Assembly (NCBI RefSeq): GCF_022869805.1
Contig: NZ_CP094974.1
Coordinates: 4,216,001-4,280,000, forward strand
Direction of reading: 5' to 3'
Source: Halosolutus halophilus
GTDB taxonomy: Archaea; Halobacteriota; Halobacteria; Halobacteriales; Natrialbaceae
Length of the DNA stretch: 64,000 nucleotides
Every line of letters starts with the position of its first letter. Position 1 is the first letter of the stretch. Below, one piece after another: positions 1 to 64,000 of the stretch. A program made the translations under genes and the position numbers. The notes under the pieces were generated by a model that worked only from the letters and a program-made list of their open reading frames with translations, was not told where the DNA came from and made no database searches.

Positions 1-97
1 CGGATCGCACTCCTGGCGGACAGACCGGACGAGAACGTGGTGACGAGCTACCGGCACGGTTCGGCGGTGTCGGGTCGAAAGCGGCTCATCGCGACGG

Positions 98-277
98 TCA
101 CATCATCCCCCACGCGCCGAGTACGTTCGAGATCAACGCCTTCACGACGAGGCCGAGTCCGGCGAGCACGAGCGCCATTCCGACCGCGACGACCGGATCC
201 GCCCAGGCGATCAGGCCGATGCCAGCAGCGACGATCAGGAGGCCGACGATTCCGAGCGGACCGAGATTCCGTAGCAT
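98..277 (-). CDS. small two-helix membrane protein
   Basis: A 59-residue protein starting at ATG and ending in TGA. It has two hydrophobic helices (about residues 7-25 and 28-47) joined by a short WADP turn and a short C-terminal tail ending GAWGMM. Gly/Ala/Val/Leu-rich two-helix proteins of this size are common in haloarchaea (DUF7470-like by memory, function unknown). It is divergent from the aIF1A gene that starts about 130 bp away. I infer an inner-membrane location and assign no function. The codon use matches the other haloarchaeal genes here, which supports it as a real gene. Confidence 0.7.
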   Translation of the reverse strand: MLRNLGPLGIVGLLIVAAGIGLIAWADPVVAVGMALVLAGLGLVVKALISNVLGAWGMM

Positions 278-379
278 GGTCAGGTCTGGATACCCGACAG
301 AAATAAACGGCGTGGTTTTTCCGTTCGAGTCCGATCGCCGCGACGTGTGGCGGTTGAGAGCACGAAGATCAGTAAAGGG

Positions 380-385
380 TTAAAC
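380..385 (+). promoter_or_regulatory. TATA-like element of the aIF1A gene
   Basis: The hexamer TTAAAC is centred about 26 nt before the aIF1A ATG, the distance expected between an archaeal TATA box and the transcription start. It implies a leaderless or nearly leaderless mRNA. Confidence 0.5.
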
Positions 386-408
386 CGATCGAACGACAAC
401 GTGGGGCC

Positions 409-696
409 ATGAGCGACGACGAGGGCGGTCGCAAGAACCTCCGTATGCCAGAGGACGACGAGGTCTTCGCGACCGTCACGGACATGCTCGGGGCGAATCG
501 CGTCAAAGTACGGTGTGCTGACGGGAAAGAGCGCACCGCTCGGATTCCCGGCAAGATGCAAAAACGCATCTGGATCCGCGAGGACGACGTCGTACTCGTC
601 GAGCCGTGGGACTGGCAGGACGAGAAAGCGGACATTACCTGGCGCTACGAGAAGAGCGAGGCCGACCAGCTTCGCGAAGAAGGCCACATCCAGTAG
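409..696 (+). CDS. eif1A: translation initiation factor aIF-1A
   Basis: A 95-residue protein with the S1/IF1-type OB fold: a charged N-terminus, strands around VFATVTDML and RVKVRC, the basic segment RIPGKMQKR, and [14 protein letters not shown] near the end. aIF-1A binds the A-site region of the small ribosomal subunit and helps assemble the initiation complex with aIF1 and aIF2. The length fits the archaeal family (about 95-110 aa). It is a single gene; the TATA-like element 26 nt upstream supports this ATG. Identity is very secure. Confidence 0.95.
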
Positions 697-915
697 CGCG
701 ACGACAACAGCGGCCCGAAGCCGAAGCCAGTCGCGTTCGAAGCGGGAAGAGGCGTTCTGGAGTTCGTTTCTCGGAAGACAGCATCGGGAGCCGGCAATCC
801 GTCGCCGGGAACTCGTGGCGCGTGGTCGAGTCGAGTGCTCGAGTACGCGAGCGTTCGCAGTCGAGCCCTGACGGGCATCGCAGCGATCGATCGGAACGGC
901 CGAAAACAGGGGTCG

Positions 916-1197
916 TTATCGGGCAGTGACGCGAATCTGGACGGTTCCCAGACCGGGAACGTCGAGTTCCGTCATCCGGCCGTGGAGTCGGCGACCCAGT
1001 GCCGGACCGCCGACCCTGACGAGCGCGACGGCGACCGCGAGAGCGCCGCCGAACGCCGCGGCGTAAACGGGATAGCTGGCGATGACGAGGAGCGCCAGCG
1101 CTGCGAGGACGAACGCGATCCCTCCGGTGATCGGTTCGACTCCGGTCGGTGGCTGGCGAGCGGGACTATCGTGCTGTGGGTGTGGGCGAGAGATCAT
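916..1197 (-). CDS. small membrane protein of unknown function
   Basis: A 93-residue protein with a polar, His/Pro-rich N-terminus (MISRPHPQHDSPARQ), two hydrophobic stretches (about residues 25-43 and 46-61), and a basic/polar C-terminal tail of about 30 residues that ends VQIRVTAR. Third-position GC bias supports coding. I do not recognise the family. The topology suggests a two-helix membrane hairpin with a short soluble tail. The AT-rich stretch from about 1240 lies upstream of its start and could hold its promoter. Confidence 0.6.
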   Translation of the reverse strand: MISRPHPQHDSPARQPPTGVEPITGGIAFVLAALALLVIASYPVYAAAFGGALAVAVALVRVGGPALGRRLHGRMTELDVPGLGTVQIRVTAR

Positions 1198-1743
1198 GGG
1201 TGGGAACTGCCGTCCGGCCGTCGGACGACTGGTTTCGGATCGAAATAGTATCTCGACGCATATAACATTTCATATTCTTGGTAAGAATAGATACGTGATA
1301 TCATATATCATAGTACAGATTGCATGTGTTACGACTAGAGCCGCCACGCAATTAGTGACATGGTATCCGTTCTCAAAATAACATCGTAATTATACAACCG
1401 GAATCAGACGGATCCCGAACCGGGTTCGAACGACTACGGTCGGCTGGGGCCAAAGGGGGCGCCGTCACCGGGGACGAAGGGGAAGCCGTCAAAACTACGC
1501 GCGCCCGGGACGGACGAGTGCGTCTCCAAGGGATCCGAAGCGAAAGGGAGGGGATTCGACGCGAAAGCCTCGCCGCTCACGGCGGGGAGGGTGACACCGA
1601 AGCGGGTATCGATCCGTCCGGTGGTTTTCAAAAGAACCGCGGGAATAGAGCCGAGTTCACACCGGGCCCTGTCTCTCACTCCCGTCTCGTTCTCGAGAGA
1701 CAGAACCTGGCCGGGAGTTCGATCGGCGTCCTCGACCGTCGAC
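1198..1743. other. intergenic region with an AT-rich patch
   Basis: 546 bp without a convincing gene. Positions about 1240-1400 are strikingly AT-rich for this genome, with TATA-like runs such as GATATCATATATCATA, then GC-rich non-coding-looking sequence up to the aminotransferase stop. An 81-codon frame on the minus strand (1434-1679) has no recognisable domain and was not called. The patch may be the promoter region of the gene at 916-1197, or a relic of imported DNA. Confidence 0.4.
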
Positions 1744-2856
1744 TCACAGTCCGGTGACGTCTTCGATGGCGTCGGTCAGGGCCTGGATGCTCTCGACGGT
1801 GTGTTCACCCATGTGGCCGATTCGGAACGTCTTCTCGCCGAGCGCCGACCCGTACCCGTTCGAGAAGACCATGTCGTACTCCTCGTCGACGGCCGCGATG
1901 GTCTCGGCGACGTCGATGCCCTGCGTGTTCTCTATGCAGGCCACCGTCTGGGACTCGTAGCCCTCCTCGGGGAACATCTCGAAGTGGTCGCGGGCCCACT
2001 CGCGGGTGTACTCGGCCATCTCCCGGTGGCGCTGGGCCCGACCCTCGTGGCTTTCCTCGAGCATGTGTTTCATCTGCTGTCGGTAGGCCAGCATGACCGG
2101 AATCGCCGGCGTGGAGTGGGTCTGGCCCTTCCGATCGTAGTAGTCGAGCGTGCGCTGGAAGCCGCCGTACCACGACGCCGAGTCCGTCTCGAGTTCGCGC
2201 TGGTAGGCGTCGTCGCTGACGACGCACACGGCGAGACCCGGCGGCATGGCGAAGGCCTTCTGGACCGACGTGAAGATGACGTCGATGCCGTGGGCGTCGA
2301 TGTCGACGTAGTCGCCGCCCAGGGCGGAGACGGCGTCGACGATGAAGTAGGTGTCCGGGTACTCGGCGACGACGTCGCCGATCTCCTCGATCGGGTTCCG
2401 GACGCCGGTCGAACTCTCGTTCATCACGCAGGTGACGGCGTCGTACTCGGTCTCGCTGCGTTCGAGCGCGTCGCGCACGTCCTCGGGTTTGACCGCCCGT
2501 CCCCATTCGTACTCGAGCGTGTCGACGGTCTTGCCGAGGCGTTCGGCGACGTCGGCCTGTCGCTCGCTGAAACTGCCACAGGTCGTACAGAGGACGTTCT
2601 CGTCGACGAGGTTGAGGATCGAACTCTCCATGAACTCGGTCCCCGACCCCGTGAGAACGACGACGTCGTTGTCGGTGCCGAGGAACTCCTTCGTGTCCTC
2701 GACGATGGTCGTGTACAGATCCGTCATGCGGTCCATCCGGTGGCCGAACATCGGTTCGCACATCGCCTCGATAACGTCCTCGCGCACCTCGGTCGGGCCC
2801 GGGATATACAGCGTCTTGTCGGGATAGTCGTCTCTGTATTCGCGTTTCTTGGTCAC
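1744..2856 (-). CDS. class V PLP-dependent aminotransferase
   Basis: A 370-residue fold-type I aminotransferase of the serine-pyruvate/alanine-glyoxylate group. Visible hallmarks are the N-terminal YIPGPTEVRED segment, the PLP-binding aspartate in VDAVSALGGD (about D174), and the Schiff-base lysine in TSVQKAFAMPPG (about K200). The GTG at 2856 (MTKKREY) is preferred to an in-frame GTG three codons upstream because it matches the usual N-terminus. Members transaminate between alanine, serine or phosphoserine and glyoxylate, pyruvate or 2-oxoglutarate. Since serA and serB lie within 14 kb, it may act as the phosphoserine aminotransferase; that is inference. It could equally be a plain alanine-glyoxylate enzyme. 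Confidence 0.88.
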   Translation of the reverse strand: MTKKREYRDDYPDKTLYIPGPTEVREDVIEAMCEPMFGHRMDRMTDLYTTIVEDTKEFLGTDNDVVVLTGSGTEFMESSILNLVDENVLCTTCGSFSERQADVAERLGKTVDTLEYEWGRAVKPEDVRDALERSETEYDAVTCVMNESSTGVRNPIEEIGDVVAEYPDTYFIVDAVSALGGDYVDIDAHGIDVIFTSVQKAFAMPPGLAVCVVSDDAYQRELETDSASWYGGFQRTLDYYDRKGQTHSTPAIPVMLAYRQQMKHMLEESHEGRAQRHREMAEYTREWARDHFEMFPEEGYESQTVACIENTQGIDVAETIAAVDEEYDMVFSNGYGSALGEKTFRIGHMGEHTVESIQALTDAIEDVTGL

Positions 2857-2954
2857 GGAAACCACCTGAGTACGGCTTACTGGGTCGCGAGACGGTATGG
2901 TACTTTGGAATGCCGCAGCAAGAACGGCCCGTCCGATGCCACGTCACGGAGTCG

Positions 2955-3977
2955 TCAGTCCGCAGCGGGCGCGACGGGTGCCGATCGACCGGTCTCGCGT
3001 CCGGTCACGTAGACGTTACCTCCGACGACGACGCCGTTTGCGGCAGTCGATCGACGCCGGGGACCGTAGCCGGCGATCGGGGTCGCGAGTCGCCAGAGCG
3101 TCGTGAGCTGACAGAGGGCGAAACCGAGGACGATCAGCCCGAACCCGCCGATCGTCGCGAGCGTGATCGACTCGCCCAGCAGGGCCCAACCGACGAGCGA
3201 CGCGACGACGGGCGTGGCGTAGTTGACGAGGCTGAGCTGGCTCGCGCCGACCCGCTGGAGCAGGACGAAGTATGCGAGGAAGCCACCGGCGGTGGCGACG
3301 ACCGCCAGGTACGCCAGTGCGGCGATCGTCGCGGGCGTCCACGCCGTCGCAGTGGCGGGCACGGTTTCGCCGGGATGGGCGTAACTCAGTCCGTGCAGGA
3401 TGCCCCCGCCGACGGCCATCGCCCACGTCTGCAGCGAGATTACCGACAGCGTCCCCTGGGTCCGCTCGGTCAGGACCGAGCCGAGGGCGAAGACGAACGC
3501 GGCCCCGAACAACAGCGCGACGCCGACCACCTGTCCGTCGAGCGAACCGCCGGAAACCGCGATGACGACGACCCCGACGAGGGCGACAAACAGGCCGACG
3601 ACGGCGGGTGCGCGGAGGCGTTCCTGCGGGAGCAAAGCGATCGCGAGCGGCGGCGTCACGATCGGCGTCAGGCTGAGGACGATCGCGGCGACCGCGCTCG
3701 AGACGTACGACTGGCCGAGGAACAGCAGGCCGTAGTGGGCTCCGACCATCAGCCCGCCCGCGACGACGATCGATGTCACGTCACCGCGGGTCCGGGGGCG
3801 CCACTCGAGGCCGAGGACCGCGATGGCCCCCACGAACAGCAGGGTCGCAACGTCGAGTCGAAGTGCGGCGAAGAGAATCGGTGGCAACGTCGCCAGGCCG
3901 ACCTCGATCGCGCCGAAGGCGGTGCCCCAGCCGATCGCGAGCGCGACGAAGAGCAGGAGATCTCGCTGTGCAGTCAT
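2955..3977 (-). CDS. EamA-family (DMT) transporter
   Basis: A 340-residue integral membrane protein of the drug/metabolite transporter superfamily: about ten helices in two repeats of five. The N-terminus (LLLFVALAIGWGTAFGAIEVGL) and the second-repeat motif ending LLGESITLATIGGFGLIVLG are typical EamA signatures. These proteins usually export amino acids, metabolites or drugs; the substrate cannot be read from sequence. The C-terminal about 45 residues are polar and Arg/Ala-rich, longer than in a minimal EamA protein. It is a single gene that reads in the same direction as the aminotransferase, with a gap of about 100 bp. A second EamA gene lies at 13.2 kb. Confidence 0.85.
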   Translation of the reverse strand: MTAQRDLLLFVALAIGWGTAFGAIEVGLATLPPILFAALRLDVATLLFVGAIAVLGLEWRPRTRGDVTSIVVAGGLMVGAHYGLLFLGQSYVSSAVAAIVLSLTPIVTPPLAIALLPQERLRAPAVVGLFVALVGVVVIAVSGGSLDGQVVGVALLFGAAFVFALGSVLTERTQGTLSVISLQTWAMAVGGGILHGLSYAHPGETVPATATAWTPATIAALAYLAVVATAGGFLAYFVLLQRVGASQLSLVNYATPVVASLVGWALLGESITLATIGGFGLIVLGFALCQLTTLWRLATPIAGYGPRRRSTAANGVVVGGNVYVTGRETGRSAPVAPAAD

Positions 3978-4404
3978 TTCACCACGAAATGGGACTCGGA
4001 CACTTGTATGTTGCTATTCGATCGGTAGAGTGCCTCTAGTTGCCAAATTTGGAGAGGTATGCTAACAAGGAACGCTGGCATTCGGAACCGTGGTAGTAAG
4101 TGAGCAAACAGAACAGAACGTCGGCCACGCGGGCAGGGTTGAGTTCACCGAGACGCGTTCAGCACCGACGACGGGCGGACGTCGGTCGATCGGTCGCAAT
4201 CGGCGACGGGCCGCTCGGTGAGCACGACGACGTCACCAGCGTCGTCCAGCCTCTCGATACCTCGCGAGTTCGATCGCGGGACCGAGATCGATCGGCCACC
4301 GGACGTCCCGTCGGCTGAACGCACCCGCGACAGGCCGACGGTAGCACCGCGAAGCAGTAGCTGGTGAGGACCGGAAGAAAATGAAAGAAGAACCGGGAAA
4401 CTCG
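3978..4404. other. intergenic region with a short palindrome
   Basis: 427 bp with no gene I can support. It holds the perfect 10-bp palindrome CCAAATTTGG at 4043-4052, about 65 bp upstream of the EamA start, where an operator could sit. The rest (4090-4380) is GC-rich. The frames there code for arginine/serine-rich runs typical of out-of-frame haloarchaeal DNA. Confidence 0.35.
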
Positions 4405-4875
4405 TTATTGGACCTGGATCTCGCCTTCCATCGCGGAGTGGGGCTGGCAGCGGTACTTGACGATTTCCTCGGTGGCCGTGAACGAGATGAACTGATCGTC
4501 GCCGCCTTCTGCGGACAGTTCCGTCTCGTAGTCGTCGACGACCTCGTCGCTTTCGTTACGAAGCTGGATGTTGTGTTGGTTGCCGTCGCCTTCGTTCCAG
4601 CCGATCTCGTAGTCCGCGTCCGCCTCGAGGACGAGGGTCGGGTTCTCGGTCCCTTCGATTGCGGACGGTGCAACGCCCTGCCAGCCGCCGATATTGGCCT
4701 CGAGTTCGATCGTGGTGTCCGGATCGATTTCGTAGGTGTCGTCGCCACCGTTACCGCCGTCGCCGTCGCCCCCGTTGTTATCGTCGCTGGAACATCCTGC
4801 AACGAGCGCGGTCGCCGCCGTCGCACCCGCGAGCTTCATCGTCTTTCGCCGCGAGAGAGTGCTGTCTCGTGTCAT
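4405..4875 (-). CDS. halocyanin-like blue copper lipoprotein
   Basis: A 156-residue exported cupredoxin. The N-terminus has twin arginines (SRRKTMK, residues 8-14), a hydrophobic core and the lipobox LVAGC with Cys28 as the probable lipid anchor. An acidic Gly/Asp/Asn linker (about 29-48) follows. The cupredoxin domain carries a plausible full type 1 copper set: His101 (GNQHNIQL), Cys143, His146 and Met149 (YRCQPHSAM). Such proteins shuttle electrons at the outer face of the membrane. The ATG at 4875 is preferred to an in-frame TTG one codon upstream; a TATA-like element about 27 nt upstream fits a leaderless mRNA. It is a single gene, and the redox partner is unknown. Confidence 0.9.
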   Translation of the reverse strand: MTRDSTLSRRKTMKLAGATAATALVAGCSSDDNNGGDGDGGNGGDDTYEIDPDTTIELEANIGGWQGVAPSAIEGTENPTLVLEADADYEIGWNEGDGNQHNIQLRNESDEVVDDYETELSAEGGDDQFISFTATEEIVKYRCQPHSAMEGEIQVQ

Positions 4876-4898
4876 CAACCGATGATTGGGACCGAGTA

Positions 4899-4906
4899 CA
4901 TAAAAA
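4899..4906 (-). promoter_or_regulatory. TATA-like element of the halocyanin gene
   Basis: TTTTTATG read on the minus strand, centred about 27 nt before the ATG at 4875. An imperfect inverted repeat (GTGATGTG-TTTA-CACACCAC, 4930-4949) lies just upstream of it and could be a regulator site. Confidence 0.5.
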
Positions 4907-4973
4907 TTAACACGCTCTGTCGCCGCTTAGTGATGTGTTTACACACCACAGAAGGACGCCGGTTTCGGTGAGT

Positions 4974-4993
4974 AACCCGTCATTCTACGGGTT
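4974..4993 (-). terminator. hairpin downstream of the MFS gene
   Basis: A perfect 7-bp inverted repeat with a 6-nt loop (AACCCGT, CATTCT, ACGGGTT) lies about 30 bp past the MFS stop codon. It could end that transcript before the halocyanin promoter. It lacks a long T-run, so termination is tentative. Confidence 0.35.
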
Positions 4994-5024
4994 CAACTGT
5001 AGACCAACGAACCGTTGCTGTCAT

Positions 5025-6257
5025 CTAGACGTCATTTCTGCCGCCGGCGCCCAACCCATCGGGTCGGTTCAGGGAGAGTCGCACGAACGCCGGCACCGCA
5101 ACGACGGCGATCGCGATCTCCAACCCGCCGACGACCAGGAAGGCGAGTCCGTACGAGTAGGTGCCGGCGACGGTACCGCCGACGAGAAACCCGCCGAGGA
5201 AACCGAGACTGCCGGCGAGGTTGAACCCCGCCATCGCGACCCCGCGCTCGCTCTCGTCGGCGAGATCGGTGACCAGCGCCATCGTCGCCGGGGCGACCAG
5301 CGCGCCGAGGACGCCCACGGCGACCATGGCGACGGCCGCGATCGCGATCGACGGCGCGGCACCGACTGCCAGAATCCCGACTCCGTAGCACAGCGATCCG
5401 ACGACGATCGGGATCGTCCGGCCGATCCGATCGGAGAGGGCGCCCATCGGGTACTGCAGGAGGGCGAAGGGTGCGAAAAAGCACGCGAGCAACAGCCCGG
5501 TCGTGGCCGCGCCGACGGCGAACGTCTCCTGGAAGTAGAGGGTCCCGACGAGCGCGAAGAAGCCTGCCGTCAACCGATCGACGAACCCGAACGCGTAGGG
5601 GAGCGACAGCGTCGGCCGTCGTCGAACGCCGTCGACGAGTGCGCGAGCGGTCCGGCGCTCGCCGGGGGCGCGATCGTCGACGAGGGAGACCAGGCCGCCG
5701 ACGCAGACGAGCAGGCCGCCGGCCATCACCAGCGGCGCGATCGGGTCGAATTGCGTCAGTCGCCCGCCGACGGGGGCTCCGAGCGCCGCCCCGAGGCCGA
5801 TCGCGATCCCGGCGGCCCCCATGTTGCGGCCGTGACCTCCGTCGAGGTCCATCAGCATCGTCATGGTCAGCGAGAACGCGCCGATCGTCATCGCACCCTG
5901 CAGGACCCGCAGGACCAGCACGCCCTCGAAGGGAACCGAGCCGAGTGCGGGAGCGACGGCCAAGCCGGCGTAGCCGATCGCGCCGGCCAGCGATCCGGTG
6001 ACGATGAACGGCATCCGGCGGCCCGTCACGTCGCTGGCGAGCCCCCAGACGCCGACGAACGCGACGTAGGCGGCGAACTCCGCGACCAGGAACCACATGC
6101 TCGCGTCGAGGGCCGTCTCGGCGAACGGCGACGTCGTCGCGTCCGCCCCCAGCGTCTCGACGAGCGTCGCCACGCCCGGGTAGAGCAACACCTGCGAGAA
6201 CAGCACCGCGAAGACGACGGCGGCGAGTACGACCCGGTCGCGGTCACTCGACTGCAC
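5025..6257 (-). CDS. MFS transporter
   Basis: A 410-residue major facilitator with about twelve helices. The sequence shows MFS-style loops, including the 8-9 loop GALSDRIGR (the GxxxDRxGR-type motif) and a polar central segment (DDRAPGERRTARALVDG, about residue 200) between the two six-helix halves. Family members are mostly drug or metabolite antiporters; the substrate is not predictable. The start is GTG at 6257, supported by a TATA-like TTTGATAG at 6281-6288. It is a single gene, same strand as the GT87 gene upstream (gap about 70 bp), with a hairpin after its stop. Confidence 0.85.
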   Translation of the reverse strand: MQSSDRDRVVLAAVVFAVLFSQVLLYPGVATLVETLGADATTSPFAETALDASMWFLVAEFAAYVAFVGVWGLASDVTGRRMPFIVTGSLAGAIGYAGLAVAPALGSVPFEGVLVLRVLQGAMTIGAFSLTMTMLMDLDGGHGRNMGAAGIAIGLGAALGAPVGGRLTQFDPIAPLVMAGGLLVCVGGLVSLVDDRAPGERRTARALVDGVRRRPTLSLPYAFGFVDRLTAGFFALVGTLYFQETFAVGAATTGLLLACFFAPFALLQYPMGALSDRIGRTIPIVVGSLCYGVGILAVGAAPSIAIAAVAMVAVGVLGALVAPATMALVTDLADESERGVAMAGFNLAGSLGFLGGFLVGGTVAGTYSYGLAFLVVGGLEIAIAVVAVPAFVRLSLNRPDGLGAGGRNDV

Positions 6258-6330
6258 GAACGGGGCTTGGCGCTACGAGCCTATCAAACCGTCCGTCCCG
6301 GACCGCCATACGACGGCCGACGGCGGTGGG

Positions 6331-7764
6331 TCACGGTTCCGCCGTCTCTGACGCGGTAGGCGGCTCTCGGTCCTCGCCGGTGGCGACCGCGGCCGGCGTC
6401 CGATCGCGACGGTAGCGGTGAACGACACAGCCCGCGAGCATCACCAGACTACCCGCGAGCACCGGCGTGGCCACCGAGAGCAGGGCGATTCCGACGGCAA
6501 ACACCGGCTCGCCGATCGCGGCCGGCAGCGCGGCCGAAAGCGACGCGAGCGTCGGCCCCATGAGAACGACGTTCGCGAGCAGGGCCCCGGCGACGAGAAG
6601 CCGGCGCGCGACCCGATCGGCCACGAGGTACAGCGCCGGGACGAGCGTGCCGAACAGGAGCACGTAGTACAGCGGGTACGACGGGAAGTAGACGAAGACC
6701 GCGATCAGCGTCGCGTGGGCCGCGACGAGTCGATCGGTCAGCGTCTCCACGCGCGTGTAGACGTAGCCGAGCGGAATCGCGAGGACGAGGGCGGCGAGGA
6801 CGGACAGCAACGCCGGGTCGATCGCCGGCACCTGCGAGAGCGGCCGCCTGATCGTCACGTAGGTCGCCATCGGGTCGAGGCCGCCGGCGAACGCCTCGCC
6901 GTCGCGTCGCGGGAGCAGCGCCTCGAGAAAGAAAGCCCGCGTGCGGTCGCGCCCGAACAGGAGCGCGCCGAGCGCGAGGCCGCCGAGTCCGGTCCCGATC
7001 GCACCGGCGATCCCCCGCCACGCCCGGAGTCGCAGGAGCCAGAGTCCGATCGCAGCGGGGAACACCTTCAGCAGCGCCGCCCCGCCGAGGGCGACGCCCG
7101 CCAGCGTTTCGGTTCGGTCCGCCGATCCGCCGCTCGGGTTCGCGTCCGCGACGTCACCGGTCGCGGCCTCGAGCAAATACAGGCCGAGACCGACCAGCAG
7201 CGCCATCCGCAGGTTGATCTGGCCGTACACCAGCGACGGGACGGTGTGGATCGAACCGACGACGAAGGCGGCGATAAGGAGCCGATCGAGCCTGGCGAGG
7301 GGACGGTGGCGTTCGATCCGCCGGACGAGCAGTCCGGCGAACGTCAGCCCGAGGCCGACCTCGATCGCGGTGTGGACGACGAAGCCGGGCCAGAGACCGA
7401 CGACCGCGAACGGCAAGAACGGAACGAGCGTGATTGGCGGGTAGAGGTAGTAAAAGTCGGGGAATCGTTCGGGTGCGACGGCGTAGACGTCCTCGCCGGC
7501 GATGGCGGCCTCGGCGGCGACTCGGTAGACCTCGAAGTTCGCCGCGAGCATGTGCGATCGATCGGCGGCCATGGCGACGAGCATGGCGACGCCGAGACAG
7601 ACGCCGCTCGCGAGGACGGCACGAGCACCCCTGGTCGGGACGGGACGGGACACGGGTCGAGGATCGAACGGGATCGGTTTGAGCGTGCCGATCCGGATTC
7701 GATTGGGGAGCGTTCCGGACGACCGATCGGCGCACAGACCGTCGCGACAGAGAATGACACGCAC
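6331..7764 (-). CDS. GT87-family membrane glycosyltransferase
   Basis: A 477-residue polytopic protein of the DUF2029/GT87 type, related to mycobacterial polyprenol-phosphate mannosyltransferases. Seen: an N-terminal helix followed by a loop with DFYYLYPPITLVPFLPF, the segment YGQINLRMALLVGLGLY, and GVALGGAALLKVFPAAIGLWLL, all typical of the family, with about ten helices and a polar C-terminus. It is expected to use a lipid-linked sugar donor on the outer membrane face, perhaps for glycolipid or glycoprotein synthesis. GTG at 7764 gives the longest frame; the first about 40 residues are not family-like, so the true start may be later. It is divergent from metY. Confidence 0.8.
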   Translation of the reverse strand: MRVILCRDGLCADRSSGTLPNRIRIGTLKPIPFDPRPVSRPVPTRGARAVLASGVCLGVAMLVAMAADRSHMLAANFEVYRVAAEAAIAGEDVYAVAPERFPDFYYLYPPITLVPFLPFAVVGLWPGFVVHTAIEVGLGLTFAGLLVRRIERHRPLARLDRLLIAAFVVGSIHTVPSLVYGQINLRMALLVGLGLYLLEAATGDVADANPSGGSADRTETLAGVALGGAALLKVFPAAIGLWLLRLRAWRGIAGAIGTGLGGLALGALLFGRDRTRAFFLEALLPRRDGEAFAGGLDPMATYVTIRRPLSQVPAIDPALLSVLAALVLAIPLGYVYTRVETLTDRLVAAHATLIAVFVYFPSYPLYYVLLFGTLVPALYLVADRVARRLLVAGALLANVVLMGPTLASLSAALPAAIGEPVFAVGIALLSVATPVLAGSLVMLAGCVVHRYRRDRTPAAVATGEDREPPTASETAEP

Positions 7765-7825
7765 GACCAGCGGTTTTTGCCGTTACTGAGGCGCATATGA
7801 ACGTGGAGAAGTATGCATACTAAAC

Positions 7826-9166
7826 ATGAGCGACGACGCGAGCGACGGGCCCGACGCCAACCCCCCGGAGCCGGGAATCGGCACACGAAGCGTCCACGCC
7901 GGACAGTCCCCCGATCCGGAGACGGGCGCGATGGCACCGCCGATCTACCAGACCACTTCCTACGTGTTCGAGGACGCCGGCACCGCCGCGGATCGCTACG
8001 CGCTCGAGGACGACGGCTACATTTACTCCCGGATCGCCAACCCGACCGTCACGACCCTCGAGGATCGCCTCGCCTCGCTGGAAGGCGGTGCGGGCGCGGT
8101 CGCGACGGGCAGCGGGATGGCCGCGCTCGACTCCGCGGTATTGATCCTCGCGGAGGCCGGCGACAACGTAGTTTGTTCGACCGACACCTATGGCGGAACC
8201 ACGGCCTACTTCTCGAAGACGGCGAGTCGGCGAGACATCGAGCCACGGTTCGTCCCCACCCTCGAGTACGACGCCTACGCCGACGCGATCGACGAGGACA
8301 CCGCCTTCGTCCACGTCGAGACGATCGGGAACCCGTCGCTCGTGACGCCGGACTTCGAGCGCGTCGCCGAGATCGCCCACGACAACGGCGTTCCCCTCGT
8401 GGTCGACAACACCTTCGCGACGCCCGCGCTCTGTCGCCCGCTGGAACACGGCGCGGACGTCGTCTGGGAGTCGACGACGAAGTGGCTCCACGGCTCCGGC
8501 ACGACCGTCGGCGGCGTCCTCGTCGACGGCGGATCGTTCCCGTGGGGCGAGCACGGCTACGACGAGATCGCCGGCCAGAACCACGCCTACCACGACGTCG
8601 ACTTCTCGCGTGACTTCCCCGAGGCACCGTTCGCCGCGGCGGCCCGGTTCAGATCGCTCCGAAGTCTCGGCAACCAGCAATCGCCGTTCGACGCCTGGCA
8701 GACCCTCCAGGGGCTCGAGTCCCTGCCGCTTCGCATGGCGAAACACTGCGAGAACGCGGCGATCGTCGCGGAGTACCTCGACGACAACGAAGACGTCGCC
8801 TGGGTCACGCATCCGGGGCTCGAGGACCACCCCACCCACGACAACGCCGAGCGATATCTCGAGGACTACGGCGGGATGGTCGCGTTCGGGCTCGAAGAGG
8901 GATTCGAGGCCGGGAAGACCTTCTGCGAGAGCGTCGAACTCGCCCAGTTCCTCGCGAACATCGGCGACGCGAAGACGCTCGTGATCCACCCCGCGAGCAC
9001 GACCCACGGCCAGCTCACCCCCGAAGAACGGGAGGAAGCCGGCGTCACGGCCGATCTGATCCGGATGTCGGTCGGGATCGAGGACCCCGAAGACGTCCTG
9101 GCGGATCTAGAACAGGCGATCGAGGCCGCAACACAGGCGAGCAGTGGGGACGAACGGGATCCATGA
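7826..9166 (+). CDS. metY: O-acetylhomoserine sulfhydrylase (Cys/Met metabolism PLP enzyme)
   Basis: A 446-residue cystathionine-gamma-synthase-family enzyme. The N-terminus GTRSVHAGQ, the [22 protein letters not shown] block, the VDNTFATP segment and the PLP lysine in [12 protein letters not shown] (about K219) are all present. With metX directly behind it, the likely reaction is O-acetylhomoserine plus sulfide to homocysteine, that is, direct sulfhydrylation. Cystathionine gamma-synthase or -lyase activity cannot be excluded from sequence alone. The ATG at 7826 follows an AT-rich element (CATATGAA) by about 26 nt. Its last four bases overlap the metX start (ATGA), so the two genes are translationally coupled. 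Confidence 0.9.
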
Positions 9167-10368
9167 CGACGAAAGACGCGATCGACCTCGGGGAGTTCCA
9201 GTTCGAGTCCGGCGAGTCGATCCCCTCGCTGGAAGTCGCCTACGAGACCTACGGCGAGTTCACCGGCGACAACGCGGTGCTGGTCTGTCACGCGTTGACC
9301 GGCAGCGCCCACGTCGCCCGCCGGCCGGACGCGGGCGGCGAAACGGCGGGACAGGCCCGCGCCTGGTGGGGCGACGTCGTCGGCCCCGGGAAAGCGATCG
9401 ACACGAGCGAGTACTACGTCGTCTGTGCGAACAGCCCCGGTTCCTGTTACGGGACGACGGGCCCCGCCAGCGAGAACCCGGAGACGGGCGAGCCCTACGG
9501 CACCGACTTTCCCCCGGTGACGGTCGGCGACTGGACGCGCGCCCAGCGACGGCTGCTCGACGAACTCGGCGTCGGACGGATCCACGCCGTCGTCGGCGGC
9601 AGCGTCGGCGGGATGAACGTCCTGGACTGGCTGCGCCGGTATCCCGACGACGTCGAGCGCGCGGCCGCCGTCGCGGCCGCAGTCCGACTCGACGCCCAGT
9701 GTCTCGCGCTCGATACGGTCGCCAGGCGGGCCATCACGAGCGATCCGAACTGGAACGGCGGCCACTACTACGGCGGCCCGGAACCCGAGGACGGGCTAGC
9801 CCGTGCCCGTCAGATCGGCCACATCATGTATCTCTCGAAGAAGTCGATGGCCCGCAAGTTCGGCCGCCGCTCCGCCGGGCGGGAGGCGGTCCGCGAGGAA
9901 CCGCCGGACCCGGCGGCCGCCTTCTTCCCCTACCGCGAGGTGGAGTCCTACCTCGACTATCAGGCCGACAAGTTCACCGATCGGTTCGACGCGAACAGCT
10001 ACCTCTACATGACCCGGGCGATGGACGACTTCGACCTCGCGGCCGGCTACGAGTCGGACGCCGACGCGCTGGCGGCCTTCGAGGGCGAACTGCTCGTGCT
10101 GTCGTTTACCGGTGACTGGCACTTCACCGTCGAGCAGGCCGAGACGCTGGCCGAGGCCTGCCGGGAGACCGGCGTCGACGTCGCCCACCACGTCGTCGAG
10201 TCCGATCACGGCCACGACGCCTTCCTCGTCGAACCCGAGAAGGTCGGGCCGCCGCTCTCGGAACTGCTCTCGACCGGCCTCGGCGGTCGCACGATTTCGG
10301 ACACCGATTCCGACACCGACGAGTCGGAATCGTTCGCACCGGTCCACACGAGTCTCTTCTCGGAGTGA
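9163..10368 (+). CDS. metX: homoserine O-acetyltransferase
   Basis: A 401-residue alpha/beta-hydrolase acyltransferase. Early motifs [11 protein letters not shown] and the nucleophile elbow [12 protein letters not shown] (Ser147) are clear. The rest of the triad is Asp318 (FTGDWHF) and His351 (SDHGHDAF). It acetylates homoserine from acetyl-CoA, giving the substrate for the metY enzyme that overlaps it by 4 bp. An acidic, Asp/Ser/Thr-rich tail (about residues 372-392, [10 protein letters not shown]) follows the catalytic domain, a common haloarchaeal extension. MetX enzymes can use acetyl- or succinyl-CoA; I infer acetyl from the pairing with a sulfhydrylase. Confidence 0.92.
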
Positions 10369-10524
10369 GAGCTGTTTTCATACCGTTGTGAGGGAGCGAT
10401 AGCACGGGACCGACCCGTTATTGGCGGTAGGTTCCCGCTCTCCGCTTTCGATCGCCACTCCGTTCCGGAGAGCGTCGATCGAGACGGACGGGGACGGCGG
10501 CGTCGAGTCGAATTCGAAACCGGA

Positions 10525-10908
10525 TCAATAAATCGTGTCGCAACCGGTGCCGCGATCGGCGGCCACGTACTGCTCGACGGGCAGGCCGCCGGATCGGCGG
10601 CGGGCGAGCCAGCGCCGGAGGTCGTGAGCGAACAGGACGGGGCTCTCGACGCGGGCGAGTCGGCCGGAGAGTCCCTGCGGTGAGCGGACGAGCGCGATCA
10701 GGGCCCACATCGAACCGGCAGCGATCGCACCGGCGGCGGAGAAGGCCATCCCGAGGGACAGGAAGGTCAGTCCGTAGACGAACCCGATCCCCATCGACGG
10801 CAGGCTCGTCCCCAGCGGTACGTTCGCGGTCGCGTCACGGAGCGTCGGTGCGAGAAAGACGATCGAGAGCCCGCTTCCGAGCATGAAGACGAAATCTTGC
10901 CACATCAT
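10525..10908 (-). CDS. membrane protein of unknown function
   Basis: A 127-residue protein starting with two Met codons (10908 and 10905). The first half has about three hydrophobic segments (FVFMLGSGLSIVFLAP, MGIGFVYGLTFLSLGMAF, and an AAGAIAAGSMWALIALV helix). The second half is a soluble basic tail (about residues 72-127) ending in DTIY. I do not recognise the family. It reads on the same strand as the serB gene upstream, with a gap of about 95 bp. The good haloarchaeal codon pattern supports it. Confidence 0.6.
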   Translation of the reverse strand: MMWQDFVFMLGSGLSIVFLAPTLRDATANVPLGTSLPSMGIGFVYGLTFLSLGMAFSAAGAIAAGSMWALIALVRSPQGLSGRLARVESPVLFAHDLRRWLARRRSGGLPVEQYVAADRGTGCDTIY

Positions 10909-11003
10909 CGAAGCAACTTACTCGGTCACGAGTTAATAACTCCCTCGGTCCCGAAATGGGAGCGTATCCCGGACAGACAGCCGGGAAAGACAGTCCAGTG
11001 GGA

Positions 11004-11654
11004 TTACGACTGTTCGAGAACACCCCGCTCGAGCAACGTCTCGCGAACCTCGGCCATCGACGTCGCGACGACCTCACAGTTCGGTTCGACCGCCGGTTTC
11101 GGCTGAAACCCGATCGAGAGACCCGCCACCTGCAACATCGGCAGGTCGTTAGCACCATCGCCGATCGCGACGGTTTCGCCCATGACGACACCCACGTCGT
11201 CGGCCAGGTTCGCGAGTGCGTCGTCCTTGGTTCCCTCGATCAGAGGCCCCTCGACGTCGCCGGTCAGTTCGGTTCCGTCGTCGGTCATCGGCAACCGGTT
11301 CGAGACGATGTGGTCGACGGCGACCCCCTCGCGATCGAGGGCCGCCGCGACGCCGCGTTCGAACCCGCCCGTCAGGATGGCCGTCGTGACGCCGGCCTCG
11401 TTCAGTTCCGCGATCAGGTCGGCGGCACCCGCCCGGAGTTGGACCTCGTCGAATGCGGCCTCGGCGTCGTCCGCCGGGAGGCCCTCGAGCAGCGCGGCGC
11501 GCTCGCGGAGGCTCTCGGCGTAGCCGATCTCGTCGTTCATCGCGCGCTCGGTGATCTCGGTCATGTCGTCGGCGACGTTGCAGCGATCGCCGAGCAACAC
11601 GGTCATCTCGGAGTCGGAAAGCGTCCCGTCGAAGTCGAAAGCGACGACTGTCAT
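11004..11654 (-). CDS. serB: phosphoserine phosphatase (HAD superfamily)
   Basis: A 216-residue HAD phosphatase. The nucleophile motif is VAFDFDGTLSD (Asp7 and Asp9). The cap domain follows, then the second motif TAILTGGF and the metal-binding motif IGDGANDLPML. The last step of serine synthesis is phosphoserine to serine. The length and all motifs are normal for SerB. A TATA-like GTTTATT lies about 27 nt upstream of the ATG, so a leaderless transcript is likely. serA lies 3.4 kb away on the other strand, so this is not an operon. Other small-molecule HAD substrates are possible but less likely. Confidence 0.9.
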   Translation of the reverse strand: MTVVAFDFDGTLSDSEMTVLLGDRCNVADDMTEITERAMNDEIGYAESLRERAALLEGLPADDAEAAFDEVQLRAGAADLIAELNEAGVTTAILTGGFERGVAAALDREGVAVDHIVSNRLPMTDDGTELTGDVEGPLIEGTKDDALANLADDVGVVMGETVAIGDGANDLPMLQVAGLSIGFQPKPAVEPNCEVVATSMAEVRETLLERGVLEQS

Positions 11655-11677
11655 CGCTCGCCGCTTGTCGGGCCCCG

Positions 11678-11684
11678 AATAAAC
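11678..11684 (-). promoter_or_regulatory. TATA-like element of serB
   Basis: GTTTATT on the minus strand, centred about 27 nt before the serB ATG at 11654; the spacing fits a leaderless start. Confidence 0.45.
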
Positions 11685-11836
11685 CAGTTCAGGTTTCGGT
11701 CGACGCGGCGCGCGATCGCCCCTCGACCCGAAACGATGGGGCGACGGGGGCGGGATCCCACCCGTCCGCGAACGCGAACGACCGCGGGAAACACCTTATC
11801 GAAATGGTTATTTCCCGAGACGCACTGGCCGAGTAT

Positions 11837-12568
11837 ATGTCATCTGAACCCCACCTCGAGTACGACAAGGGACCACCCCTCGACGACGGAACGGAAACCG
11901 AGAACGAAAGCGATCGTACCGGAACGGACGACGAACCGGAGCCGCCGGACGTCGGCGAGACGCAGCAGCCGACCGCGACCGCCCCACCCTGGGTAGCGGG
12001 GCTGTGTTCGGGGGCGGGTGCGTTCGTGGTCGTCTTCGCGGTGATCTACCAGTTGACCAGTTCGATGTTCGCTGCTGGTACGTTCGCCCGCATGGAGCAG
12101 GAACCCAACCGGTGGGCGATCGCCGGACTCTCCACGCTCGGCAGTCACGGCGCGACGATCGAACAGGGCGGTGAGCAAGTACAGGCCGGGTTCGCCACGT
12201 ACGCCGGACTCACGTCCCACGTTACCACGCTGGTTCCGGTCGTCGTGCTGGCGCTGGCCGGCTACCTCCTCGTCCGGTACGCCCGACTCGAGACGCGCGC
12301 CGACGCTGGACAGGCGATCGGGTCGATGGGGCTGGCCTACCTCGTGCTGGCGACCGGGCTCGCACAGATCGCCAGGTGGACTCCCGAAGAGGAACGGGTC
12401 GGCACAACCGGCGACCCCAATCAGATCGCCGTCCCGGTCGACGCCGGAACGGTCCTCACGCTCGCCGTCACCGTGTTCGTCTTCGCGGGGCTCGGCGCGG
12501 CGATCGCTGCGCTTCCGCGATTACTCGAGAGCGGACTGGCGGCCGGTGACGCGGACAGCGGCGACTGA
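11837..12568 (+). CDS. multi-pass membrane protein, unknown function
   Basis: A 243-residue protein. The acidic cytoplasm-like N-terminus (about residues 1-50, rich in Asp/Glu/Thr/Pro) is followed by about four or five hydrophobic helices: FVVVFAVIYQL, VVVLALAGYLLV, AYLVLATGLAQIA and LTLAVTVFVFAGLGAAIAAL. The ATG at 11837 (MSSEPHLEYDK) is chosen over one 11 codons upstream because a TATA-like GTTATTTC sits about 27 nt before it. I recognise a haloarchaeal membrane-protein style but no named family. It ends 32 bp from the convergent UspA gene. Confidence 0.65.
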   Translation: MSSEPHLEYDKGPPLDDGTETENESDRTGTDDEPEPPDVGETQQPTATAPPWVAGLCSGAGAFVVVFAVIYQLTSSMFAAGTFARMEQEPNRWAIAGLSTLGSHGATIEQGGEQVQAGFATYAGLTSHVTTLVPVVVLALAGYLLVRYARLETRADAGQAIGSMGLAYLVLATGLAQIARWTPEEERVGTTGDPNQIAVPVDAGTVLTLAVTVFVFAGLGAAIAALPRLLESGLAAGDADSGD

Positions 12569-12600
12569 CGTTTCGACGCTCCGTCGCTGGACCCCTCGAA

Positions 12601-13050
12601 TCACTCCTCGACCGGCGTCTTGACGATCGTCACCGGCCGCGAGGCCAGCCGCGCGACGCGATCGGTGACGCTGCCGAGGAGGCGACGGTACTCGCCCGAT
12701 CGCTCCTTCGATCCCATGACAAGCAGGTCGACGTCCTCGTCGGCGGCGTAGTCGAGGATCTCCTCGTGGGGCCGACCGTGCCTGACGGCCACCGTCGGCT
12801 CGAGTCCCGCCTCCCGTGCGGCGTCGGCCGCAGCCTCGAGCGCGTCTTCGCCGACCTGTTCGAGCGCAGCCTCGAGGCCCTCGAACTCGTGGACGTACTC
12901 GTCCCCGGTGTACGAACTGTAGACGTCGCTGTCGACGATGTACAGCAGGTGAAGGTCGGCGTCCGCGTGTTCGGCGAGGGCGATCGCGTGTTCGGTCGCC
13001 AGTTCCGTCCCCTTCTCCGCGTCCGTCGGCAGGAGGATCCGATCGTACAT
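12601..13050 (-). CDS. universal stress protein (UspA family)
   Basis: A 149-residue single Usp domain. It begins MYDRILLPTDAEKG and ends with the nucleotide-binding-type segment VMGSKERSGEYRRLLGSV and RPVTIVK. The GSKxRSG...GS pattern fits the GX2GX9G(S/T) ATP-binding class approximately. Haloarchaea have many UspA paralogues, with roles in stress survival or regulation of neighbouring transporters. TTTATC at 13075-13080, about 27 nt before the ATG, is a probable TATA box. It is one of three UspA genes in the window and is convergent with the upstream membrane-protein gene. Confidence 0.9.
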   Translation of the reverse strand: MYDRILLPTDAEKGTELATEHAIALAEHADADLHLLYIVDSDVYSSYTGDEYVHEFEGLEAALEQVGEDALEAAADAAREAGLEPTVAVRHGRPHEEILDYAADEDVDLLVMGSKERSGEYRRLLGSVTDRVARLASRPVTIVKTPVEE

Positions 13051-13231
13051 ACGAACGTGTTCGTCGAGTAACCCGATAAAGCCACGTCACGCTCCCGTCC
13101 GCTGGGAACGGGGCCGCCCGAAGACGGCCGAGAGTCGCCGCCATCGCAACGTCTTTGGCTCGAGCGTCACCAGTGGCGACAATGACAGTCCTGTCGCGGG
13201 AACGCCCGCCGATCGCGTTCCCGGTGGTGGC

Positions 13232-14128
13232 GTGACGAGCGCGACCGCCGAGGTCGTCGCCCTCGCGCTGATCCCCGCTCTCCTCTGGGGATTCACGCCG
13301 ATTTTCGACAAGCGCGGAATGGCCGCGGGCGGTGGCTCCGTCCAGGCGTCGCTGGTCGTCGTGGTCGTCGACTCGGCGATCTACTGGCTCGTCATCGCTG
13401 CGCTCGACGGCCGATCGGCGTTTGCGGGACTCACGACGGAGGCGATCGCGATCTTCGGGTTCGCCGGCGTCGTCGGGACCGCGCTCGGGCGGATCACGAT
13501 CTTCGTCGGCGTCGACAAGGTCGGTGCGAGTCTCAACAGCGCGATCCTCAGCACGCGCCCGCTGTTCGCGACGCTGATCGCGCTCGTCTTCCTCGGCGAA
13601 CCGCTGGGCCCGGTGACGGGAGCCGGAATCCTCGTGCTCGTCGCCGGCCTGGCGATCCTCACCGTCTCGAAGGGCGGCGACATCGGCGGCTGGCAGCCCC
13701 GCGATCTGCTGTGGCCGATCGCCGCCGCCGCGACGTTCGCCGTGGCGAACGTCAGCCGTCGGTACGGAATGACCGAGACGCCGCTCTCGGCGCTCGAGGC
13801 GGTCACGATCAACGAGACGGTAGGGCTGATCGCGCTCGTCGCCTTCGTGGTAGCCACCGACGGCCTCGACGTCCTCGATCGACCGCGGGAGTCCTACCAG
13901 TACTTCGTCGGCAGTGGGCTGTTGACCACCGTCGCGATGCTCTCGCTGATGGCGGCGCTGGGACTCGACGCGGGTCGGATCGCGATCGTCGATCCGCTGG
14001 TCGCGACCGCGCCGCTGTTCACGCTGCTCTTTGCGGCCGTCCTGTTGCGCGACCTCGAACGGGTGACGAAAGGTGTCGTGGCGGGTGCCACGCTGGTCGT
14101 CGTCGGCGTCGCGTTGATCACGGTCTAG
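13232..14128 (+). CDS. EamA-family (DMT) transporter
   Basis: A 298-residue protein of about ten helices in two EamA repeats. The first repeat starts VALALIPALLWGFTPIFDKRGM, and each repeat ends in a conserved helix (FLGEPLGPVTGAGILVLVAG; RDLERVTKGVVAGATLVVVG). It is a probable metabolite or drug exporter; the substrate is unknown. The start is GTG at 13232 (MTSATAEV); the only nearby upstream ATG is out of frame. It is shorter and lacks the tail of the EamA gene at 2.9 kb, so the two are distant paralogues. It is convergent with the PEBP gene. Confidence 0.85.
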   Translation: MTSATAEVVALALIPALLWGFTPIFDKRGMAAGGGSVQASLVVVVVDSAIYWLVIAALDGRSAFAGLTTEAIAIFGFAGVVGTALGRITIFVGVDKVGASLNSAILSTRPLFATLIALVFLGEPLGPVTGAGILVLVAGLAILTVSKGGDIGGWQPRDLLWPIAAAATFAVANVSRRYGMTETPLSALEAVTINETVGLIALVAFVVATDGLDVLDRPRESYQYFVGSGLLTTVAMLSLMAALGLDAGRIAIVDPLVATAPLFTLLFAAVLLRDLERVTKGVVAGATLVVVGVALITV

Positions 14129-14154
14129 CCGACTGGAACTCGGATTTCAGCCGG

Positions 14155-14700
14155 TCACGGACGGAGCCCGCTCGGTCCCTCGGTGTTGAAGACGGACCCC
14201 TGCTCGGCGCTGTACTGTCCGGTCAGTTCGCCAGCGGCCAGGACCGCCCCCTCGAGACCGATCGTCGAGGCGATTCGGGCCCGTCTCGTCTCGGGTGGGA
14301 CGTCGAGATCGAGATCGAGCGCGTAGACTCTGAACCGGTAGGTTTCGGTCCGCCCGGGCGGTGGAGACGGGCCACCCCACCCCTGCCGGAGGAAGTCGTT
14401 GTACCCCTCGATGGCGTCGTCGGTGATCCCGTTTCTCGGGAGCGCCTCCGTATCGGGGTCGATCCCCCAGGCCAGCCAGTGAATCCAGGGGTGATCGACG
14501 ACCTCGGCCGCCTCGGGGTGGATCATCGTCACGAGGAGGGACTCGGCCGCGTCAGGGACGCCGTCGATCCGGAGTTCGGGATTCTCGTTTTCGTTGGTGA
14601 AGCCGGTCCAGTCGGGGAGTCGCGTGCCGTATTCGAAATCGGGACTGGTGACCGTGAGCGGGTCCGCGTCGTCTAGCGCCGAGGTAAGTGCCCCAATCAT
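14155..14700 (-). CDS. YbhB/YbcL (PEBP) family protein
   Basis: A 181-residue phosphatidylethanolamine-binding-like protein of the bacterial/archaeal YbhB group. The DPEA-type ligand loop reads IHPEAAEVVDHPWIHWLAWGID. The GITDDAIEGYNDFLRQGWGGPSPPPGRTETYRFRVYAL stretch, spanning about residues 90-130, carries the conserved GxxGPxPP/HxY-like core, here GWGGPSPPPG. The function of archaeal members is not established; ligand binding or protease inhibition has been suggested. An AT palindrome just upstream holds its TATA box. Confidence 0.85.
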   Translation of the reverse strand: MIGALTSALDDADPLTVTSPDFEYGTRLPDWTGFTNENENPELRIDGVPDAAESLLVTMIHPEAAEVVDHPWIHWLAWGIDPDTEALPRNGITDDAIEGYNDFLRQGWGGPSPPPGRTETYRFRVYALDLDLDVPPETRRARIASTIGLEGAVLAAGELTGQYSAEQGSVFNTEGPSGLRP

Positions 14701-14720
14701 TTAGACCCGATATGATTTCT

Positions 14721-14734
14721 AATTATATATAATT
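14721..14734 (-). promoter_or_regulatory. palindromic TATA region of the PEBP gene
   Basis: AATTATATATAATT is a perfect 14-bp palindrome centred about 27 nt upstream of the PEBP ATG at 14700. Being symmetric it could also fire toward serA, but serA has its own TATA-like element closer to its start. Confidence 0.55.
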
Positions 14735-14989
14735 TCGGGTGGATGCAGGTGGGTGCCGCGGGAGTACCGCCCCGTCCGACGCGACCTGCGAGGGCGTGCG
14801 AGTACGAAAACCGACCACCGTATCGCTGCCTGTGGACGGGTGGCTGGACGAGTCGAACGATCGTTCCGGGTCGTTCGTCCGATCGAATCCGGGGCAGACG
14901 TGGAAACTGCACGCCCGATCGAATCCGGGGCGGGCACGGGGACGAGACCGTCGGAGGTAGTTTTTGCCACCGCCAGCGACAACGGAAGG
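14735..14989. repeat. intergenic region with a 36-bp-spaced direct repeat
   Basis: The intergenic stretch between the PEBP and serA genes. It contains two copies of CGATCGAATCCGGGGC (starting near 14880 and 14916), 36 bp apart. A plus-strand reading frame continuous with serA crosses it, but the encoded residues are not SerA-like and the TATA element near 14992 lies inside it. So it is treated as non-coding. Confidence 0.4.
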
Positions 14990-14996
14990 GTTTACC
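14990..14996 (+). promoter_or_regulatory. TATA-like element of serA
   Basis: GTTTACC, centred about 27 nt before the serA ATG at 15020. It decides against the longer in-frame start near 14753. Confidence 0.5.
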
Positions 14997-15019
14997 TCTT
15001 CCACCCGATTGTCTCGCGC

Positions 15020-16606
15020 ATGAAGGTACTCGTCACGGACCCGATCGCCGACGCGGGTCTGGACGTTCTCAGAGACGCCGGCCACGAGGTCGAAACAGGC
15101 TACGAACTGGAAGGCGAGGAACTCCTCGCGGCGGTATCGGACGCGAACGGGCTGATCGTCCGCTCGGGAACCGAAGTCACCGACGACGTGCTCGAAGCCG
15201 GCGAGGACCTCGTCATCGTCGGCCGGGCCGGCATCGGCGTCGACAACATCGACATCGAGGCCGCGACCGACGAGGGCGTCATCGTCGCCAACGCCCCCGA
15301 GGGCAACGTGCGCGCGGCCGCCGAACACACCGTCGCGATGACGTTCGCGACCGCCCGATCGATCCCGCAGGCGCACATCCGCCTGAAGAACGGCGAGTGG
15401 GCGAAAAGCGACTACCTCGGCGCGGAACTCGACGGGAAGACCCTGGGCATCGTGGGCCTCGGCCGCGTCGGCCAGGAGGTCGCCAAGAAACTCGACTCGC
15501 TCGGGATGGACATCGTCGCGTTCGACCCCTACATCTCCGAGGAACGCGCCGATCGGCTCGGCGCCGAACTCGTCGACTTCGAACCGTGCCTCGAGCGGGC
15601 CGACTTCCTGACGATCCACACGCCGCTGACCCCCGAGACGGAAGGGATGATCGGCGCGGAGGAACTCGACCTGCTGGAGGGGGGCCACCTCGTCAACGTC
15701 GGGCGCGGCGGCATCGTCCAGGAGGACGCGCTGGCGGCGAAAGTCGAGGACGGGACCCTCGCCGGCGCGGCACTGGACGTCTTCGCCGAGGAGCCGCTGC
15801 CGGCCGACTCGCCGCTGCTGGAGCACGACGACGTCATCGTCACGCCCCACCTCGGGGCCTCGACCGAAGCGGCCCAGGAGAACGTCGCCACCTCGACGGC
15901 CGACCAGGTCAACGCCGCGCTGGCCGGCGAACCCGTCGCGAACGCGCTGAACGCGCCGTCGATCGACGAGAGCGCCTTCCCCCGCCTCGAACCGTACATC
16001 GAGATCGCCGAGACCGCGGGCAAGGTCGCCGCCCAGTTGCTCAAGGGGCGCATCGAGGAAGTCGAAGTCACCTACGAGGGCGACATCGCCGACGAGGACG
16101 TCGAGTTCGTCACCGCGTCGGCGCTGAAGGGCGTCTTCGAACCGCTCGAGTGGCAGGTCAACGCCGTCAACGCGCCTCAGATCGCCGAGGACCGCGGTGT
16201 CGACGTCACCGAATCCAAGACCCGCCAGGCCGAGGACTTCCAGAGCCTCGTCTCGGTGACCGTCAGCAACGGCGATCACGAGGTTACGGTCGACGGGACC
16301 CTCTTCGCCGGCGACGACCCGCGGATCGTCCGCGTGGACGGCTACCGCGTCGACGCCATCCCCCACGGGAAGATGGTCGTCACGCGAAACACCGACGAAC
16401 CCGGCGTCATCGGCCTCATCGGCTCCGTGATGGGCAAACACGGCGTCAACATCGCCGGTATGTTCAACGCCCGCGAGACGATCGGCGGCGAGGCACTGAC
16501 CGTCTACAACGTCGATAGCGAGGTCCCCAGCGCCGCGAAAGACGAACTCGAATCCGACGAACGGATCATCGGCGTCGACTACATCACGCTGAACGGGCAG
16601 GCGTAG
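15020..16606 (+). CDS. serA: D-3-phosphoglycerate dehydrogenase
   Basis: A 528-residue long-form SerA. Order: substrate-binding segment (MKVLVTDPIADAGLDVL), NAD-binding fold with GLGRVGQEVAKKL (about residues 144-156), the catalytic-site loop NVGRGGIVQEDAL, the conserved HLGASTEAAQENVA helix, an intervening allosteric (ASB) domain, and a C-terminal ACT domain (KMVVTRNTDEPGVIGLIGSVMG). It oxidises 3-phosphoglycerate to 3-phosphohydroxypyruvate, the first committed step of serine synthesis. The ACT domain suggests serine feedback control. The start is set by homology and the promoter. serB lies 3.4 kb away. Confidence 0.95.
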   Translation: MKVLVTDPIADAGLDVLRDAGHEVETGYELEGEELLAAVSDANGLIVRSGTEVTDDVLEAGEDLVIVGRAGIGVDNIDIEAATDEGVIVANAPEGNVRAAAEHTVAMTFATARSIPQAHIRLKNGEWAKSDYLGAELDGKTLGIVGLGRVGQEVAKKLDSLGMDIVAFDPYISEERADRLGAELVDFEPCLERADFLTIHTPLTPETEGMIGAEELDLLEGGHLVNVGRGGIVQEDALAAKVEDGTLAGAALDVFAEEPLPADSPLLEHDDVIVTPHLGASTEAAQENVATSTADQVNAALAGEPVANALNAPSIDESAFPRLEPYIEIAETAGKVAAQLLKGRIEEVEVTYEGDIADEDVEFVTASALKGVFEPLEWQVNAVNAPQIAEDRGVDVTESKTRQAEDFQSLVSVTVSNGDHEVTVDGTLFAGDDPRIVRVDGYRVDAIPHGKMVVTRNTDEPGVIGLIGSVMGKHGVNIAGMFNARETIGGEALTVYNVDSEVPSAAKDELESDERIIGVDYITLNGQA

Positions 16607-16825
16607 ATCTGCCGGATCGCGATTCGAAAACGACTACTCCCCGCTCGGCGTCGCTCAGTCGGCGATCGTCACCTCGTTTCTCGCCTGGTCTCCGGCATAC
16701 CGACGACGGAGGATCCACCGCTGTGCCCCTCGGCAGCGACGGTTTCGACCGACCGCGTGTCGAGGGTCACCACGCCCTCGGGGACCAACCCGCGGAGACG
16801 CTGGACTCGGATGCGCGCGGTGGCG
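16607..16825 (-). other. possible remnant of a minus-strand coding region
   Basis: 218 bp between serA and the methyltransferase. Read on the minus strand, one frame gives RIRVQRLRGLVPEGVVTLD, and another, after a shift, gives a natural-looking end RYAGDQARNEVTIAD followed by a stop at about 16655. Neither has a start or recognisable domain. It may be a frameshifted gene tail or chance. Confidence 0.2.
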
Positions 16826-17434
16826 TTACTCCCGGTATTCGGCCATCACGAACGGGACCGAACTCCCGAGCGGATCGTCGACGCGGCGCTCCCAGACGAT
16901 CTCGAAGCCGGCCGCCTCGAGCCCCGCTCGGGTCCGGCGACGGCCGGGCGTGCTGAAGAACATCGCTCGGCCACTTCCGAGCCAGTCGCGGCGAACTGTC
17001 TCGTATCCCGTCGACCCGACCGTCGTGAGGAGTCGCCCGCCCGGTTGGAGGACGCGCGCGAACTCCTCGTAGACCGCCGGGTGCTCCGCCCTGGGCACGT
17101 GGAAGACGGCGTGGTACGCCGTGATCCCGCCGATCGAGTCCGCCGCGAGCGGGAGGGCCGTCATCTCGCCCTGGACGAGGCCGGCCCCGGGGACGTTCGC
17201 CGCAGCCAGCTCGAGTTGACGGCCAGAAAGGTCGAGGCCGATCCGCTCGACCCCGGTGAGGTTCGCGAGCGTGCGCATCCCGTCGCCACAGCCGACGTCG
17301 AGGACGGTCGCGTCCGCGGGGAGCGCCTCGAGCAGTTCGTCGATCAGCGCGGCGTCTTCCCCGTCGGCTCGGCGATTCCTGGCGTAGTCGTCGGCGACGG
17401 CATCCCACGCCCGCCGGAGTTCCTGTCGGTCCAT
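16826..17434 (-). CDS. class I SAM-dependent methyltransferase
   Basis: A 202-residue Rossmann-fold methyltransferase. The N-terminus MDRQELRRAWDAVADDYARNR is followed by motif I VLDVGCGDGMRTL, the acidic end of strand 2 (IGLDLSG), the AYHAVFHV motif IV region, and RVLQPGGRLL. It resembles small-molecule or tRNA-type methyltransferases of the UbiE/SmtA group; the substrate is not predictable. ATG at 17434 was chosen because the 53 codons upstream of it are not domain-like and the N-terminal helix starts there. It is divergent from the hypothetical gene at 17553. Confidence 0.85.
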   Translation of the reverse strand: MDRQELRRAWDAVADDYARNRRADGEDAALIDELLEALPADATVLDVGCGDGMRTLANLTGVERIGLDLSGRQLELAAANVPGAGLVQGEMTALPLAADSIGGITAYHAVFHVPRAEHPAVYEEFARVLQPGGRLLTTVGSTGYETVRRDWLGSGRAMFFSTPGRRRTRAGLEAAGFEIVWERRVDDPLGSSVPFVMAEYRE

Positions 17435-17552
17435 GGGCGGGAGACGGGCCCGGACGGCATGGCGCTGGTGCCAAACGGGTGCGCCGACGGGATTCGATCC
17501 GATCGGCCGCGTTGGCCGTAGGCTCTTGTCGTTCGGGCTCGTAGGGGCGGCG

Positions 17553-18356
17553 ATGAAATCCCACGAGACGTCGCGACTCGCGGCCGTCCTCACGGATCTC
17601 CGCGATCGCGGCTACCGCTGTCCGGACTCGATCGACGACGCGGAACCGGTCGTGGCGACCGGTGGCGACCACCCGACGAACGGTCCGGACGCGCCGCTAT
17701 CGGTCGATCGCGTCCGGGAGGTCACGCCGCTGACGATCGCCAGCAGACTTGCGGACGCCGCTCACGCCGGTCGAGCGCCGGTCCTCGTCGTCGACGAGTG
17801 GGGACTCGAGGACGCCAGGGCCGTCCTCGGCGATCCGTTCTTGCTCCGCGGCCGTGCGGACGGACGCCGCCAGTTCTACTCGATTCCGGACCGGATCGCG
17901 CTGACCGACGGGCGGTACGCCTGCGTGCGAACGGACGCGGAACCGCAGTGGCGGGAAGACTCGTCGACGGCGGCGACCTCGATCGGGGACGGCCGTGCGG
18001 GAACGTCGATCGAGGACGGCCGCGACCGAACGGGGACCGACGAGCCGCGGCTCCTGCTCGAGGCCGACGACACGGTCCAGGCCGTCCTCGCAGCCGACGC
18101 GCTGACCTGCCCCGGCCCCGAACCGGACGCGTTCCCCTACCGGTACGGCCGCGGCGCGGACAAGCGCATCCACGTCTTCGATCGAGACCGCGAGGTCGGT
18201 CGCTACGCCGGCATCGCCGCGATGACCGCCAACGCCTACCGGCCGGTGTCGCTTCCGTTACTGCCCGAACACCACGTCAGAACGGGCGGCCGTCTGGCTC
18301 GCAGCGTGACGCTCGCGCTCGCGACGGACGACGGCGTCGCGTACGAACGACCCTGA
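17553..18356 (+). CDS. hypothetical protein with an internal duplication
   Basis: A 267-residue soluble protein of unknown function (MKSHETSRLAAVLTDL...). It has an alpha/beta look: a VLVVDEWGLEDARAVLGDP segment resembling nucleotide-fold strands, a central linker (about residues 133-162) that repeats TSIGDGRAG/TSIEDGRDR, and a C-terminal region with YRYGRGADKRIHVFDRD. The start is chosen where the protein-like sequence begins; an in-frame upstream extension is not protein-like. Conserved-looking haloarchaeal protein, not identified. It is divergent from the methyltransferase and convergent with the cupin gene. Confidence 0.65.
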   Translation: MKSHETSRLAAVLTDLRDRGYRCPDSIDDAEPVVATGGDHPTNGPDAPLSVDRVREVTPLTIASRLADAAHAGRAPVLVVDEWGLEDARAVLGDPFLLRGRADGRRQFYSIPDRIALTDGRYACVRTDAEPQWREDSSTAATSIGDGRAGTSIEDGRDRTGTDEPRLLLEADDTVQAVLAADALTCPGPEPDAFPYRYGRGADKRIHVFDRDREVGRYAGIAAMTANAYRPVSLPLLPEHHVRTGGRLARSVTLALATDDGVAYERP

Positions 18357-18480
18357 AGGGGCAGCCGCTCGCGACGGTCGACGCTGACGATCGGCGGTCC
18401 GTCGATCGGTTCCGAGCGCGAGCACAAGGGCGGCGATCACCTCGACTCGATCGGAACGTCCGGCACGGAGCCGGGGACGA

Positions 18481-18801
18481 TCACGGTGCGCCCATCAGCA
18501 CGAACCGACTCTCGGTGTCGCCGTTGTGGATCCGGTGGGTCGCGTCCGGGGCGATCCGGATCGCGTCGCCCGGGTTCATCTCGATCTCCTCGTCTTCGAC
18601 GGCGACCGTCGCTTCGCCCTCCATCAGCAGGTAGACCTCTTCGTGGTCTTCCTCCTCGTGGTCGTGTTCTTTGCCTTCCCAGCCGGGCTCGCACTCGACG
18701 ACGGTCACGCCCATGTTCTCGCAGTCCAGTTCGTCACGGAGGAAGTACATCCCGTTCCGATCGTCGACGTCGTGGTAGTTCGCTTTGGTATAGGCGGACA
18801 T
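18481..18801 (-). CDS. cupin-domain protein
   Basis: A 106-residue single-cupin protein. The core has the metal-binding motif 1 [17 protein letters not shown] (two His and a Glu in the HxH-type arrangement) and motif 2 [19 protein letters not shown] (the third His). Such small cupins bind a metal and may be enzymes, sugar-epimerase-like proteins or ligand sensors. It is strongly acidic, as is usual in haloarchaea. ATG at 18801 is preferred to one 16 codons upstream because a CTTATC element sits about 28 nt before it. It is divergent from hisI. Confidence 0.85.
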
Positions 18802-18935
18802 CACGGTCTCCTGCCCACACGATACGTGATAAGCGTCGACGGTTCCCACGTCCGGACCGGATGGCGAGTAGACGCCGTCGGTGTGGCGACCCGCCCGGCA
18901 AAAGACCTATCGCCCGGACGGTCATGCGTTCGAAC

Positions 18936-19304
18936 ATGGACGACATCGCCGTCGAGTTCGGCGAGGACGGCCTGGTCCCCGCCATCGCACAGGACGCCGA
19001 GACGGGCGAGGTGCTGATGCTCGCCTACGTCTCCCCCGAGGCCCTCGAACGGACCCGCGAAACCGGCCGCGCACACTACTACTCCCGGAGCCGTGACGAG
19101 TTGTGGGAGAAGGGCGCGACGAGCGGCCACACGCAGGAAATCGAGGATGTCAGAGTCGACTGCGACGCCGACACCCTGCTCTACCTGGTCGAGCAGGAGG
19201 GCGGCGCGTGCCACACGGGCCACCGATCGTGTTTCTACCGGACGATCGAGGGCGAGCACGTCGGCGAGCGGGTGTTCGACCCGGACGCCGTCTACGAGGA
19301 GTAG
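18936..19304 (+). CDS. hisI: phosphoribosyl-AMP cyclohydrolase
   Basis: A 122-residue HisI. It opens the ring of phosphoribosyl-AMP in the third step of histidine synthesis. Conserved sites seen: [16 protein letters not shown], the metal-binding [13 protein letters not shown] block with DxDxD, and the cysteine pair [10 protein letters not shown]. The ATG at 18936 fits the usual MDDI-type N-terminus; an in-frame ATG four codons upstream is possible. One base separates its stop from the next gene, so they are likely co-transcribed. hisA and hisB are elsewhere in this window, as is common in haloarchaea. Confidence 0.93.
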
Positions 19305-19305
19305 G

Positions 19306-20463
19306 ATGAGCGAGCGCGTCCACCGCGGATCGGCCGAGGAGAGCGATTCCACGGCGCTCGAGCGCCTCGAATCGGCCCGCGAGCGGTTCGCCCGGGCCGA
19401 AGACGCGATCGACGACGAGGGCGGCGACACCGTCGCGGACGCCGCCGACGCCTACCGGGACGCGACGGACCTGCTCGAGGACTACGTCGATCGAGCGACC
19501 GGCACCGGCCGGGAGAACTTCAAGGCCTACGTCGAACTCGAGGGGCAGTTCGCCACGCTCGTCGAGGATCTACCAGAGGACCTCGCGAGTCGGGCGGCGT
19601 TCGAGGACGCCCTCGAGGCGATCGACAAACGACGGTTGAGCGAGTCCGACTTCGAGCGGGCCCACGACGCCCTCGAGCCCGCGAAGCGGTACGCCGACCT
19701 CCTCAAGGAACGCGAGGCCGCCCGCGAGGCCCTCGCGGAGGCGCGCAAGGCGGCTGGCAGGCGGATCCGCGCGATCGGCGACGCGATCGGCGACCGCGAG
19801 CGCCTGCTGGAACTCGCGGACGCCGACCTCGACGCGCCGGTCGAGGACCTCCGCCAGCCGATCGAGACCTACAACGACGCGATCCGCGAGGCGTTCGTCG
19901 ACTACCGCCAGTCCGCGTCGGCCCGGGAGGTGTTCGCGATGGTCGATCGGAGTCGGTGGTACCCCTTCGTCGAGTACGAACAGCCCCCCGAGGACCTGCG
20001 CGCGTTCGTCGACGACGCTCCCGCCGGCGAGGAGACGATCCCGACGCTCCTCGAGTACGCCGACTACTCCCGGTCGAAGCTCTCCCACTACGTCGACGAC
20101 GCCGATCGGCTCAAGCGGCGGGTGGCAACCCAGCAGACCTACCTCGAGGGGATCGACGCCGACCCGCTCGCGATCGAGTGGCCGCCGGGTCCGGCCGGCG
20201 TGCTCCGGCGGCGCACGCGGGAGTACCAGCCGTTCATCGCCCGGGTCGCCGGCGAGGAAACCGTCGCGGCCCTGCGCGCGGTCCGACAGCGGACGCGCGA
20301 CCCCGACTACGATCGGCTCCAGACGGCGGCCCAGGCGGTCGATCAGCTGTCGCCCGCGGAACGCGATCGGCTGGCCGACGGCCGGATCGCGGACGAACTC
20401 GCGGCCCTTCGGGCCGAACGGGAGCGACTCGAGGCTGCGCTAGGGGAAGACGATCCGGTCTGA
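19306..20463 (+). CDS. coiled-coil protein of unknown function (DUF7118-like)
   Basis: A 385-residue acidic and helical protein. The first half is rich in Ala/Glu/Arg/Leu with coiled-coil character (ALERLESARERFARAEDAI; KEREAAREALAEARKAAG). The middle holds WYPFVEYEQPPEDLRAFVDD, and the C-terminus RADGRIADELAALRAERERLEAA-type helices. It starts one base after hisI, an arrangement I associate with the DUF7118 family in haloarchaea (from memory). Function unknown; a scaffold or chromosome-associated role is only speculation. It probably shares the hisI transcript. Confidence 0.7.
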   Translation: MSERVHRGSAEESDSTALERLESARERFARAEDAIDDEGGDTVADAADAYRDATDLLEDYVDRATGTGRENFKAYVELEGQFATLVEDLPEDLASRAAFEDALEAIDKRRLSESDFERAHDALEPAKRYADLLKEREAAREALAEARKAAGRRIRAIGDAIGDRERLLELADADLDAPVEDLRQPIETYNDAIREAFVDYRQSASAREVFAMVDRSRWYPFVEYEQPPEDLRAFVDDAPAGEETIPTLLEYADYSRSKLSHYVDDADRLKRRVATQQTYLEGIDADPLAIEWPPGPAGVLRRRTREYQPFIARVAGEETVAALRAVRQRTRDPDYDRLQTAAQAVDQLSPAERDRLADGRIADELAALRAERERLEAALGEDDPV

Positions 20464-20513
20464 CGCGACTCGACGGGACGACGACTGAAGGCGACGGGAA
20501 TCGTACGTCCGGT

Positions 20514-20924
20514 ATGACCAGTCGCCTGCTCGTCCCGATGGACGACTCCGGGCCCGCGCGATCGGCGCTCGAGTACGCCCTCGATCGGTTTCCCGAGGAC
20601 GAGATCACGGTCGTCCACGCGGTCGACGACCTCGAGGCGGGGTACGGCGGCCGCCCGCCCGCGGTCGGCGGCGAGGGGGCCGATCGGGACCCCGACTTCT
20701 TCGACGAGGTCGAACGCATCGCGGCCGAGCGCGACAGGACGATCGAGTCCCGGGTGATCGAGGGGCAGGCGGCCGACGCGATCCTCGAGTACGTCGACGA
20801 GGAAGCCGTCGACGGGATCGTCATGGGCAGCGAGGGGCGATCGGGCGTCTCGCGGATGTTACTCGGGAGCGTCGCCGAACAGGTTACGCGTCGGGCGGAC
20901 GTGCCGGTGACGATCGTTCCCTGA
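20514..20924 (+). CDS. universal stress protein (UspA family)
   Basis: A 136-residue Usp domain: MTSRLLVPMDDSGPARSAL at the start, the acidic-rich loop with VHAVDDLEAGYGG, and the C-terminal nucleotide-type motif VMGSEGRSGVSRMLLGSVAEQ followed by VPVTIVP. This GSxGRSG...GS pattern is a good match to the ATP-binding UspA class. It lies 50 bp behind the coiled-coil gene on the same strand, so it could be co-transcribed, but no element decides this. The second of three UspA genes here. Confidence 0.9.
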   Translation: MTSRLLVPMDDSGPARSALEYALDRFPEDEITVVHAVDDLEAGYGGRPPAVGGEGADRDPDFFDEVERIAAERDRTIESRVIEGQAADAILEYVDEEAVDGIVMGSEGRSGVSRMLLGSVAEQVTRRADVPVTIVP

Positions 20925-21016
20925 CGGGCAGCGGGATCGACGGTGACGGTGAGGCCGATCAGCGCGAGCGAGACGAAACCGGCGGCATTTTCACGGTCAC
21001 ACGACGATCGATCAGC

Positions 21017-21526
21017 ATGGACGATCGGACGGGGACGACGCTCCACACCGGCCTCCTCATCTCGACGACGGCCGGCCTCGCGTGGCTGTCCGGACTGCCC
21101 ATGCTCTTTCCGAGTCTCGGTCCCTCCGCGTTCGTTCTCGCGCTGTTCCAGGACAGCGACGCGACGTCCCCCAAGCGGGTGATCGGCGGCCACGCGATCG
21201 GCGTCGCGGCGGGCCTGCTGGCCTACCACCTGCTCGCCGGCGGGGTCACGATGACGGCGACGACCGCTCCGGGATCGATCGAGGGGCTGCGACTCGCCGC
21301 GAGCGGCGTCCTCGCGACGACGCTCACCGCGGGCGGGATGCTCGCGACGGACACCCGGCACCCGCCCGCGTGCGCGACGACCCTGATCGTCTCGCTCGGT
21401 CTCCTGCCGTCGGTGCCCGAGGGCGCGCTGATCGTCCTCGCCGTCGTCGTGCTCGTGGTCGCCCACCGACTCCTGCTCGCGACCGAGCGGTGGGGGGCGC
21501 GGTACGGTGAATCGCTCCGATCGTGA
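21017..21526 (+). CDS. HPP-family membrane protein
   Basis: A 169-residue protein with about four hydrophobic helices. The family's His-Pro-Pro signature reads DTRHPPACATTLIVSLG, and the earlier LMFPSLGPSAFVLA-type motif (PMLFPSLGPSAF) and the VIGGHAIGVAAG loop are present. HPP proteins have been linked to nitrite transport in chloroplasts; the archaeal role is unknown. The short basic tail (RWGARYGESLRS) is normal. It is convergent with the hexose-phosphate mutase gene. Confidence 0.8.
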   Translation: MDDRTGTTLHTGLLISTTAGLAWLSGLPMLFPSLGPSAFVLALFQDSDATSPKRVIGGHAIGVAAGLLAYHLLAGGVTMTATTAPGSIEGLRLAASGVLATTLTAGGMLATDTRHPPACATTLIVSLGLLPSVPEGALIVLAVVVLVVAHRLLLATERWGARYGESLRS

Positions 21527-21560
21527 CGGGGCGTCGAACCGATCGGCGGCCGAAAATCAG

Positions 21561-22925
21561 TCAGGCGTCGGCTTTCGCGTCCACGAGCGTCTCGTACATG
21601 TCCTCCGCGAGATCGATCGCCCGGTCCTCGTCGCGGGCTTCGGCGTAGATCCGCACGAGCGGTTCGGTGCCCGAGGGGCGGGCCAGCACCCACGCGTCGC
21701 CGTAATCGAGGCGGTAGCCGTCCCGGGTGTTGAGTTCCGCGTCGGCCGCCTGCGCGTGGTTGGCCGCGGCGTCTAGCATCGCGTCGCGCTCGGCCGTCGA
21801 CTCGTACTCGACGTTGCGCCGGACGTTGGCGTAGCCGTCGTAGGGGGCCACGATCTCGCTGACCGGCCGCTCGGCGACCAGCCGGAGGAACCGGGCCGCC
21901 GTGAACGCGCCGTCTCGGGCGAGGCGGTAGCCGGGGAAGAAGATCCCGCCGTTGCCCTCGCCCGCGATCGGGACCCGCTTGCTCTTCGTCTGGAGTTCCT
22001 CGATCCGGGTGATGATGTTCGTCGACCCGATCGGGGTGAGTTCGAGGTCGGCGTCGACCTCGTTCACGACGTCGACGAGACGCTGGGAGACGTTGACCGC
22101 CGAGACGGTGGTGTCGCCGGATTCGAGTTCCGCCGCCGCGAGCGCCGCGAGGGTGGCGTCGCCCTCGACGTACGCGCCGTTCTCGTCGAAGAAGATGGCC
22201 CGATCGGCGTCGCCGTCGTGGGCGATGCCGACGTCCGCATCCGTGGCCCGGACGAGGCGGCCGAGATCGCCGAGGTTGTTCGGGACCGGCTCCGGATGCC
22301 GGCCGGGGAAGTGGCCGTCGGGCTGGCCGTTGACGGTGACGACGCGACAGCCGAGTTCCCGGAAGAACTGGGGGCTGGTCAGCGCCCCCGCGCCGTGGCC
22401 CGGATCGAGCGCGACCGTCAGATCGGCGTCGGCGATCGGCTTCCGGTCGACGGCCGCGAGCAGATCCGTGACGTACTGGCGCGCGACGCCGTCGATCTCG
22501 CGGACCTGACCCGTTTCGTCCCACGGCGCGACCGCGAACGTTTCGGCGAGCAGCGTCTCCTCGATCGACTCGAGGTCCGACACCGCGAGTTCGACCCCGT
22601 CGCTGCCGACCAGTTTGACGCCGTTGTACTGCGGCGGGTTGTGTGACGCCGTGATCACCATCACGGGAACCGATTCGCGTTCGGCATAGGCCTGCGCACC
22701 CGGCGTCGGGACGATCCCGAGGCGATCGATATCCGTCCCCGTGCTCGCCAGTCCACTCGCAGCCGCGTCGGCCAGCATCCGCCCGGTGTGGCGCGTATCA
22801 CGCGCGACGGCGACTCGATCGACCCCCCAGGCCGTTCCCGCCGCCTTCGCGACGCGCAGGACGAAGGCGGGCGTCAGTTCCTCGTTGGCGACGCCCCGCG
22901 TCCCGCTCGATCCGAAGACTTGCAT
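21561..22925 (-). CDS. glmM: phosphoglucosamine/phosphomannomutase-type enzyme
   Basis: A 454-residue alpha-D-phosphohexomutase. The phosphoserine loop ITASHNPPQYNG (Ser94), the metal loop IAHDGDADRAIFF, the sugar-binding GEGNGGIFFPG, and the C-terminal phosphate-binding SGTEPLVRIYAEA motif are all present. It interconverts hexose 1- and 6-phosphates, feeding nucleotide sugars for glycolipids or S-layer glycans. The exact sugar (glucosamine, mannose or glucose) cannot be assigned from sequence; archaeal homologues are often named GlmM, so the symbol is tentative. It is divergent from the beta-propeller gene. Confidence 0.85.
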   Translation of the reverse strand: MQVFGSSGTRGVANEELTPAFVLRVAKAAGTAWGVDRVAVARDTRHTGRMLADAAASGLASTGTDIDRLGIVPTPGAQAYAERESVPVMVITASHNPPQYNGVKLVGSDGVELAVSDLESIEETLLAETFAVAPWDETGQVREIDGVARQYVTDLLAAVDRKPIADADLTVALDPGHGAGALTSPQFFRELGCRVVTVNGQPDGHFPGRHPEPVPNNLGDLGRLVRATDADVGIAHDGDADRAIFFDENGAYVEGDATLAALAAAELESGDTTVSAVNVSQRLVDVVNEVDADLELTPIGSTNIITRIEELQTKSKRVPIAGEGNGGIFFPGYRLARDGAFTAARFLRLVAERPVSEIVAPYDGYANVRRNVEYESTAERDAMLDAAANHAQAADAELNTRDGYRLDYGDAWVLARPSGTEPLVRIYAEARDEDRAIDLAEDMYETLVDAKADA

Positions 22926-23115
22926 CAGGTGCTAGTCCGACCGGACTCCTCAAAGGGATTCCGACATACCACCGTCTTGAGTGTCCGTGTCGACGCTCGA
23001 TCGATCTGTGACTCCCAGCGATCGCGGATCGCGAAGGCGGTACGTCGTCTCACCACGAACGCGAACAGCGGAGTCAGACAGAACGCTTTCGGATCGCCGT
23101 CCCGACGATTGGGGT

Positions 23116-23997
23116 ATGCACACCATCGAGGAAAAGCGCGTCTACGGCGATCGATCGGGTGCGGTCGACGCCTACGTCACGAGTTCGATCGGCGTAGTTC
23201 GCGTGCGCGTCGCCGGCGACGCCGTCGGCGAATTCGGACTCTGCGATCGCTGTGACGCACGCGACGTCGCCGCCACGCGGACGGGGGACGACGCCGCCGT
23301 GGCGATCGCGACCGACGAAGACGTCCGGGTGCTGGACGGGACGCCGGCGTCCGAATCGGAAGGCGAGCGGGCCGACGACGCCACGTTCGTCGGGACCGGC
23401 TTCGGACCGGCGGTCGCCGTCGGCTACGACGGGAGAGCGCTCCTGGCGGCCGATGCGGACGGGCGGGTCGCTCGCCGGACGGGCGACGACTGGGAGACGC
23501 TCGAGGACGGTGCCATCGAGACGGTTACGGCGATCGACGGCGACCTCGTCGGCACCGGGACGGGCGTCTATCGCGTCCACGCGAACGGGCTCGATCACGC
23601 CGGGCTCACGGACGTCCGCGACGTCTCCGCGGCGGGGATCCCCCTCGCCGCGACCGCCGACGGCCTCTACAAACTCGGCAACGGCTGGATGGCGATCCGC
23701 GACGAGCCGTTCGACGTCGTGGCGGCCGACCCCCTCGGCGATCGGGGTCGGCTCGGTCGGGCACACGCAGTGGCCGATCGGACCGTGTACGCGCACGATC
23801 CGGCCGACGACGAGTGGCGGGCGATGGACGAGCCACCGGAGACCGTCGTCGGAATCGCCTACGGCGAGTCGGTCTACGCCGTCACCGAACGGGGAACGTT
23901 CTGCGCTGCGAACGACGGCGACGGCCCGGGGACGTGGCGATCGCAGACGATCGGCGTCGGCGACGTGACGGGGATCGCCGTGGCGCTGACGGAGTGA
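23116..23997 (+). CDS. beta-propeller-type protein (HVO_0234-like)
   Basis: A 293-residue repetitive beta protein. Several blades of about 40-45 residues can be followed, each with pattern V-G-T-G-x-G / A-A-D-x-D-G-R-V (for example LLAADADGRVARRTGDDWETL and ATADGLYKLGNGWMAI). Close haloarchaeal homologues are named HVO_0234-family beta-propellers, from memory; the role is unknown. Two Cys pairs (CDRCD) near residue 40 may bind metal. It ends about 65 bp before prs on the same strand, and the two genes are often neighbours. Confidence 0.75.
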   Translation: MHTIEEKRVYGDRSGAVDAYVTSSIGVVRVRVAGDAVGEFGLCDRCDARDVAATRTGDDAAVAIATDEDVRVLDGTPASESEGERADDATFVGTGFGPAVAVGYDGRALLAADADGRVARRTGDDWETLEDGAIETVTAIDGDLVGTGTGVYRVHANGLDHAGLTDVRDVSAAGIPLAATADGLYKLGNGWMAIRDEPFDVVAADPLGDRGRLGRAHAVADRTVYAHDPADDEWRAMDEPPETVVGIAYGESVYAVTERGTFCAANDGDGPGTWRSQTIGVGDVTGIAVALTE

Positions 23998-24034
23998 GCG
24001 CCACCGGTTCGGACGACCGCGAGAACGAAAACTG

Positions 24035-24040
24035 GTTTAG
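24035..24040 (+). promoter_or_regulatory. TATA-like element of prs
   Basis: GGTTTA is centred about 26 nt before the prs ATG at 24063. So prs may be transcribed separately from the beta-propeller gene. Confidence 0.45.
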
Positions 24041-24062
24041 CCCACACGCTGTGGCCACGAGT

Positions 24063-24917
24063 ATGATCGTCAGCGGATCCACGTCGCAGGGCCTCGCCGC
24101 AGCACTCGCACGCGAACTCGAGGAACCGCTCGCGGCCGTCGAGTACGATCGGTTTCCCGATGGCGAACTGCTCGCGTCCGTGCCCGACCCGGACCCCGAG
24201 ACCGATCGGGCGGTGGTCGTCGCCTCGACCGTCTCGAGCGACGCGCACGTCGAACTCCTGCAGTTGCAGGACGCCGTCCGGGAGGCGGGCGTCGGCGAGG
24301 TCGTCACGGTCCTGCCGTACATGGGCTACGGTCGCCAGGACAAAGCGTTCGAGGCGGGACAGCCCATCTCCGCACGGGCGGTCGCGCGCGCCATCTCGAC
24401 CGGCGCGGACCGCGTACTCACCGTCACCCCCCACGAGGAGGCGATCTGCGAGTTCTTCGAGCCGACGGCGACCTCGGTCGACGCGGGGGGCCGGCTGGCG
24501 GAGCCGTTGCCGGACGACCTCGCGGATCCCGTCTTCCTCTCGCCGGACGCGGGGGCGATCGAACTCGCCGAGACGGTCCGGGACGCCTACGGGACGGGCG
24601 AGACGGACTACTTCGAGAAGATTCGCCACTCCGGCACAGAGGTCGAGATCACCCCGAGCGACGTCGACGTCACCAGTCGGGACGTCGTCGTCACCGACGA
24701 CATCATCGCGACGGGGTCGACGATGAGCGAGGCCGTCGGTGTCCTGCAGGACCGGAACGTCGGACGGGTCTTCGTGACCTGCGTCCACCCGCTGCTCGTC
24801 AGCAACGCCGTGACGAAGCTCTCGCGGGCGGGCGTCGAGTCGATCTACGGCACCGACACGATCGAACGGGCGGTCAGCGCCGTCTCGGTCGCGCCGGCGA
24901 TCGCCGCACGCCTGTAG
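24063..24917 (+). CDS. prs: ribose-phosphate pyrophosphokinase
   Basis: A 284-residue PRPP synthetase. The N-terminal domain has the YDRFPDGELL segment; the ATP-binding loop region is PYMGYGRQDKAFEAGQPISARA; the PRPP-binding loop is VVVTDDIIATGSTMSEA; the flexible-loop region precedes KIRHSG. It makes PRPP from ribose 5-phosphate and ATP for histidine, purine, pyrimidine (UPRT) and other routes. The length fits archaeal Prs. The TATA-like GGTTTAG is placed at the right distance for the chosen start. Identity is secure. Confidence 0.95.
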   Translation: MIVSGSTSQGLAAALARELEEPLAAVEYDRFPDGELLASVPDPDPETDRAVVVASTVSSDAHVELLQLQDAVREAGVGEVVTVLPYMGYGRQDKAFEAGQPISARAVARAISTGADRVLTVTPHEEAICEFFEPTATSVDAGGRLAEPLPDDLADPVFLSPDAGAIELAETVRDAYGTGETDYFEKIRHSGTEVEITPSDVDVTSRDVVVTDDIIATGSTMSEAVGVLQDRNVGRVFVTCVHPLLVSNAVTKLSRAGVESIYGTDTIERAVSAVSVAPAIAARL

Positions 24918-25087
24918 TCGGCCTCACAGCGACGGCGTCCCCCGCAGAAGCTGTTCCGTTCGATGACATGTATCTCAACTCTTAAGTGATCACCCGTCCC
25001 TCGCCTAGTTATTAGCGATTCGAACGGATCGCAGTGTGGACTCGCACCGCACGACCGGCGGTGAGACCCGGTCTAACAGACGTCCAG

Positions 25088-25633
25088 ATGCACGGAATCG
25101 TCCACAAGACGCTCAAAGAGTACGTCGTCGCGAGAACCGACGACGAGACCTGGGCGACAGTCGTCGATTACGCCGGCGTCGAGCAGACGCTGTATCTGCC
25201 CGTGTCACACTACGACGACGACGAGGCCGAGGCGATCCTCGCGACCGTCTCGGAGATGGCGGTCCAGGATCGACGAGCGATCGAACGCGACTTCGGGCGA
25301 ATGCTCGCGCCGAACCTGTTACAGACGTTCGATGCCCACATCGACACCGATCGGGGACTCGAGGGAGTACTTACGTCGATCGAGACGACCCTGGACGACA
25401 TCGAGACGGCGACCGAAGAGCCGTCGCTCCCGGACGTCACCGGTCGCCCGGCGCCGGAAGCGGACGCCGTCGTCGTCACCTACCGAACCCACCGGAACCG
25501 CGACTACTGTGCGCTGGCCCACGGGATTCTCGAAGGGATCGTGACGGCGTTCGACGCCGACGCGACCGTCACGAAGACGGCCTGTGTCGACGACGGTAGC
25601 GAGGCTTGCCGGTTCCGCGTGGCCTTCGCGTGA
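25088..25633 (+). CDS. H-NOX/HNOB-like sensor-domain protein
   Basis: A 181-residue single-domain protein of the heme-NO-binding group (MHGIVHKTLKEYVV...). The heme-propionate motif YxSxR appears as Y132-R-T134-H-R136 in the same place as in well-studied H-NOX proteins. But the position where the proximal histidine is expected (about 102, in SIETTLDDIE) is Leu, and the closest His is H84. The C-terminus has C166 and C174 (C-x7-C), as in V4R proteins of the same superfamily. ATG at 25088 is chosen over the upstream codons because the domain starts there. It may sense a small molecule without a canonical heme ligand. No signalling partner is adjacent. Confidence 0.75.
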   Translation: MHGIVHKTLKEYVVARTDDETWATVVDYAGVEQTLYLPVSHYDDDEAEAILATVSEMAVQDRRAIERDFGRMLAPNLLQTFDAHIDTDRGLEGVLTSIETTLDDIETATEEPSLPDVTGRPAPEADAVVVTYRTHRNRDYCALAHGILEGIVTAFDADATVTKTACVDDGSEACRFRVAFA

Positions 25634-25636
25634 GCG

Positions 25637-27739
25637 CTAGGGCCGGCGGCCGAACACCGCGACCAGCGCCAGGACGAGTCCCGCAAGCGCCGCCAGCGCA
25701 GTTGGAGCGCCGAATCCGGGTAGAGCTTCGACCCTGTCGATCGGATTCGGCCCGACCGTAACCGTCGTCGACTGGTCGCCGACGGCGACCTCGAACCGCC
25801 CGCTGTCGTCGAACGTCATCGTCTCCGTGACCGTCTCGCGCTCGCCCGGGGCGACGACGACGAGCGCCTCGGCGACGGTTCCCGCCGGCGTCCGGAACGC
25901 GAGGACGGCCGCTCCCGGCCGATCGGCCGCGGCTTCGACCGTCGCGGTGACCGACACTTCCTCGCCGGGTTCGGCGACGTCCGGATGGACCTCCAGCCCG
26001 GTCACGGTCACGCTCGCGGGCGATCGGACGGACACCGTCAGGCGATCCGAACCGATCCGCAGGTCGTACGTGCCGGGTTCCGGGGGCGTCCACGTGAGGG
26101 CGTCCGACGTCCGATCGCCGGCCGCGAGTTCGACCCGCCGGTGATCGACGACGTCGCCGTCGACTGCGAGCGTCGCGTCTGCAGTGCCGTCCCGATCGCC
26201 GACGTTACTGATGACAACCGGGATCGTGACGGATTCGCCGGCGGGCACCGTGATCTCGGCCACCGCGTCCGCATCGGACGGCTCGCCGGGGCTCCACGGC
26301 TCGCCGCCGACCTCGATCGGGGCTGCGTCCAGTTCGTAGGCGAACTGCGCGACGGGCTGATCGAAGGCGGCCTCGTGGGCCGTCCGAGACCACGTCTCGG
26401 GCCTCCGATCGGTCCGGGTGTACCGCTCGGCGACCGATCGCACGTCCGTGCCGCCCTCGGCCGCGATCGCCGCGAGGAAGTCGTCCTCGGAGACGGCCCC
26501 GTCGTTCCGGTTCAACGTCCGGAACGCGTCCGCGAGCGTCCGATCGCCGTCCGTCGCGAGCCGGAGCTGGCGATCGATCTCGCCGTAGACGAGCGGTCCG
26601 GTCACGTAGTCCGTCCGATCGTCCGTCCAGGTCGTCGGGTCCGCGAGGATGGCGTCCGCGTAGGGGTCGCGTTCGCCCGCCTCGAGGTCGTCGGCGAACG
26701 CGTCGAAGTCGACCAGTCCCCGTTCGAGCGCGAACAGCCCCGCGTAGTACTCCGCCTGGGCCTCGACGAGCCACGCCGTCTCGGTCGTGGTTCCGACGTC
26801 GGGGTTGGCAAACGCCTGCCGCGTGTGGACGTACTCGTGGAGCCAGACGGTGTTCGCCTCGTCGAGGGGTGCGTCGGCGACGACCCACGCGTCGGACTCG
26901 CCGTACTGGAGCCCGCGGGCCGCCCACTCGACGTCGGTCGGCACCGCGACGACGAACACCTCGTCGTGGCTCGCACCGACGTCCAGCCGATCGCTCGCGC
27001 CGACGAGCGCGTCGAGAATCTCCCCGGGCGGCTCGGCGAGCGTCGCGTCGTCGGCGACGGCGAGCCTGATGCGCTCCCCGTCGCCCGTTCGTTCGTACTC
27101 GGTCACCGGCCCGAAGTACGCGATATCGCCGCCGGTCGCGCCGGGGCCGTCGACGGTGACCGTCTCCTCGATGCCGACGGGTTCGGTCCACCGGAAGGAG
27201 AGTCCGACCCCCGGCACCCGGACGACGCCCCAGTCGCCCGTATCGACGAAGGTGTAGCCGTCACCGTCGCGTGACGGGGGACCGACTCGTTCGTCCGCGG
27301 CGTCCTCGTGACCGTCGTCTCCCGTCCGATCGGCCGGCATCGTGAACCGGATCGTCGGCTCGTCGGTCACACCGGTCCAGCGGTAGGTTCCCTTCTCGGT
27401 CCGTTGGAAGCCGTCGGTCGACTCGACGGACGCTGCAGGTTCGAGTTCGACCTCGAGTTCCGTCACCGGATCGGGCACGCGGAACGTCATCTCGGTCTCG
27501 AACTCGCCCGGCCGATCGGGCAGGTGACGGAGGACGGTGGTTCGGTGGAGGACGTCGTTCGCCGTCGCGGCGGTGGTGGTCCCGCCCTCCGCGGAAGCGG
27601 CGGACAATCCGGCGTACGTGGCGTCGGCCGGAGCCGCCGTCGGCCGGGGCGGCCCGTGCGTATCGACAGCGCCGACGCTCGCGGGAACTGCGACGACGAG
27701 CAAACAGGTGACGAAGACGAGCCAGGCCCGGGAGGTCAC
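25637..27739 (-). CDS. exported HExxH (gluzincin-type) protein with PGF-CTERM-like tail
   Basis: A 700-residue secreted protein. GTG at 27739 gives a Sec-type signal (VTSRAWLVFVTCLLVVAV...); the codons upstream of it are not signal-like. The zinc motif is H301-E302-H305 (LHEYVHTRQAF) with a likely third ligand Glu326 (or Glu330) in WLVEAQAEYYAG, so a gluzincin-type fold related to M61 or M1. Beta-rich domains follow, with DVVDHRRVELAAG-type CARDB-like segments. The C-terminus is LPGFGAPT, a hydrophobic helix and GRRP, as in PGF-CTERM archaeosortase substrates. It is probably anchored to the S-layer side. Its substrate is unknown. The H-NOX gene ends 3 bp from its stop (convergent). Confidence 0.75.
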   Translation of the reverse strand: MTSRAWLVFVTCLLVVAVPASVGAVDTHGPPRPTAAPADATYAGLSAASAEGGTTTAATANDVLHRTTVLRHLPDRPGEFETEMTFRVPDPVTELEVELEPAASVESTDGFQRTEKGTYRWTGVTDEPTIRFTMPADRTGDDGHEDAADERVGPPSRDGDGYTFVDTGDWGVVRVPGVGLSFRWTEPVGIEETVTVDGPGATGGDIAYFGPVTEYERTGDGERIRLAVADDATLAEPPGEILDALVGASDRLDVGASHDEVFVVAVPTDVEWAARGLQYGESDAWVVADAPLDEANTVWLHEYVHTRQAFANPDVGTTTETAWLVEAQAEYYAGLFALERGLVDFDAFADDLEAGERDPYADAILADPTTWTDDRTDYVTGPLVYGEIDRQLRLATDGDRTLADAFRTLNRNDGAVSEDDFLAAIAAEGGTDVRSVAERYTRTDRRPETWSRTAHEAAFDQPVAQFAYELDAAPIEVGGEPWSPGEPSDADAVAEITVPAGESVTIPVVISNVGDRDGTADATLAVDGDVVDHRRVELAAGDRTSDALTWTPPEPGTYDLRIGSDRLTVSVRSPASVTVTGLEVHPDVAEPGEEVSVTATVEAAADRPGAAVLAFRTPAGTVAEALVVVAPGERETVTETMTFDDSGRFEVAVGDQSTTVTVGPNPIDRVEALPGFGAPTALAALAGLVLALVAVFGRRP

Positions 27740-27901
27740 AGAGAGACACTGGAAACTGATAGTCAAGTCTTTTGTGGTAATATCGTCCACACGACGGCTC
27801 AGTCTGTGAATTTTGCTATGACGATACCCTGACAGCGATAGTCTCCTGACCGGCACGGGGAATATCAGCCTTGATCTACCAGAGAGATTCATATGCGTTG
27901 T

Positions 27902-27919
27902 AAAATGGAGTCACATTTT
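27902..27919. promoter_or_regulatory. inverted repeat in a divergent intergenic region
   Basis: AAAATG-GAGTCA-CATTTT, a perfect 6-bp inverted repeat with a 6-nt spacer. It sits between the start of the HExxH gene (27739) and the small Tat gene (28014), in an AT-rich patch. It could be a dimeric-regulator site; there is no direct evidence of binding. Confidence 0.3.
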
Positions 27920-28013
27920 GTGGCGTGCCAGTATCCCACACGAGAGCGAACGACACCCACGGAGATCGTGCGATCGAACCGCGCGGCGGACCGGGATGGA
28001 GGACGGAGTGCAT

Positions 28014-28274
28014 ATGAGTAGCGATCGAGACGACCTTCCGCGACGGACGGTGCTCGGCAGCGTCGCGGGCTTCGGACTGCTCACGGTCCCGGACGTTCAC
28101 GCCGGCAGCGGTACGCCGGCGTCCCGGATCGGGGCCGACTACGCCCCGAACGTCGATCGATCGACGGCCAGTCGGTCGACAGTCGGGACCGACCTGCTCC
28201 CGGCCGCGAGATCGACCCCTCCGACGGGACCGATCTTCGAAACTGGAGGGTCGGATTTACTGAACGTCCGCTAA
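28014..28274 (+). CDS. small Tat-exported protein
   Basis: An 86-residue protein. The N-terminus carries PRRTVLGSVAGFGLLTVP (twin Arg at 10-11, hydrophobic core to about residue 26), then a Ser/Thr/Arg-rich mature part with no recognisable domain, ending GGSDLLNVR. The ATG is preceded by a weak AT context. GC third-position bias supports coding, but the protein is short and lacks homologues I can name. A 14-bp palindrome straddles its stop. Confidence 0.45.
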   Translation: MSSDRDDLPRRTVLGSVAGFGLLTVPDVHAGSGTPASRIGADYAPNVDRSTASRSTVGTDLLPAARSTPPTGPIFETGGSDLLNVR

Positions 28275-28285
28275 AAACGTTTTTA
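28272..28285. promoter_or_regulatory. palindrome between the Tat gene and the DUF4382 gene
   Basis: TAAAAACGTTTTTA is a perfect 14-bp palindrome overlapping the stop codon of the small Tat gene and including the run TTTTTAAA. It may terminate that transcript, hold a TATA box for the lipoprotein gene 63 bp downstream, or be a regulator site. Confidence 0.3.
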
Positions 28286-28347
28286 AACAATTCTAACCGA
28301 ACGAACGATCGTCGCCACTTACCCCGCTGCCGTTCGACGGGACGACC

Positions 28348-29271
28348 ATGCCAGAAAAGCAGTCGAGTCACGATCGCAGCCGAAACGACGATCGGTTCAA
28401 ATCCATCGTTGGGCGCCGCGCGTTCATCGCCGCTGGCAGTGGTGTCAGTGCGACGCTGCTCGCCGGGTGCACGGCAGATAGTACGCCGGCGGACGATGAG
28501 AACACCGAGGGGTCCACGGACGACGCGGATACCGAGAGTGGAAACTTCCGGCTGCTCATCAGTGACATGCCGGCCGACATCGGAGATTTCGACAGGCTGG
28601 ACGTCACCTTCGACAGGGCTCGTATCTTCGACGGCGGGAACGAGGAAGCGGACGACGAAGACGAATCGGACGACGACAAAGAAGCCGCAGACGAAGAAGA
28701 ACAGGCGGACGACGGGGACGGTGCCGACGATCCGGACGACGACGAGGAAGACGAGGAGGAATCCGAGAAAGAAGACGACGAAGAAAACGAGAACGTCGAG
28801 CGAAAACGCGGGTTCTACATCCTCGACCTCGACGGTGCGACGGTGGATCTCACGCAGGTCGTCGGTGACAAAGCGACGAACGTCTTCGAGGGAGGCCTGT
28901 CGGAAGGCACCTACCAGAAGATCGAACTTTACGTCTCGGACGTCGAGGGGATCGTCGACGGCGAAGCGGTGGAGGTGAACGTCCCGAACGAAAAACTGCA
29001 GATCAACAAATCCTTCGAGATCGGTGGCGACGACTCCGTCGAGTTCGTGTTCGACATCAACGTGGTCAAGCGCGGGCCGGACAACGGCTACAATCTGAAG
29101 CCCGTGATTTCGAAGAGTGGTGTCAACGGCAAGGATATCGACGTCCAAGAGGTGAAAGACGACGCGGACAAAGGTGACGAGAAAAAGAAGAAAGGAGCCG
29201 GCGATGAGGACGGTGCCGCCGAGACGGAGGAAAACGGCACTGATGAGGACGACGACGGAGCCGACAATTGA
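28348..29271 (+). CDS. DUF4382-domain lipoprotein with a long acidic insert
   Basis: A 307-residue exported lipoprotein: twin Arg (GRRAFIAAG), lipobox LLAGC (Cys41). The DUF4382 fold begins with NFRLLISDMPADIGDFDRL and resumes after an insertion with FYILDLDGATVDLTQV, YQKIELYVSDVEGI and VEFVFDINVVKRG. Residues about 98-150 are almost only Asp/Glu/Ala/Lys and interrupt the domain; a second acidic tail (about 280-307) ends the protein. The function of DUF4382 is not known; a surface or adhesive role has been suggested for beta-rich members. The acidic insert may bind cations. A 28-bp repeat lies just past the stop. Confidence 0.8.
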   Translation: MPEKQSSHDRSRNDDRFKSIVGRRAFIAAGSGVSATLLAGCTADSTPADDENTEGSTDDADTESGNFRLLISDMPADIGDFDRLDVTFDRARIFDGGNEEADDEDESDDDKEAADEEEQADDGDGADDPDDDEEDEEESEKEDDEENENVERKRGFYILDLDGATVDLTQVVGDKATNVFEGGLSEGTYQKIELYVSDVEGIVDGEAVEVNVPNEKLQINKSFEIGGDDSVEFVFDINVVKRGPDNGYNLKPVISKSGVNGKDIDVQEVKDDADKGDEKKKKGAGDEDGAAETEENGTDEDDDGADN

Positions 29272-29346
29272 GAGCGATCGATGAGACCTGTTCCGTAACC
29301 ATCGGCTCGCCGCCGGTCTGAAATCGACTCCGGATCGCTCAGCGTT

Positions 29347-29443
29347 GTCTCGTCCGGGATCACGCCAGTCTCGAGTCTCGTCCGGGATCACGCCAGTCTC
29401 GAGTCTCGTCCGGGATCACGCCAGTCTCGAGTCTCGTTCGGGA
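29347..29443. repeat. tandem repeat with a 28-bp unit
   Basis: Three near-identical copies of a 28-bp unit (TCTCGTCCGGGATCACGCCA followed by GTCTCGAG) start at about 29348, 29376 and 29404, and a fourth partial, altered copy starts at 29432. It lies between the 3' ends of the DUF4382 and ileS genes. There are no spacers, so it is a minisatellite-type array. Confidence 0.7.
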
Positions 29444-29462
29444 ACGTCGGCCGGTCCCGAGC

Positions 29463-32400
29463 TCAGTCCGACGCTTCGGCGGTCGCGAGCGGCTCGATCG
29501 CGATCGTCACGTCGACGTCCTCGACCTCCCACTCCTTGCGGTGGCCGTCCTCGACCGTCCCGATCTCGTCGGCGCGGACCTCCTCGCGGATCAGGTCCGT
29601 CCGCTCGTCGACGAGGGCGGCGACGCGATCGTCGTCGATCTCGAGGTCCAGCGCGATCCGCTCTTCGACGTCGAGGTCGAGGTCCTTGCGCATCTCCTGG
29701 ACGCGGCGGATGACCTCGCGGGCGTAGCCCTCGCTCTCGATGTCGTCGGTCAGCGAGGCGTCGACGTAGACGACGCCGCGATCGTCGCCGTTCAGGCCGA
29801 ACGCGCTCCCGGCGACGCCCTCGGGCGTCTGAGTGACGAACGAAACCATCGATTCCTCGAGTTCCTCGTCGGCTTCGAGGACGTCCGCGACGGCCGCCTC
29901 GATCGCCTCGAGGCTCGGCTCCTCGACGCGGGCCTCGTTGAGCGCGTTCATGACCGTCTCGGCGCGATCGCCGAACGCCGGGCCGAGTTCGCTCATGTCG
30001 GCCTCGGCGCTGTACTCGAGTTCGCCCCAGCGATCGTCGGGCGAGACCAGTTCGATATCGCGGGCGTTGAGCCGATCCTCGAGCAGCGGCGTGTGGCGCT
30101 CGACGGCTTCGACCACCCGCTCGTCGTTCGGGGCGACGACGACCCGCGGGACCGGCCAGCGGAGTTTGCGACCGGCCTGCTGACGGGCGTTCGCGCCGGC
30201 TTCCTCGATCGCCCGCAGGAGTTCGACGTCGTCCTCGAGTTGCTCGTCCTCCCAGTACTCCTCGACGCCCGGCCAGTCACACATGTGGACGGTGTCGTGT
30301 CCGGCGTCGCCGGTCAGGGTACCGTAGATCTCGTCGCTGACGAACGGCGCGTACGGGGCGAGCAGGGCGACGATCTCCCGTAGCACCCGATAGATCGTCG
30401 CGTAAGCGGCCCGTTTGGAGGCGCTGTCCTCTTCCTCCCACATGCGTTCGCGGACCGCCTGCACGTAGAACCGCGAGAGGTCGTCGACGACGAACTCGAC
30501 GAGGGCGTCGACCGCCTTGTCCTGGCGGAAGTCCTCGAAGTGGGCGGTCATCTCGGCCTTCGTGGACTGCAACCGGGCGAGGATCCACTCGTCGATCAGT
30601 TCGAGGTCGTCGTCGACGTCCTCGAGGGTCGTCTGCTGCGGGTCGAAATCGTCCAGGCGCATGTACGGCAGCGGGAACCGGAAGACGTTCCACAGCGTCC
30701 GCAAGTGGTTCTCCATCGTCTGCATGCCGTCCCAGGAGAAGCGCATGTCGTCGCCCTGCGGGTTGTTCGACAGCAGGAACAGCCGCATCACGTCCCGGCC
30801 GTGGCGATCGATCGCCTCGTGGGGATCGATCAGGATGTCCTTGGACTTCGACATCGCGCGGCCGTCGGGCATGAGCGCGTGGCCGTGCATCAGCACCTCC
30901 CTGTATGGAATCTCGCCGAGCGCGGCGGTACCCATGCCCAACTGGGACCAGAACCAGCCCCGGGTCTGGTCGTGGGCCTCGAGGATGAAGTCCGCGGGCC
31001 AGAGTTCGTCGAACCGGCTGTCGTCCTCGGGGTAGTTCAGCGTCCCCCACGACGCCACGGAGGAGTCGAGCCAGACGTCGAAGACGTCGGGCACGCGCGT
31101 GTAGGTCGTGCCGTCCTCGGTGATCGTGAGGTCGTCGACCGTGTCCTTGTGGAGGTCGACCTCGTCGGGATCGATCTCCTGGTCGACCCGATCGGCGAGT
31201 TCCTCGCGATCGGCGACGACGATCCGGTCCTGATCGTCGTCGCGGTCTTCGGGCGTCCAGACCGGCAACGGGATGCCCCAGTAGCGCTGGCGGGAGACGT
31301 TCCAGTCGGGGGCCTCCTCGACGAAGTCCCGGAAACGGTTGTCGCGGGCCCACTCGGGGTGCCACTCGCTGTCCCCGATGTTCTCGAGGAGTTCGTCCTT
31401 GACGTCCGTGATCGTGATGAACCACTGATCGGTGACGATCTGGATGATGCCCGTGTCACAGCGCCAGCAGTGCCCGTAGCTGTGGGTGGTGGTACCCGAC
31501 GCGAGCAATGTGCCGTTGGCCTCGAGGTCCGCCACGATCTCTTCGTCGGCGTCCTTGACGAACTGGCCCTCGTACTTGCCCCCTTCCTCGGCGTAAACGC
31601 CGTCGCTGTCGACGGGACAGAAGATCGGGAAGCCGAGTTCGCGACCGCGCTCGAAGTCCTCCTCACCGTGGCCCGGCGCGGAGTGGACGAGGCCGGTCCC
31701 GTCGCCGTGCGTGTCGACGTAGTCCGCGGCGTAGACCTCGAACGCGCCCTCGGCGTCGACGTGGTCCGGCACCTCCTCGACGAGCGGGTGCTCGTACGAC
31801 CAGCCGATCAGTTCCTCGCCGGTCAACTCCTCGACGATCTCGTAGTCCTCGTACCGGCCCTCCTTCAGGACGTCCTCGTACTTCGCTTCGGCGACGTAGA
31901 GGAGTTCTTCCTCGTCATCCTCCGCGGAGCGTTGCTCCGCGCTCTTCTTCGCGCGGACGCCGACGTAGTCGCCCTCCTCGTCGACCGCGACGAACGTGTT
32001 CGCGGGGATGGTCCACGGGGTCGTCGTCCAGATGACGATCGAGCCCTCGCGGTCGGTGAGGTCGAATTTGACGTAGATCGAGGGGTCCTCGACGTCCTCG
32101 TACTCGACCTCGTTGTTCGCGATCGCGGTCTCACAGCGGGGACACTGCGAGATGGATCGGTGGCCCTTTTCGACGAGACCGCGCTCGGCGGCCTTCGAGA
32201 AGCCCCACCAGGCGGCCTCCATGTACTCCGGACTGACCGTCCGGTAGGGGTTCTCCCAGTCCATCCAGACGCCGAAGTCCTGGAAGTCCGACTGCAGGCC
32301 CTCGAGTTGCTCGTTGGCGTAGTCTTTGCACTCCTGGATGAAGTTCTCCTCGCCGTACTCCTCGATGTCCTGCTTGTTCTCGAAGCCGAGTCGTTCCTCG

Positions 32401-32693
32401 ACGCGGGTCTCGATCGGCAACCCGTGCATGTCGTACCCCGGCCGATCGGTGACGTCGTACCCCTGCATCCGGAAGAAGCGGAGGTAGACGTCCTTGAGAG
32501 ACTTGTTCCAGGTAGTCCCCATGTGCGCCGATCCGGACGTGTACGGCGGGCCGTCCACGAAGAAGAAGGATTCACCGTCCGAGCGATGCTCGACCGTCTG
32601 TTCGTAGGCGTCGACCTCGTCCCAGTACTCGAACACCCGCTGTTCGAGTTCGTGGGGATCGTACTGGTCGTCGACCTCGCCGAACCTGCTCAT
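29463..32693 (-). CDS. ileS: isoleucyl-tRNA synthetase
   Basis: A 1076-residue class I synthetase. The HIGH-like motif is SGSAHMGT, the KMSKS-type motif AMSKSKDI, and the long editing (CP1) domain lies between about residues 190 and 400. The C-terminal anticodon-binding region follows. It charges isoleucine onto tRNA-Ile and edits valine. The length fits the archaeal/eukaryotic-type IleRS. A TTTACT element about 26 nt before the ATG suggests a leaderless mRNA. It is a single gene. Confidence 0.96.
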   Translation of the reverse strand: MSRFGEVDDQYDPHELEQRVFEYWDEVDAYEQTVEHRSDGESFFFVDGPPYTSGSAHMGTTWNKSLKDVYLRFFRMQGYDVTDRPGYDMHGLPIETRVEERLGFENKQDIEEYGEENFIQECKDYANEQLEGLQSDFQDFGVWMDWENPYRTVSPEYMEAAWWGFSKAAERGLVEKGHRSISQCPRCETAIANNEVEYEDVEDPSIYVKFDLTDREGSIVIWTTTPWTIPANTFVAVDEEGDYVGVRAKKSAEQRSAEDDEEELLYVAEAKYEDVLKEGRYEDYEIVEELTGEELIGWSYEHPLVEEVPDHVDAEGAFEVYAADYVDTHGDGTGLVHSAPGHGEEDFERGRELGFPIFCPVDSDGVYAEEGGKYEGQFVKDADEEIVADLEANGTLLASGTTTHSYGHCWRCDTGIIQIVTDQWFITITDVKDELLENIGDSEWHPEWARDNRFRDFVEEAPDWNVSRQRYWGIPLPVWTPEDRDDDQDRIVVADREELADRVDQEIDPDEVDLHKDTVDDLTITEDGTTYTRVPDVFDVWLDSSVASWGTLNYPEDDSRFDELWPADFILEAHDQTRGWFWSQLGMGTAALGEIPYREVLMHGHALMPDGRAMSKSKDILIDPHEAIDRHGRDVMRLFLLSNNPQGDDMRFSWDGMQTMENHLRTLWNVFRFPLPYMRLDDFDPQQTTLEDVDDDLELIDEWILARLQSTKAEMTAHFEDFRQDKAVDALVEFVVDDLSRFYVQAVRERMWEEEDSASKRAAYATIYRVLREIVALLAPYAPFVSDEIYGTLTGDAGHDTVHMCDWPGVEEYWEDEQLEDDVELLRAIEEAGANARQQAGRKLRWPVPRVVVAPNDERVVEAVERHTPLLEDRLNARDIELVSPDDRWGELEYSAEADMSELGPAFGDRAETVMNALNEARVEEPSLEAIEAAVADVLEADEELEESMVSFVTQTPEGVAGSAFGLNGDDRGVVYVDASLTDDIESEGYAREVIRRVQEMRKDLDLDVEERIALDLEIDDDRVAALVDERTDLIREEVRADEIGTVEDGHRKEWEVEDVDVTIAIEPLATAEASD

Positions 32694-32831
32694 ACCAGAG
32701 GTAACTGGCTGGTGCAGTAAAGAGGAATCGATATCGAGGGTCCGGCGATCGGACCGACGGCGCCCGGGGTGGCCGTTCGAGGTGCCGATCGCCGAGCAGG
32801 TGGACGAAGAACGCGGACCCGCTCGGACCGA

Positions 32832-33053
32832 TCAGACGACTTGCGAGAGGATTTTCTGGTAGCCGAGGCCGTAGGCACCGGCGTAGAGCATGACACAGCC
32901 GATCGCGGCGAGCCACATGGCGACCGTCGCTTCGCCCGCCCCGAGGTGCTGGAAACTCGCGTACTCCGCTGCGATTCCGCCCGTCGTGAGGATCCCTGCA
33001 ATGGCGGTATAGACGACCAGTGAGAGCGATTCTGCGATGAGTTCCGATGTCAT
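32832..33053 (-). CDS. small membrane protein, unknown function
   Basis: A 73-residue protein with about two helices (LVVYTAIAGILTTGGIAAE and TVAMWLAAIGCVMLYAGAYGLG) and a short C-terminus KILSQVV. ATG at 33053 is chosen over one 14 codons upstream; ATTTAC at 33079-33084 is the probable TATA box for it. It resembles small haloarchaeal two-helix proteins that I cannot name. It is divergent from the crotonase gene. Confidence 0.7.
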   Translation of the reverse strand: MTSELIAESLSLVVYTAIAGILTTGGIAAEYASFQHLGAGEATVAMWLAAIGCVMLYAGAYGLGYQKILSQVV

Positions 33054-33187
33054 TGTCGAGTCAAAGTTCCCGGGAGCACGTAAATCTGTCCCCACGAACG
33101 AAACGCGATCGTCGTGCGTTCGCTCACCCGATCGGCCGTCGCTCCACGGGAACTGTTAACTCGCAGCCTCGGGAACGTTCGGTCAGC

Positions 33188-33976
33188 ATGCCCGAGTACG
33201 AGAACCTCACCGTGGATCGCGACGACGGCGTCGCGACGGTAACGCTCCAGAGCACGGCCGGCCGAAACGCCTTGCACCTGGAGATGGCGAACGAACTGGT
33301 ATCCGTGGCCGCCTCACTCGGAGAAGACCCGGACGCGAGGTGTATCGTGCTGACCCACGACGGGGACTTTTTCGGGAGCGGTGCCGACCTCACGGCGTTT
33401 TCGGGCGGCGAATCCGACGCCCCGCTGCTCCGGCAACTGGCCGGCCGCCTCCACGAGGCGATCGTCCAGTTTCACCAGGCCGAGACGCCAGTCGTCGGCG
33501 GCGTCGACGGCATCGCCGCCGGGGCCGGGTTCAGCCTCGCGCTCATGCCCGATCTGGTCGTCCTCGGCGACGAGACGACGCTGAAATTCGCGTACCCGGG
33601 GATCGGACTGACGGGTGACGGCGGGGCGACGTTCTACCTGCCGCGACTGGTCGGCCTCCGGACCGCGAAGGAGATCGTCCTGCGTGACGAGCCGATCGAC
33701 CCCGAGGAGGCCGTCGAGATGGGGCTCGCGACCGAGGTCGTCCCGAGCGACGCGTTCGACGATCGACTCGCGGAACTCGCAAGCGAAGTGGCGTCGGGGC
33801 CGACGGCGGCGTTCGGAACGACGACCCGCCTGTTGACGGAGAGCTTCGACCGGGACCTCGAAGCGCAACTCGCGGCGGAGACGGACGCCATCGCGAACGC
33901 GACGCACACGGACGATTACGCACGGGGGCTCGACGCGTTCTTCGGCGACGACGATCCCGAGTTCGTCGGCCGATAG
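33188..33976 (+). CDS. enoyl-CoA hydratase/isomerase family protein
   Basis: A 262-residue crotonase. The oxyanion-hole strands read FGSGADLTAF and GGVDGIAAGAGFSLAL. The active-site loop IGLTGDGGATFYLPRLVG carries Asp where catalytic Glu is usual in crotonases; the arrangement is like PaaG-type isomerases, which use this Asp. It may isomerise or hydrate an acyl-CoA of phenylacetate or fatty-acid breakdown. It is a single gene with a TGTTAAC TATA-like element upstream. It could instead be an inactive or unusual crotonase. Confidence 0.8.
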   Translation: MPEYENLTVDRDDGVATVTLQSTAGRNALHLEMANELVSVAASLGEDPDARCIVLTHDGDFFGSGADLTAFSGGESDAPLLRQLAGRLHEAIVQFHQAETPVVGGVDGIAAGAGFSLALMPDLVVLGDETTLKFAYPGIGLTGDGGATFYLPRLVGLRTAKEIVLRDEPIDPEEAVEMGLATEVVPSDAFDDRLAELASEVASGPTAAFGTTTRLLTESFDRDLEAQLAAETDAIANATHTDDYARGLDAFFGDDDPEFVGR

Positions 33977-34001
33977 CGAGCGGCGGCCGTCGTACCGGCC
34001 C

Positions 34002-34009
34002 GCATATAT
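34002..34009 (+). promoter_or_regulatory. TATA-like element of the uracil-DNA glycosylase gene
   Basis: A GCATATAT element is centred about 26 nt upstream of the GTG start at 34032. It supports this unusual start codon. Confidence 0.5.
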
Positions 34010-34031
34010 CCCTGCGGACGTATCCTCGCGT

Positions 34032-34742
34032 GTGCCCGCGTCCGACTCCGACTCCGGATTCCGAGACGACCCTCCAGTCCCGAACGATCGCCACGTGCTC
34101 GAGGACGACTGCCGGCGCTGCCCGGCGCTCGTCGAGCACCGCGAGTGCATCTCGTGGGGCACCGGCGCTCGCGACGCGAGTATCGTCGTCGTCGGCGAAG
34201 CGCCCGGCTACGGCAACCCCGAAGCCGATCGGTGGCGGGGCGGCAACTGGACCGGCAAGGCCTACACCTCGCGCCACTCCGGCCGCCGGATCCGGCGCAT
34301 GCTCGCGCAGGTCGGCTACGGCGACGACGCGTACTACACGAACGCGGTGAAGTGCTTCCCTGCGGATCCGGACGACCCGACCACGAACCGCGAGCCGACC
34401 GCCGAGGAGCGTTCGAACTGTCGAACCCACCTGCTGACGGAACTCGAACTCGTCGGTCCCACGGTCGTCCTCGCAACCGGCAAACACGCGACTACGACGG
34501 TGCTGGCGGCCGAGGATCGGGACCTCGAGGGGTTTCTCGACAGCGTACTCGATCCGATCCGGTGCGATCGGCTCGGGGTGTGGCTCGTTCCGATTCTGCA
34601 CCCGTCGTACCAGGACGTCTGGGTCGGCCGGCTGGGGTACGAACCCGAAGCGTACCTCGCAGCGATCGGGGAGACGCTGGACGGGCTCTGTGGACGGACA
34701 GCCGACGGAGAGCGATCGGGACCGTCGGAACGGACCGGATGA
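34032..34742 (+). CDS. uracil-DNA glycosylase, Fe-S (family 4/5-like)
   Basis: A 236-residue glycosylase that removes uracil from DNA. The N-terminal CRRC, then Cys in VKCFP and in ERSNC, fit the four-cysteine Fe-S set of family 4/5. Motif 1 is GEAPGYGNPEADRWRGG, with an insertion before the conserved GKAYTSRHSG; motif 3 is LHPSYQ. The mix is atypical (normal motif 1 is close to GEAPGEEED), so it may be a haloarchaeal subgroup. GTG at 34032 starts it, with a TATA box at the right distance. A polar C-terminal tail follows residue 215. Confidence 0.8.
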   Translation: MPASDSDSGFRDDPPVPNDRHVLEDDCRRCPALVEHRECISWGTGARDASIVVVGEAPGYGNPEADRWRGGNWTGKAYTSRHSGRRIRRMLAQVGYGDDAYYTNAVKCFPADPDDPTTNREPTAEERSNCRTHLLTELELVGPTVVLATGKHATTTVLAAEDRDLEGFLDSVLDPIRCDRLGVWLVPILHPSYQDVWVGRLGYEPEAYLAAIGETLDGLCGRTADGERSGPSERTG

Positions 34743-34833
34743 CCGGTTCTCAGAGGGCGGGGCAAACCGTGACCGGAGGGGCTGCATCGTCGGGCGAGGT
34801 CCCTGCTGGGCGACTCGCTTGCTGGACGGCTCG

Positions 34834-35535
34834 CTACACCAGTTGTGTCTCGCCAGATGCGAGGAGCGACGCCGGAGCGACGTCCCACCGATCCGCGGTG
34901 ACGCCGTCGACGCCGGCCTCGTGGAGGGCTCGCACGTCGTCGACCGTCCGTGCCGCCTTCCACGCGATGACGTCGAACCCGTGCTCGCGGGCGGCGGACA
35001 CCACGTCGGTTTCGAGGCAGAGTTCGTAATGGGGAAACACGTGCGTACAATCCAGGTCGATCGCCCGCGAGAGGTTGACGTCGGGTTCCTCTCCGAAGAG
35101 GAGGCCGTTCGGGACGTCGAGGGGGGCCGCCTCGATCTCCGCGAGTGCCTCGGGGAGAAACGACGAAACGCGGACGTCGGCGTCGGCCGCCATCGCAAGC
35201 TGTAACGTATCCAACGCGATACCCCGTTCTTTCAGTTCGAGTTGAACGGTTACGTCGTCCGGGACCACCTGCAGCACCGACTCGAGACGGGGAATCGGTT
35301 CGCCCGATTCGAGCACGGTCAGGTCGCCGAGATCGGACCAGGGCGTCTCCGCGACTCGTCCGTCCGCGTCGGTGACGCGCTCGAGCGTCTCGTCGTGAAA
35401 CGCCACCAGTTCGCCCGATCCGCACCGCCGAACGTCGACCTCGACTGCGGGCAGCCGACGGGCGGCTTCACGGATAGCGAGGAGGGTGTTCTCCGGGAAC
35501 TGAGCTGCACAGCCTCGGTGGCCGATAATCTCCAT
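34834..35535 (-). CDS. glycerophosphodiester phosphodiesterase
   Basis: A 233-residue GDPD-type TIM-barrel enzyme. The catalytic pieces are IGHRGCAAQFPENTLLAI, the EVDVRR segment (Glu/Asp metal ligands), and AFHDETLERVTDADG, then VQLELKE. It hydrolyses glycerophosphodiesters to alcohol plus glycerol phosphate. The length is normal for a compact archaeal/bacterial type. It lacks a signal peptide, so it acts inside the cell. A TATA-like AT-rich element (35563-35570) lies upstream of the ATG. It lies 140 bp past the nucleotidyltransferase gene and reads in the same direction. Confidence 0.88.
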   Translation of the reverse strand: MEIIGHRGCAAQFPENTLLAIREAARRLPAVEVDVRRCGSGELVAFHDETLERVTDADGRVAETPWSDLGDLTVLESGEPIPRLESVLQVVPDDVTVQLELKERGIALDTLQLAMAADADVRVSSFLPEALAEIEAAPLDVPNGLLFGEEPDVNLSRAIDLDCTHVFPHYELCLETDVVSAAREHGFDVIAWKAARTVDDVRALHEAGVDGVTADRWDVAPASLLASGETQLV

Positions 35536-35675
35536 CTACCGGTCACCCAACAGCCAGTGGTCATCAATATTGTGATTTCCTCGCCCGTTTTTGGCCAATC
35601 ATTCAGAATATGTCCCGAGATCGAGTGTCGTCCCTGCGGACAGCTATCCCTTCCGCGACGCCCGCCGTTCGCCGA

Positions 35676-36356
35676 TCACGCACAGCGGATCCGCTCGGAC
35701 GCGAGCCACGTCCGGGCCCGATCGAGATCCGCCGGCCGATTGATCTCGACGTGTCGATCGGCCGGTATCAACAGCGGCCGGGTCGGCGTCAGGGGGTAGA
35801 CGCAGGGGTACCAGTCGTGGAGCCGCGTTCGCAGGACCCGGATCGCAGCCATCCGGTGATCGCGGCTCACGACGCCGAACCCGGCGTGCTGGTGGCCCTC
35901 GATGAGCCCGTAGGCCGTCACGCGCCCCGTCTCGTCCCAGCGGATCGCCGTCTCCACGTCCTGTAGCCCGGGGATACACCCGACGAGGTTGAGCCGACCG
36001 CCGAGGGCGTCGAACTGGCCCGTCAGCCGCCCGATTTCGCGCATGTCGACGAGTACGTCGCCGTTCAGGACCAGCAGATCGTCGTCGATTCGTCCGAGCG
36101 CGAGGAGCAACGACGCGGCGTTCTCGTATCGGTCCCAGTCCTCGAGGATCAACGGGTTCTCGGGATCGAACCGTTCGAGGACGGTCTCGTGACGATACCC
36201 CAGCACGACGGCCGTTTCGTCGACGTGTGGCTCGAGTAGCGCGCACTGTCGATCGTACAGCGTCCGGCCGTCGAACTCGAGAAAGGCCTTCGGGACGTCG
36301 CCGGTGTAGTGGCCCATTCGTCGGCCCTGACCCGCGGCGAGGATCACGCCACGCAT
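35676..36356 (-). CDS. nucleotidyltransferase, sugar/alcohol-phosphate type
   Basis: A 226-residue Rossmann-like transferase. The N-terminal loop MRGVILAAGQGRRMGHYTGDVPKAFLEFDG is the NTP-binding motif, spanning residues 1-30, and the VLNGDVLVDM motif gives the metal-binding Asp. The segments PLILEDWDRYENAASLL and YGLIEGHQHAGFGV resemble LicC/choline-phosphate or alcohol-phosphate cytidylyltransferases. It would activate a phosphorylated sugar or alcohol with CTP or another NTP. It starts 25 bp after the TagF/TagB-like gene, so they are probably one operon; a TATA element is not seen between them. Confidence 0.8.
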   Translation of the reverse strand: MRGVILAAGQGRRMGHYTGDVPKAFLEFDGRTLYDRQCALLEPHVDETAVVLGYRHETVLERFDPENPLILEDWDRYENAASLLLALGRIDDDLLVLNGDVLVDMREIGRLTGQFDALGGRLNLVGCIPGLQDVETAIRWDETGRVTAYGLIEGHQHAGFGVVSRDHRMAAIRVLRTRLHDWYPCVYPLTPTRPLLIPADRHVEINRPADLDRARTWLASERIRCA

Positions 36357-36415
36357 CGGTCCACCTCCCTCGCAGCGGGGATCACGCCCTGCATCGAAGC
36401 ACCTCCCTCGCGGCG
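36334..36415. repeat. imperfect 38-bp direct repeat at a gene junction
   Basis: Two copies about 44 bp long, 38 bp apart (one from 36334, one from 36372), with several mismatches. Copy 1 covers the start of the nucleotidyltransferase gene; copy 2 lies in the end of the upstream gene and re-creates an ATG and a MQGVIPAA-like reading. Confidence 0.55.
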
Positions 36416-37368
36416 CGCTCGCCGGCCCGGCCGTCCATCGGGATGCCGAGGTACTCGATCCAGGACGCTCGTCGTCGCTTCACGGCGTCGGGTTCGCCGT
36501 TGTGGTACAGATCGTCGACGAGTTCGAGATCGATCGCGTCGGTCGTGACGCCGATCCGCGGCACGTCGCGGTCCGGCGCATCGACGTCCGTCAATTGGAC
36601 GAGCGGCCGACCGGTGTGGAGCCACTCGGCGATCGAACCCGAGTAGTCCGAAATAAGGACGTCCGATCGACGCATGCTCTCGGTGGGCGTCGTAGCCGTA
36701 TCGAAGACGACGTTCGGCACCCCGTCGATCCGGCGCCTGCAGTTGCGAGTGACAGCCAGCCCCGGCCCTTCGCGTCTGTCGGTCGGGTGTGGACGGAAGA
36801 GCAGTTCGTACTCCGTGTGGGCGAAGCACTCGACGACCGAGCGGGCGGTGTTCGCGTACGCGCCGCGGCCGACCATGTAGTTGGTCGGCGCGTACAGCAC
36901 CCGGCGTTCGCGGGGCGGTGGCGCATCGGCCAGCGCGTCGGCTTCCGGGATGCCGACGACGGCCACGGTCACGTCGGACGGCGCAGCGGCCCGGTACGCC
37001 TTCGCCCACCGTTCGCCGGGTGCCAGCGCGGCGGCGACGTACTCGAGGATCGTCTCCGCCGTCACGGCGACCTCGCCGCGACCGATCGACGCACCGTGTC
37101 GCAGGTGAACGAGCGGATACTCCTCGTAGAACGTGAACCGCTCGATGCCGAATCGGTGGTTGTAGACGACGACGGAGGGATCGATCGCGCTGACGTTGTC
37201 GTCGACCGCCCCGGGATCGTCCACGTCGATTTCGTCGATGCGGTCGCTACAGCCGCGCGCATCCGCCCGGACCGGGACGAACGCCGACTCGACGTCCACG
37301 TGACGGTCGATCGCCTCGAACGTCTTTCGCATGAACGGTCGCTCGATGGCGTACAGTACCTCTACCAT
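36382..37368 (-). CDS. TagF/TagB-like CDP-glycerol glycerophosphotransferase family protein
   Basis: A 328-residue glycosyltransferase-B-type protein of the poly(glycerol phosphate) transferase family. The hallmarks are the phosphate-binding LLFRPHPTD and the SDVLISDYSGSIAEW motif, plus VLYAPTNY for the second nucleotide-fold half. In bacteria it transfers glycerol or ribitol phosphate to a wall polymer; in archaea it is uncommon and the acceptor is unknown. ATG at 37368 (MVEVLYAIERP) is chosen because the 53 codons upstream are arginine-rich and not domain-like. The nucleotidyltransferase gene follows 25 bp later. Confidence 0.8.
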   Translation of the reverse strand: MVEVLYAIERPFMRKTFEAIDRHVDVESAFVPVRADARGCSDRIDEIDVDDPGAVDDNVSAIDPSVVVYNHRFGIERFTFYEEYPLVHLRHGASIGRGEVAVTAETILEYVAAALAPGERWAKAYRAAAPSDVTVAVVGIPEADALADAPPPRERRVLYAPTNYMVGRGAYANTARSVVECFAHTEYELLFRPHPTDRREGPGLAVTRNCRRRIDGVPNVVFDTATTPTESMRRSDVLISDYSGSIAEWLHTGRPLVQLTDVDAPDRDVPRIGVTTDAIDLELVDDLYHNGEPDAVKRRRASWIEYLGIPMDGRAGERAAREVLRCRA

Positions 37369-37620
37369 GCGTGAAACTCCTCGACGGCGCCTTGGCGAGC
37401 GCCGTCGGTCCGTTCGCTGGAACGTATCAGCTTGTCGGCTCCGCCGAACGGACGAAACGGTACGTACAATCAGGTCGGACAGAGTAATAACGTTTGTAGT
37501 ACTCTTGAGGACAGAACTCGGATCCACGAACGGGAGGAACGCGCCCGCGTTCTCGACCGACCGAGGCCCAGTGACACCGTTCGTGCACCGATCGACCGAG
37601 ACGAAACACGGCGAGTAAGC
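37369..37620. other. intergenic region before the HIT gene
   Basis: About 250 bp. No gene or RNA is seen. It carries the divergent starts of the TagF/TagB-like gene and the HIT gene, the latter with TTCTTA at 37621-37626. I see no obvious TATA element for the TagF/TagB-like gene. Confidence 0.35.
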
Positions 37621-37650
37621 TTCTTACAAGCGGGCGTCACACACTCGCCT

Positions 37651-38070
37651 ATGAGTACGATCTTCAGCCAGATCGTCGAGGGCGAGATTCCCGCACGAAT
37701 CGTGTACGAAGACGAGGCGACGGCTGCGTTTCTCGACGCCAATCCGCTCGCACCGGGCCACACGCTCGTCGTCCCCAAGGAGGAGTACGAACGACTGAAC
37801 GACGTCCCCGACGACGTCGCCCAGGACCTCTATGCGACCATCCACCGGCTCGTGCCCGCCGTCGAAGACGCCGTCGACGCCGACGCGACGAGCGTCGCGT
37901 TCAACAACGGCGAAGCTGCAGGCCAGGAAGTCCCCCACGTCCACTGTCACATCGTCCCCCGGTTCGAGGGCGACGGCGGCGGCAACACCCACACGATGAT
38001 CGGGAAACAGATCGACCTGGACGACGACGAACTCGACGAGATCGCCGGAGAGATCGAGTCGAACGCCTGA
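37651..38070 (+). CDS. HIT-family nucleotide hydrolase
   Basis: A 139-residue histidine-triad protein. The active-site motif is HVHCHIVPR, and the N-terminal IFSQIVEGEIPARIVYEDE segment is typical of HINT/Fhit-like dinucleotide hydrolases. It likely hydrolyses nucleoside phosphoramidates or adenylylated molecules in the cytoplasm. The length is normal. A TTCTTA element about 27 nt upstream of the ATG fits a leaderless start. Confidence 0.92.
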   Translation: MSTIFSQIVEGEIPARIVYEDEATAAFLDANPLAPGHTLVVPKEEYERLNDVPDDVAQDLYATIHRLVPAVEDAVDADATSVAFNNGEAAGQEVPHVHCHIVPRFEGDGGGNTHTMIGKQIDLDDDELDEIAGEIESNA

Positions 38071-38167
38071 GCCGATCGACCCGCTGTCGGTTTGCAACGT
38101 CCTCCGGACCGGCCCGGTCCCGGCCCGGTGCCGTGACAGTTTTGCCGATCGCGCGTGAGCGACGCGT

Positions 38168-38389
38168 ATGGCAAGTTTCGCCGCCCAGTTTCGTTCCCAC
38201 CCGATCGCCACGACCCTCGAACTCGGGAGCGTGCTGGTCTGTTGCCTGCTGTTTTTCGGGACGTTCGTCGCGCTCGCGACGGTCCCGCCGTCGCGGTCGG
38301 CGACGCCGTGGCTCGCAATCGTCGGCGTCGGTGCGGCGTTCGTCCTGTTCTGGACGGCGATCGTGCCGCTGTACGAACGGACGCTCTAG
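38168..38389 (+). CDS. small two-helix membrane protein
   Basis: A 73-residue protein with two hydrophobic helices (about residues 18-38 and 47-64) separated by a short polar loop PPSRSATPW, and a short basic end YERTL. The ATG has a good haloarchaeal coding context. I do not recognise a family. It is convergent with the prepilin-peptidase gene (22 bp between stops). Confidence 0.65.
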   Translation: MASFAAQFRSHPIATTLELGSVLVCCLLFFGTFVALATVPPSRSATPWLAIVGVGAAFVLFWTAIVPLYERTL

Positions 38390-38410
38390 TCGCTGGCCCG
38401 TCGCCACCAG

Positions 38411-39439
38411 CTATACGATCGTGCCGACGAGCAGATCGCCGTACAGCAGGGCGATCACCAACCCGGCGAACACCGGGACGAGGAACGGCGCGCCCGGCGA
38501 GATCCAGACCGTCTCCGTCTCGGCGAGGACCTCGAGCCCCTCCCGGAGTTCGTCCGCCGTGGTTCCGTAGGCCGTGCCCTCGATGTCGTCCAGGAAGGCC
38601 GCGGCACCCCACGGGTCGTCAGCGGCGGCCATCGTTCGATCGGCGTCCTGCGCGTCGGTGGCCGCGGTCGCGGCCGCAGACCCGGCCGTCCCCCCGTCGC
38701 TTCGAACGTCGGGGCCGGCCGCGACCGCCCCGTCGGTCGGCGGGTTCGGCTCGTCGGGGAGCGTCGCCGGATCCCGGTACCGATCGGGCGCGTCGCGCAG
38801 TTCGGCGAGGGTCAGCCCGCGCCAGCGGAGGTACATCCGCAGCGCGTCGAGATCGAGTCCGGTCCGGGAGACCCCCGTCGGCGTCGAGAGCAGCGTTCCG
38901 TGGGTCTCGGCGACCCGCTCCCAGGAGACTGGCCAGCCGACGAACATGACGGGGGCGACGCGACCGGCGGCGGCGTTACGGACCGCGAGGGCGATCGGGA
39001 TCGCCAGTCCGACGAGGACGGCGTTGGAGAGGATCGTAAACGAGAACGCCTCGATCGGCGTGCCCGAGACGGGGAGCGTCCACGGGCCGACGGTGTACTC
39101 CGGGAAGGTCGGGAACAGCAGCGCGAGGACGAGCAACGCCTTCGCGTCCGCGCCGCCGAAGCCGCCGAGCCACCAGAACAGGTACGCGATCGGGACGACC
39201 AGACCCAGGCTGATCGCCGCCGGGACGAGAAAGTCGTAGGTCCACGCCGGACCGCCGGCCTGCCGGGCGATCCAGCCGTCCCAGACGAGCGTTCCGCCCC
39301 CGACAATTGCGAGGGGAATCCAGACGGCGCTTGAGACCCGCCTGGTACGAACGTCACGAACAGCAGCCCACGCGAAGACGGGGAGGGCGACGAGTCGCAG
39401 GAGATCCGGGACCGTCGCCGACGCGCCAGCGAGTGTCAC
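38411..39439 (-). CDS. pibD: type IV prepilin/preflagellin peptidase (A24, PibD-like)
   Basis: A 342-residue membrane aspartyl protease. The two catalytic aspartates are in AVRDVRTRR and in GGFGGADAKALLVLAL (the GxGD-type motif as GGADAK). About six helices; the long soluble insert between helices (about residues 190-290) is Ala/Asp/Thr-rich. It processes pilins and archaellins in the membrane. The start is GTG at 39439 (MTLAGASAT) because the about 26 codons upstream are not membrane-like and no better start is nearer. In Haloferax the enzyme is PibD; the assignment follows the motif and size. Confidence 0.85.
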   Translation of the reverse strand: MTLAGASATVPDLLRLVALPVFAWAAVRDVRTRRVSSAVWIPLAIVGGGTLVWDGWIARQAGGPAWTYDFLVPAAISLGLVVPIAYLFWWLGGFGGADAKALLVLALLFPTFPEYTVGPWTLPVSGTPIEAFSFTILSNAVLVGLAIPIALAVRNAAAGRVAPVMFVGWPVSWERVAETHGTLLSTPTGVSRTGLDLDALRMYLRWRGLTLAELRDAPDRYRDPATLPDEPNPPTDGAVAAGPDVRSDGGTAGSAAATAATDAQDADRTMAAADDPWGAAAFLDDIEGTAYGTTADELREGLEVLAETETVWISPGAPFLVPVFAGLVIALLYGDLLVGTIV

Positions 39440-39646
39440 AGGTCCCCCTGCGAAGCCCGATCTCCTTACGTTTTCGGCTCGATCGAGCACGGGAGCGCAA
39501 TCCGGTTCGGCAGACACGACGATCCCGTGGCGACTGGTAAGCCGAAGGCAAAGCGACGGCGCGGCGGACCCGATCGACGCGCTCGTCGTCGCATCGACGC
39601 CCGGACGATACCCGTAGCTCAGACGGTGCTACTCGATAAATCGGTT

Positions 39647-39661
39647 CCAGCCGGAGGCTGG
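39647..39661 (-). terminator. hairpin directly after the ferredoxin stop
   Basis: CCAGCC-TCC-GGCTGG read on the minus strand, a perfect 6-bp stem with a 3-nt loop, 3 bp past the TAA of fer, and followed by AACCGATTTAT. A terminator or 3'-end stabiliser; no strong T-run. Confidence 0.45.
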
Positions 39662-39664
39662 CCC

Positions 39665-40054
39665 TTAGATGACGCGGTTCTGCAGGTAGTCGAGGTGTTT
39701 GGCGTTGTACACGATCTTGACCTCGTCGGTCTCCGCGGAGCCGATGCAGGTCAGTCGAACGTCCTTCTCTTCGACCTCCTCGTCACTGAGGATCTGCTGC
39801 ATGTCCATCTCGATCTCGCCCTCCTTGACGATCGCCGCGCAGTTCGCACAGGCGCCTGCGCGACAGGAGAAGGGCCAGTCGTAGCCCTGTGCCTCGGCGG
39901 CTTCGAGGATGTATTCGCCCTCGGCGACGTCGAGGGTGCCGTAATCCTCGTCGTCCAGACCGGCGTCAGCGGCCTGATCGAAGAGATCGTCGTCGTCCAT
40001 GTCCCAGCCCTGGTCGTCCAGCACTTCGTAGTTGAGGTATTCTACCGTGGGCAT
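39665..40054 (-). CDS. fer: 2Fe-2S ferredoxin (haloarchaeal type)
   Basis: A 129-residue plant-type 2Fe-2S ferredoxin. The four cluster cysteines are Cys64, Cys69, Cys72 (CRAGACANC) and Cys103 (LTCIG). The acidic N-terminal extension ([15 protein letters not shown]) is typical of halophilic ferredoxins. The mature N-terminus is likely PTVEYLNYE. It feeds 2-oxoacid oxidoreductases and other redox enzymes. The start is the second of two in-frame ATGs (40054); CTATAC at 40081-40086 is the probable TATA box. A hairpin follows the stop. Identity is secure. Confidence 0.96.
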
Positions 40055-40301
40055 CACTCAGCGATTCGAGTCCCGTACTGGTATAGCTTGCTGTTCGGAC
40101 CTAAATTGTCTTTCAGCCAGAACCGAGCAATCCGATCGAAAGAACGTCACGAGTTGACGGATTTCGCGGCGAACCGGGAGATCGAACCGGAAATGTCCGG
40201 CCGAATTGCGACGAGCGCCTCGACGGGTGGAATCGGGACGAACGTCTCGACGGTTGTCGAACGTTGTCGACCCGGGCGTGTGGGTTCCGGGACCGATCGG
40301 C

Positions 40302-41483
40302 TCAGAACCCGAAGATCGGAACGAACTGGAACGTGAGATACGCGCCGACCGTCGCGATGAGCGGCACGACGTTCTGCATGATGATGACCCGCGCCGTCGT
40401 CGACGGATCGAACAGGTCCGACGCCCTGGGGATGTCCTCGGGTTCCTCCTCACCGATCTCGGGTGGCGTCTCGCCCTCCTCCTCGGCCGTGAGCGCACCG
40501 ACGGAGACGCGGGTCTCCTCGCCCCTGCGAGCGTCGGAGAGCGTCGTCGTCCGGGTCGCGCGTCCCCAGCCGAGACCGATGATGCACATCGTCGCGACCA
40601 CGACGAAACTCGCGGGGATCCCGATCGCCGACAGCATGATGACGATCGTCGACGCGATGACTGCGACGACGATCGCCGCCGTCAGCGGGAGGTTCGTGAT
40701 GTCGTTGCCGAGCGTGTCGAGCGTCCGGCGGGCGATCGTGAAACAGCCCACCGCGACGGCCGCAGACCCGAGCAGGATGAGCGGGACCATCTCGAATTCC
40801 CCGGTGCCGTAGATCGGTGCGATCGCGTTCGCGATGTTGCTCGTCCCGGAGGAGAACGCCATCAGGCAGCCGATCCCGACGACGACGAACGCGCCCGTGA
40901 TCTCCCGTCGGTTCGCGCCGATCCCGAACTGGAGTCGGGGGACCGTCCCCGATCGATCGACGGTGATCATCTCCCGACCCTCGCGGTCCCCCTCGATGGC
41001 GACCCACGCGTTGATCCGGGGGTAGAAGTAGCGGCCGACGACGCCGGCGACCCAGAACCCGATGATCGGAGCCACGATCCACCAGACGACGATCTCACCC
41101 ATCACCGCCCAGTTGAGTTCGCCGGTCGCGAGACCGAGTGCGGCGATCGCACCGACGGCGGTCATCGACGTCGAGGCGGGGACGCCCGCGTAGTTACCCA
41201 CGAACAGCGCGCCGCCGATGAAAAAGAGGACGGCGACGTTCGATCGCATGGTGAAGATGTCGGTCGTGTGGACGAGTTCGTCCCCGAGCGTCGTGACGAC
41301 GTTCGGCCCGATCGTGATCGCGCCGAGAAAGAAGAAAATCGACATCAGCGCCGCTGCCATGAGTTTCGTGATCACGTTGGCTCCGACGGCGGGGCCGAAC
41401 GCGGGCCCCGTCGTCGCGCCGCCGATGTTGTAGCCGACGAAGACCGCCACGAGAAGCCCCACGATAAGCAGTACTTCTGTCAC
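40302..41483 (-). CDS. PiT-family inorganic phosphate transporter
   Basis: A 393-residue PiT (NRAMP-independent low-affinity phosphate) transporter with about ten helices. Each half carries the repeated signature: VGYNIGGATTGPAFGP at the start, and SSGTSNIANAIAP in the second half. A large polar loop (RGEETRVSVGALTAEEEGETPPEIGEEEPEDIPRA, spanning about residues 320-360) precedes the last helix. GTG at 41483 is chosen by alignment with the second PiT in the window and a TATA-like element 27 nt upstream, over a GTG four codons earlier. Close paralogue of 42846-44012. Confidence 0.9.
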   Translation of the reverse strand: MTEVLLIVGLLVAVFVGYNIGGATTGPAFGPAVGANVITKLMAAALMSIFFFLGAITIGPNVVTTLGDELVHTTDIFTMRSNVAVLFFIGGALFVGNYAGVPASTSMTAVGAIAALGLATGELNWAVMGEIVVWWIVAPIIGFWVAGVVGRYFYPRINAWVAIEGDREGREMITVDRSGTVPRLQFGIGANRREITGAFVVVGIGCLMAFSSGTSNIANAIAPIYGTGEFEMVPLILLGSAAVAVGCFTIARRTLDTLGNDITNLPLTAAIVVAVIASTIVIMLSAIGIPASFVVVATMCIIGLGWGRATRTTTLSDARRGEETRVSVGALTAEEEGETPPEIGEEEPEDIPRASDLFDPSTTARVIIMQNVVPLIATVGAYLTFQFVPIFGF

Positions 41484-41506
41484 AATGATATCCACACGAG
41501 CCGTCC

Positions 41507-41513
41507 CTAAAAA
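41507..41513 (-). promoter_or_regulatory. TATA-like element of the first PiT gene
   Basis: TTTTTAG on the minus strand, centred about 27 nt before the GTG at 41483, as expected for a leaderless mRNA. It helps decide the start. Confidence 0.5.
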
Positions 41514-41833
41514 CGCGCCTATTTGTCCCCGGTGTCGGCAGACGGATTCCGGGCGTCGATCCAGGTCCGGTGACGGCGATCGGCGGTCGATCGGCGACGG
41601 AAACGGCTGAGCTAGCCCCCACGACTCGATCCGGCCCGTGCAGCGACCGCACACCCGATCCAGTGGGGATCCCGTGGACGATCCCAAAGCGTTTCACCGA
41701 ACCGTACCCTACATCGGGACATCATGTCGTCACGCGCACCATCGGTTCGGTGGAGTGGCAGTCCGCAGGGCGGACGCGTTTCGTCGCAGTCACGGACGGC
41801 GCTGATCGATTCGGTCGCGCCCGTCAGTCGACT
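41514..41833. other. divergent intergenic region of the first PiT gene
   Basis: About 320 bp between the PiT gene and the coiled-coil membrane protein. No gene is seen; the frames give low-complexity readings only. It contains the PiT TATA element at its left edge. I see no clear inverted repeat for phosphate control. Confidence 0.35.
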
Positions 41834-42346
41834 ATGAGACCGGCACGTGTCGATGCGATCATCGACCTCGCGTACGGCGGGTTGATCCTCCTCTCGATCG
41901 TCCTGATCGCGACGCTCGACATCCGGATCGGGCTGACGTTCGGGCTGGGCGTGTTCGCCTCGTACATCCTGCACGTCGTCTGGAAGATGGCCCGGTTCGA
42001 TCCCGACTGGATGACCCGGACCGTCCAGGAATCGGTCGAGCAGACCGTCGGCGACGCCGTCGAGGAACAGGTCGAAGCGACGATGAGCGAGACCGTCGAA
42101 GAGTCGGTCGAGCGGACCGTCGGCGACACCGTCGAAGAGTCGGTCGAGCGGACCGTCGGCGACACCGTCGAGGAACGCGTCGAACGAACCGTCAGTGACA
42201 CCGTCGAACAGACGGTCGGCGACCAACTCGACGAGGTGCAGGCGCAGGTCGATTCCGTCGACGAGCGAGTCGACCGGCGGCCTCGCGAGGAGGAAGTCGA
42301 GGAACTCATCGAGGAATCGACCGAGGACGACCGGCCCGACGCCTGA
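41834..42346 (+). CDS. two-helix membrane protein with a 12-residue-repeat coiled coil
   Basis: A 170-residue protein. Two hydrophobic helices (about 10-27 and 31-50) anchor it. Then a 12-residue unit VEESVERTVGDT repeats at 88-99 and 100-111 (identical, also in DNA from 42095), with a variant VEERVERTVSDT at 112-123 and looser copies on both sides. This is an amphipathic, acidic coiled coil of about 80 residues, ending in an acidic Glu/Asp-rich tail. ATG at 41834 is chosen at the first hydrophobic helix. Function unknown; its position next to the PiT genes suggests a role with transport. It ends 22 bp from the convergent UspA gene. Confidence 0.7.
   Translation: MRPARVDAIIDLAYGGLILLSIVLIATLDIRIGLTFGLGVFASYILHVVWKMARFDPDWMTRTVQESVEQTVGDAVEEQVEATMSETVEESVERTVGDTVEESVERTVGDTVEERVERTVSDTVEQTVGDQLDEVQAQVDSVDERVDRRPREEEVEELIEESTEDDRPDA
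42095..42166 (+). repeat. two identical 36-bp tandem units
   Basis: The codons for the two identical 12-residue repeats are the same at the DNA level too, so this is a recent duplication within the gene. The neighbouring repeats differ. Confidence 0.65.
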
Positions 42347-42368
42347 TCGGCCCCAAGTCGACGGCCGG

Positions 42369-42794
42369 TCACCGGACGACGACGACCGGGGTCGGCGACT
42401 GACGAACGACTTTCTTGGCGACGTTGCCGACGTAGAAGTAGTCCGAAATGGACCCGCCGTGACTGCCGACGACGACCGTATCGTAGTCGTCGGCGCAGTT
42501 GATGATCGCGCGAACGGGATGTCCCAGTTCGACGACCGTCTCGAGGTCCGCGTCCCCGTCGGCGACGTCGACGAGTTCCCGCGCCCGATCGAACACCGGT
42601 TGCGCGTGTTCCTGGGCCGCTTCCTCGAGGTCGTCGGCGAGGGCGAGCCCCGACGCCTCGCCCCACATCGACGACGGTTCGCCGACGACGGTCAGGACGG
42701 TTACCTGGGCGTCCGGATAGGCCTCGAGGGCGTACTCGAGTGCGTGTTCGCTCATCTCCGAGCCGTCCATCGGAACGAGAATGTGTGAAATCAT
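42369..42794 (-). CDS. universal stress protein (UspA family)
   Basis: A 141-residue Usp domain. It begins MISHILVPMDGSEMSEHAL and carries the C-terminal VVGSHGGSISDYFYVGNVAKKVV, where the GSHGGS...GNV pattern departs in part from the usual ATP-binding motif. ATG at 42794 has its own TATA-like TTTATTC about 26 nt upstream, so it is transcribed apart from the PiT gene that starts at 44012, though it lies 51 bp after its stop. It is placed between two PiT genes and may regulate or report on phosphate transport; this is inference. Confidence 0.88.
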   Translation of the reverse strand: MISHILVPMDGSEMSEHALEYALEAYPDAQVTVLTVVGEPSSMWGEASGLALADDLEEAAQEHAQPVFDRARELVDVADGDADLETVVELGHPVRAIINCADDYDTVVVGSHGGSISDYFYVGNVAKKVVRQSPTPVVVVR

Positions 42795-42845
42795 ACCCGA
42801 TCTACGATGGCGGCGCGAATAAACGCCGGGGACGGCGACGGACAC

Positions 42846-44012
42846 TCACCCGACGAACGGAACCGCCGTGAAGAAGCCGTAGGCCAGCAGCGTCGACATC
42901 GACGGCCCGATGATCCACATCGAGACGTACTTGACGATCGCTCGCGGATTGAACAGATCGCCCGCTTTCAGGACTTCCTCGGGCTCTTCTTCACCGATTT
43001 TCGTGATCGGGGCGTCCGGATCCGCCTTCAGCGCCCCCATCGTCATCTCCGTGTCGACCTCGCCGCGAATGGCCTCCTGGGCCGTGACGGGACGGGTCGC
43101 ACGCCCCCAGCCGAGGCCAACGATCGTCATCACGGACGCCATCACGAGGCTGATCGGAATGCCGGCCCACGAGAGGATCGTCGTGATCGTCGAGGCGGTG
43201 ATCATGACGATCAGGGCCGCGAGCAGCGGGATATCGCTGAGTTCGCCGCCGACGGATTCCATCGTCCGGCGGGCGATGGTAAAGCCGCCGAATCCGATCG
43301 CGAGCGTCGCGATGATGATGGCGGTGTCGACCTGGAGATCGCCGCCGCTGACCAGCGGTGCGACGGCGTTCGGGACGTTGCTCGCCCCGGCGCTGAACGC
43401 CATGTAACAGCCGATGACGAAGACCACGATCGTTCCGCCGAGTTCCTGGTAGGTCGTGTTCGGGCCGAGCGCCAGCGTCGGGACCGAACCGCTGCGATCG
43501 ACGGCGAGCAGCGGTCCCTCGGAGGTGCTAATTTCGAACCGTCGGTTGAGTTCGGGGTAGACGTATCGGCCGACGGTCGCGCCGATCCAGAGCCCGATAA
43601 TCGGCGTGACGATCCACCACGAGATGATCCAGCCGATCGTCGCGAAGTTGGTCGTCTCGGTCGCCAAACCGAGGCCGACGATCGCGCCAACGGTCGTCAT
43701 CGACGTCGGAACGGGGACGCCGAAAACGTTCGCGACGAGAATCCCCAGCCCGATGAAAAAGAGGACGGCGACGCCCGCCGCGAGCGAGATTTCGATCGTG
43801 ATTATGTCGCCCGATAGCGTGTCCATCACGTTTCGACCGACGGTCCACCCGCCGAGGAAGACGAAAAACGTCATCAACGCCGCAGCCGTGACCTTGCTCA
43901 GGATTCCGGCACCCACGGCCGGCCCCCACGCGATCCCAGTCGACGAGCCACCGATGTTGAAGCCGACGAAAATCGAGACGACGACCCCGACCAACAGCAC
44001 GGTTTCGACCAT
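42846..44012 (-). CDS. PiT-family inorganic phosphate transporter
   Basis: A 388-residue paralogue of the PiT at 40302-41483. It has about ten helices, the N-terminal VGFNIGGSSTGIAWGP and the second-half SAGASNVPNAVAP signature. The polar loop before the last helix is KADPDAPITKIGEEEPEEVLK, spanning about residues 330-350, shorter than in its paralogue. ATG at 44012 is supported by a TATA-like element inside an inverted repeat. It may be cotranscribed with UspA (gap 51 bp) in part, but UspA has its own promoter. Substrate: probably phosphate; sulfate is possible. Confidence 0.9.
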   Translation of the reverse strand: MVETVLLVGVVVSIFVGFNIGGSSTGIAWGPAVGAGILSKVTAAALMTFFVFLGGWTVGRNVMDTLSGDIITIEISLAAGVAVLFFIGLGILVANVFGVPVPTSMTTVGAIVGLGLATETTNFATIGWIISWWIVTPIIGLWIGATVGRYVYPELNRRFEISTSEGPLLAVDRSGSVPTLALGPNTTYQELGGTIVVFVIGCYMAFSAGASNVPNAVAPLVSGGDLQVDTAIIIATLAIGFGGFTIARRTMESVGGELSDIPLLAALIVMITASTITTILSWAGIPISLVMASVMTIVGLGWGRATRPVTAQEAIRGEVDTEMTMGALKADPDAPITKIGEEEPEEVLKAGDLFNPRAIVKYVSMWIIGPSMSTLLAYGFFTAVPFVG

Positions 44013-44029
44013 CGGTGGATAGTAGAGGT

Positions 44030-44048
44030 GTACTAGTGAAATAAGTAC
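44030..44048 (-). promoter_or_regulatory. TATA element inside a GTACT/AGTAC inverted repeat
   Basis: GTACT-AGTGAAATA-AGTAC on the plus strand. Read on the minus strand it contains TTATTT centred about 27 nt before the PiT ATG. The 5-bp arms frame the TATA box, so a regulator here would block transcription. Confidence 0.4.
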
Positions 44049-44183
44049 TGGGAGCGATCGCCACGTTACGCGACGGATAGGCGCCCTCGATCGCGCCGTG
44101 GCACGAACGCGTCGGGTCGGTCTCGGTCGACGGTGGATCCCGCCCGCGGCCCGCGGCAGTCGTCTCGCCTCTCGCCGGTTCGA

Positions 44184-46046
44184 TCACACGCCCCAGAAGA
44201 ACTCGATTCCGAGCACGGTGACCACCGACAGCAGGAGTTGCAGCGGCGCGCCGATCCGGAAGTAGTCGCTAAACCGGTAGCCGCCGGGTCCGTAGACGAA
44301 CAGGTTGGTCTGGTAGCCGATCGGTCCCAGGAAGGCGGTGCTCGCGGCGAACGTCACCGCGAGGACGAACGCGAACGGGTTCGCGCCGATGCCCGCCGCC
44401 GCGGCCGCCGCAACCGGGATCAGCAGGACGACGCTCGCGTTGTTGCTGATGACCTCGGTGATGAGGCCCGTCACGATGTAGAACAGCCAGAGCACGACGA
44501 GCGGCGGCAGGAAGCCGGCCGTCTGGACGACCAGGAACGCGAGGTAGGCGGCCGCGCCCGTCCGTTCCAGGGCGATTCCAAGGGGGATCACGCCCGCCAG
44601 CAGGAAGATGATGTCCCACTCGACGGCGTCGTACAGTTCGTTGGGATCGAGGACCCCCGTGACGACCATCGCGACCACGCCCGCGAGTGCCGAGAGCAGG
44701 ATCGGATATACCTCGAGGGCCGCGACCGCGACGACGCCGATCATGATCGCCACGGCGATCGGCGCTTTATCGGAGCGGTACTCGGGCCGGGGCGGTTCGC
44801 GGGCGACGATCACGTCGTTACCCCGCGAGAGGCGATCGAGCGTGTCGGGAGGTGCCTGCACGAGGAGCGTATCGCCGACATCGAGTCGACGGCCGACGAG
44901 GCGCTCGCCCACGACCGTCCCGCGATGCCGGAGGCCGAGCACCGCGGCGTTGAACTCCTCGCGGAAGCGTTCGGGATCCAGTCGTTCCCCGACGAGTCGC
45001 GAGTCGAGCGAGACGACCAGTTCCGCGAGCAGGCCCTGGGAATCCGCCGCCGAGATTTCCGCCGCGGACTGCGGATCGCCGACGAGTTCGACGCCCTCGG
45101 CGTCTTCGAGCGTCGTAAACGCGTCCCGGTCCGTCCGGACCACGAGCACGTCGCCCGCCTCGAGACGCGTCTCCTGGCGCGGTGCGACCGATCGGTCCTC
45201 GTCGCGGACGACCTGCACGACGTCGACCTCCGGACCCAGCGCGGCGGTCGCGTCGCGGATCGTCCCGCCGGCGAGCGGCGACCCGGGGACGACGGCTACG
45301 TCCGCGATGTAGTCGCCGACCGCGTACTCCTCGACGTAGTCGGCCCGCGCCGGGACGCGTTCCGGCAGGAGGTAGTGGCCGACGAAGATCAGGTAGAGCG
45401 CCCCGACGAGGACGACGATCGCACCGAGTCCCGTGAACTCGAACATCGAGAACCGGTGGAGTTCGGGGTAATCGGCACCCAGCCGGGCGCTGATGTCGCT
45501 GGCGAGGATGTTCGTCGAGGTGCCGATGAGGGTGAGCATCCCCCCGACCTGCGAGGCGTAGGACAGCGGGATGAGCAGCTTCGACGGCGAGGTGTTCCCC
45601 CGGTTGGCGACGTCGGTGACCACGGGAACCAGCAACGCGACGACGGGCGTATTGTTCAGAAAGCCCGAGACGGGACTCGTCGCGAGGACGGTCGCGAACA
45701 GCTGTTTGCGGAGGCTCGTGCCCGCATAGGCGGCCATCCGACGGCCCAGTTCCTGGACCAGCCCCGTCCGGCTGATCCCGCCGCTCAGGATGAGCATCGC
45801 CAGCACGGTGATCGTCGCGTCGTTCGCGAAGCCGGAGATGCCGGTGCTCGAATCGATCCCCGTCCACGGCTCCAGCACGACGAGGACGACGATCAGCAGG
45901 ATCGCGGTCACGTCGATCGGGAGTCGCTCGGTGAGAAAGAGGACGAGCGCGAGCGCGACGACGCCCAGCACGACGAGGATGTCCGTCGTCAGTTCCGGCT
46001 GCATCGCAGGCTCCTGGACGAGCGGCAGGCAGACCGAAACCGACAT
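44184..46046 (-). CDS. SLC13/DASS-type anion transporter with TrkA-C domains
   Basis: A 620-residue transporter of the CitT/ArsB-like ion transporter superfamily, with two soluble RCK-C (TrkA_C) domains between about residues 220 and 390 (around VAVVPGSPLAGGTIRDA and LLVQAPPDTLDRLSRG). The last about 200 residues form the second membrane half, with LFYIVTGLITEVISNNASVVL, spanning residues about 515-535. SNNASV is the family's substrate-site motif. It may carry sulfate, dicarboxylate or another anion. The ATG at 46046 has a TATA-like TTATTACA at 46071-46078; a later ATG at 46004 has an SD-like AGGAG and is an alternative. It is divergent from hisA. Confidence 0.8.
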   Translation of the reverse strand: MSVSVCLPLVQEPAMQPELTTDILVVLGVVALALVLFLTERLPIDVTAILLIVVLVVLEPWTGIDSSTGISGFANDATITVLAMLILSGGISRTGLVQELGRRMAAYAGTSLRKQLFATVLATSPVSGFLNNTPVVALLVPVVTDVANRGNTSPSKLLIPLSYASQVGGMLTLIGTSTNILASDISARLGADYPELHRFSMFEFTGLGAIVVLVGALYLIFVGHYLLPERVPARADYVEEYAVGDYIADVAVVPGSPLAGGTIRDATAALGPEVDVVQVVRDEDRSVAPRQETRLEAGDVLVVRTDRDAFTTLEDAEGVELVGDPQSAAEISAADSQGLLAELVVSLDSRLVGERLDPERFREEFNAAVLGLRHRGTVVGERLVGRRLDVGDTLLVQAPPDTLDRLSRGNDVIVAREPPRPEYRSDKAPIAVAIMIGVVAVAALEVYPILLSALAGVVAMVVTGVLDPNELYDAVEWDIIFLLAGVIPLGIALERTGAAAYLAFLVVQTAGFLPPLVVLWLFYIVTGLITEVISNNASVVLLIPVAAAAAAGIGANPFAFVLAVTFAASTAFLGPIGYQTNLFVYGPGGYRFSDYFRIGAPLQLLLSVVTVLGIEFFWGV

Positions 46047-46070
46047 GATACGGTCAACGCCGACCAGAAA

Positions 46071-46078
46071 TGTAATAA
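46071..46078 (-). promoter_or_regulatory. TATA-like element of the SLC13-type gene
   Basis: TTATTACA on the minus strand, about 26-29 nt before the ATG at 46046. This spacing favours the longer start over the ATG at 46004. Confidence 0.45.
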
Positions 46079-46164
46079 TTCTGGTTGGATCGCGAACAGC
46101 GTGGCACCGATGGCGATTCGGCGAAACCGTCGGCTTTACTCGCGTCCGGTCCCCGAAGTCGGGT

Positions 46165-46923
46165 ATGAGCACCGACGACGCAGGCGACGCCGACAGCGAC
46201 GGGGCGTTCGAAGTGATCCCGGCGGTCGACGTCCAGGACGGCGAGGTCGTCCAGCTCGTCCAGGGCGAGCGGGGCACGGAGAAGACCTACGGCGATCCCG
46301 TCGAGGCCGCCCGCCGATGGATCGACGCCGGCGCGGAGACGCTCCACCTCGTCGACCTGGACGGCGCGTTCGAGGGCGACCGGGCGAACGCCGACGCGAT
46401 CGAGGCCGTGATCGACGCCGTCGACGTCCCGACCCAGCTCGGGGGCGGGATCCGGACCGCCGCGGACGCGATCGATCTGCTCGATCGGGGCGTCGATCGG
46501 GTCATCCTCGGCACGGCGGCGGTCGAGAATCCCGAGATCGTGGCCGAGATCAGCGAGACCTACCCCGAGGGCGTGGTCGTCAGTCTCGACGCGAAGGGCG
46601 GCGAAGTGGTCGTCGAGGGCTGGACCGAGGGCGCCGGCGTCTCACCCGTCGAGGCCGCCGAGCGGTACGAGGACCTCGGCGCGGCCGCGATCCTCTTTAC
46701 GAACGTCGACGTCGAGGGTCAACTCGAGGGCGTCGCGACCGAGCCCGTCCGTGAACTGGTCGACGCGACCGAGATGCCAGTGATCGCGAGCGGCGGCGTC
46801 GCGACGATCGAGGACGTTCGGGCGCTCGCGGACGCCGGTGCGGCCGCGGTGGTCGTCGGCAGCGCGCTGTACGAAGGACGGTTCACGCTCGAAGCGGCGC
46901 AGGCTGCGATCGAAGAGCGCTGA
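46165..46923 (+). CDS. hisA: ProFAR isomerase
   Basis: A 252-residue TIM-barrel isomerase. N-terminal VIPAVDVQDGEVVQLVQG carries the catalytic Asp, then LHLVDLDGAFEG, LGGGIRTAADA, the second catalytic Asp in VVSLDAKGGEVVVEGW, and ASGGVATIEDV. It converts ProFAR to PRFAR, the fourth histidine step. ATG at 46165; CTTTAC about 27 nt upstream is a probable TATA box. It is a separate gene, not an operon with hisB 750 bp away. Confidence 0.95.
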   Translation: MSTDDAGDADSDGAFEVIPAVDVQDGEVVQLVQGERGTEKTYGDPVEAARRWIDAGAETLHLVDLDGAFEGDRANADAIEAVIDAVDVPTQLGGGIRTAADAIDLLDRGVDRVILGTAAVENPEIVAEISETYPEGVVVSLDAKGGEVVVEGWTEGAGVSPVEAAERYEDLGAAAILFTNVDVEGQLEGVATEPVRELVDATEMPVIASGGVATIEDVRALADAGAAAVVVGSALYEGRFTLEAAQAAIEER

Positions 46924-47112
46924 GCCTCGCCGATCCCGATCGTCGTCGCGACCGGGAGCGCGGCGCGAGCGACGCGAAGTCGTGCGATCCACCGTCAGCG
47001 AACGCTTCTGGACATCGCGGAGACGAACTGCTGCTCGAGGAGAGGACAGAAGGACAAGAGGCAGGAGGGCACCGCGAGGGCAGCCAGCGACACGGACCGT
47101 CGGCGAATCGAT

Positions 47113-47388
47113 TCACGTCTCCTGGTTGTACCCGTGGCCGACGTAGAGAGCTACCACGTTGAGCCCGAGGAGGGCGAGGAACGTGAGCGTGGCGGTGGCG
47201 TCGTCGAGACCCTGCGCGAGCAACGGCAGGTGGACGAACGGGAGGGCGATGGCGATCCAGAACGAGAGGAACTGGGCCGGGCCCTTGACCGATCGGGCGA
47301 GCCGGCTCCGGCGCCCCTCGTGCTGTCGCTCCGCTTCAGGGTTCGACGGCGCGATCGATTCGTTCGAGAGCGGGGAGTGGTTGGACAT
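47113..47388 (-). CDS. small membrane protein, unknown function
   Basis: A 91-residue protein. A charged N-terminal part (about residues 1-38, rich in Ser/Arg/Glu) is followed by two helices, FLSFWIAIALPFVHLPLLAQG and TLTFLALLGLNVVALYVG, and a short end HGYNQET. ATG at 47388 is chosen because the upstream codons are not conserved-looking. No family name known. An inverted repeat lies about 95-130 bp upstream, shared with the hisB side. Confidence 0.6.
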   Translation of the reverse strand: MSNHSPLSNESIAPSNPEAERQHEGRRSRLARSVKGPAQFLSFWIAIALPFVHLPLLAQGLDDATATLTFLALLGLNVVALYVGHGYNQET

Positions 47389-47480
47389 TGATCGACGATT
47401 CACCTCGTCGTATTCACGACATTCACCGTAGACGTCATATAACGGGTTGAATATTGCACCTGTTTCGGCTCGTTTCACCT

Positions 47481-47521
47481 CGTTAACCGGTCCCCAACCG
47501 ACGTTTCGAAACCGGCTAACG
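47481..47521. promoter_or_regulatory. large inverted repeat between divergent genes
   Basis: CGTTAACCGGT and ACCGGCTAACG, 11-bp arms with one mismatch and a 19-nt spacer (which includes TTTCGAA). It lies between the starts of hisB (about 150 bp away) and the membrane-protein gene. A good candidate operator for one or both genes. Confidence 0.45.
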
Positions 47522-47669
47522 AACAGTTAGACGTTTTATCGAACTATCTGAGCCCGTTTCGGTAGTTGACCGGTAGTGAGAGGCCACGATCGGTCGCGTC
47601 GTGATATCGGGCATCGGAGCGGTCAGGGCGAGCGGAATCCCCTTGTACCGTCGGCGGTATCGATACGGC

Positions 47670-48257
47670 ATGAGCGAGCGAACGGCGACCGTGATGCGCG
47701 AGACCGCCGAGACGGCGATCGAGTGTACCGTGACGATCGACGGGAGCGGGACCGCCACGGTCGAGACGGGCATCGGCTTCTTCGATCACATGCTGACGGC
47801 CTTCGCCAGGCACGGTCTGTTCGACCTCGAGATCGAGTGCGACGGCGACCTCGAGATCGACGACCACCACACGGTCGAGGATTGCGCGATCGTCCTCGGG
47901 GAGGCGATCGACGAGGCGCTCGGCGATCGGTCGGGCATCGTCCGCTACGCCGATCGGCGGGTGCCCCTCGACGAGGCGGTGGCGAGTGCGGTGGTCGACG
48001 TGAGTAGTCGCCCGCGCTTTTACTTCGACGGGGAGTTCTCACAGGAGCAAATCGGGGAGTTCACGACCGACATGGCGAGACACTTCGCCGAATCGCTCGC
48101 GACGAACGCCGGACTGACCCTGCACCTCGCGGTCGAGGGCGAGAACGCCCACCACGAGGTCGAGGCGCTGTTCAAGGCCCTCTCCCGGACCCTCGACGAC
48201 GCGACGCGGATCGACGACCGCCGGGAGGGGACACCCAGTACGAAAGGAACGCTCTAG
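47670..48257 (+). CDS. hisB: imidazoleglycerol-phosphate dehydratase
   Basis: A 195-residue IGPD. The metal-binding histidines sit in [29 protein letters not shown] and [15 protein letters not shown]. It dehydrates imidazole-glycerol phosphate, the sixth histidine step. The monofunctional length is normal. The ATG at 47670 gives [18 protein letters not shown]. The upstream DNA has weak TATA-like sequence and the inverted repeat at 47481-47521. Confidence 0.95.
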
Positions 48258-48360
48258 CGTCGGCTCCGTCCCGAACCGATGGCGAGAACCGATAGTCTCG
48301 AGTCAGTTCTCGGCCGCGTTCGACGATGGATGGGCGCCTCGTTCGACGACGGAAGTGATA

Positions 48361-49164
48361 CTAGGGACGGCGGAGAAGCCGTCCGTCCTCGGTGAACTCC
48401 CCGTCCTCGATCGCCCGGTCGATAATCGCTTCTACCTCGTGGTTCTCGAGGTCGTACGCGCCGGCGGCGAGCGACTCGACGGCGTCGCGTTCCATCGGGA
48501 ACTCGCGGTTGCGCAGCAGGCGAACGACCTTGGCGTAGGCTTTCGAGGGGTGGTCTCGCGTCGCAGTGGCCGCCGCGACGGCGTCGGTCCCGGATTCCCC
48601 GTCCCGATCGGCACTCGCCTCGTCGCCGTTCGCTTCCGCGTCAGCGGTGTCGGCAGCCGTCGTCTCGTCACCGTCCGTTTCGGCGGTGGCGTCGGCGCCG
48701 GCTTCACTCGCGGTCGAGTCGTTGCCGCCGAAACCGGAGTCGCGATCGGTCTCACCGGACTGTGCGTCGTGCTCGACGGTGATTCCGTCGATCGATCCGC
48801 CCTCGTCGCTGCCGGTCGCCGTCCCGGCGACGCCGGTGCCATTGACGGTGTCGTCGGCGTCCACGGTGGACCGATCGGCGTCGCCGCCATCGCCCTCGGC
48901 CGCGTTCGAACTGCTCGAGTGCGTGCGGGTCGCCGTCGACGCGTCGGTGGTCGCGACGACGGGGCCAGATCCCGTTGCGGCGGTTCCGTCGGCCCCGAGC
49001 CGAGCGAGCAGCGGTTCGAGGAGCGTGTCGAGTCGTCTCGAGCAGTCGCGACAGAGGACCACGCGTCGTTGCTCGGCGTCGGTCGGTTCGAGTTCGGGCG
49101 GCACGACTTCGAACGTGCCGACTGCCTCCGCGTCACAGAAGTCACAGCTCCGGAGTGCGCGCAT
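48361..49164 (-). CDS. zinc-finger protein with low-complexity linker
   Basis: A 267-residue protein. The N-terminus has two CxxC pairs (CDFC and CRDC, about residues 7-10 and 38-41), a zinc-ribbon or treble-clef-like module. The middle (about 60-195) is a Thr/Ala/Asp/Glu/Gly/Ser-rich low-complexity linker. The last about 70 residues (KAYAKVVRLLRNREFPMERDAV...) look like a winged-helix or other helical domain ending GRLLRRP. It may bind DNA or RNA. It is divergent from the ACT-domain regulator; the gap is 141 bp. Confidence 0.65.
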   Translation of the reverse strand: MRALRSCDFCDAEAVGTFEVVPPELEPTDAEQRRVVLCRDCSRRLDTLLEPLLARLGADGTAATGSGPVVATTDASTATRTHSSSSNAAEGDGGDADRSTVDADDTVNGTGVAGTATGSDEGGSIDGITVEHDAQSGETDRDSGFGGNDSTASEAGADATAETDGDETTAADTADAEANGDEASADRDGESGTDAVAAATATRDHPSKAYAKVVRLLRNREFPMERDAVESLAAGAYDLENHEVEAIIDRAIEDGEFTEDGRLLRRP

Positions 49165-49272
49165 AGACGAGAAATATCAGGGGCGATGTTAAAAAGCTCC
49201 GTCAGACGGTCACACCGGACCGGTCGTCGGCAGCGGTGTCGGGCCACGACTGTGGCCCGTCAACCACCGGGC

Positions 49273-49280
49273 ATTATATT
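49273..49280 (+). promoter_or_regulatory. TATA-like element of the ACT-domain gene
   Basis: ATTATATT, about 26-30 nt before the ATG at 49306, matching the leaderless architecture seen elsewhere in the window. Confidence 0.5.
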
Positions 49281-49305
49281 CCGGCCCGCGTACATCCGCC
49301 AGCGA

Positions 49306-49809
49306 ATGTTCGACGAGATCATGGAGAAGTTCGAAGGGTCGCCGAGCCAGCAGGCGGTCATCCGCCTGCTCCTCGAGCGGGGCTTCTCCGTCAACGACGA
49401 CGGGCGCGTGGTATCCGGGGGTATCGAGATTCCGAACACGGGGATCGCCCGGGAGATCGACGTCGATCGACGGGTCGTCGACTCGACGACTGACGCCATC
49501 CTCGAAGATCCCGAACTGCGGCGGATCTTCCAGAACATCTCGCAAGTGCCGAGCCTGATGGACCTCGCGCCGGTGCTCGACCTGACCGTGCTGTCGATCG
49601 CGGTCGACGATGCCGAACGGGAGGGGATCGTCGCCGGAGTTACTGGAACGCTGGCCGACAACGGCATCTCGATTCGTCAGACGATCAGCGAGGATCCCGA
49701 ATTCACGGACGAACCGCGGCTCTACCTCGTCACCGACGAGGATCTGCCGGGCGAGGTCATCACCCAGATTCGGGATCTCGAGTTCGTCCGGAAGATCGAA
49801 CTGCAGTAG
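49306..49809 (+). CDS. ACT-domain regulator of amino-acid metabolism
   Basis: A 167-residue protein. N-terminal helical region (SPSQQAVIRLLLERGFSV) with a wing-like segment, then EIDVDRRVVDSTTDAILEDPEL, and a C-terminal ACT domain (about 92-165) with LTVLSIAVDDAEREGIVAGV and PRLYLVTDEDL. This is the COG2150-type 'predicted regulator of amino acid metabolism'. It probably binds an amino acid and regulates transcription or an enzyme. The neighbour zinc-finger gene is divergent. Function by family only. Confidence 0.8.
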   Translation: MFDEIMEKFEGSPSQQAVIRLLLERGFSVNDDGRVVSGGIEIPNTGIAREIDVDRRVVDSTTDAILEDPELRRIFQNISQVPSLMDLAPVLDLTVLSIAVDDAEREGIVAGVTGTLADNGISIRQTISEDPEFTDEPRLYLVTDEDLPGEVITQIRDLEFVRKIELQ

Positions 49810-49851
49810 CGGGTCGATCGGCGACGCGTCCCCGCGAAAGCCGAGCGGCCG

Positions 49852-50247
49852 TCAGGTTTCGATGGCCACGTCGTGGTTCACGAGCACGGTTTCGAGCGCG
49901 CTCGTGAGTTCCTCGAACCGGTCGATCGACATCGGATCCGTCGTCACCCAGACCCCGTGATCGCCGCGGATGACGCGCGTCAGGTAGCCGTTCTCGAACA
50001 GGCGGATCGTCGCCCGGTAGTCGCCCAGTTGCGTGTTGCGGTAGGCCGACTGGGAGCGAAAGCCGAGTCGCTCGTGATCGGCGAAGCCGACGAGGTCGGC
50101 GGTCCGCTCCAGGTCCGATCGGAGGTACAGCTGTTCGACCACGTCCTCGGTGAAGTACGTGATGCTTCGCAGTTCGTCGCCGACCGTCGTTCGACAGGTG
50201 CTGCGTAGCTCGTCCGCGAACTCGGGATCGATCTCGCTACCGTCCAT
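49852..50247 (-). CDS. conserved haloarchaeal protein (DUF7522-like)
   Basis: A 131-residue acidic protein (MDGSEIDPEFADELRSTC...). Two conserved-looking parts: ITYFTEDVVEQLYLRSDLERTADLVGF and YRATIRLFENGYLTRVI, spanning about residues 30-60 and 78-95. It resembles the DUF7522 family in haloarchaea (from memory); no function is known. A start five codons earlier is possible. It is convergent with the ACT regulator and divergent from the IMPACT gene. Confidence 0.75.
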   Translation of the reverse strand: MDGSEIDPEFADELRSTCRTTVGDELRSITYFTEDVVEQLYLRSDLERTADLVGFADHERLGFRSQSAYRNTQLGDYRATIRLFENGYLTRVIRGDHGVWVTTDPMSIDRFEELTSALETVLVNHDVAIET

Positions 50248-50389
50248 GCGAGTAGACACCACAGCCTCGCTAATAGCGTCAGGGGTGTCGGCAGTGACTC
50301 GTAACCGGGTATCGGCGGGACCGATGGGCTCTTTTCGCCGGCTGAAGTAGCGCCGGCATGGTGATCCACGGGACGGACGGAGGGAGACC

Positions 50390-50992
50390 GTGAGCGAGAC
50401 CTATCGGACCGTCGCAGCACCAGCGACGGCGCAGTTCGTCGTGCAGGGCTCGGAGTTCATCGGCCACGTCCGACCCGTCGACTCCGTCGAGGCCGCGGAG
50501 GCGTTCGTCGACGCCATCGCGGCGGAGTACGACGACGCCACGCACAACGTGCCCGCCTACCGGGTCCGGGCCGACGGCGACATGCTCCGGGAGTACGCGA
50601 GCGACGCGGGCGAACCGTCCGGTTCCGCCGGGAAACCCGCGCTGAACGTGCTCACCCAGCAGGAGATCGAGAACTGCGCGGTCGTCGTCACGCGCTACTA
50701 CGGCGGGACGAACCTCGGCGTCGGCGGCCTCGTCCGGGCGTACTCCCGGGCGGTCAAGGAGGCCGTCGACGGGGCCGGCGTCGTCGAGGAACGTCCGCAC
50801 GAGCGCGTCTCGATCACCGTCGCGTACGACGACTCCGGGACGGTACGGGGAATCCTGGAGAGCGAGGGCTACGAGTTCGAGGCCGACTACGAGGAGGTGG
50901 TATCGTTCGACGTCCGCGTTCCCGTCGCGGCAGCAGACGACCTCCGCGATCGGCTTCGCAGTGCAACGAGCGGGCGGGTCGACCTCGACTGA
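50390..50992 (+). CDS. YigZ/IMPACT-family protein
   Basis: A 200-residue protein. Hallmarks: ATAQFVVQGSEFIGHVRPV, AYRVRADGDMLREYASDAGEPSGSAGKP, spanning about residues 55-85, and TRYYGGTNLGVGGLVRAYSRAV. The YigZ family is conserved in bacteria and archaea with a C-terminal DUF1949-like ferredoxin fold; the role may be in translation or nucleotide metabolism. It starts at GTG (MSETYRTV). It is divergent from the DUF7522-like gene. Confidence 0.88.
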   Translation: MSETYRTVAAPATAQFVVQGSEFIGHVRPVDSVEAAEAFVDAIAAEYDDATHNVPAYRVRADGDMLREYASDAGEPSGSAGKPALNVLTQQEIENCAVVVTRYYGGTNLGVGGLVRAYSRAVKEAVDGAGVVEERPHERVSITVAYDDSGTVRGILESEGYEFEADYEEVVSFDVRVPVAAADDLRDRLRSATSGRVDLD

Positions 50993-51073
50993 CGCCCCGA
51001 CGCCAGGTGTCTGGCTGCGTCGGAGACCCCGCGTTCGAGAGTTGGCGTTGGATCGAGCGCGTTCGCGTGCGGG

Positions 51074-53791
51074 TCAGGCGTCGCTGGGAACCGCCGTCCC
51101 GACGTCGGTGTCGGCCTCGTCGATCGACGCGCGCGATCGGTTGCGATAGGAGAGGCTGACGAGGATCGCCAGGCCGACGAGTCGCAGCGGGACGGTGATC
51201 GCGGTGACGGTCAGCGCCGAGGGAACGCCGAACAGCGCGAGGATCCCCTCGACGATGAGCAGGGGGATCTCCGGCACCATCAGCAGGATCGAGGCGATCG
51301 AGTAACTCCCTCGCGTGGCCGTCGAGACCGACGTGTACTGGTAGCCGATGATCGTCACGCCCAGCGCGTAGACGCCGAGGAACATTCCGAGCACCGGGAT
51401 CACGACCTCCGGGAGGAAGAAGCCGAGATCGGTGATATCGGCCCAGCCGATGATCCACCAGTCGTCGACGTCGCCGCGAATCAGGAGGATACCGGGCGAG
51501 AAGACGAACGCGAACGGCACCAGGATCTTGTTCAGCGAGAGCAGGAACGCGACCGACGCGGTCTTGAGTTCGTCGGCCTTGGCGACCCCCGCGCCGGCGA
51601 AGGCGGCGACGGCGACGGGTGGCGTGACGTCAGCCATCAGCCCGAAGTAGAGCACGAAGAGGTGAGCGGCGAGGGCCACGATACCCGCCTCGACCAGCGG
51701 CGCCTCGAGCATCGCGATCAGGATGATGTACATGGCGGTCGTCGGCATCCCCATCCCGAAGATGATCGAGGCGACGCCCGTCAGCGAGAGCAGGATCAAC
51801 ATCGAACCACCGCTGACGGCGTCGATGAGCGCCGCGAGGTTCGGTCCGAGTCCGGTGACGCTAATGACCCCCGGCACGACGCCGGCTGCGGCGACGGCGA
51901 CGACGACCGTCGTCGCGGTTCGCGCGCCGGAGTCCATCGACTTCAGGATGAAAGAGACGAACCGGTACGCCGTGTTGTCCGCCGCCTGCGGCCGGCCGAG
52001 CGCCGCCGCGGTCCGTTCGGCGCTCTCGTCGACGTCGTCTTCGAACTCGAGCAGGGACGTGTCCGAAGCGGGACGGATCAGCAGGAACGCGAAGCTGACG
52101 AGGATCACGATCGTCCCGAGGTCCGACGCTGCGGCGGCCACGGCGGCCTCGAGCGAGTACGTTTCGGTCGCCACCTCGACGCCCCCCACCGCCTGTATCG
52201 CGCCCGCGAGGCCGGTGCCGGCGACCGCGTACGCCGCCGCTTGGGCGAGGAAGGCCGCCGTGATCGTCGCCAGCAGCGGAACGCGAGTGCGCTCGCCGTA
52301 GGCTGCGACGACCGCGATCAGGGCGATAATGGCGACGATGGTGTACCAGCCCGCGCGGCCGATCGAGAGGCGGGCGACGATGAGGAAGTACAGCAGGAGG
52401 ACGATCGGGATCAGGTAGAACCAGCCCTCGCGGAGCCGCGAGCGAGCGTCGGGAAGCTGTCCTCGCGGGAGGCCGCCGATGCCGCCCCGGACCGCCTCGA
52501 AGTGGACCATGATCCACATCCCGAAGAAGAACGCGATCGCGGGCAGGGTGGCGGCGATGATGACGTCCGCGTACGGAACTCCGAGGTACTCGACGATCAG
52601 GAACGCGGCGGCACCCATCACCGGCGGGAGCATCTGGCCGCCCGAGGAGGCCGAGGACTCGACCGCACCGGAGAACTCGGGGGTGTAGCCGGACCGCTTC
52701 ATCAGCGGAATCGTGAACGCACCCGTCGTGACGGTGTTGGCGATCGACGACCCCGAGAGCATTCCCATGAAGCCGCTCGAGACGACGCTCGCCTTGGCGG
52801 GACCGCCCTTCTTCGTCCCGGTCAGCGAGTACGCCAGGTCGATGAACCACTTGCCGGCGCCGCTCATCTCCAGGAAGGCTCCGAAGAGGATGAAGATGTA
52901 GATGAACCGGACGCTGACGGTGACGGGTGTGCTCATGACCCCCGCCTCGACCGTGTACCAGAGGTTGTAGACGATGTTCCCCCAGGTCGTAGGCTGAATC
53001 GCCAGCGCGCCGATCGCCGAATCGCGGGGGACGAGATACCCCCACCTCGCGTAGACGATGAAGAACGCGACCAGCGACATGAGCAGGACGCCGAGCGTTC
53101 GTCGGGTCGCCTCGAGCACCAGCAGAATGCCGAGGACGCCGAGCAAGAAGGCGTAGGACACCTCGGAAAGCGGGATACCGATCGCGGCGAGCGCCGTCAC
53201 GATCGGCTCGAGGAACGGATAGACCTCCTGGATCGGTCGGGCCGCCGCGATGCCGAAGATCGGAATCTGACGGATTTCCTCGTTGAATTCGGTCACCATG
53301 TAGTACGGCGGAAGCAGCGAGAGAAAGATCAGGACGACGTCGACGGGAGTGATGCGGCTGAGTTCGGGATCGACGAACGCCCAGCGAGCGCCGTCACCGA
53401 GTCGTTCGACGACCCGCGTCGCGGCGCTGTCCGGCCCGAACCGTCGGCGAACTTCGGGCTCGATCGCGCCGAGTCGGCGGGCGACGAACCCGTCTCCGCG
53501 GCTTCCCGGAAACAGCAGGAACGCGAGGACCAGCGCGAACGTCACGTGGATCGCGTTGATCTGTAGTTGCTGGAGCGAAACGATCTGGAACTCCCCGACG
53601 AGCGGAAGCGTCCCGCCGAACTGGCGGCCGCGGGCGGCGAGCCACAGCTGGAACGCCGAGAAGGCGATACCGATCAGGGCGACGAGGCCGGCCGTCAGCC
53701 CGCGGTGCGACCGGCGACGTTCGACCTCCTGTAGAATTTCTTCCTGTTCTTCGTCCGAGAGTGCGTCCGTGTCAGGCGTATCTACGCTCAT
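51074..53791 (-). CDS. TRAP transporter fused permease (4TM/12TM)
   Basis: A 905-residue integral membrane protein combining the small DctQ-like and large DctM-like permease subunits. It has about eighteen helices. The DctM part carries GSSIANTVTTGAFTIPLMKRSGY and SASSGGQMLPPVMGAAAFLI, and near the end FGMGMPTTAMYIILI and ADVTPPVAVAAFAGAGVAK, the two conserved halves of the substrate path. With the TAXI-type binding protein upstream it makes a TRAP-TAXI importer driven by an ion gradient. A 5-bp gap separates it from the DUF1850 gene. Confidence 0.93.
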   Translation of the reverse strand: MSVDTPDTDALSDEEQEEILQEVERRRSHRGLTAGLVALIGIAFSAFQLWLAARGRQFGGTLPLVGEFQIVSLQQLQINAIHVTFALVLAFLLFPGSRGDGFVARRLGAIEPEVRRRFGPDSAATRVVERLGDGARWAFVDPELSRITPVDVVLIFLSLLPPYYMVTEFNEEIRQIPIFGIAAARPIQEVYPFLEPIVTALAAIGIPLSEVSYAFLLGVLGILLVLEATRRTLGVLLMSLVAFFIVYARWGYLVPRDSAIGALAIQPTTWGNIVYNLWYTVEAGVMSTPVTVSVRFIYIFILFGAFLEMSGAGKWFIDLAYSLTGTKKGGPAKASVVSSGFMGMLSGSSIANTVTTGAFTIPLMKRSGYTPEFSGAVESSASSGGQMLPPVMGAAAFLIVEYLGVPYADVIIAATLPAIAFFFGMWIMVHFEAVRGGIGGLPRGQLPDARSRLREGWFYLIPIVLLLYFLIVARLSIGRAGWYTIVAIIALIAVVAAYGERTRVPLLATITAAFLAQAAAYAVAGTGLAGAIQAVGGVEVATETYSLEAAVAAAASDLGTIVILVSFAFLLIRPASDTSLLEFEDDVDESAERTAAALGRPQAADNTAYRFVSFILKSMDSGARTATTVVVAVAAAGVVPGVISVTGLGPNLAALIDAVSGGSMLILLSLTGVASIIFGMGMPTTAMYIILIAMLEAPLVEAGIVALAAHLFVLYFGLMADVTPPVAVAAFAGAGVAKADELKTASVAFLLSLNKILVPFAFVFSPGILLIRGDVDDWWIIGWADITDLGFFLPEVVIPVLGMFLGVYALGVTIIGYQYTSVSTATRGSYSIASILLMVPEIPLLIVEGILALFGVPSALTVTAITVPLRLVGLAILVSLSYRNRSRASIDEADTDVGTAVPSDA

Positions 53792-53796
53792 GTCTG

Positions 53797-54372
53797 TCAG
53801 GAGTGAATAACAGTCGAATCAGTGGTGAGTACCGGTTCGGACCGATGGTCGATCGATAGCAGGTCCGAGAGCCGATCGGTCGGGCCTCGCTCGGTCACCG
53901 AGATGATCACCGAACCGTCGGAAAGTGCGACCAGATCGTACCGGTCGTCGCCGACGACGAGTTCGTGACCCGGGATCGGCCTCGGTGCGACGGGGACTTC
54001 GGCGTACGATTCGTTCAGCGGGAGGACGAACCCCTCGTCGGTATGTTCGATCGGTGCGTCGGACGGCAGACCGGCCCCGTGAGAGTGAAAGACCATCCGG
54101 TCCATTCGAAGTTCCGTCCCGTCGACGACGTAGACGTCCTCGACCGTCGTCTTCTCTACGCTGTGCGTGTACGACAGCGTCACTTCGGTTCCGTCTTCGA
54201 CGGGCCGTTCGAGCAGTCTATCTCCCGACTCGGCGTCGGCGACGACGAGGGTCCGGTCCGCCGAGACGGTCGCGACCGCAGCCGCCGTGGCTGCCGTTGC
54301 TACCAGAAGGGCGAGAACGGCGACGACGAACTGCCGGCGAGATGGTCGGGACACGATCCAGAGATGAGGCAC
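53797..54372 (-). CDS. DUF1850-domain protein of the TRAP-TAXI operon
   Basis: A 191-residue protein starting at GTG. One N-terminal helix (FVVAVLALLVATAATAAAVA) exports or anchors it. The DUF1850 domain is recognised by LSYTHSVEKTTVEDVYVVDGTELRM, about residues 66-90, where THSVEKTPV-like sequence is characteristic. It is often next to TAXI-type TRAP genes. It sits 9 bp after the TAXI gene and 5 bp before the permease. Its role in transport is not known. Confidence 0.85.
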   Translation of the reverse strand: MPHLWIVSRPSRRQFVVAVLALLVATAATAAAVATVSADRTLVVADAESGDRLLERPVEDGTEVTLSYTHSVEKTTVEDVYVVDGTELRMDRMVFHSHGAGLPSDAPIEHTDEGFVLPLNESYAEVPVAPRPIPGHELVVGDDRYDLVALSDGSVIISVTERGPTDRLSDLLSIDHRSEPVLTTDSTVIHS

Positions 54373-54381
54373 GTCCGGGTG

Positions 54382-55383
54382 TCAGTTGAAGTACGCGTCG
54401 GCACCCGGGTGAAGGTCGATCGGCATGCCGTCCTGTGCCGACTCGGCGTCGATGAAGTCCGCTTTCTGCGTGATGTCGTCGGTGTTCTCGAAGATGGCCT
54501 CGGTCACTTCTTCGACGATGCCCTCGTCGAGCCCCTCGTGCGTGGCGATCATCGCCTGGACGGAGACGGTCTCGACGTCTTCGTCGACGCCGCCGTAGGT
54601 GCCGGACGGGATGGTGTCGTCCGCGAACCACTCGGCGTCGCCCTTGATGCTCTCGCGGAGGTCCCCGGAGACTTCCACCAGCGAGATGTCCGAGGTCGTC
54701 GCGAGTTCTTCGATCGATCCGACCGGCCAACCGCCGACGACGAAGGCGGCGTCGACGTCGCCGTCGCGGATCTGATCGGCCGCCGTCGCGAAGTCGGAGT
54801 TCTGTTCGTCGAAGTCGCCCTCCTCAAGGCCGGCCGTCGAGAGGATCTGCAGGGCGTTGACCTGCGTCCCGCTCCCGAGGTCGCCCGTGTTGACCGACGC
54901 GCCCTCGAGGTCCTCGACCGTCTCGATCCCGGAGTCGGCCTGGGTGATGACGTGGATCGTCTCGGGGTACAGCGTGGCGACGCCCCGGATGTTCTCCATC
55001 GCGTTCCCTTCGAACTCCTCGAGGCCGGTTCCGTTGACCGCGAAGTACGCGATGTCGTTCTGGATCAGCGCGAAATCGGCCTCCTCGCGGGCGAGACTGC
55101 CGACGTTCGCGACGCTCGCACCGGTCGACTGGACCTGCAGCCCGTGCGGCGTGTTCTCTTCGACGATGCTCTTGAAGTCGCCCGACAGCGGGTAGTACGT
55201 GCCGCCCGTTCCGCCGGCGTGCCACGAGAGAGTCTGGCCACCCTCGTCCGGATTGGCCCCTTCGTCGTCACCGTTCTCGTCGCCGTCTTCGACGGCGTCC
55301 TCGCCGATACATCCGGCCAGACCGGCGATTCCAGCAGCCCCACTCAACGCGACAAACTGACGCCTCTTGATATGACGAACCAT
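54382..55383 (-). CDS. TAXI-family TRAP substrate-binding lipoprotein
   Basis: A 333-residue exported solute-binding protein. Signal RRQFVALSG with lipobox GLAGC (about Cys25) and an acidic linker. TAXI hallmarks: WHAGGTGGTYYPLSGDFKSIV near the start, ASVANVGSLAREEADFALIQND, and SVNTGDLGSGTQVNALQIL. The substrate is unknown; TAXI proteins bind glutamate or other organic acids in some cases. ATG at 55383 (MVRHIKRRQF) is placed by a TATA-like element. It is the first gene of the TRAP operon. Confidence 0.92.
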   Translation of the reverse strand: MVRHIKRRQFVALSGAAGIAGLAGCIGEDAVEDGDENGDDEGANPDEGGQTLSWHAGGTGGTYYPLSGDFKSIVEENTPHGLQVQSTGASVANVGSLAREEADFALIQNDIAYFAVNGTGLEEFEGNAMENIRGVATLYPETIHVITQADSGIETVEDLEGASVNTGDLGSGTQVNALQILSTAGLEEGDFDEQNSDFATAADQIRDGDVDAAFVVGGWPVGSIEELATTSDISLVEVSGDLRESIKGDAEWFADDTIPSGTYGGVDEDVETVSVQAMIATHEGLDEGIVEEVTEAIFENTDDITQKADFIDAESAQDGMPIDLHPGADAYFN

Positions 55384-55404
55384 GCCTGCAATATAATGCA
55401 CATC

Positions 55405-55412
55405 AATTAATA
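55405..55412 (-). promoter_or_regulatory. TATA-like element of the TRAP-TAXI operon
   Basis: TATTAATT on the minus strand, about 26 nt before the TAXI ATG at 55383. This region is AT-rich for the genome. Confidence 0.5.
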
Positions 55413-55553
55413 GGTGCTTCGATGTTCAACCGTAAACGGAATTATTATGCCAGAAATAAAAAAATATAGGGATGAATTTATCAGACGATCTCGGCGACCC
55501 CGTGCCCGGCTCCAGTCGGCAGAATAATCCGTCACGGGTTGCAGAATGTGGGT

Positions 55554-57632
55554 ATGAACCGGATCGAGGCAGCCGACTATCACGACATCGCCCGCGTCGC
55601 GGATCCACAGCTATCGCCCAACGACGAGCGCGTCGCGTTCGTTCGACGGGCGTCCGAGGACGGGGACGACGAGGCAACGATCTTCGTCGTCCCGCTCGGT
55701 GGCGACGAACCCACGCAGTACACCGCGAGCGAGGGGGTCGATAGCCACCCGCGCTGGCACCCGGACGGCGACTGGCTCGCGTTCGTCAGCACCCGTGGCG
55801 AGGACGACGATCGCCAGCAACTCCACCTGCTCCCCACCGACGGCGGCGAGGCGCGACGGGTCACGTCCGTCGTCGGCGGCATCGGCGACCTCGCGTGGAA
55901 CCCGGACGGCTCCCGGCTGCTGTTCACCCAGGCGGTAACCGCGGACGATCGGAATGCCGGTCGCGACCGCGCGGTCGATCCCGACTTCGAACCCGAGCAA
56001 CCGGACCCGCGCGTGATCGATCGCATGATCTACCGTGCCGACACGGAGTATTTCGACGGCCGCCGAAGCCACGTCTACGTCCTCGACGTCGCTTCGGCGC
56101 TCGACGGCGACCTCGCAACTGACCCCGAGAACGCCGCCGTGACCCGGCTCACGGAGGGAGACGCCGACTACGTCGCGCCCGCGTGGGGCGACAGCGAGAC
56201 CGTCTACTACGCGAGCAAGGCCGGCGATCGACCCGACGACTCGATCACGTACGACCTCTACGCGCACGATCTGGCGAGCGGGACGGCCGAGCCGTTCACG
56301 CAGACGACGGGGGGACTCGGCCCCGGTTCGATCGACGCGACCGCGGACGATCGCGTGGCCTACCTGTACACGCCCGAAGAGAAGTTCACGCTCCGCCAGA
56401 CCGAGATCGCCGTCTACGACCGCGAACGCGGCGAGGAAGTGATCCCCACCGAGCCGCTGGACAGGACGTTCGGCTACAAGGGCAGCTTCGAGTGGGGGCC
56501 CGACGAGGAACTGCTGTACTTCACCACGCCGGACGAGGGCTCGACCGTCGTTCACTCGGTCCCGGGCGACGCGAGCGACGAGCCGACGACGGTGTACGGC
56601 GACGGCGTCATCGTCGAGGATTTCTCCGTCGGTCGGAACGCGATCGCGTACGTCCAGAGCGAGTGGGACCACCCCGGCGACGTCTTCGTCACGACCCGCG
56701 GCGGTAACGAGGCCACCCGGTTGACCCGCATCAACGCCGACTACCTGAACGAGCGAGCGGTCGCCCAGCCCGAGGAGGTGTGGTTCGAGCGCGACGGAGC
56801 CGAGATCCAGGGCTGGCTCCTCAGACCGCCGGAGTTCGACCCCGACGAGCAGTATCCGCTCGTCGTCGAGATTCACGGCGGGCCGCACGTTCAGTGGTCG
56901 ACCGCCGGGACGATGTGGCACGAGTTCCAGACCCTCGCCGCCCGGGGCTACGTCGTCTTCTGGTGCAATCCGCGGGGCTCGACCGGATACGGCGAGGACC
57001 ACGCCATGGCGATCGAACGCGACTGGGGCGACGCCACGCTGGCCGACGTCCTCGCCGGCGTCGACGCCGTCTGCGAGCGGGACTACGTCGACGCGGACGA
57101 GCAGTTCGTCACCGGCGGCAGCTTCGGCGGCTTCATGACCGCGTGGGCGGTCACGCAGACCGATCGGTTCCGCGGGGCCGTCGCCCAGCGCGGCGTCTAC
57201 GATCTCACGGGCTTTTACGGCTCGACGGACGCGTTCAAGCTCGTCGAGGGTGACTTCGGCGCGACGCCGTGGGAAGAGCCCCAGTTCCTCTGGGAGCGCT
57301 CGCCCGTCGCGCACGTCCCCCAGGTCGAAACGCCGACGCTCGTCGTCCACTCGGATCGGGACTACCGGACGCCGGCGAACACCGCCGAACTGTTCTACCT
57401 CGGATTGAAGAAACACGACGTCGAGACCCGCATGGTCCGGTATCCCCGCGAGGGCCACGAACTCTCACGGTCCGGCGAACCCGCCCACGTCGTCGATCGC
57501 ATCGAGCGCATCGTCCGCTGGTTCGACGGCTACTCCGACTACCGCGACGTTCCGCCCGCACTCGAGCGCGACCGGGACGCCGGGCTCTCGAACGGGAGCG
57601 ACGACGAGGACCGGGGCGACGACGACTCGTAA
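55554..57632 (+). CDS. S9-family peptidase (acylaminoacyl/prolyl oligopeptidase-like)
   Basis: A 692-residue cytoplasmic serine peptidase. The N-terminal about 400 residues are a beta-propeller (WHPDGDWLAFVSTRG; WNPDGSRLLFTQ). The C-terminal alpha/beta hydrolase has the nucleophile GGSFGGFMTAW, the acid in HSDRDYRTPA, and the His in REGHELSRSG. It cleaves short or N-blocked peptides. ATG at 55554 is chosen over a TTG five codons earlier, with a GAATAATC element at the right distance. The C-terminal tail after residue 670 is acidic. A single gene. Confidence 0.92.
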   Translation: MNRIEAADYHDIARVADPQLSPNDERVAFVRRASEDGDDEATIFVVPLGGDEPTQYTASEGVDSHPRWHPDGDWLAFVSTRGEDDDRQQLHLLPTDGGEARRVTSVVGGIGDLAWNPDGSRLLFTQAVTADDRNAGRDRAVDPDFEPEQPDPRVIDRMIYRADTEYFDGRRSHVYVLDVASALDGDLATDPENAAVTRLTEGDADYVAPAWGDSETVYYASKAGDRPDDSITYDLYAHDLASGTAEPFTQTTGGLGPGSIDATADDRVAYLYTPEEKFTLRQTEIAVYDRERGEEVIPTEPLDRTFGYKGSFEWGPDEELLYFTTPDEGSTVVHSVPGDASDEPTTVYGDGVIVEDFSVGRNAIAYVQSEWDHPGDVFVTTRGGNEATRLTRINADYLNERAVAQPEEVWFERDGAEIQGWLLRPPEFDPDEQYPLVVEIHGGPHVQWSTAGTMWHEFQTLAARGYVVFWCNPRGSTGYGEDHAMAIERDWGDATLADVLAGVDAVCERDYVDADEQFVTGGSFGGFMTAWAVTQTDRFRGAVAQRGVYDLTGFYGSTDAFKLVEGDFGATPWEEPQFLWERSPVAHVPQVETPTLVVHSDRDYRTPANTAELFYLGLKKHDVETRMVRYPREGHELSRSGEPAHVVDRIERIVRWFDGYSDYRDVPPALERDRDAGLSNGSDDEDRGDDDS

Positions 57633-57785
57633 CGTGACCGGTGCTCTCGACCGGCATCGGGCCCCCGATCGGGAGCGGTCGGATCGCGGCGTTCCCGATC
57701 GGTGACGGCGCCGGTCGACCGGAACCGAAGGGATCGCGTCGAGTGCAGGGACCACGTCTACGGACCCCCGACTCGTCGAATTCGT

Positions 57786-57986
57786 ATGGACGAGAACGTT
57801 TGCGGTCTCGATCGAGCGCTTCGCGTCGTCGGCGGGATCGTACTCCTGCTGGTCGGCTACCGGAACCGGGAGCGGACGATCGGAACCCTCGCGTTCGTCG
57901 CGGGGAGTGACGTCGTCGCGACGGCGGTGATCCAGCGCTGTCCGGCGAACGCGCTCTTCGGGATCGACACCTGTTCGCACTCCTGA
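57786..57986 (+). CDS. DUF2892 (YgaP-like) membrane protein
   Basis: A 66-residue protein with the motif MDENVCGLDRALRVVGGIVLL at the start and RCPANALFGIDTCSHS at the end, both typical of DUF2892 (the membrane part of rhodanese YgaP). Two helices with Cys residues near both ends of the second segment. It may handle sulfur or be a small membrane module; the function is unknown. The start is the ATG before the motif; the longer upstream frame is not protein-like. Confidence 0.85.
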   Translation: MDENVCGLDRALRVVGGIVLLLVGYRNRERTIGTLAFVAGSDVVATAVIQRCPANALFGIDTCSHS

Positions 57987-58089
57987 TCGCGGCCCGTCTC
58001 CAGCATCCACACCGCAGAAACCGCGGCTCGACTCCAGCCCACGTCTATCCCACAGGGATCGCCGTCCGACTCCTGCCCCTGAGCGCCGC

Positions 58090-58770
58090 TCAGGTCGTCC
58101 GGAACGCCCGATCGCCGGCGTCGCCCAGGCCGGGCACGATGAAGCCGTCGTCGTCGAGGTGATCGTCGATCGAGACCGTCAGGAGGTCGGCCTGCGGGAC
58201 GGCCTCGTCGACCCGGAGCAGCCCCTCCGGAGCCGAGACGGCCGAGAGCACGATCAGGTTCTCCGGTTCGGCAGCGGCGTCCTCGATGACGTGGTCGAGG
58301 ACGGTACACATCGTACTCCCGGTCGCGAGCATCGGATCGGCGACGATCACCGTATCCTCCTCGTGGATCTCGGGCAGTTTCACGTAGTCGACCGTGATCG
58401 GGAAGGAGCCGTCCTCGTCGCGACCGGCTTCCTCGTCGCGGCTCGCACTGATGACGCCCTGTCTGGCGCGCGGGAACGCCTTCAGCAGCCCCTCGACGAA
58501 CGGCGTCGCCGCGCGCAAGACGTTGATGATGACGACGTCGTCCAGTCCGCGGACCCGCTCGCCCATCGTCGGCTCCAGCGGCGTCTCGATCTCGACGTAC
58601 TCCGTCTCCATCCGGCCGTCGATGATCTCGTAGCCGCAGATCCGTCCGAGTTTGACCAGGCCTTTCCGGAAACTGACCTGCTCTGTTTCGACGTCTCGGA
58701 TCCGCGAGAGCGTATCCTTCGCCAGTGCGTGCGTGACGAGATAGGCGTTGTCCCGATCTTCGATCGTCAT
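58090..58770 (-). CDS. upp: uracil phosphoribosyltransferase
   Basis: A 226-residue UPRT. Its PRPP loop is [17 protein letters not shown], the uracil-binding region is [17 protein letters not shown]-like at the end, and the N-terminal [18 protein letters not shown] is typical of the haloarchaeal enzyme. It makes UMP from uracil and PRPP for salvage. ATG at 58770 ([19 protein letters not shown]) is preferred to one ten codons earlier, by alignment with known members. A single gene. Confidence 0.95.
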
Positions 58771-59071
58771 ACCCGAATACGGATCCGCCGGGTAGTTCAT
58801 GGTATCGGTCCGGCGCGAACGGCGATGCCGCGCTGGCAGACCGGCGACCTGGATCGAGATCCCCCGCAGTTACAGGCCGGCTTGCGGACCACCCCTCACC
58901 GATCGGAGTCAACGCGAACTTACTGTCTCGAAGCGATCGGATCGCGGGACGGCGCGGCCCGAGTCGCACCTCGAAAGTCCGGATTAGGAGGCGAAATCGA
59001 TCGGAACGGTGCGGTCGCTTTACTCGGCGATCGATGTACTGACCCGGTACCGGACAGGTGACCCGAAATCT
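58771..59071. other. intergenic region before the Gln/Gly-rich gene
   Basis: About 300 bp between the divergent upp and Gln/Gly-rich genes. No gene or clear repeat is seen. A short purine-rich stretch (GGATTAGGAGGCGAAATCG, near 58981) is present but not at a ribosome-binding distance from any start I support. Confidence 0.3.
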
Positions 59072-59929
59072 ATGACACACCATCAGCACCAGCCACGGCA
59101 GGGAGAGCAGCCGACCGAATCGAGGATGCACGGCCAGCGGACGGCCCAGCGTCAGATGGCGGGCCAGGGGTCGAGCAGTCCCCAGATCGCCGATTCGATG
59201 GGGGGACACCCGCCGGGCGGTCACCAGGCCAGCGGGCAGCAGATGGGGAGCCAGCAGATGACCGAGCGGACGGGCGGACAGCAACCGGGAGGTCACGGAA
59301 CCGGCGGGCAGCAACTGACCGAGCAGATGGGGGGTCAGCAGACCGGCACTCAGGCTCGATCGTTCGAGGACCACATGACCGACGAACTTCGCATCGTCCT
59401 CGAGGACTTCAGCGACCTCTCACACGTCGCCGCCTGGTGTGCGACGGAGTGTGCGGCCGGCCCGCCGGAACTCGGGACCTGTGCCAGGGTCTGCCAGGAC
59501 ATCGCCGAGATCGCCGAACTCAACGAGATGCTGATCGCCCGCGACTCGATGTTCGGTCCCGAAGCCGCGGACATGTTCATTCGCGTCGCGAACGAGGGGC
59601 TGCCGGAACTCCAGCAGTACCAGCAGCGCCATTCGCACGTCGCCGAGACGGTCGCGACGATCGAGCGGACGATGGACTCGTGCGCGTCCGTCCTCCAGCA
59701 GATCGGACAGGGGTCCCAGATGGGCGGTCAGACGTCGGATACCCGGATGGGGGGCCAGCAGACGGGCGGCCACCGAACGAGCGGGAGCGGACGACGTGGC
59801 CGGACGAGCGGCGGCCGACAGACCGGACACTACACGGACAGAGAGGGAATGCGCGAACGGGGACAGCACGGCCCGGGAACGAGCGGTGGACCGACGGGTC
59901 ATCAGGAGACGACTGGACAGCAGTACTAA
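59072..59929 (+). CDS. Gln/Gly-rich protein with a CxxxC four-helix core
   Basis: A 285-residue protein. The first about 95 residues and last about 75 are low-complexity, rich in Gln/Gly/His/Met/Thr with many GGQQ- and MGGQ-type repeats. The central part (about 98-212) is helical with C123-x3-C127 and C137-x3-C141 and a lone C204. This pattern is like Cys-rich four-helix bundles such as copper-storage (Csp/DUF326-type) proteins. I infer possible Cu(I) or other soft-metal binding; not proven. Function unknown. The His-, Met- and Gln-rich arms could also bind metal or phase-separate. A single gene. Confidence 0.7.
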   Translation: MTHHQHQPRQGEQPTESRMHGQRTAQRQMAGQGSSSPQIADSMGGHPPGGHQASGQQMGSQQMTERTGGQQPGGHGTGGQQLTEQMGGQQTGTQARSFEDHMTDELRIVLEDFSDLSHVAAWCATECAAGPPELGTCARVCQDIAEIAELNEMLIARDSMFGPEAADMFIRVANEGLPELQQYQQRHSHVAETVATIERTMDSCASVLQQIGQGSQMGGQTSDTRMGGQQTGGHRTSGSGRRGRTSGGRQTGHYTDREGMRERGQHGPGTSGGPTGHQETTGQQY

Positions 59930-59970
59930 CCGCGAACGGTACCGGCATCCTTTGCTACGCAGCAACGAAG

Positions 59971-59976
59971 TTTATA
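59971..59976 (+). promoter_or_regulatory. TATA box of the DUF5828-like gene
   Basis: TTTATA, a near-consensus archaeal TATA box, preceded by a purine-rich CGAAG (BRE-like). It predicts a start near 60000 and a short leader before the ATG at 60008. Confidence 0.55.
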
Positions 59977-60007
59977 CCGGTCCACCTCCTACCACCTGCC
60001 CAGCCGA

Positions 60008-60736
60008 ATGGAAGAGAGCATCTCGGGATTCAAAGTTCGCGGTGACTGGGGCGACGTCGTCGAGCACGGCGAACGCATCACGCGCGCGCTCCGGGACGAA
60101 GGGGTCCACGACCCCGACCAGTCCGACGGTGATCGCTTCGCCCGCGCCTTCGAGGAATGGGAAGAGTGGCGACCGCGCGCCCACGAGACGCTCGACGCGG
60201 ACGTCAGCGAGAAGACCGCAGATCAGGCGAGCGTCGAGGAGGGGAAAGGCGAGAAAGCCGGGAAAGAGCCCGACGAGGACATCAAGACCGCCGGTGAGAA
60301 GCTGTCGGAGTCGTACGAACGACTCGAAGACGACGACGCGGAGGGCGCGGTCGGCAACTGGAAGGAGTCGATCGACTACGTCGCGCGAGCGGCCGACTCC
60401 GCCAGCCGCAAGGCACTGCGTCGGGTCGAAGACACGGTCTACCAGAACGTGATGACCCAGCTCGCGCCGTACTACTTCGACAACGAACTCATCAGCGCCA
60501 ACGTCCAGCAGTCGACCCGGAGCGGAGACAACGGCGAACAGTTCGTCTTCGAGGTCAACGTCAACGACGACGGCCTGAAAGACGACGTCTCCGATCGACT
60601 CGCCGAACTCGACGAAGAGATCGACCGGTGGCACGTCGAGGTCGAGAAGGACACGGACGCCGCCGAAGCGATCGAAGGCGCCGAACCGCCGCCGGAACCT
60701 GAACCGGAGGAGCAGTCGAAGTCGACGACCAACTGA
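60008..60736 (+). CDS. DUF5828-type conserved haloarchaeal protein
   Basis: A 242-residue acidic cytoplasmic protein (MEESISGFKVRGDWGDVVEHGERI...). Helical N-terminal half with an EEWEEWRPRAHETLD segment, a Glu/Lys/Ala-rich linker (about 60-95), then a domain containing VYQNVMTQLAPYYFDNELISANV and a beta hairpin VFEVNVNDDGL. The last about 25 residues are Glu/Pro/Ser-rich. I associate it with the DUF5828 family (from memory), function unknown. It lies 78 bp behind the Gln/Gly-rich gene on the same strand but has its own TATA box. Confidence 0.8.
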   Translation: MEESISGFKVRGDWGDVVEHGERITRALRDEGVHDPDQSDGDRFARAFEEWEEWRPRAHETLDADVSEKTADQASVEEGKGEKAGKEPDEDIKTAGEKLSESYERLEDDDAEGAVGNWKESIDYVARAADSASRKALRRVEDTVYQNVMTQLAPYYFDNELISANVQQSTRSGDNGEQFVFEVNVNDDGLKDDVSDRLAELDEEIDRWHVEVEKDTDAAEAIEGAEPPPEPEPEEQSKSTTN

Positions 60737-60779
60737 CGGACGACCGACGGCCGGCCGCCGCGCGGACGATCGCCACTGG

Positions 60780-61826
60780 CTACTGACGCTCGCCCGCCGC
60801 CTCCTCGGCGGTCCCCTGCTGGCGGCCCTCGGCCCGTCCCAGACCGGGGACCGCGACGCGGTGTTCGAGGCGGTCCATCAGGTTCGTCGCCGTCAGGACC
60901 AGTCCGAGGTACACCAGCGCGAGCAGCCCGAAGATCGTCGTGTACTCGAGGTTCGTCGACGCGATGCGGCTCGCCCGGTAGTAGAGTTCCGGGACCGTGA
61001 TGAAACCGGCCAGCGAGGAGTACTTGATCAGGTAGACGAGTTCGTTCGTCCACGCCGGGATCGCGTAGCGCAACGTCTGTGGCAGGACGACGTGCCGGAT
61101 CCCCTCGATCTTGGAGAGGCCGATCGCGCGGGCCGCGGTCAGTTGCCCCTCGTCGACGCTCTCCAGGGCCCCCCGGATGTACTCGGCCTGGTAGGCCGAG
61201 CCGTTGATCGTGAAGCCGACGATGGCGATCCAGAACGCGTACGCGGGGACGAAGCCCCGACCGACGACGTCGACGTCGTTGAGCCAGATCGAAAGCGGCA
61301 GTCCGTAATAGAGGACGAACAACTGGGCCAGAAGCGGCGTCCCCCGGATCAGTTCGGTGTACGCGATCGCGACCCACCGGAACGGCCCGCCGTAGACGCG
61401 CAGGACGGAGAGCGGGACCGCGATGCAAAAGCCGAGGACGACGCTGACCGCCGTCAGAACGATCGTGTACCAGGCGCCGGTCGCCAGCGCGGGTGCGATC
61501 TCGATCGCGAGCGCGGCCCCGTCGAGTGCGCCCGCGAGCCACTCGGTCGACACGCCGACCGGTCCGACCACCGCTCTGGTGTTCGCGAACGTCTCGGCCG
61601 CGCGTTCGAGCGGGGCCGGCGAGAGGAAACTCTCGCCCGAACCGGGGCCGATCCCCCAGCGGCCGAGCGTCCAGTCGTAGAGCCAGCGCGTGACGAGCCA
61701 GCCCCAGAAGGCGACGCCCGCGACGAAGGCGAGCAGCGCCTCGACGTCTCGGGGTGGCCGCAGCCGGCGCGTGCCGATCGACCGCGTCTCGCCCATCGAT
61801 TCGGTTCCCTCCGTCCGCTCAGTCAT
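60780..61826 (-). CDS. amino-acid ABC transporter permease (second)
   Basis: A 348-residue inner-membrane subunit of the polar amino-acid (HisMQ) type, with about five or six helices. The EAA-like cytoplasmic loop reads DEGQLTAARAIGLSKIEGIRHVVLPQ, spanning about residues 240-265. The N-terminus is longer than usual and has a soluble insert (ESFLSPAPLERAAETFANTRA). Its ATG overlaps the end of the ATPase gene by 8 bp. It is the last gene of the ABC operon. Confidence 0.92.
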   Translation of the reverse strand: MTERTEGTESMGETRSIGTRRLRPPRDVEALLAFVAGVAFWGWLVTRWLYDWTLGRWGIGPGSGESFLSPAPLERAAETFANTRAVVGPVGVSTEWLAGALDGAALAIEIAPALATGAWYTIVLTAVSVVLGFCIAVPLSVLRVYGGPFRWVAIAYTELIRGTPLLAQLFVLYYGLPLSIWLNDVDVVGRGFVPAYAFWIAIVGFTINGSAYQAEYIRGALESVDEGQLTAARAIGLSKIEGIRHVVLPQTLRYAIPAWTNELVYLIKYSSLAGFITVPELYYRASRIASTNLEYTTIFGLLALVYLGLVLTATNLMDRLEHRVAVPGLGRAEGRQQGTAEEAAGERQ

Positions 61827-62637
61827 GGCGAATGCTCTCGAAGAACTGGGCAGTTCGCTCGTTTTCGGGGTCGTCGAACAGTTGCTCCGGCGGGCCGCGT
61901 TCGACGATCCGACCCTCGTCGAGGAACGTGATGCCGCTCGCCGCGCCGCGCGCGAACCGCATCTCGTGGGTGACGACGACCATCGTCATCCCCTCGGCGA
62001 CGAGTTCGTCCATCACGGCCAGCACCTCGTTGCTCAGTTCCGGGTCGAGCGCGCTCGTCGGCTCGTCGAACAGCATGACTTCGGGGTCCATCGCGAGCGC
62101 GCGAGCGATCCCGACGCGCTGTTTCTGCCCGCCCGACAGCTGTGCCGGGTAGGAGCCGACCTGATCGGCGAGTCCGACCCGCTCGAGTTCGGCGTCCGCG
62201 CGCTCGCGAGCCGCCTCCGCGTCCATTCCGCGGACCTTTCGGAGGCCGAGCGTGACGTTCTCGCGCGCGGTCAGGTGCGCGAACAGATTGATGTCCTGGA
62301 ACACCATCCCGATCTGCTGTCGAATCTCGTTCGGATCGGTGTCCGGACCGGTCACCTCGGTGTCGCCGAGGTAGATGTGCCCGCTGTCGGTCTCGGTCAA
62401 CCGGTTGAGACACCGCAGCAGCGTCGACTTGCCGCTCCCGCTGGGGCCGACCAGCACCTCGACGTCGCCGCGATCGATCTCGAGGGAGATGCCACGAAGC
62501 ACCTCCTCGTCGCCGTAGGACTTCCGGAGGTCTTCGATCCGTAACAGCGGTTCGCCCGCGATCGACTCGCGTCCGCCGGCCTCGGTTCGATTCCGTGCTG
62601 TGCGTCCGCCCGCGCCGTCCGTTCGATAGTCGGTCAC
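61819..62637 (-). CDS. amino-acid ABC transporter ATP-binding protein
   Basis: A 272-residue ABC ATPase. Walker A GPSGSGKSTLL, signature LSGGQKQRVGIARAL, Walker B VMLFDEPTSALDPEL and the H-loop VVTHEM are all present. The N-terminal about 30 residues before LLRIEDLRKSYG are a poorly conserved extension; the GTG at 62637 is used because it overlaps the upstream gene's stop by 4 bp (a coupled start). It powers import with the two permeases. Confidence 0.94.
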   Translation of the reverse strand: MTDYRTDGAGGRTARNRTEAGGRESIAGEPLLRIEDLRKSYGDEEVLRGISLEIDRGDVEVLVGPSGSGKSTLLRCLNRLTETDSGHIYLGDTEVTGPDTDPNEIRQQIGMVFQDINLFAHLTARENVTLGLRKVRGMDAEAARERADAELERVGLADQVGSYPAQLSGGQKQRVGIARALAMDPEVMLFDEPTSALDPELSNEVLAVMDELVAEGMTMVVVTHEMRFARGAASGITFLDEGRIVERGPPEQLFDDPENERTAQFFESIRHD

Positions 62638-63491
62638 GACGACTCACCTGGAATTGCGAAGTAGTTGCTCACGTAATCGAGCGTGCGATTGGTGCTGAAG
62701 GTCAACACGAAGTAGATCAGGCTGACGAAGAGGATGACCTCCAGAATCGCGGTGGTCTGCTGGGTGAACAGATCGTAGCTGCGTTTGAGCAGTTCCCCCA
62801 GTCCGATCGCGAACGCGATCGACGTGTCCTTCAGCACGATCGTAAACTCGTTCTGGAACCCGGGGACGCTCCGGCGCAGCGCCTGCGGCACCATCACGTT
62901 GCGGATCGCCTCGAGGCGACTCATGCCGATCGATCGTGCGGCCTCCATTTGTCCCTCGTCGATGCTCTGGAGCGCACCCCGGAAGATCTGGGACTGGTAA
63001 CTGGCGCTCCGGAAGCCGAGCGCGATCGTCGCGGCCATGAACGCCTCGGGAACGGCGGTCGGGACGGTAAACGGCGTCGGCCCGAGCACCCAGTCGATCG
63101 CTTCGAGGACCGCTGCCGTCGGTCCCAGGACGACGTCGATCGGCAACACGAAGTAGGTGAAGATGATGATGACGAGGATCGGCGTTCCCCGCAGCAAGAC
63201 GCCGACCTTGCGGACGAACGACCGGAGATAGCCGTCGCCGTACACCTCGATCGCCCCTGCCGGAAAGCCCGCTAAAAATCCGAGCAGAAGGCTGGCGATC
63301 GTCAGGACGATCGTGATGACCGTTCCGCCCAGTAGATAGTCGGCGTTCTCCGCGACGAACGCCCAGTCCTCGCCGAGCGCGCCGCTCACGACGCCCTGGA
63401 GCAACGGCAGCTGATCGAGCGCGGCGATCGTCTCCGTAACCGGGAGCGTCAGCGTCGTCAGAGGCCCGCCGATCGGTGCGACGAAATCCAT
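62634..63491 (-). CDS. amino-acid ABC transporter permease (first)
   Basis: A 285-residue permease of the HisMQ type with about five or six helices. The EAA-like loop is DEGQMEAARSIGMSRLEAIRNVMVPQ, spanning about residues 185-210. It is 11 bp behind the binding-protein gene and overlaps the ATPase gene by 4 bp. With the other permease it forms a heterodimeric channel. Substrate: a polar amino acid, unassigned. Confidence 0.93.
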   Translation of the reverse strand: MDFVAPIGGPLTTLTLPVTETIAALDQLPLLQGVVSGALGEDWAFVAENADYLLGGTVITIVLTIASLLLGFLAGFPAGAIEVYGDGYLRSFVRKVGVLLRGTPILVIIIFTYFVLPIDVVLGPTAAVLEAIDWVLGPTPFTVPTAVPEAFMAATIALGFRSASYQSQIFRGALQSIDEGQMEAARSIGMSRLEAIRNVMVPQALRRSVPGFQNEFTIVLKDTSIAFAIGLGELLKRSYDLFTQQTTAILEVILFVSLIYFVLTFSTNRTLDYVSNYFAIPGESS

Positions 63492-63502
63492 TCTGTATCA
63501 GG

Positions 63503-64000
63503 TTACTCGCCGAACCACTCGCGAGTGATCTCCTCGTACTGGCCCGACTCCTCGACGGCCGCGATGCCGTCGTTGAGCGCGGTCTGTAGGTCGTCTTCGC
63601 CCTGCCGGAGACCGAATCCGTACTCCTCGCCGGTCTCGAAGGTAAACGCCACCTCGACCTCGCGGTTCGCCGCGAACGTCTCGCCGACCGGTTCGTCGAG
63701 GACGACCGCGTCGAGCAGGCCGCTTTCGAGTTCCTCGACCGCCAGCACGTAGTTGTCGTAGGACCTGTAATTGACGTCTTCGAGTTCGTCTTCGACGACG
63801 CCCTCGCCGGTCGTCCCGGACTGGGCGCCGACGTCAGCCCCCTCGAGGTCGTCAAGGGACGACGCCTCGAAATCCCCACCCGACTGGACGAGCACCGACT
63901 GGTTGGCGCTGTAGTACGGATCGGAGAACGCGATGGATTCCTGGCGCTCCTCCGTGATCGTCATCGCGGCCGCGATGACGTCGATGTTTCCGTTGTCGAG
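63503..64000 (-). CDS. amino-acid ABC transporter substrate-binding protein (partial)
   Basis: The C-terminal about 165 residues of a bacterial/archaeal SBP of family 3; the 5' end and signal peptide are beyond the window. Seen: MTITEERQESIAFSDPYYSANQSVLV, spanning the conserved TxxR-F-DPY region, the DDLEGADVGAQSGTTGEG hinge-like segment and the final TREWFGE. It captures a polar amino acid outside the cell and delivers it to the permeases encoded downstream. It is the first gene of the operon. Confidence 0.9.
   Translation of the reverse strand, partial: LDNGNIDVIAAAMTITEERQESIAFSDPYYSANQSVLVQSGGDFEASSLDDLEGADVGAQSGTTGEGVVEDELEDVNYRSYDNYVLAVEELESGLLDAVVLDEPVGETFAANREVEVAFTFETGEEYGFGLRQGEDDLQTALNDGIAAVEESGQYEEITREWFGE

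Follow-up and report, generated by a model that had tools for sequence, protein, structure and literature searches.

A set of three genes, encoding a compact TagF-like transferase, a LicC/PntC-like nucleotidyltransferase and a glycerophosphodiester phosphodiesterase (GDPD), was found to be conserved as a unit among haloarchaea, with intact motifs and under purifying selection, and its three members probably share a function. The set was analysed in a 64,000-nucleotide stretch of DNA from Halosolutus halophilus (referred to here as the window), the genome of which comprises 5.06 Mb on a single contig. A sequence-only reading of this DNA had placed the three genes one after another on the same strand, and both the positions and the shared strand were exact, with all three genes lying on the minus strand (Table 1). 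A box similar by eye to the AT-rich box upstream of the TagF-like gene was seen in most Natrialbaceae-type relatives. Given the 140-bp gap that separates it from the nucleotidyltransferase gene in the window, the GDPD gene may form a separate transcription unit.

Table 1. Features of the TagF-like/nucleotidyltransferase/GDPD locus (positions within the window)
Feature	Position	Strand	Length	Remarks
Compact TagF-like (PF04464-related) GT-B transferase, single domain	36382..37368	-	328 aa	
LicC/PntC-like nucleotidyltransferase (PF12804)	35676..36356	-	226 aa	Proposed CTP:alcohol-phosphate cytidylyltransferase
Glycerophosphodiester phosphodiesterase, GDPD (PF03009, UgpQ-like)	34834..35535	-	233 aa	
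Repeat copy 1	36380..36417	-	38 bp	TagF-like 3' end and ancestral nucleotidyltransferase start, now a 16-codon remnant frame
Repeat copy 2	36342..36379	-	38 bp	Present nucleotidyltransferase start codon
AT-rich box, candidate promoter element	37484..37497	-		About 116 nt upstream of the TagF-like start; putative, from unaligned sequences compared by eye

Conservation and distribution of the trio

Matches to the TagF-like protein were found in 33 of 391 haloarchaeal genomes surveyed and were strong in 31 (those of G039 and G319 being weak). Gene neighbourhoods were compared using 17-kb stretches from the 30 strong genomes other than that of the window, together with a weaker second match in G312. 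With the window included, the nucleotidyltransferase gene was located directly downstream of the TagF-like gene in 30 of the 31 genomes, G384 being the sole genome without it, and a same-strand GDPD gene was present beside the pair in 26 (the exceptions being G026, G122, G287, G312 and G384); in G312, a GDPD of the trio type was carried on another contig. Strong orthologues of the nucleotidyltransferase, defined as those scoring >190 bits, were confined to 30 of the 391 genomes, and all 30 belonged to the 31 genomes with a TagF-like gene (Fisher p = 4e-44 for co-occurrence across the 391 genomes, uncorrected for kinship). Scanning of named genome contigs yielded 19 loci, several of them shared with the 391-genome set, and the full trio was found in 19 out of 19. 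All were haloarchaeal, representing Haloterrigena, Natrinema, Natronorubrum, Haloarcula, Haladaptatus, Halorussus, Halorientalis, Halobaculum, Halomicrococcus and further Halobacteria. The neighbours of the TagF-like gene therefore recur in relatives, and the trio that the sequence-only reading had picked out in a single genome is kept together in other haloarchaea. A chance neighbourhood was ruled out by the co-inheritance of the three genes, and dN/dS values of 0.12-0.27 were obtained in nine comparisons (each of the three trio genes against three relatives).

Recurrent neighbours outside the trio (UspA, carboxylase, GTPase and methyltransferase families) were each limited to at most five of 25 loci, in related taxa, and no exporter, flippase or glycosyltransferase gene recurred beside the trio in these 25 loci. 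An endonuclease/exonuclease/phosphatase-family gene was located near the transferase in 6 of the 31 genomes; three of these six loci (L052, L054 and L059) were without an adjacent GDPD gene.

In each of the 29 fetched genomes with both a TagF-like and a nucleotidyltransferase gene, the two frames share exactly 13 nt. In the window, the junction carries a 38-bp imperfect tandem duplication (82%), by which a second nucleotidyltransferase start is supplied. The 25-bp gap between the two genes described in the sequence-only reading was thus correct for the window, but represents a local quirk that is missing in relatives, because the duplication removed the 13-nt overlap.

In 15 of 17 Natrialbaceae-type genomes, the window included, the trio was flanked by a uracil-DNA glycosylase-like gene on one side and a HIT gene on the other. 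Thirteen genomes of this family were without the trio, and in 10 of them these two flanking genes were no more than 0.71 kb apart, with distances of 42-118 bp in five. Outside this family, the flanks of the trio differed. The trio was also present on Haladaptatus plasmids, and the TagF-like/nucleotidyltransferase pair was carried without a GDPD gene on one Halobaculum plasmid. The version found in Haloarcula rara and G301 was approximately 80% identical to that of the window, compared with 53-58% for the other trio-bearing genomes of G301's family, which suggests transfer of the trio as a unit.

A partnership of this kind was also encountered beyond the trio itself. Six weaker relatives of the nucleotidyltransferase (102-142 bits) were found, all in genomes without the trio's TagF-like gene, and a PF04464-family gene was located near each of the six, at distances from 2 bp to 1.8 kb (17-kb stretches, one of 14.7 kb). 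Some of these diverged loci were glycan clusters with UDP-GlcNAc 2-epimerase, sulfatase or methyltransferase genes. Three motifs (W...EN, a YGxIxGHQ-like motif and EIN) were common to the trio nucleotidyltransferases and the six diverged ones. The segment YxNxxSL was rejected as a family signature, being present in 21 of 22 trio nucleotidyltransferases but in 0 of the 6 TagF-linked distant relatives. In another haloarchaeal genus, genes for TagF, GDPD and a nucleotidyltransferase fused to a HAD phosphatase were arranged in series at two loci (L165 and L167), and a third locus of that genus (L168) contained TagF and GDPD. A nucleotidyltransferase match was also obtained in 12 of 20 other archaeal TagF loci fetched; the nucleotidyltransferase-type genes near such loci may be ordinary sugar nucleotidyltransferases. 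As PF04464 matches were present in 40 of 344 genomes of the phylum, including canonical full-length proteins in several other haloarchaea, the sequence-only reading had overstated the strangeness of such a gene set in an archaeon.

Identity of the three proteins

The TagF-like protein of the window matched PF04464 with an E-value of 1.3e-4 and a score of 21.5 bits, against a curated cut-off of 22.1 (Pfam), and the cut-off was exceeded by the clade members G026 (36.6 bits), G005 (25.8 bits) and G058 (23.2 bits). A profile built from 23 TagF-like relatives (alignment A1, near-identical sequences excluded) matched archaeal full-length PF04464 proteins with 98.4-98.5% probability and an E-value of 1.6e-15; the same comparison gave 7.3e-15 with a 21-row profile from which L096 and L107 had been removed, L096 being a misread row and L107 being without the DYS[SG] motif. 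When the single sequence was compared with PDB sequences no match was obtained, and the profile retrieved only spurious oxygenase matches from the PDB. The AlphaFold model (pLDDT 88.6) had TagF (3l7k) as its top PDB fold match (Z 20.9, rmsd 3.3, 303 aligned), with CDP-glycerol soaks among the TagF structures matched, and further matches to a capsule polymerase (Z 20.4) and to TarL with CDP-ribitol (Z 19.4). As UDP-GlcNAc 2-epimerases reached Z 19.7, the fold by itself cannot tell TagF apart from these enzymes. Residues H91, H194 and S240-G244 were invariant in the 23 relatives, with the exception of Y242, and H91, H194 and the SDYSG motif aligned with the canonical PF04464 family (H91 lying outside the shorter 21-row alignment). 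We take H91 and H194 to be the equivalents of TagF H444 and H548. The structure alignments (A3 and A4) were made without two Haladaptatus plasmid rows, and in A4 the Halobaculum plasmid row was replaced by its genome copy. Taken together, profile-profile comparison and the predicted fold indicate that the weak PF04464 assignment is real. The protein resembles TagF, TarF and TarL in its GT-B fold and in the alignment of the HG, VLYAPT, R/KxHP, S/TDYS and DGxxxER motifs, but differs in its length of 328 aa with a short N-terminal part, in scoring near or under the family cut-off, and in having no teichoic-acid genes around it.

The nucleotidyltransferase matched PF12804 (E 1e-16; Pfam), and its profile placed LicC first in the PDB (E 1.9e-11, residues 2-91, including the YxN...SL segment), followed by ST0452, PntC and inositol-1-P cytidylyltransferase. 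With a single sequence, the best PDB match was an archaeal inositol-1-phosphate cytidylyltransferase (IPCT; E 4e-5), and the best NCBIfam matches were AglF and archaeal GlmU, both far below cut-off. PntC was the top fold match of the AlphaFold model (pLDDT 90.9), with Z 24.8, rmsd 2.4 and 217 aligned; GlmU (Z 23.1) and LicC (Z 22.4) were tied, and fold alone does not separate these two. The genome of the window contained ten matches of this type, only the trio member being a close one. The TagF-type identity given in the sequence-only reading holds by profile and fold comparison, and the LicC-type identity probably does so as well.

LicC, PntC and the archaeal IPCT each differ from the trio enzyme or its setting. 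LicC (CTP:phosphocholine cytidylyltransferase), although the first PDB profile match, was only 15% identical over the fold, and no known phosphocholine route exists in the genome of the window, because LicD is absent there. PntC (CTP:2-aminoethylphosphonate cytidylyltransferase) was closest in fold, but a phosphonate supply is unlikely in this genome, because no phosphoenolpyruvate mutase scored above the cut-off (best 96.5 bits versus 319.55); phosphonate transfer was rejected on these grounds. The archaeal IPCT was 24% identical in the fold match, but the trio enzyme is without the fused or adjacent membrane CDP-alcohol phosphotransferase domain and is partnered by a TagF-like protein instead.

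The GDPD matched PF03009 with an E-value of 1.4e-26 and 94.5 bits (cut-off 23.6), NCBIfam PRK09454 (UgpQ-like) at 5e-25 and, as a profile, solved GDPDs in the PDB at 2.5e-33. The residues of the HRG..ENT, E-x-D, H-D and E-L-K motifs, which are catalytic in GDPDs, were invariant in 18 aligned rows (alignment A5, with two C-termini trimmed at stops). As read from its sequence, the protein starts with the catalytic domain itself and has no signal peptide ahead of it. It is similar in these matches to UgpQ-type cytosolic GDPDs, but is linked to the TagF-like/nucleotidyltransferase pair rather than to a glycerol-phosphate transporter. Five GDPDs were present in the genome of the window, and GDPDs are common in the class, with matches at E <= 1e-30 in 237 of the 391 genomes.

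Proposed function and alternatives

Given these identities, the trio may reasonably be regarded as a small cytoplasmic alcohol-phosphate transfer system, a reading that we favour with some reserve. From its family and partnership, the nucleotidyltransferase would convert CTP and an alcohol phosphate, most simply sn-glycerol-phosphate, to a CDP-alcohol. The TagF-like enzyme, judging from its family, fold and conserved motifs, would then use this CDP-alcohol as donor and attach its alcohol phosphate to an acceptor hydroxyl, forming a phosphodiester; candidate acceptors are a lipid-linked glycan, a glycolipid or a small polyol. The GDPD would hydrolyse the resulting glycerophosphodiester, or products of its breakdown, so that the mark is recycled or reversed. 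That the nucleotidyltransferase makes some CDP-alcohol is quite likely. The chances that the alcohol is glycerol appear evenly balanced, glycerol phosphate being the likeliest cargo in view of the GDPD partner and of the absence from the set of any gene dedicated to a precursor. A more specific proposal, put forward tentatively, is that of a mobile haloarchaeal pathway for a reversible glycerophosphate mark, in which a TagD-unrelated enzyme of the NTP_transf_3 fold would make CDP-glycerol (possibly from sn-glycerol-1-phosphate), a minimal soluble TagF-like enzyme would attach glycerol phosphate to a haloarchaeal glycan, a lipid or a solute, and the mark would be erased by a dedicated phosphodiesterase.

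It was also considered that the trio might instead make a soluble phosphodiester, either a solute of the diglycerol phosphate or glycerophospho-polyol type or a phosphate store, which the cytosolic GDPD would degrade once it was not required any more. This somewhat unlikely alternative would fit the prediction that all three proteins are soluble, with no signal peptides as read, the lack of a recurring exporter, flippase or glycosyltransferase beside them, and the occurrence of the cassette alone on plasmids and at varied chromosomal sites; moreover, the archaeal IPCT that was the best single-sequence PDB match of the nucleotidyltransferase feeds such solutes. However, the known archaeal pathways of such solutes use a membrane CDP-alcohol phosphotransferase and not a TagF-like enzyme, and haloarchaea mostly balance salt with KCl. 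The distant homologous pairs, lying amid glycosyltransferase, sulfatase and epimerase genes, also point to glycans rather than solutes. In favour of a solute, a published account (PMC8262930) mentions glycerol-phosphate cytidylyltransferase activity of an unassigned enzyme in Archaeoglobus lysates, as well as archaeal glycerophosphoinositol. According to the same account (PMC8262930), TagF-like domains can also move hexose-phosphate, which would be consistent with a different and improbable reading, namely that the nucleotidyltransferase and the TagF-like protein are of ordinary kinds, acting on a sugar-1-phosphate and as a GT-B glycosyl- or sugar-phosphate transferase, respectively, and that the GDPD is a hitch-hiking salvage enzyme. 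The AglF and archaeal GlmU matches in NCBIfam, though far below cut-off, and the tie of GlmU with LicC in fold would agree with a sugar substrate. The profile search, however, puts LicC first, and the pairing of 6 out of 6 distant nucleotidyltransferases with PF04464 genes, together with the motifs that they share with the trio enzyme, argues against it.

The sequence-only reading had itself suggested a surface polymer or a lipid modification. A complete teichoic-acid-like wall or capsule poly(polyol phosphate) would be in keeping with the families that the three genes resemble, TagF being a polymerase, and bacterial teichoic acids are degraded by GlpQ-type GDPDs. The genome of the window, however, yielded no TagA/WecG (PF03808, 0 matches, with positive control genomes), no LicD and no second PF04464 protein (one match in all). 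The TagF-like protein is a single domain, the conserved cassette contains no polymer export genes, no exporter or glycosyltransferase recurs beside it, and the GDPD is cytosolic as read. Full teichoic-acid synthesis was therefore considered unsupported, and this polymer is highly improbable. A search for TagD with PF01467 returned five proteins with five partial domains, one of them named pantetheine-phosphate adenylyltransferase and four unnamed.

Relation to known archaeal TagF genes and significance

TagF-family genes in archaea are already known as annotations, and the plasmid records annotate the gene as 'CDP-glycerol glycerophosphotransferase family protein'; no study of the compact trio was found in the open-licence literature. 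The canonical haloarchaeal TagF loci (L158, L160-L162, L165 and L167) resemble the trio in having a nucleotidyltransferase nearby, and some in having a GDPD, but they encode full-length TagF; L157-L162 lie mostly in glycan clusters, and L165 and L167 differ in the fusion of the nucleotidyltransferase to a HAD phosphatase.

If the proposed function is correct, archaea would have a compact and self-sufficient way of making phosphodiester-linked alcohols, and the shared nucleotidyltransferase motifs would identify a family of cytidylyltransferases paired with TagF-like enzymes. The chemistry of the trio is amenable to testing, as the proteins are small, close relatives provide a clean empty site and the set could be transferred to a strain without it. 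Which enantiomer of glycerol phosphate is used would also matter for the archaeal-bacterial lipid divide.

Gene junction and neighbourhood in the window

The start of the nucleotidyltransferase gene was found to be displaced from its customary 13-nt overlap with the TagF-like frame by a 38-bp duplication, which has left a 16-codon remnant frame at the junction. The trio is preceded, at a distance of a few kb, by a pair of genes, which we take from sequence similarity to encode PiT-like phosphate permeases, together with a UspA-like gene, and this proximity is retained in several Natrialbaceae-type relatives. Elsewhere in the window, the putative lipoprotein carries long D/E runs.

Coordinates of features in the window and in loci from relatives (L)
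Feature	Position	Strand
Putative lipoprotein, extremely acidic	window 28348-29271	+
38-bp imperfect tandem duplication	window 36342-36417	
Two PiT-like phosphate permease genes, UspA-like gene in middle	window 40302-44012	-
Endonuclease/exonuclease/phosphatase-family gene close to TagF-like gene	L052:6659-7588; also L054, L056-L059	
NTP_transferase::HAD-IIA phosphatase fusion, TagF and GDPD upstream	L165:7018-11974; L167:9511-12082	

Variation and spread of the trio

The endonuclease/exonuclease/phosphatase-family gene accompanies the TagF-like gene in 6 of the 31 genomes, three of which have no adjacent GDPD, and its product might substitute for, or assist, GDPD. The TagF-like gene of genome G384 (L053), with neither nucleotidyltransferase nor GDPD nearby and encoding a divergent C-terminus, is perhaps a decaying remnant. 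The L165/L167 set is a second trio of different build, in another haloarchaeal genus. As the trio of Haloarcula-type genomes (L051, L071) is ~80% identical to the Natrialbaceae version, a recent transfer between the families is suggested.

Follow-up and report, generated by a model that had tools for sequence, protein, structure and literature searches.

Towards the right-hand end of the window, the 64,000-nucleotide stretch of Halosolutus halophilus contig NZ_CP094974.1 analysed here, lies a gene for a protein in which a core of predicted copper-storage-protein (Csp) fold is flanked by two long glutamine- and glycine-rich arms; its neighbours are upp, a DUF5828 gene and an ABC transporter. 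We refer to this protein and its arm-bearing relatives as armed, and to the Cys-rich 'four-helix bundle copper-binding proteins' of haloarchaea, which have no arms, as canonical Csps. The features of the locus are as follows:

58993–59025, + strand: conserved upstream stretch GAAATCGATCGGAACGGTG ... TTTACTC, a probable promoter; a similar stretch lies upstream of most orthologues
59072–59929, + strand: armed Csp-like protein, 285 residues plus stop; ATG start, conserved in relatives
59072–59362, + strand: N-terminal Q/G/M/H-rich arm, residues 1–97, with the N-terminal tip MTHHQHQ (composition, pLDDT, tips)
59363–59719, + strand: predicted four-helix core of Csp fold, about residues 98–216 (AlphaFold2, Foldseek and VIA-align, homology)
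59381–59458, + strand: helix 1, residues 104–129; C123 and C127 lie close to its end (DSSP on the model)
59438–59440, + strand: C123, at the position of MtCsp3 Cys38, a mouth residue (alignment with SlCsp3 and BsCsp3; numbering of PMC10155185)
59450–59452, + strand: C127, at MtCsp3 position 42 (alignment)
59465–59542, + strand: helix 2, residues 132–157; C137 and C141 lie close to its start (DSSP on the model)
59480–59482, + strand: C137, at the position of MtCsp3 Cys54, a mouth residue (alignment)
59492–59494, + strand: C141, at the position of MtCsp3 Asn58 and SlCsp3 Asp61, between mouth and core (alignment)
59546–59614, + strand: helix 3, residues 159–181, without any canonical Cys (DSSP on the model, alignment)
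59630–59638, + strand: H187-x-H189, what is left of the mouth His motif between helices 3 and 4; BsCsp3 has HDHDHC at the aligned position
59633–59719, + strand: helix 4, residues 188–216, carrying C204 (DSSP on the model, alignment)
59681–59683, + strand: C204, at the far end of helix 4; invariant in group A1 and present in 33 of 58 armed proteins
59720–59926, + strand: C-terminal Q/G-rich arm, residues 217–285 (pLDDT below 50 almost throughout)
59915–59926, + strand: C-terminal tip GQQY, ending in an aromatic residue (recurs in armed proteins)

That this reading frame is not a chance one follows from its core, in which 33 columns are invariant across 30 aligned relatives and dN/dS runs from 0.02 to 0.30 in pairs taken within groups of close relatives, values that also place the core under purifying selection. 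Its translation has the two CxxxC pairs of the preliminary description, at residues 123, 127, 137 and 141, together with a fifth Cys, C204, that the description lacked. The arms (167 residues together) hold 18.6% Gln, 24.0% Gly, 6.0% Met, 6.6% His and 6.0% Asp plus Glu, compared with 2.9, 9.4, 1.4, 1.6 and 17.6% in seven neighbouring proteins, so that they do stand out from their surroundings as acid-poor, as had been noticed; the core is of ordinary acidity (17.8% acid residues). MGGQ and GGQQ repeats are present, although the 'many' once attributed to the arms was a mild overstatement for three and four copies, respectively. An origin of the arms in tandem DNA repeats was considered and dropped, the locus containing only one weak 22-base array.

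In the full-length model, pLDDT falls below 50 for residues 5–92 and for nearly all of residues 217–285, in agreement with the disorder proposed earlier, and the protein accordingly has the long, Q-rich, low-complexity regions of predicted disorder by which prion-like proteins are recognized. A search of the remaining proteins of the same genome returned none that convincingly bears such arms (next match, E = 0.27). Among armed proteins, arm length and sequence vary freely while composition and tips recur: many N-termini read approximately M[ST]xQ[YHF]QQ, and Tyr, Phe or Trp, often preceded by Gln, closes the chain in 40 of 58 armed proteins as against none of 28 canonical ones. The terminal residue is Tyr in most groups, Trp in Halostella and Phe in several forms with nine Cys; that groups differ in this residue speaks for selection on an aromatic terminus over plain inheritance. 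Because many Natrinema-like members end in Arg and the Halolamina type has no C-terminal arm, the aromatic end is a tendency, not a rule.

Given a five-sequence alignment of the window protein and four orthologues, AlphaFold2 predicted residues 93–218 as a confident four-helix bundle (mean pLDDT 89.2, pTM 0.83). In a Foldseek search of the PDB, the first 27 rows were all Csps—Csp3 of Streptomyces, Methylosinus and Bacillus and Csp1 of Methylosinus—with a best TM of 0.78/0.84 and modest E-values (1.3e-3 and up); VIA-align scored MtCsp3 at Z = 15.9, and down to Z = 12.3 its rows were either Csps or PA2107 and its fusions, which have a Csp-like fold; an evidently unrelated bundle first appeared at Z = 11.9. 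The core is thus predicted to be a bundle of the Csp type, as had been suggested from the sequence, and in alignment the four paired Cys occupy positions that line such a bundle. On the model, the margin of Csps over other helical bundles is genuine but not huge, which makes the sequence evidence for Csp descent matter.

Searched directly, the core of the window protein matches no Pfam or NCBIfam family, DUF326 and TIGR04401 included, and neither phmmer nor a profile search connected it to a Csp in the PDB; the weak PDB sequence matches of the window protein, to designed coiled coils and through composition, are not credible. The link to Csps therefore runs through haloarchaeal paralogues and through armed forms with nine Cys. 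Against its own genome, the core alone found two paralogues (L002 and L003; E = 5.5e-9 and 7.8e-9), and a profile built from 15 armed proteins found the same pair at E = 5.5e-29 and 2.4e-27. Both are canonical Csps with 14–15 Cys that match DUF326 above the cut-off and TIGR04401 only below it, and L002 matches BsCsp3 in the PDB at E = 3.9e-18; their cores are about 25% identical to that of the window protein, with WCxxxC and CxRxC motifs common to both. One nine-Cys armed protein, L084, matches BsCsp3 directly (E = 1.5e-8), although nine-Cys relatives match nothing above the Pfam cut-off. We conclude that the core is homologous to genuine Csps and almost certainly descends from the cytosolic ones.

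In Csps, the main Cu(I) clusters are bound by canonical Cys of helices 1 and 3 and of the beginning of helix 4. Cys recurs in 15 columns of canonical haloarchaeal Csps, which have 13–16 Cys per protein; the armed and canonical sets compared here were separated by reading six-frame-translated open reading frames, with start codons set by rule. The window protein retains five of the 15 positions, to which helix 3 and the beginning of helix 4 contribute none: it is not a bundle lined with 13–19 Cys for tetranuclear Cu(I) clusters. The retention is selective. Across 58 armed proteins, the columns of C123, C127, C137 and C141 hold Cys in 55, 53, 56 and 57, whereas ten of the remaining eleven canonical columns hold it in 0–12, the exception being the C204 column. 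In the motif that spans helix 3, the loop and helix 4, two of three His are kept (H187 by no fewer than 90% of 30 relatives, H189 by every one of them), and other mouth ligands, among them the Cys111 equivalent, are gone in the window type; the Halostella type retains positions 38, 54, 58 and 111.

The number of Cys among armed proteins steps down from nine to 4–6 and, in one paralogue, to none. Seven proteins have nine, and these are exactly the nine mouth-side columns of the fifteen: helix 1 contributes its last three, helix 2 both of its own, helix 3 its last two and helix 4 its first two, a set that, judged by published accounts of MtCsp3 (PMC10155185, PMC5171941), would comprise the mouth and the nearest tetranuclear cluster. 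A maximum-likelihood tree of armed and canonical proteins, computed with Cys columns removed, unites all armed proteins in a single clade (support 100/97), inside which a 4–5-Cys group is nested (99/95) with nine-Cys forms branching outside it; with few columns and some long branches, the inner details of this tree are unsure and its placement of the zero-Cys paralogue is unreliable. That paralogue, on a Halorussus vallis plasmid (L109 5878–6471, the same as L131), has Q-rich arms and the tips MSQQY... and ...GSQY. Elsewhere, one genome carries tandem armed genes with nine and four Cys (L087), and one locus (L042, G110:C1:52700-54700) lacks the first half of the core and all its Cys and is probably a decayed copy.

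Close armed relatives occur in 34 of 121 Natrialbaceae genomes, and about 55 of 391 genomes of the class have an armed relative, counted at a score of at least 83 bits with most of the reading frames read. Armed members also occur in Halorussus, Halostella and Halolamina (plasmid records), those annotated being called 'hypothetical protein'. A phylum sample of 295 genomes yielded no relatives outside the order at E = 1e-8, and a search of viral contigs returned none, so we have no evidence for a viral origin. The gene is flanked by upp and the DUF5828 gene at most of the Natrialbaceae loci read, and its neighbours differ in other families; a reading of these genes as operon partners was abandoned, the upp–gene–DUF5828 order being absent outside Natrialbaceae and thus probably a matter of shared ancestry of the site. 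Several armed genes with 8–9 Cys have a small recurring reading frame nearby (MAQRTLSDDDQGKRVVNANGDRIG...; L088, L089, L107, L108), and canonical Csp genes in several haloarchaea adjoin a recurring cluster of GH15, vitamin K epoxide reductase and SDR oxidoreductase genes (L111, L167, L168).

Most Natrialbaceae armed genes are preceded by a stretch close to GAAACGGTCGTAACGGTG and then a TTTAAT-like box; Halorussus shows a weaker version of this arrangement. In the window, positions 58993–59025 are probably the promoter. As a regulon marker the stretch was rejected, giving 7–12 matches per genome at three mismatches versus 0–2 for a reversed control, mostly weak.

Compared with Csp3 of known structure (MtCsp3, BsCsp3, SlCsp3), the window protein shares a predicted four-helix fold over its whole core, the mouth Cys positions and part of the His motif that lies where helix 3 passes into helix 4, but has five Cys rather than 18–19, has lost the main cluster ligands, carries long, aromatic-tipped arms of predicted disorder, and matches nothing in the model libraries. 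Canonical haloarchaeal Csps likewise differ from it in having no arms and 13–16 Cys. The non-classical RkCsp3 subgroup (PMC10155185) is likewise a Csp variant with an altered set of Cys ligands, yet the alteration is the reverse: in RkCsp3 the main core is retained and the mouth Cys have gone, in armed proteins it is the other way round. Our literature searches returned no description of armed Csp-like proteins, and the family is apparently undescribed and nameless in the libraries searched.

What might such a protein do? In Csps, Cu(I) enters and leaves at the mouth, a role discussed in PMC10155185 and PMC5171941, and the main store consists of three tetranuclear clusters (PMC10155185); a tetranuclear cluster fills first, with mouth sites filling late and binding more weakly (PMC10155185). 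The other Cys ligands of that first-filling cluster are absent in the window type. Main-store Cys lost with the mouth kept suggests that storage was abandoned and a small site retained, and the Cu(I) storage proposed in the preliminary description is not supported: with five of 15 canonical positions, and an armed paralogue that has no Cys at all, bulk copper storage by the window protein appears unlikely from its sequence. Our preferred reading is of an exapted Csp bundle that combines a residual metal site at the mouth with arms for multivalent contacts, a combination to which we give an even chance. The bundle would have lost the Cys of its main Cu(I) clusters and retained a small Cys cluster with nearby His at the mouth, most likely for one to a few Cu(I) or for another thiophilic metal such as Zn(II); such a putative site we consider slightly the more probable outcome. 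From each chain would extend a pair of disordered, aromatic-tipped arms rich in Q, G and M, which could equally well be contact devices or not. Only if the tetramer of other Csps is conserved would the result be an eight-armed particle, a multivalent hub that may either cluster with itself or dock on partners; metal binding, tetramer and hub function are all things that we infer. Condensate formation, also raised earlier, is possible.

The zero-Cys Halorussus paralogue weighs against a metal role, since metal cannot be needed there for whatever arms and bundle do. One could therefore regard the Csp bundle as a stable oligomerization core for prion-like arms that do the work, its Cys being fold-stabilizing remnants: that paralogue keeps arms and tips, Cys are lost stepwise across armed proteins, and no copper gene was seen beside armed genes at the window locus or the relatives' loci read (at least one canonical Csp lies near a heavy-metal P-type ATPase). 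Such a metal-independent scaffold seems doubtful to us, because remnants would hardly be so selective as to leave the four mouth Cys in 53–57 of 58 proteins after most other canonical Cys had gone. The same near-invariance of two adjacent helical CxxxC pairs, with no signal peptide evident by eye in the N-terminus and thiols hence likely cytosolic, would suit a switch in which oxidative stress turns the pairs into disulfides and so alters the state of the arms; this is very unlikely, as the positions are those of Csp Cu(I) ligands, solved Csp structures contain no disulfides (PMC5171941, PMC10155185), and the Halostella type breaks the first CxxxC.

Equally improbable is genuine copper storage of low capacity, with Met/His-rich arms supplying extra sites. 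The Csp descent of the core and the 10 Met and 11 His in the arms of the window protein speak for it; the few canonical Cys that remain, the two full canonical Csps already in the genome, and an arm Met and His content that varies widely among relatives (0.9% Met and 0.4% His in the Halolamina type) speak against it. A bolder elaboration of the exapted bundle, which we rate as quite unlikely, would make it an eight-armed, metal-responsive condensate hub, in which Cu(I) at the mouth alters the association of the aromatic-tipped Q/G/M arms, which would make the protein a sensor of copper, not a store, in a cytosol of molar salt.

The family preserves intermediates in the dismantling of a storage protein, from 13–16 Cys to nine at one end only, to 4–6 and to none, within one supported tree, and with it natural proteins on which to test directly how the mouth and the core of a Csp divide their tasks. 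Haloarchaeal proteomes are normally very acidic, and the armed proteins offer a case of neutral, Q-rich, prion-like arms in such cells.
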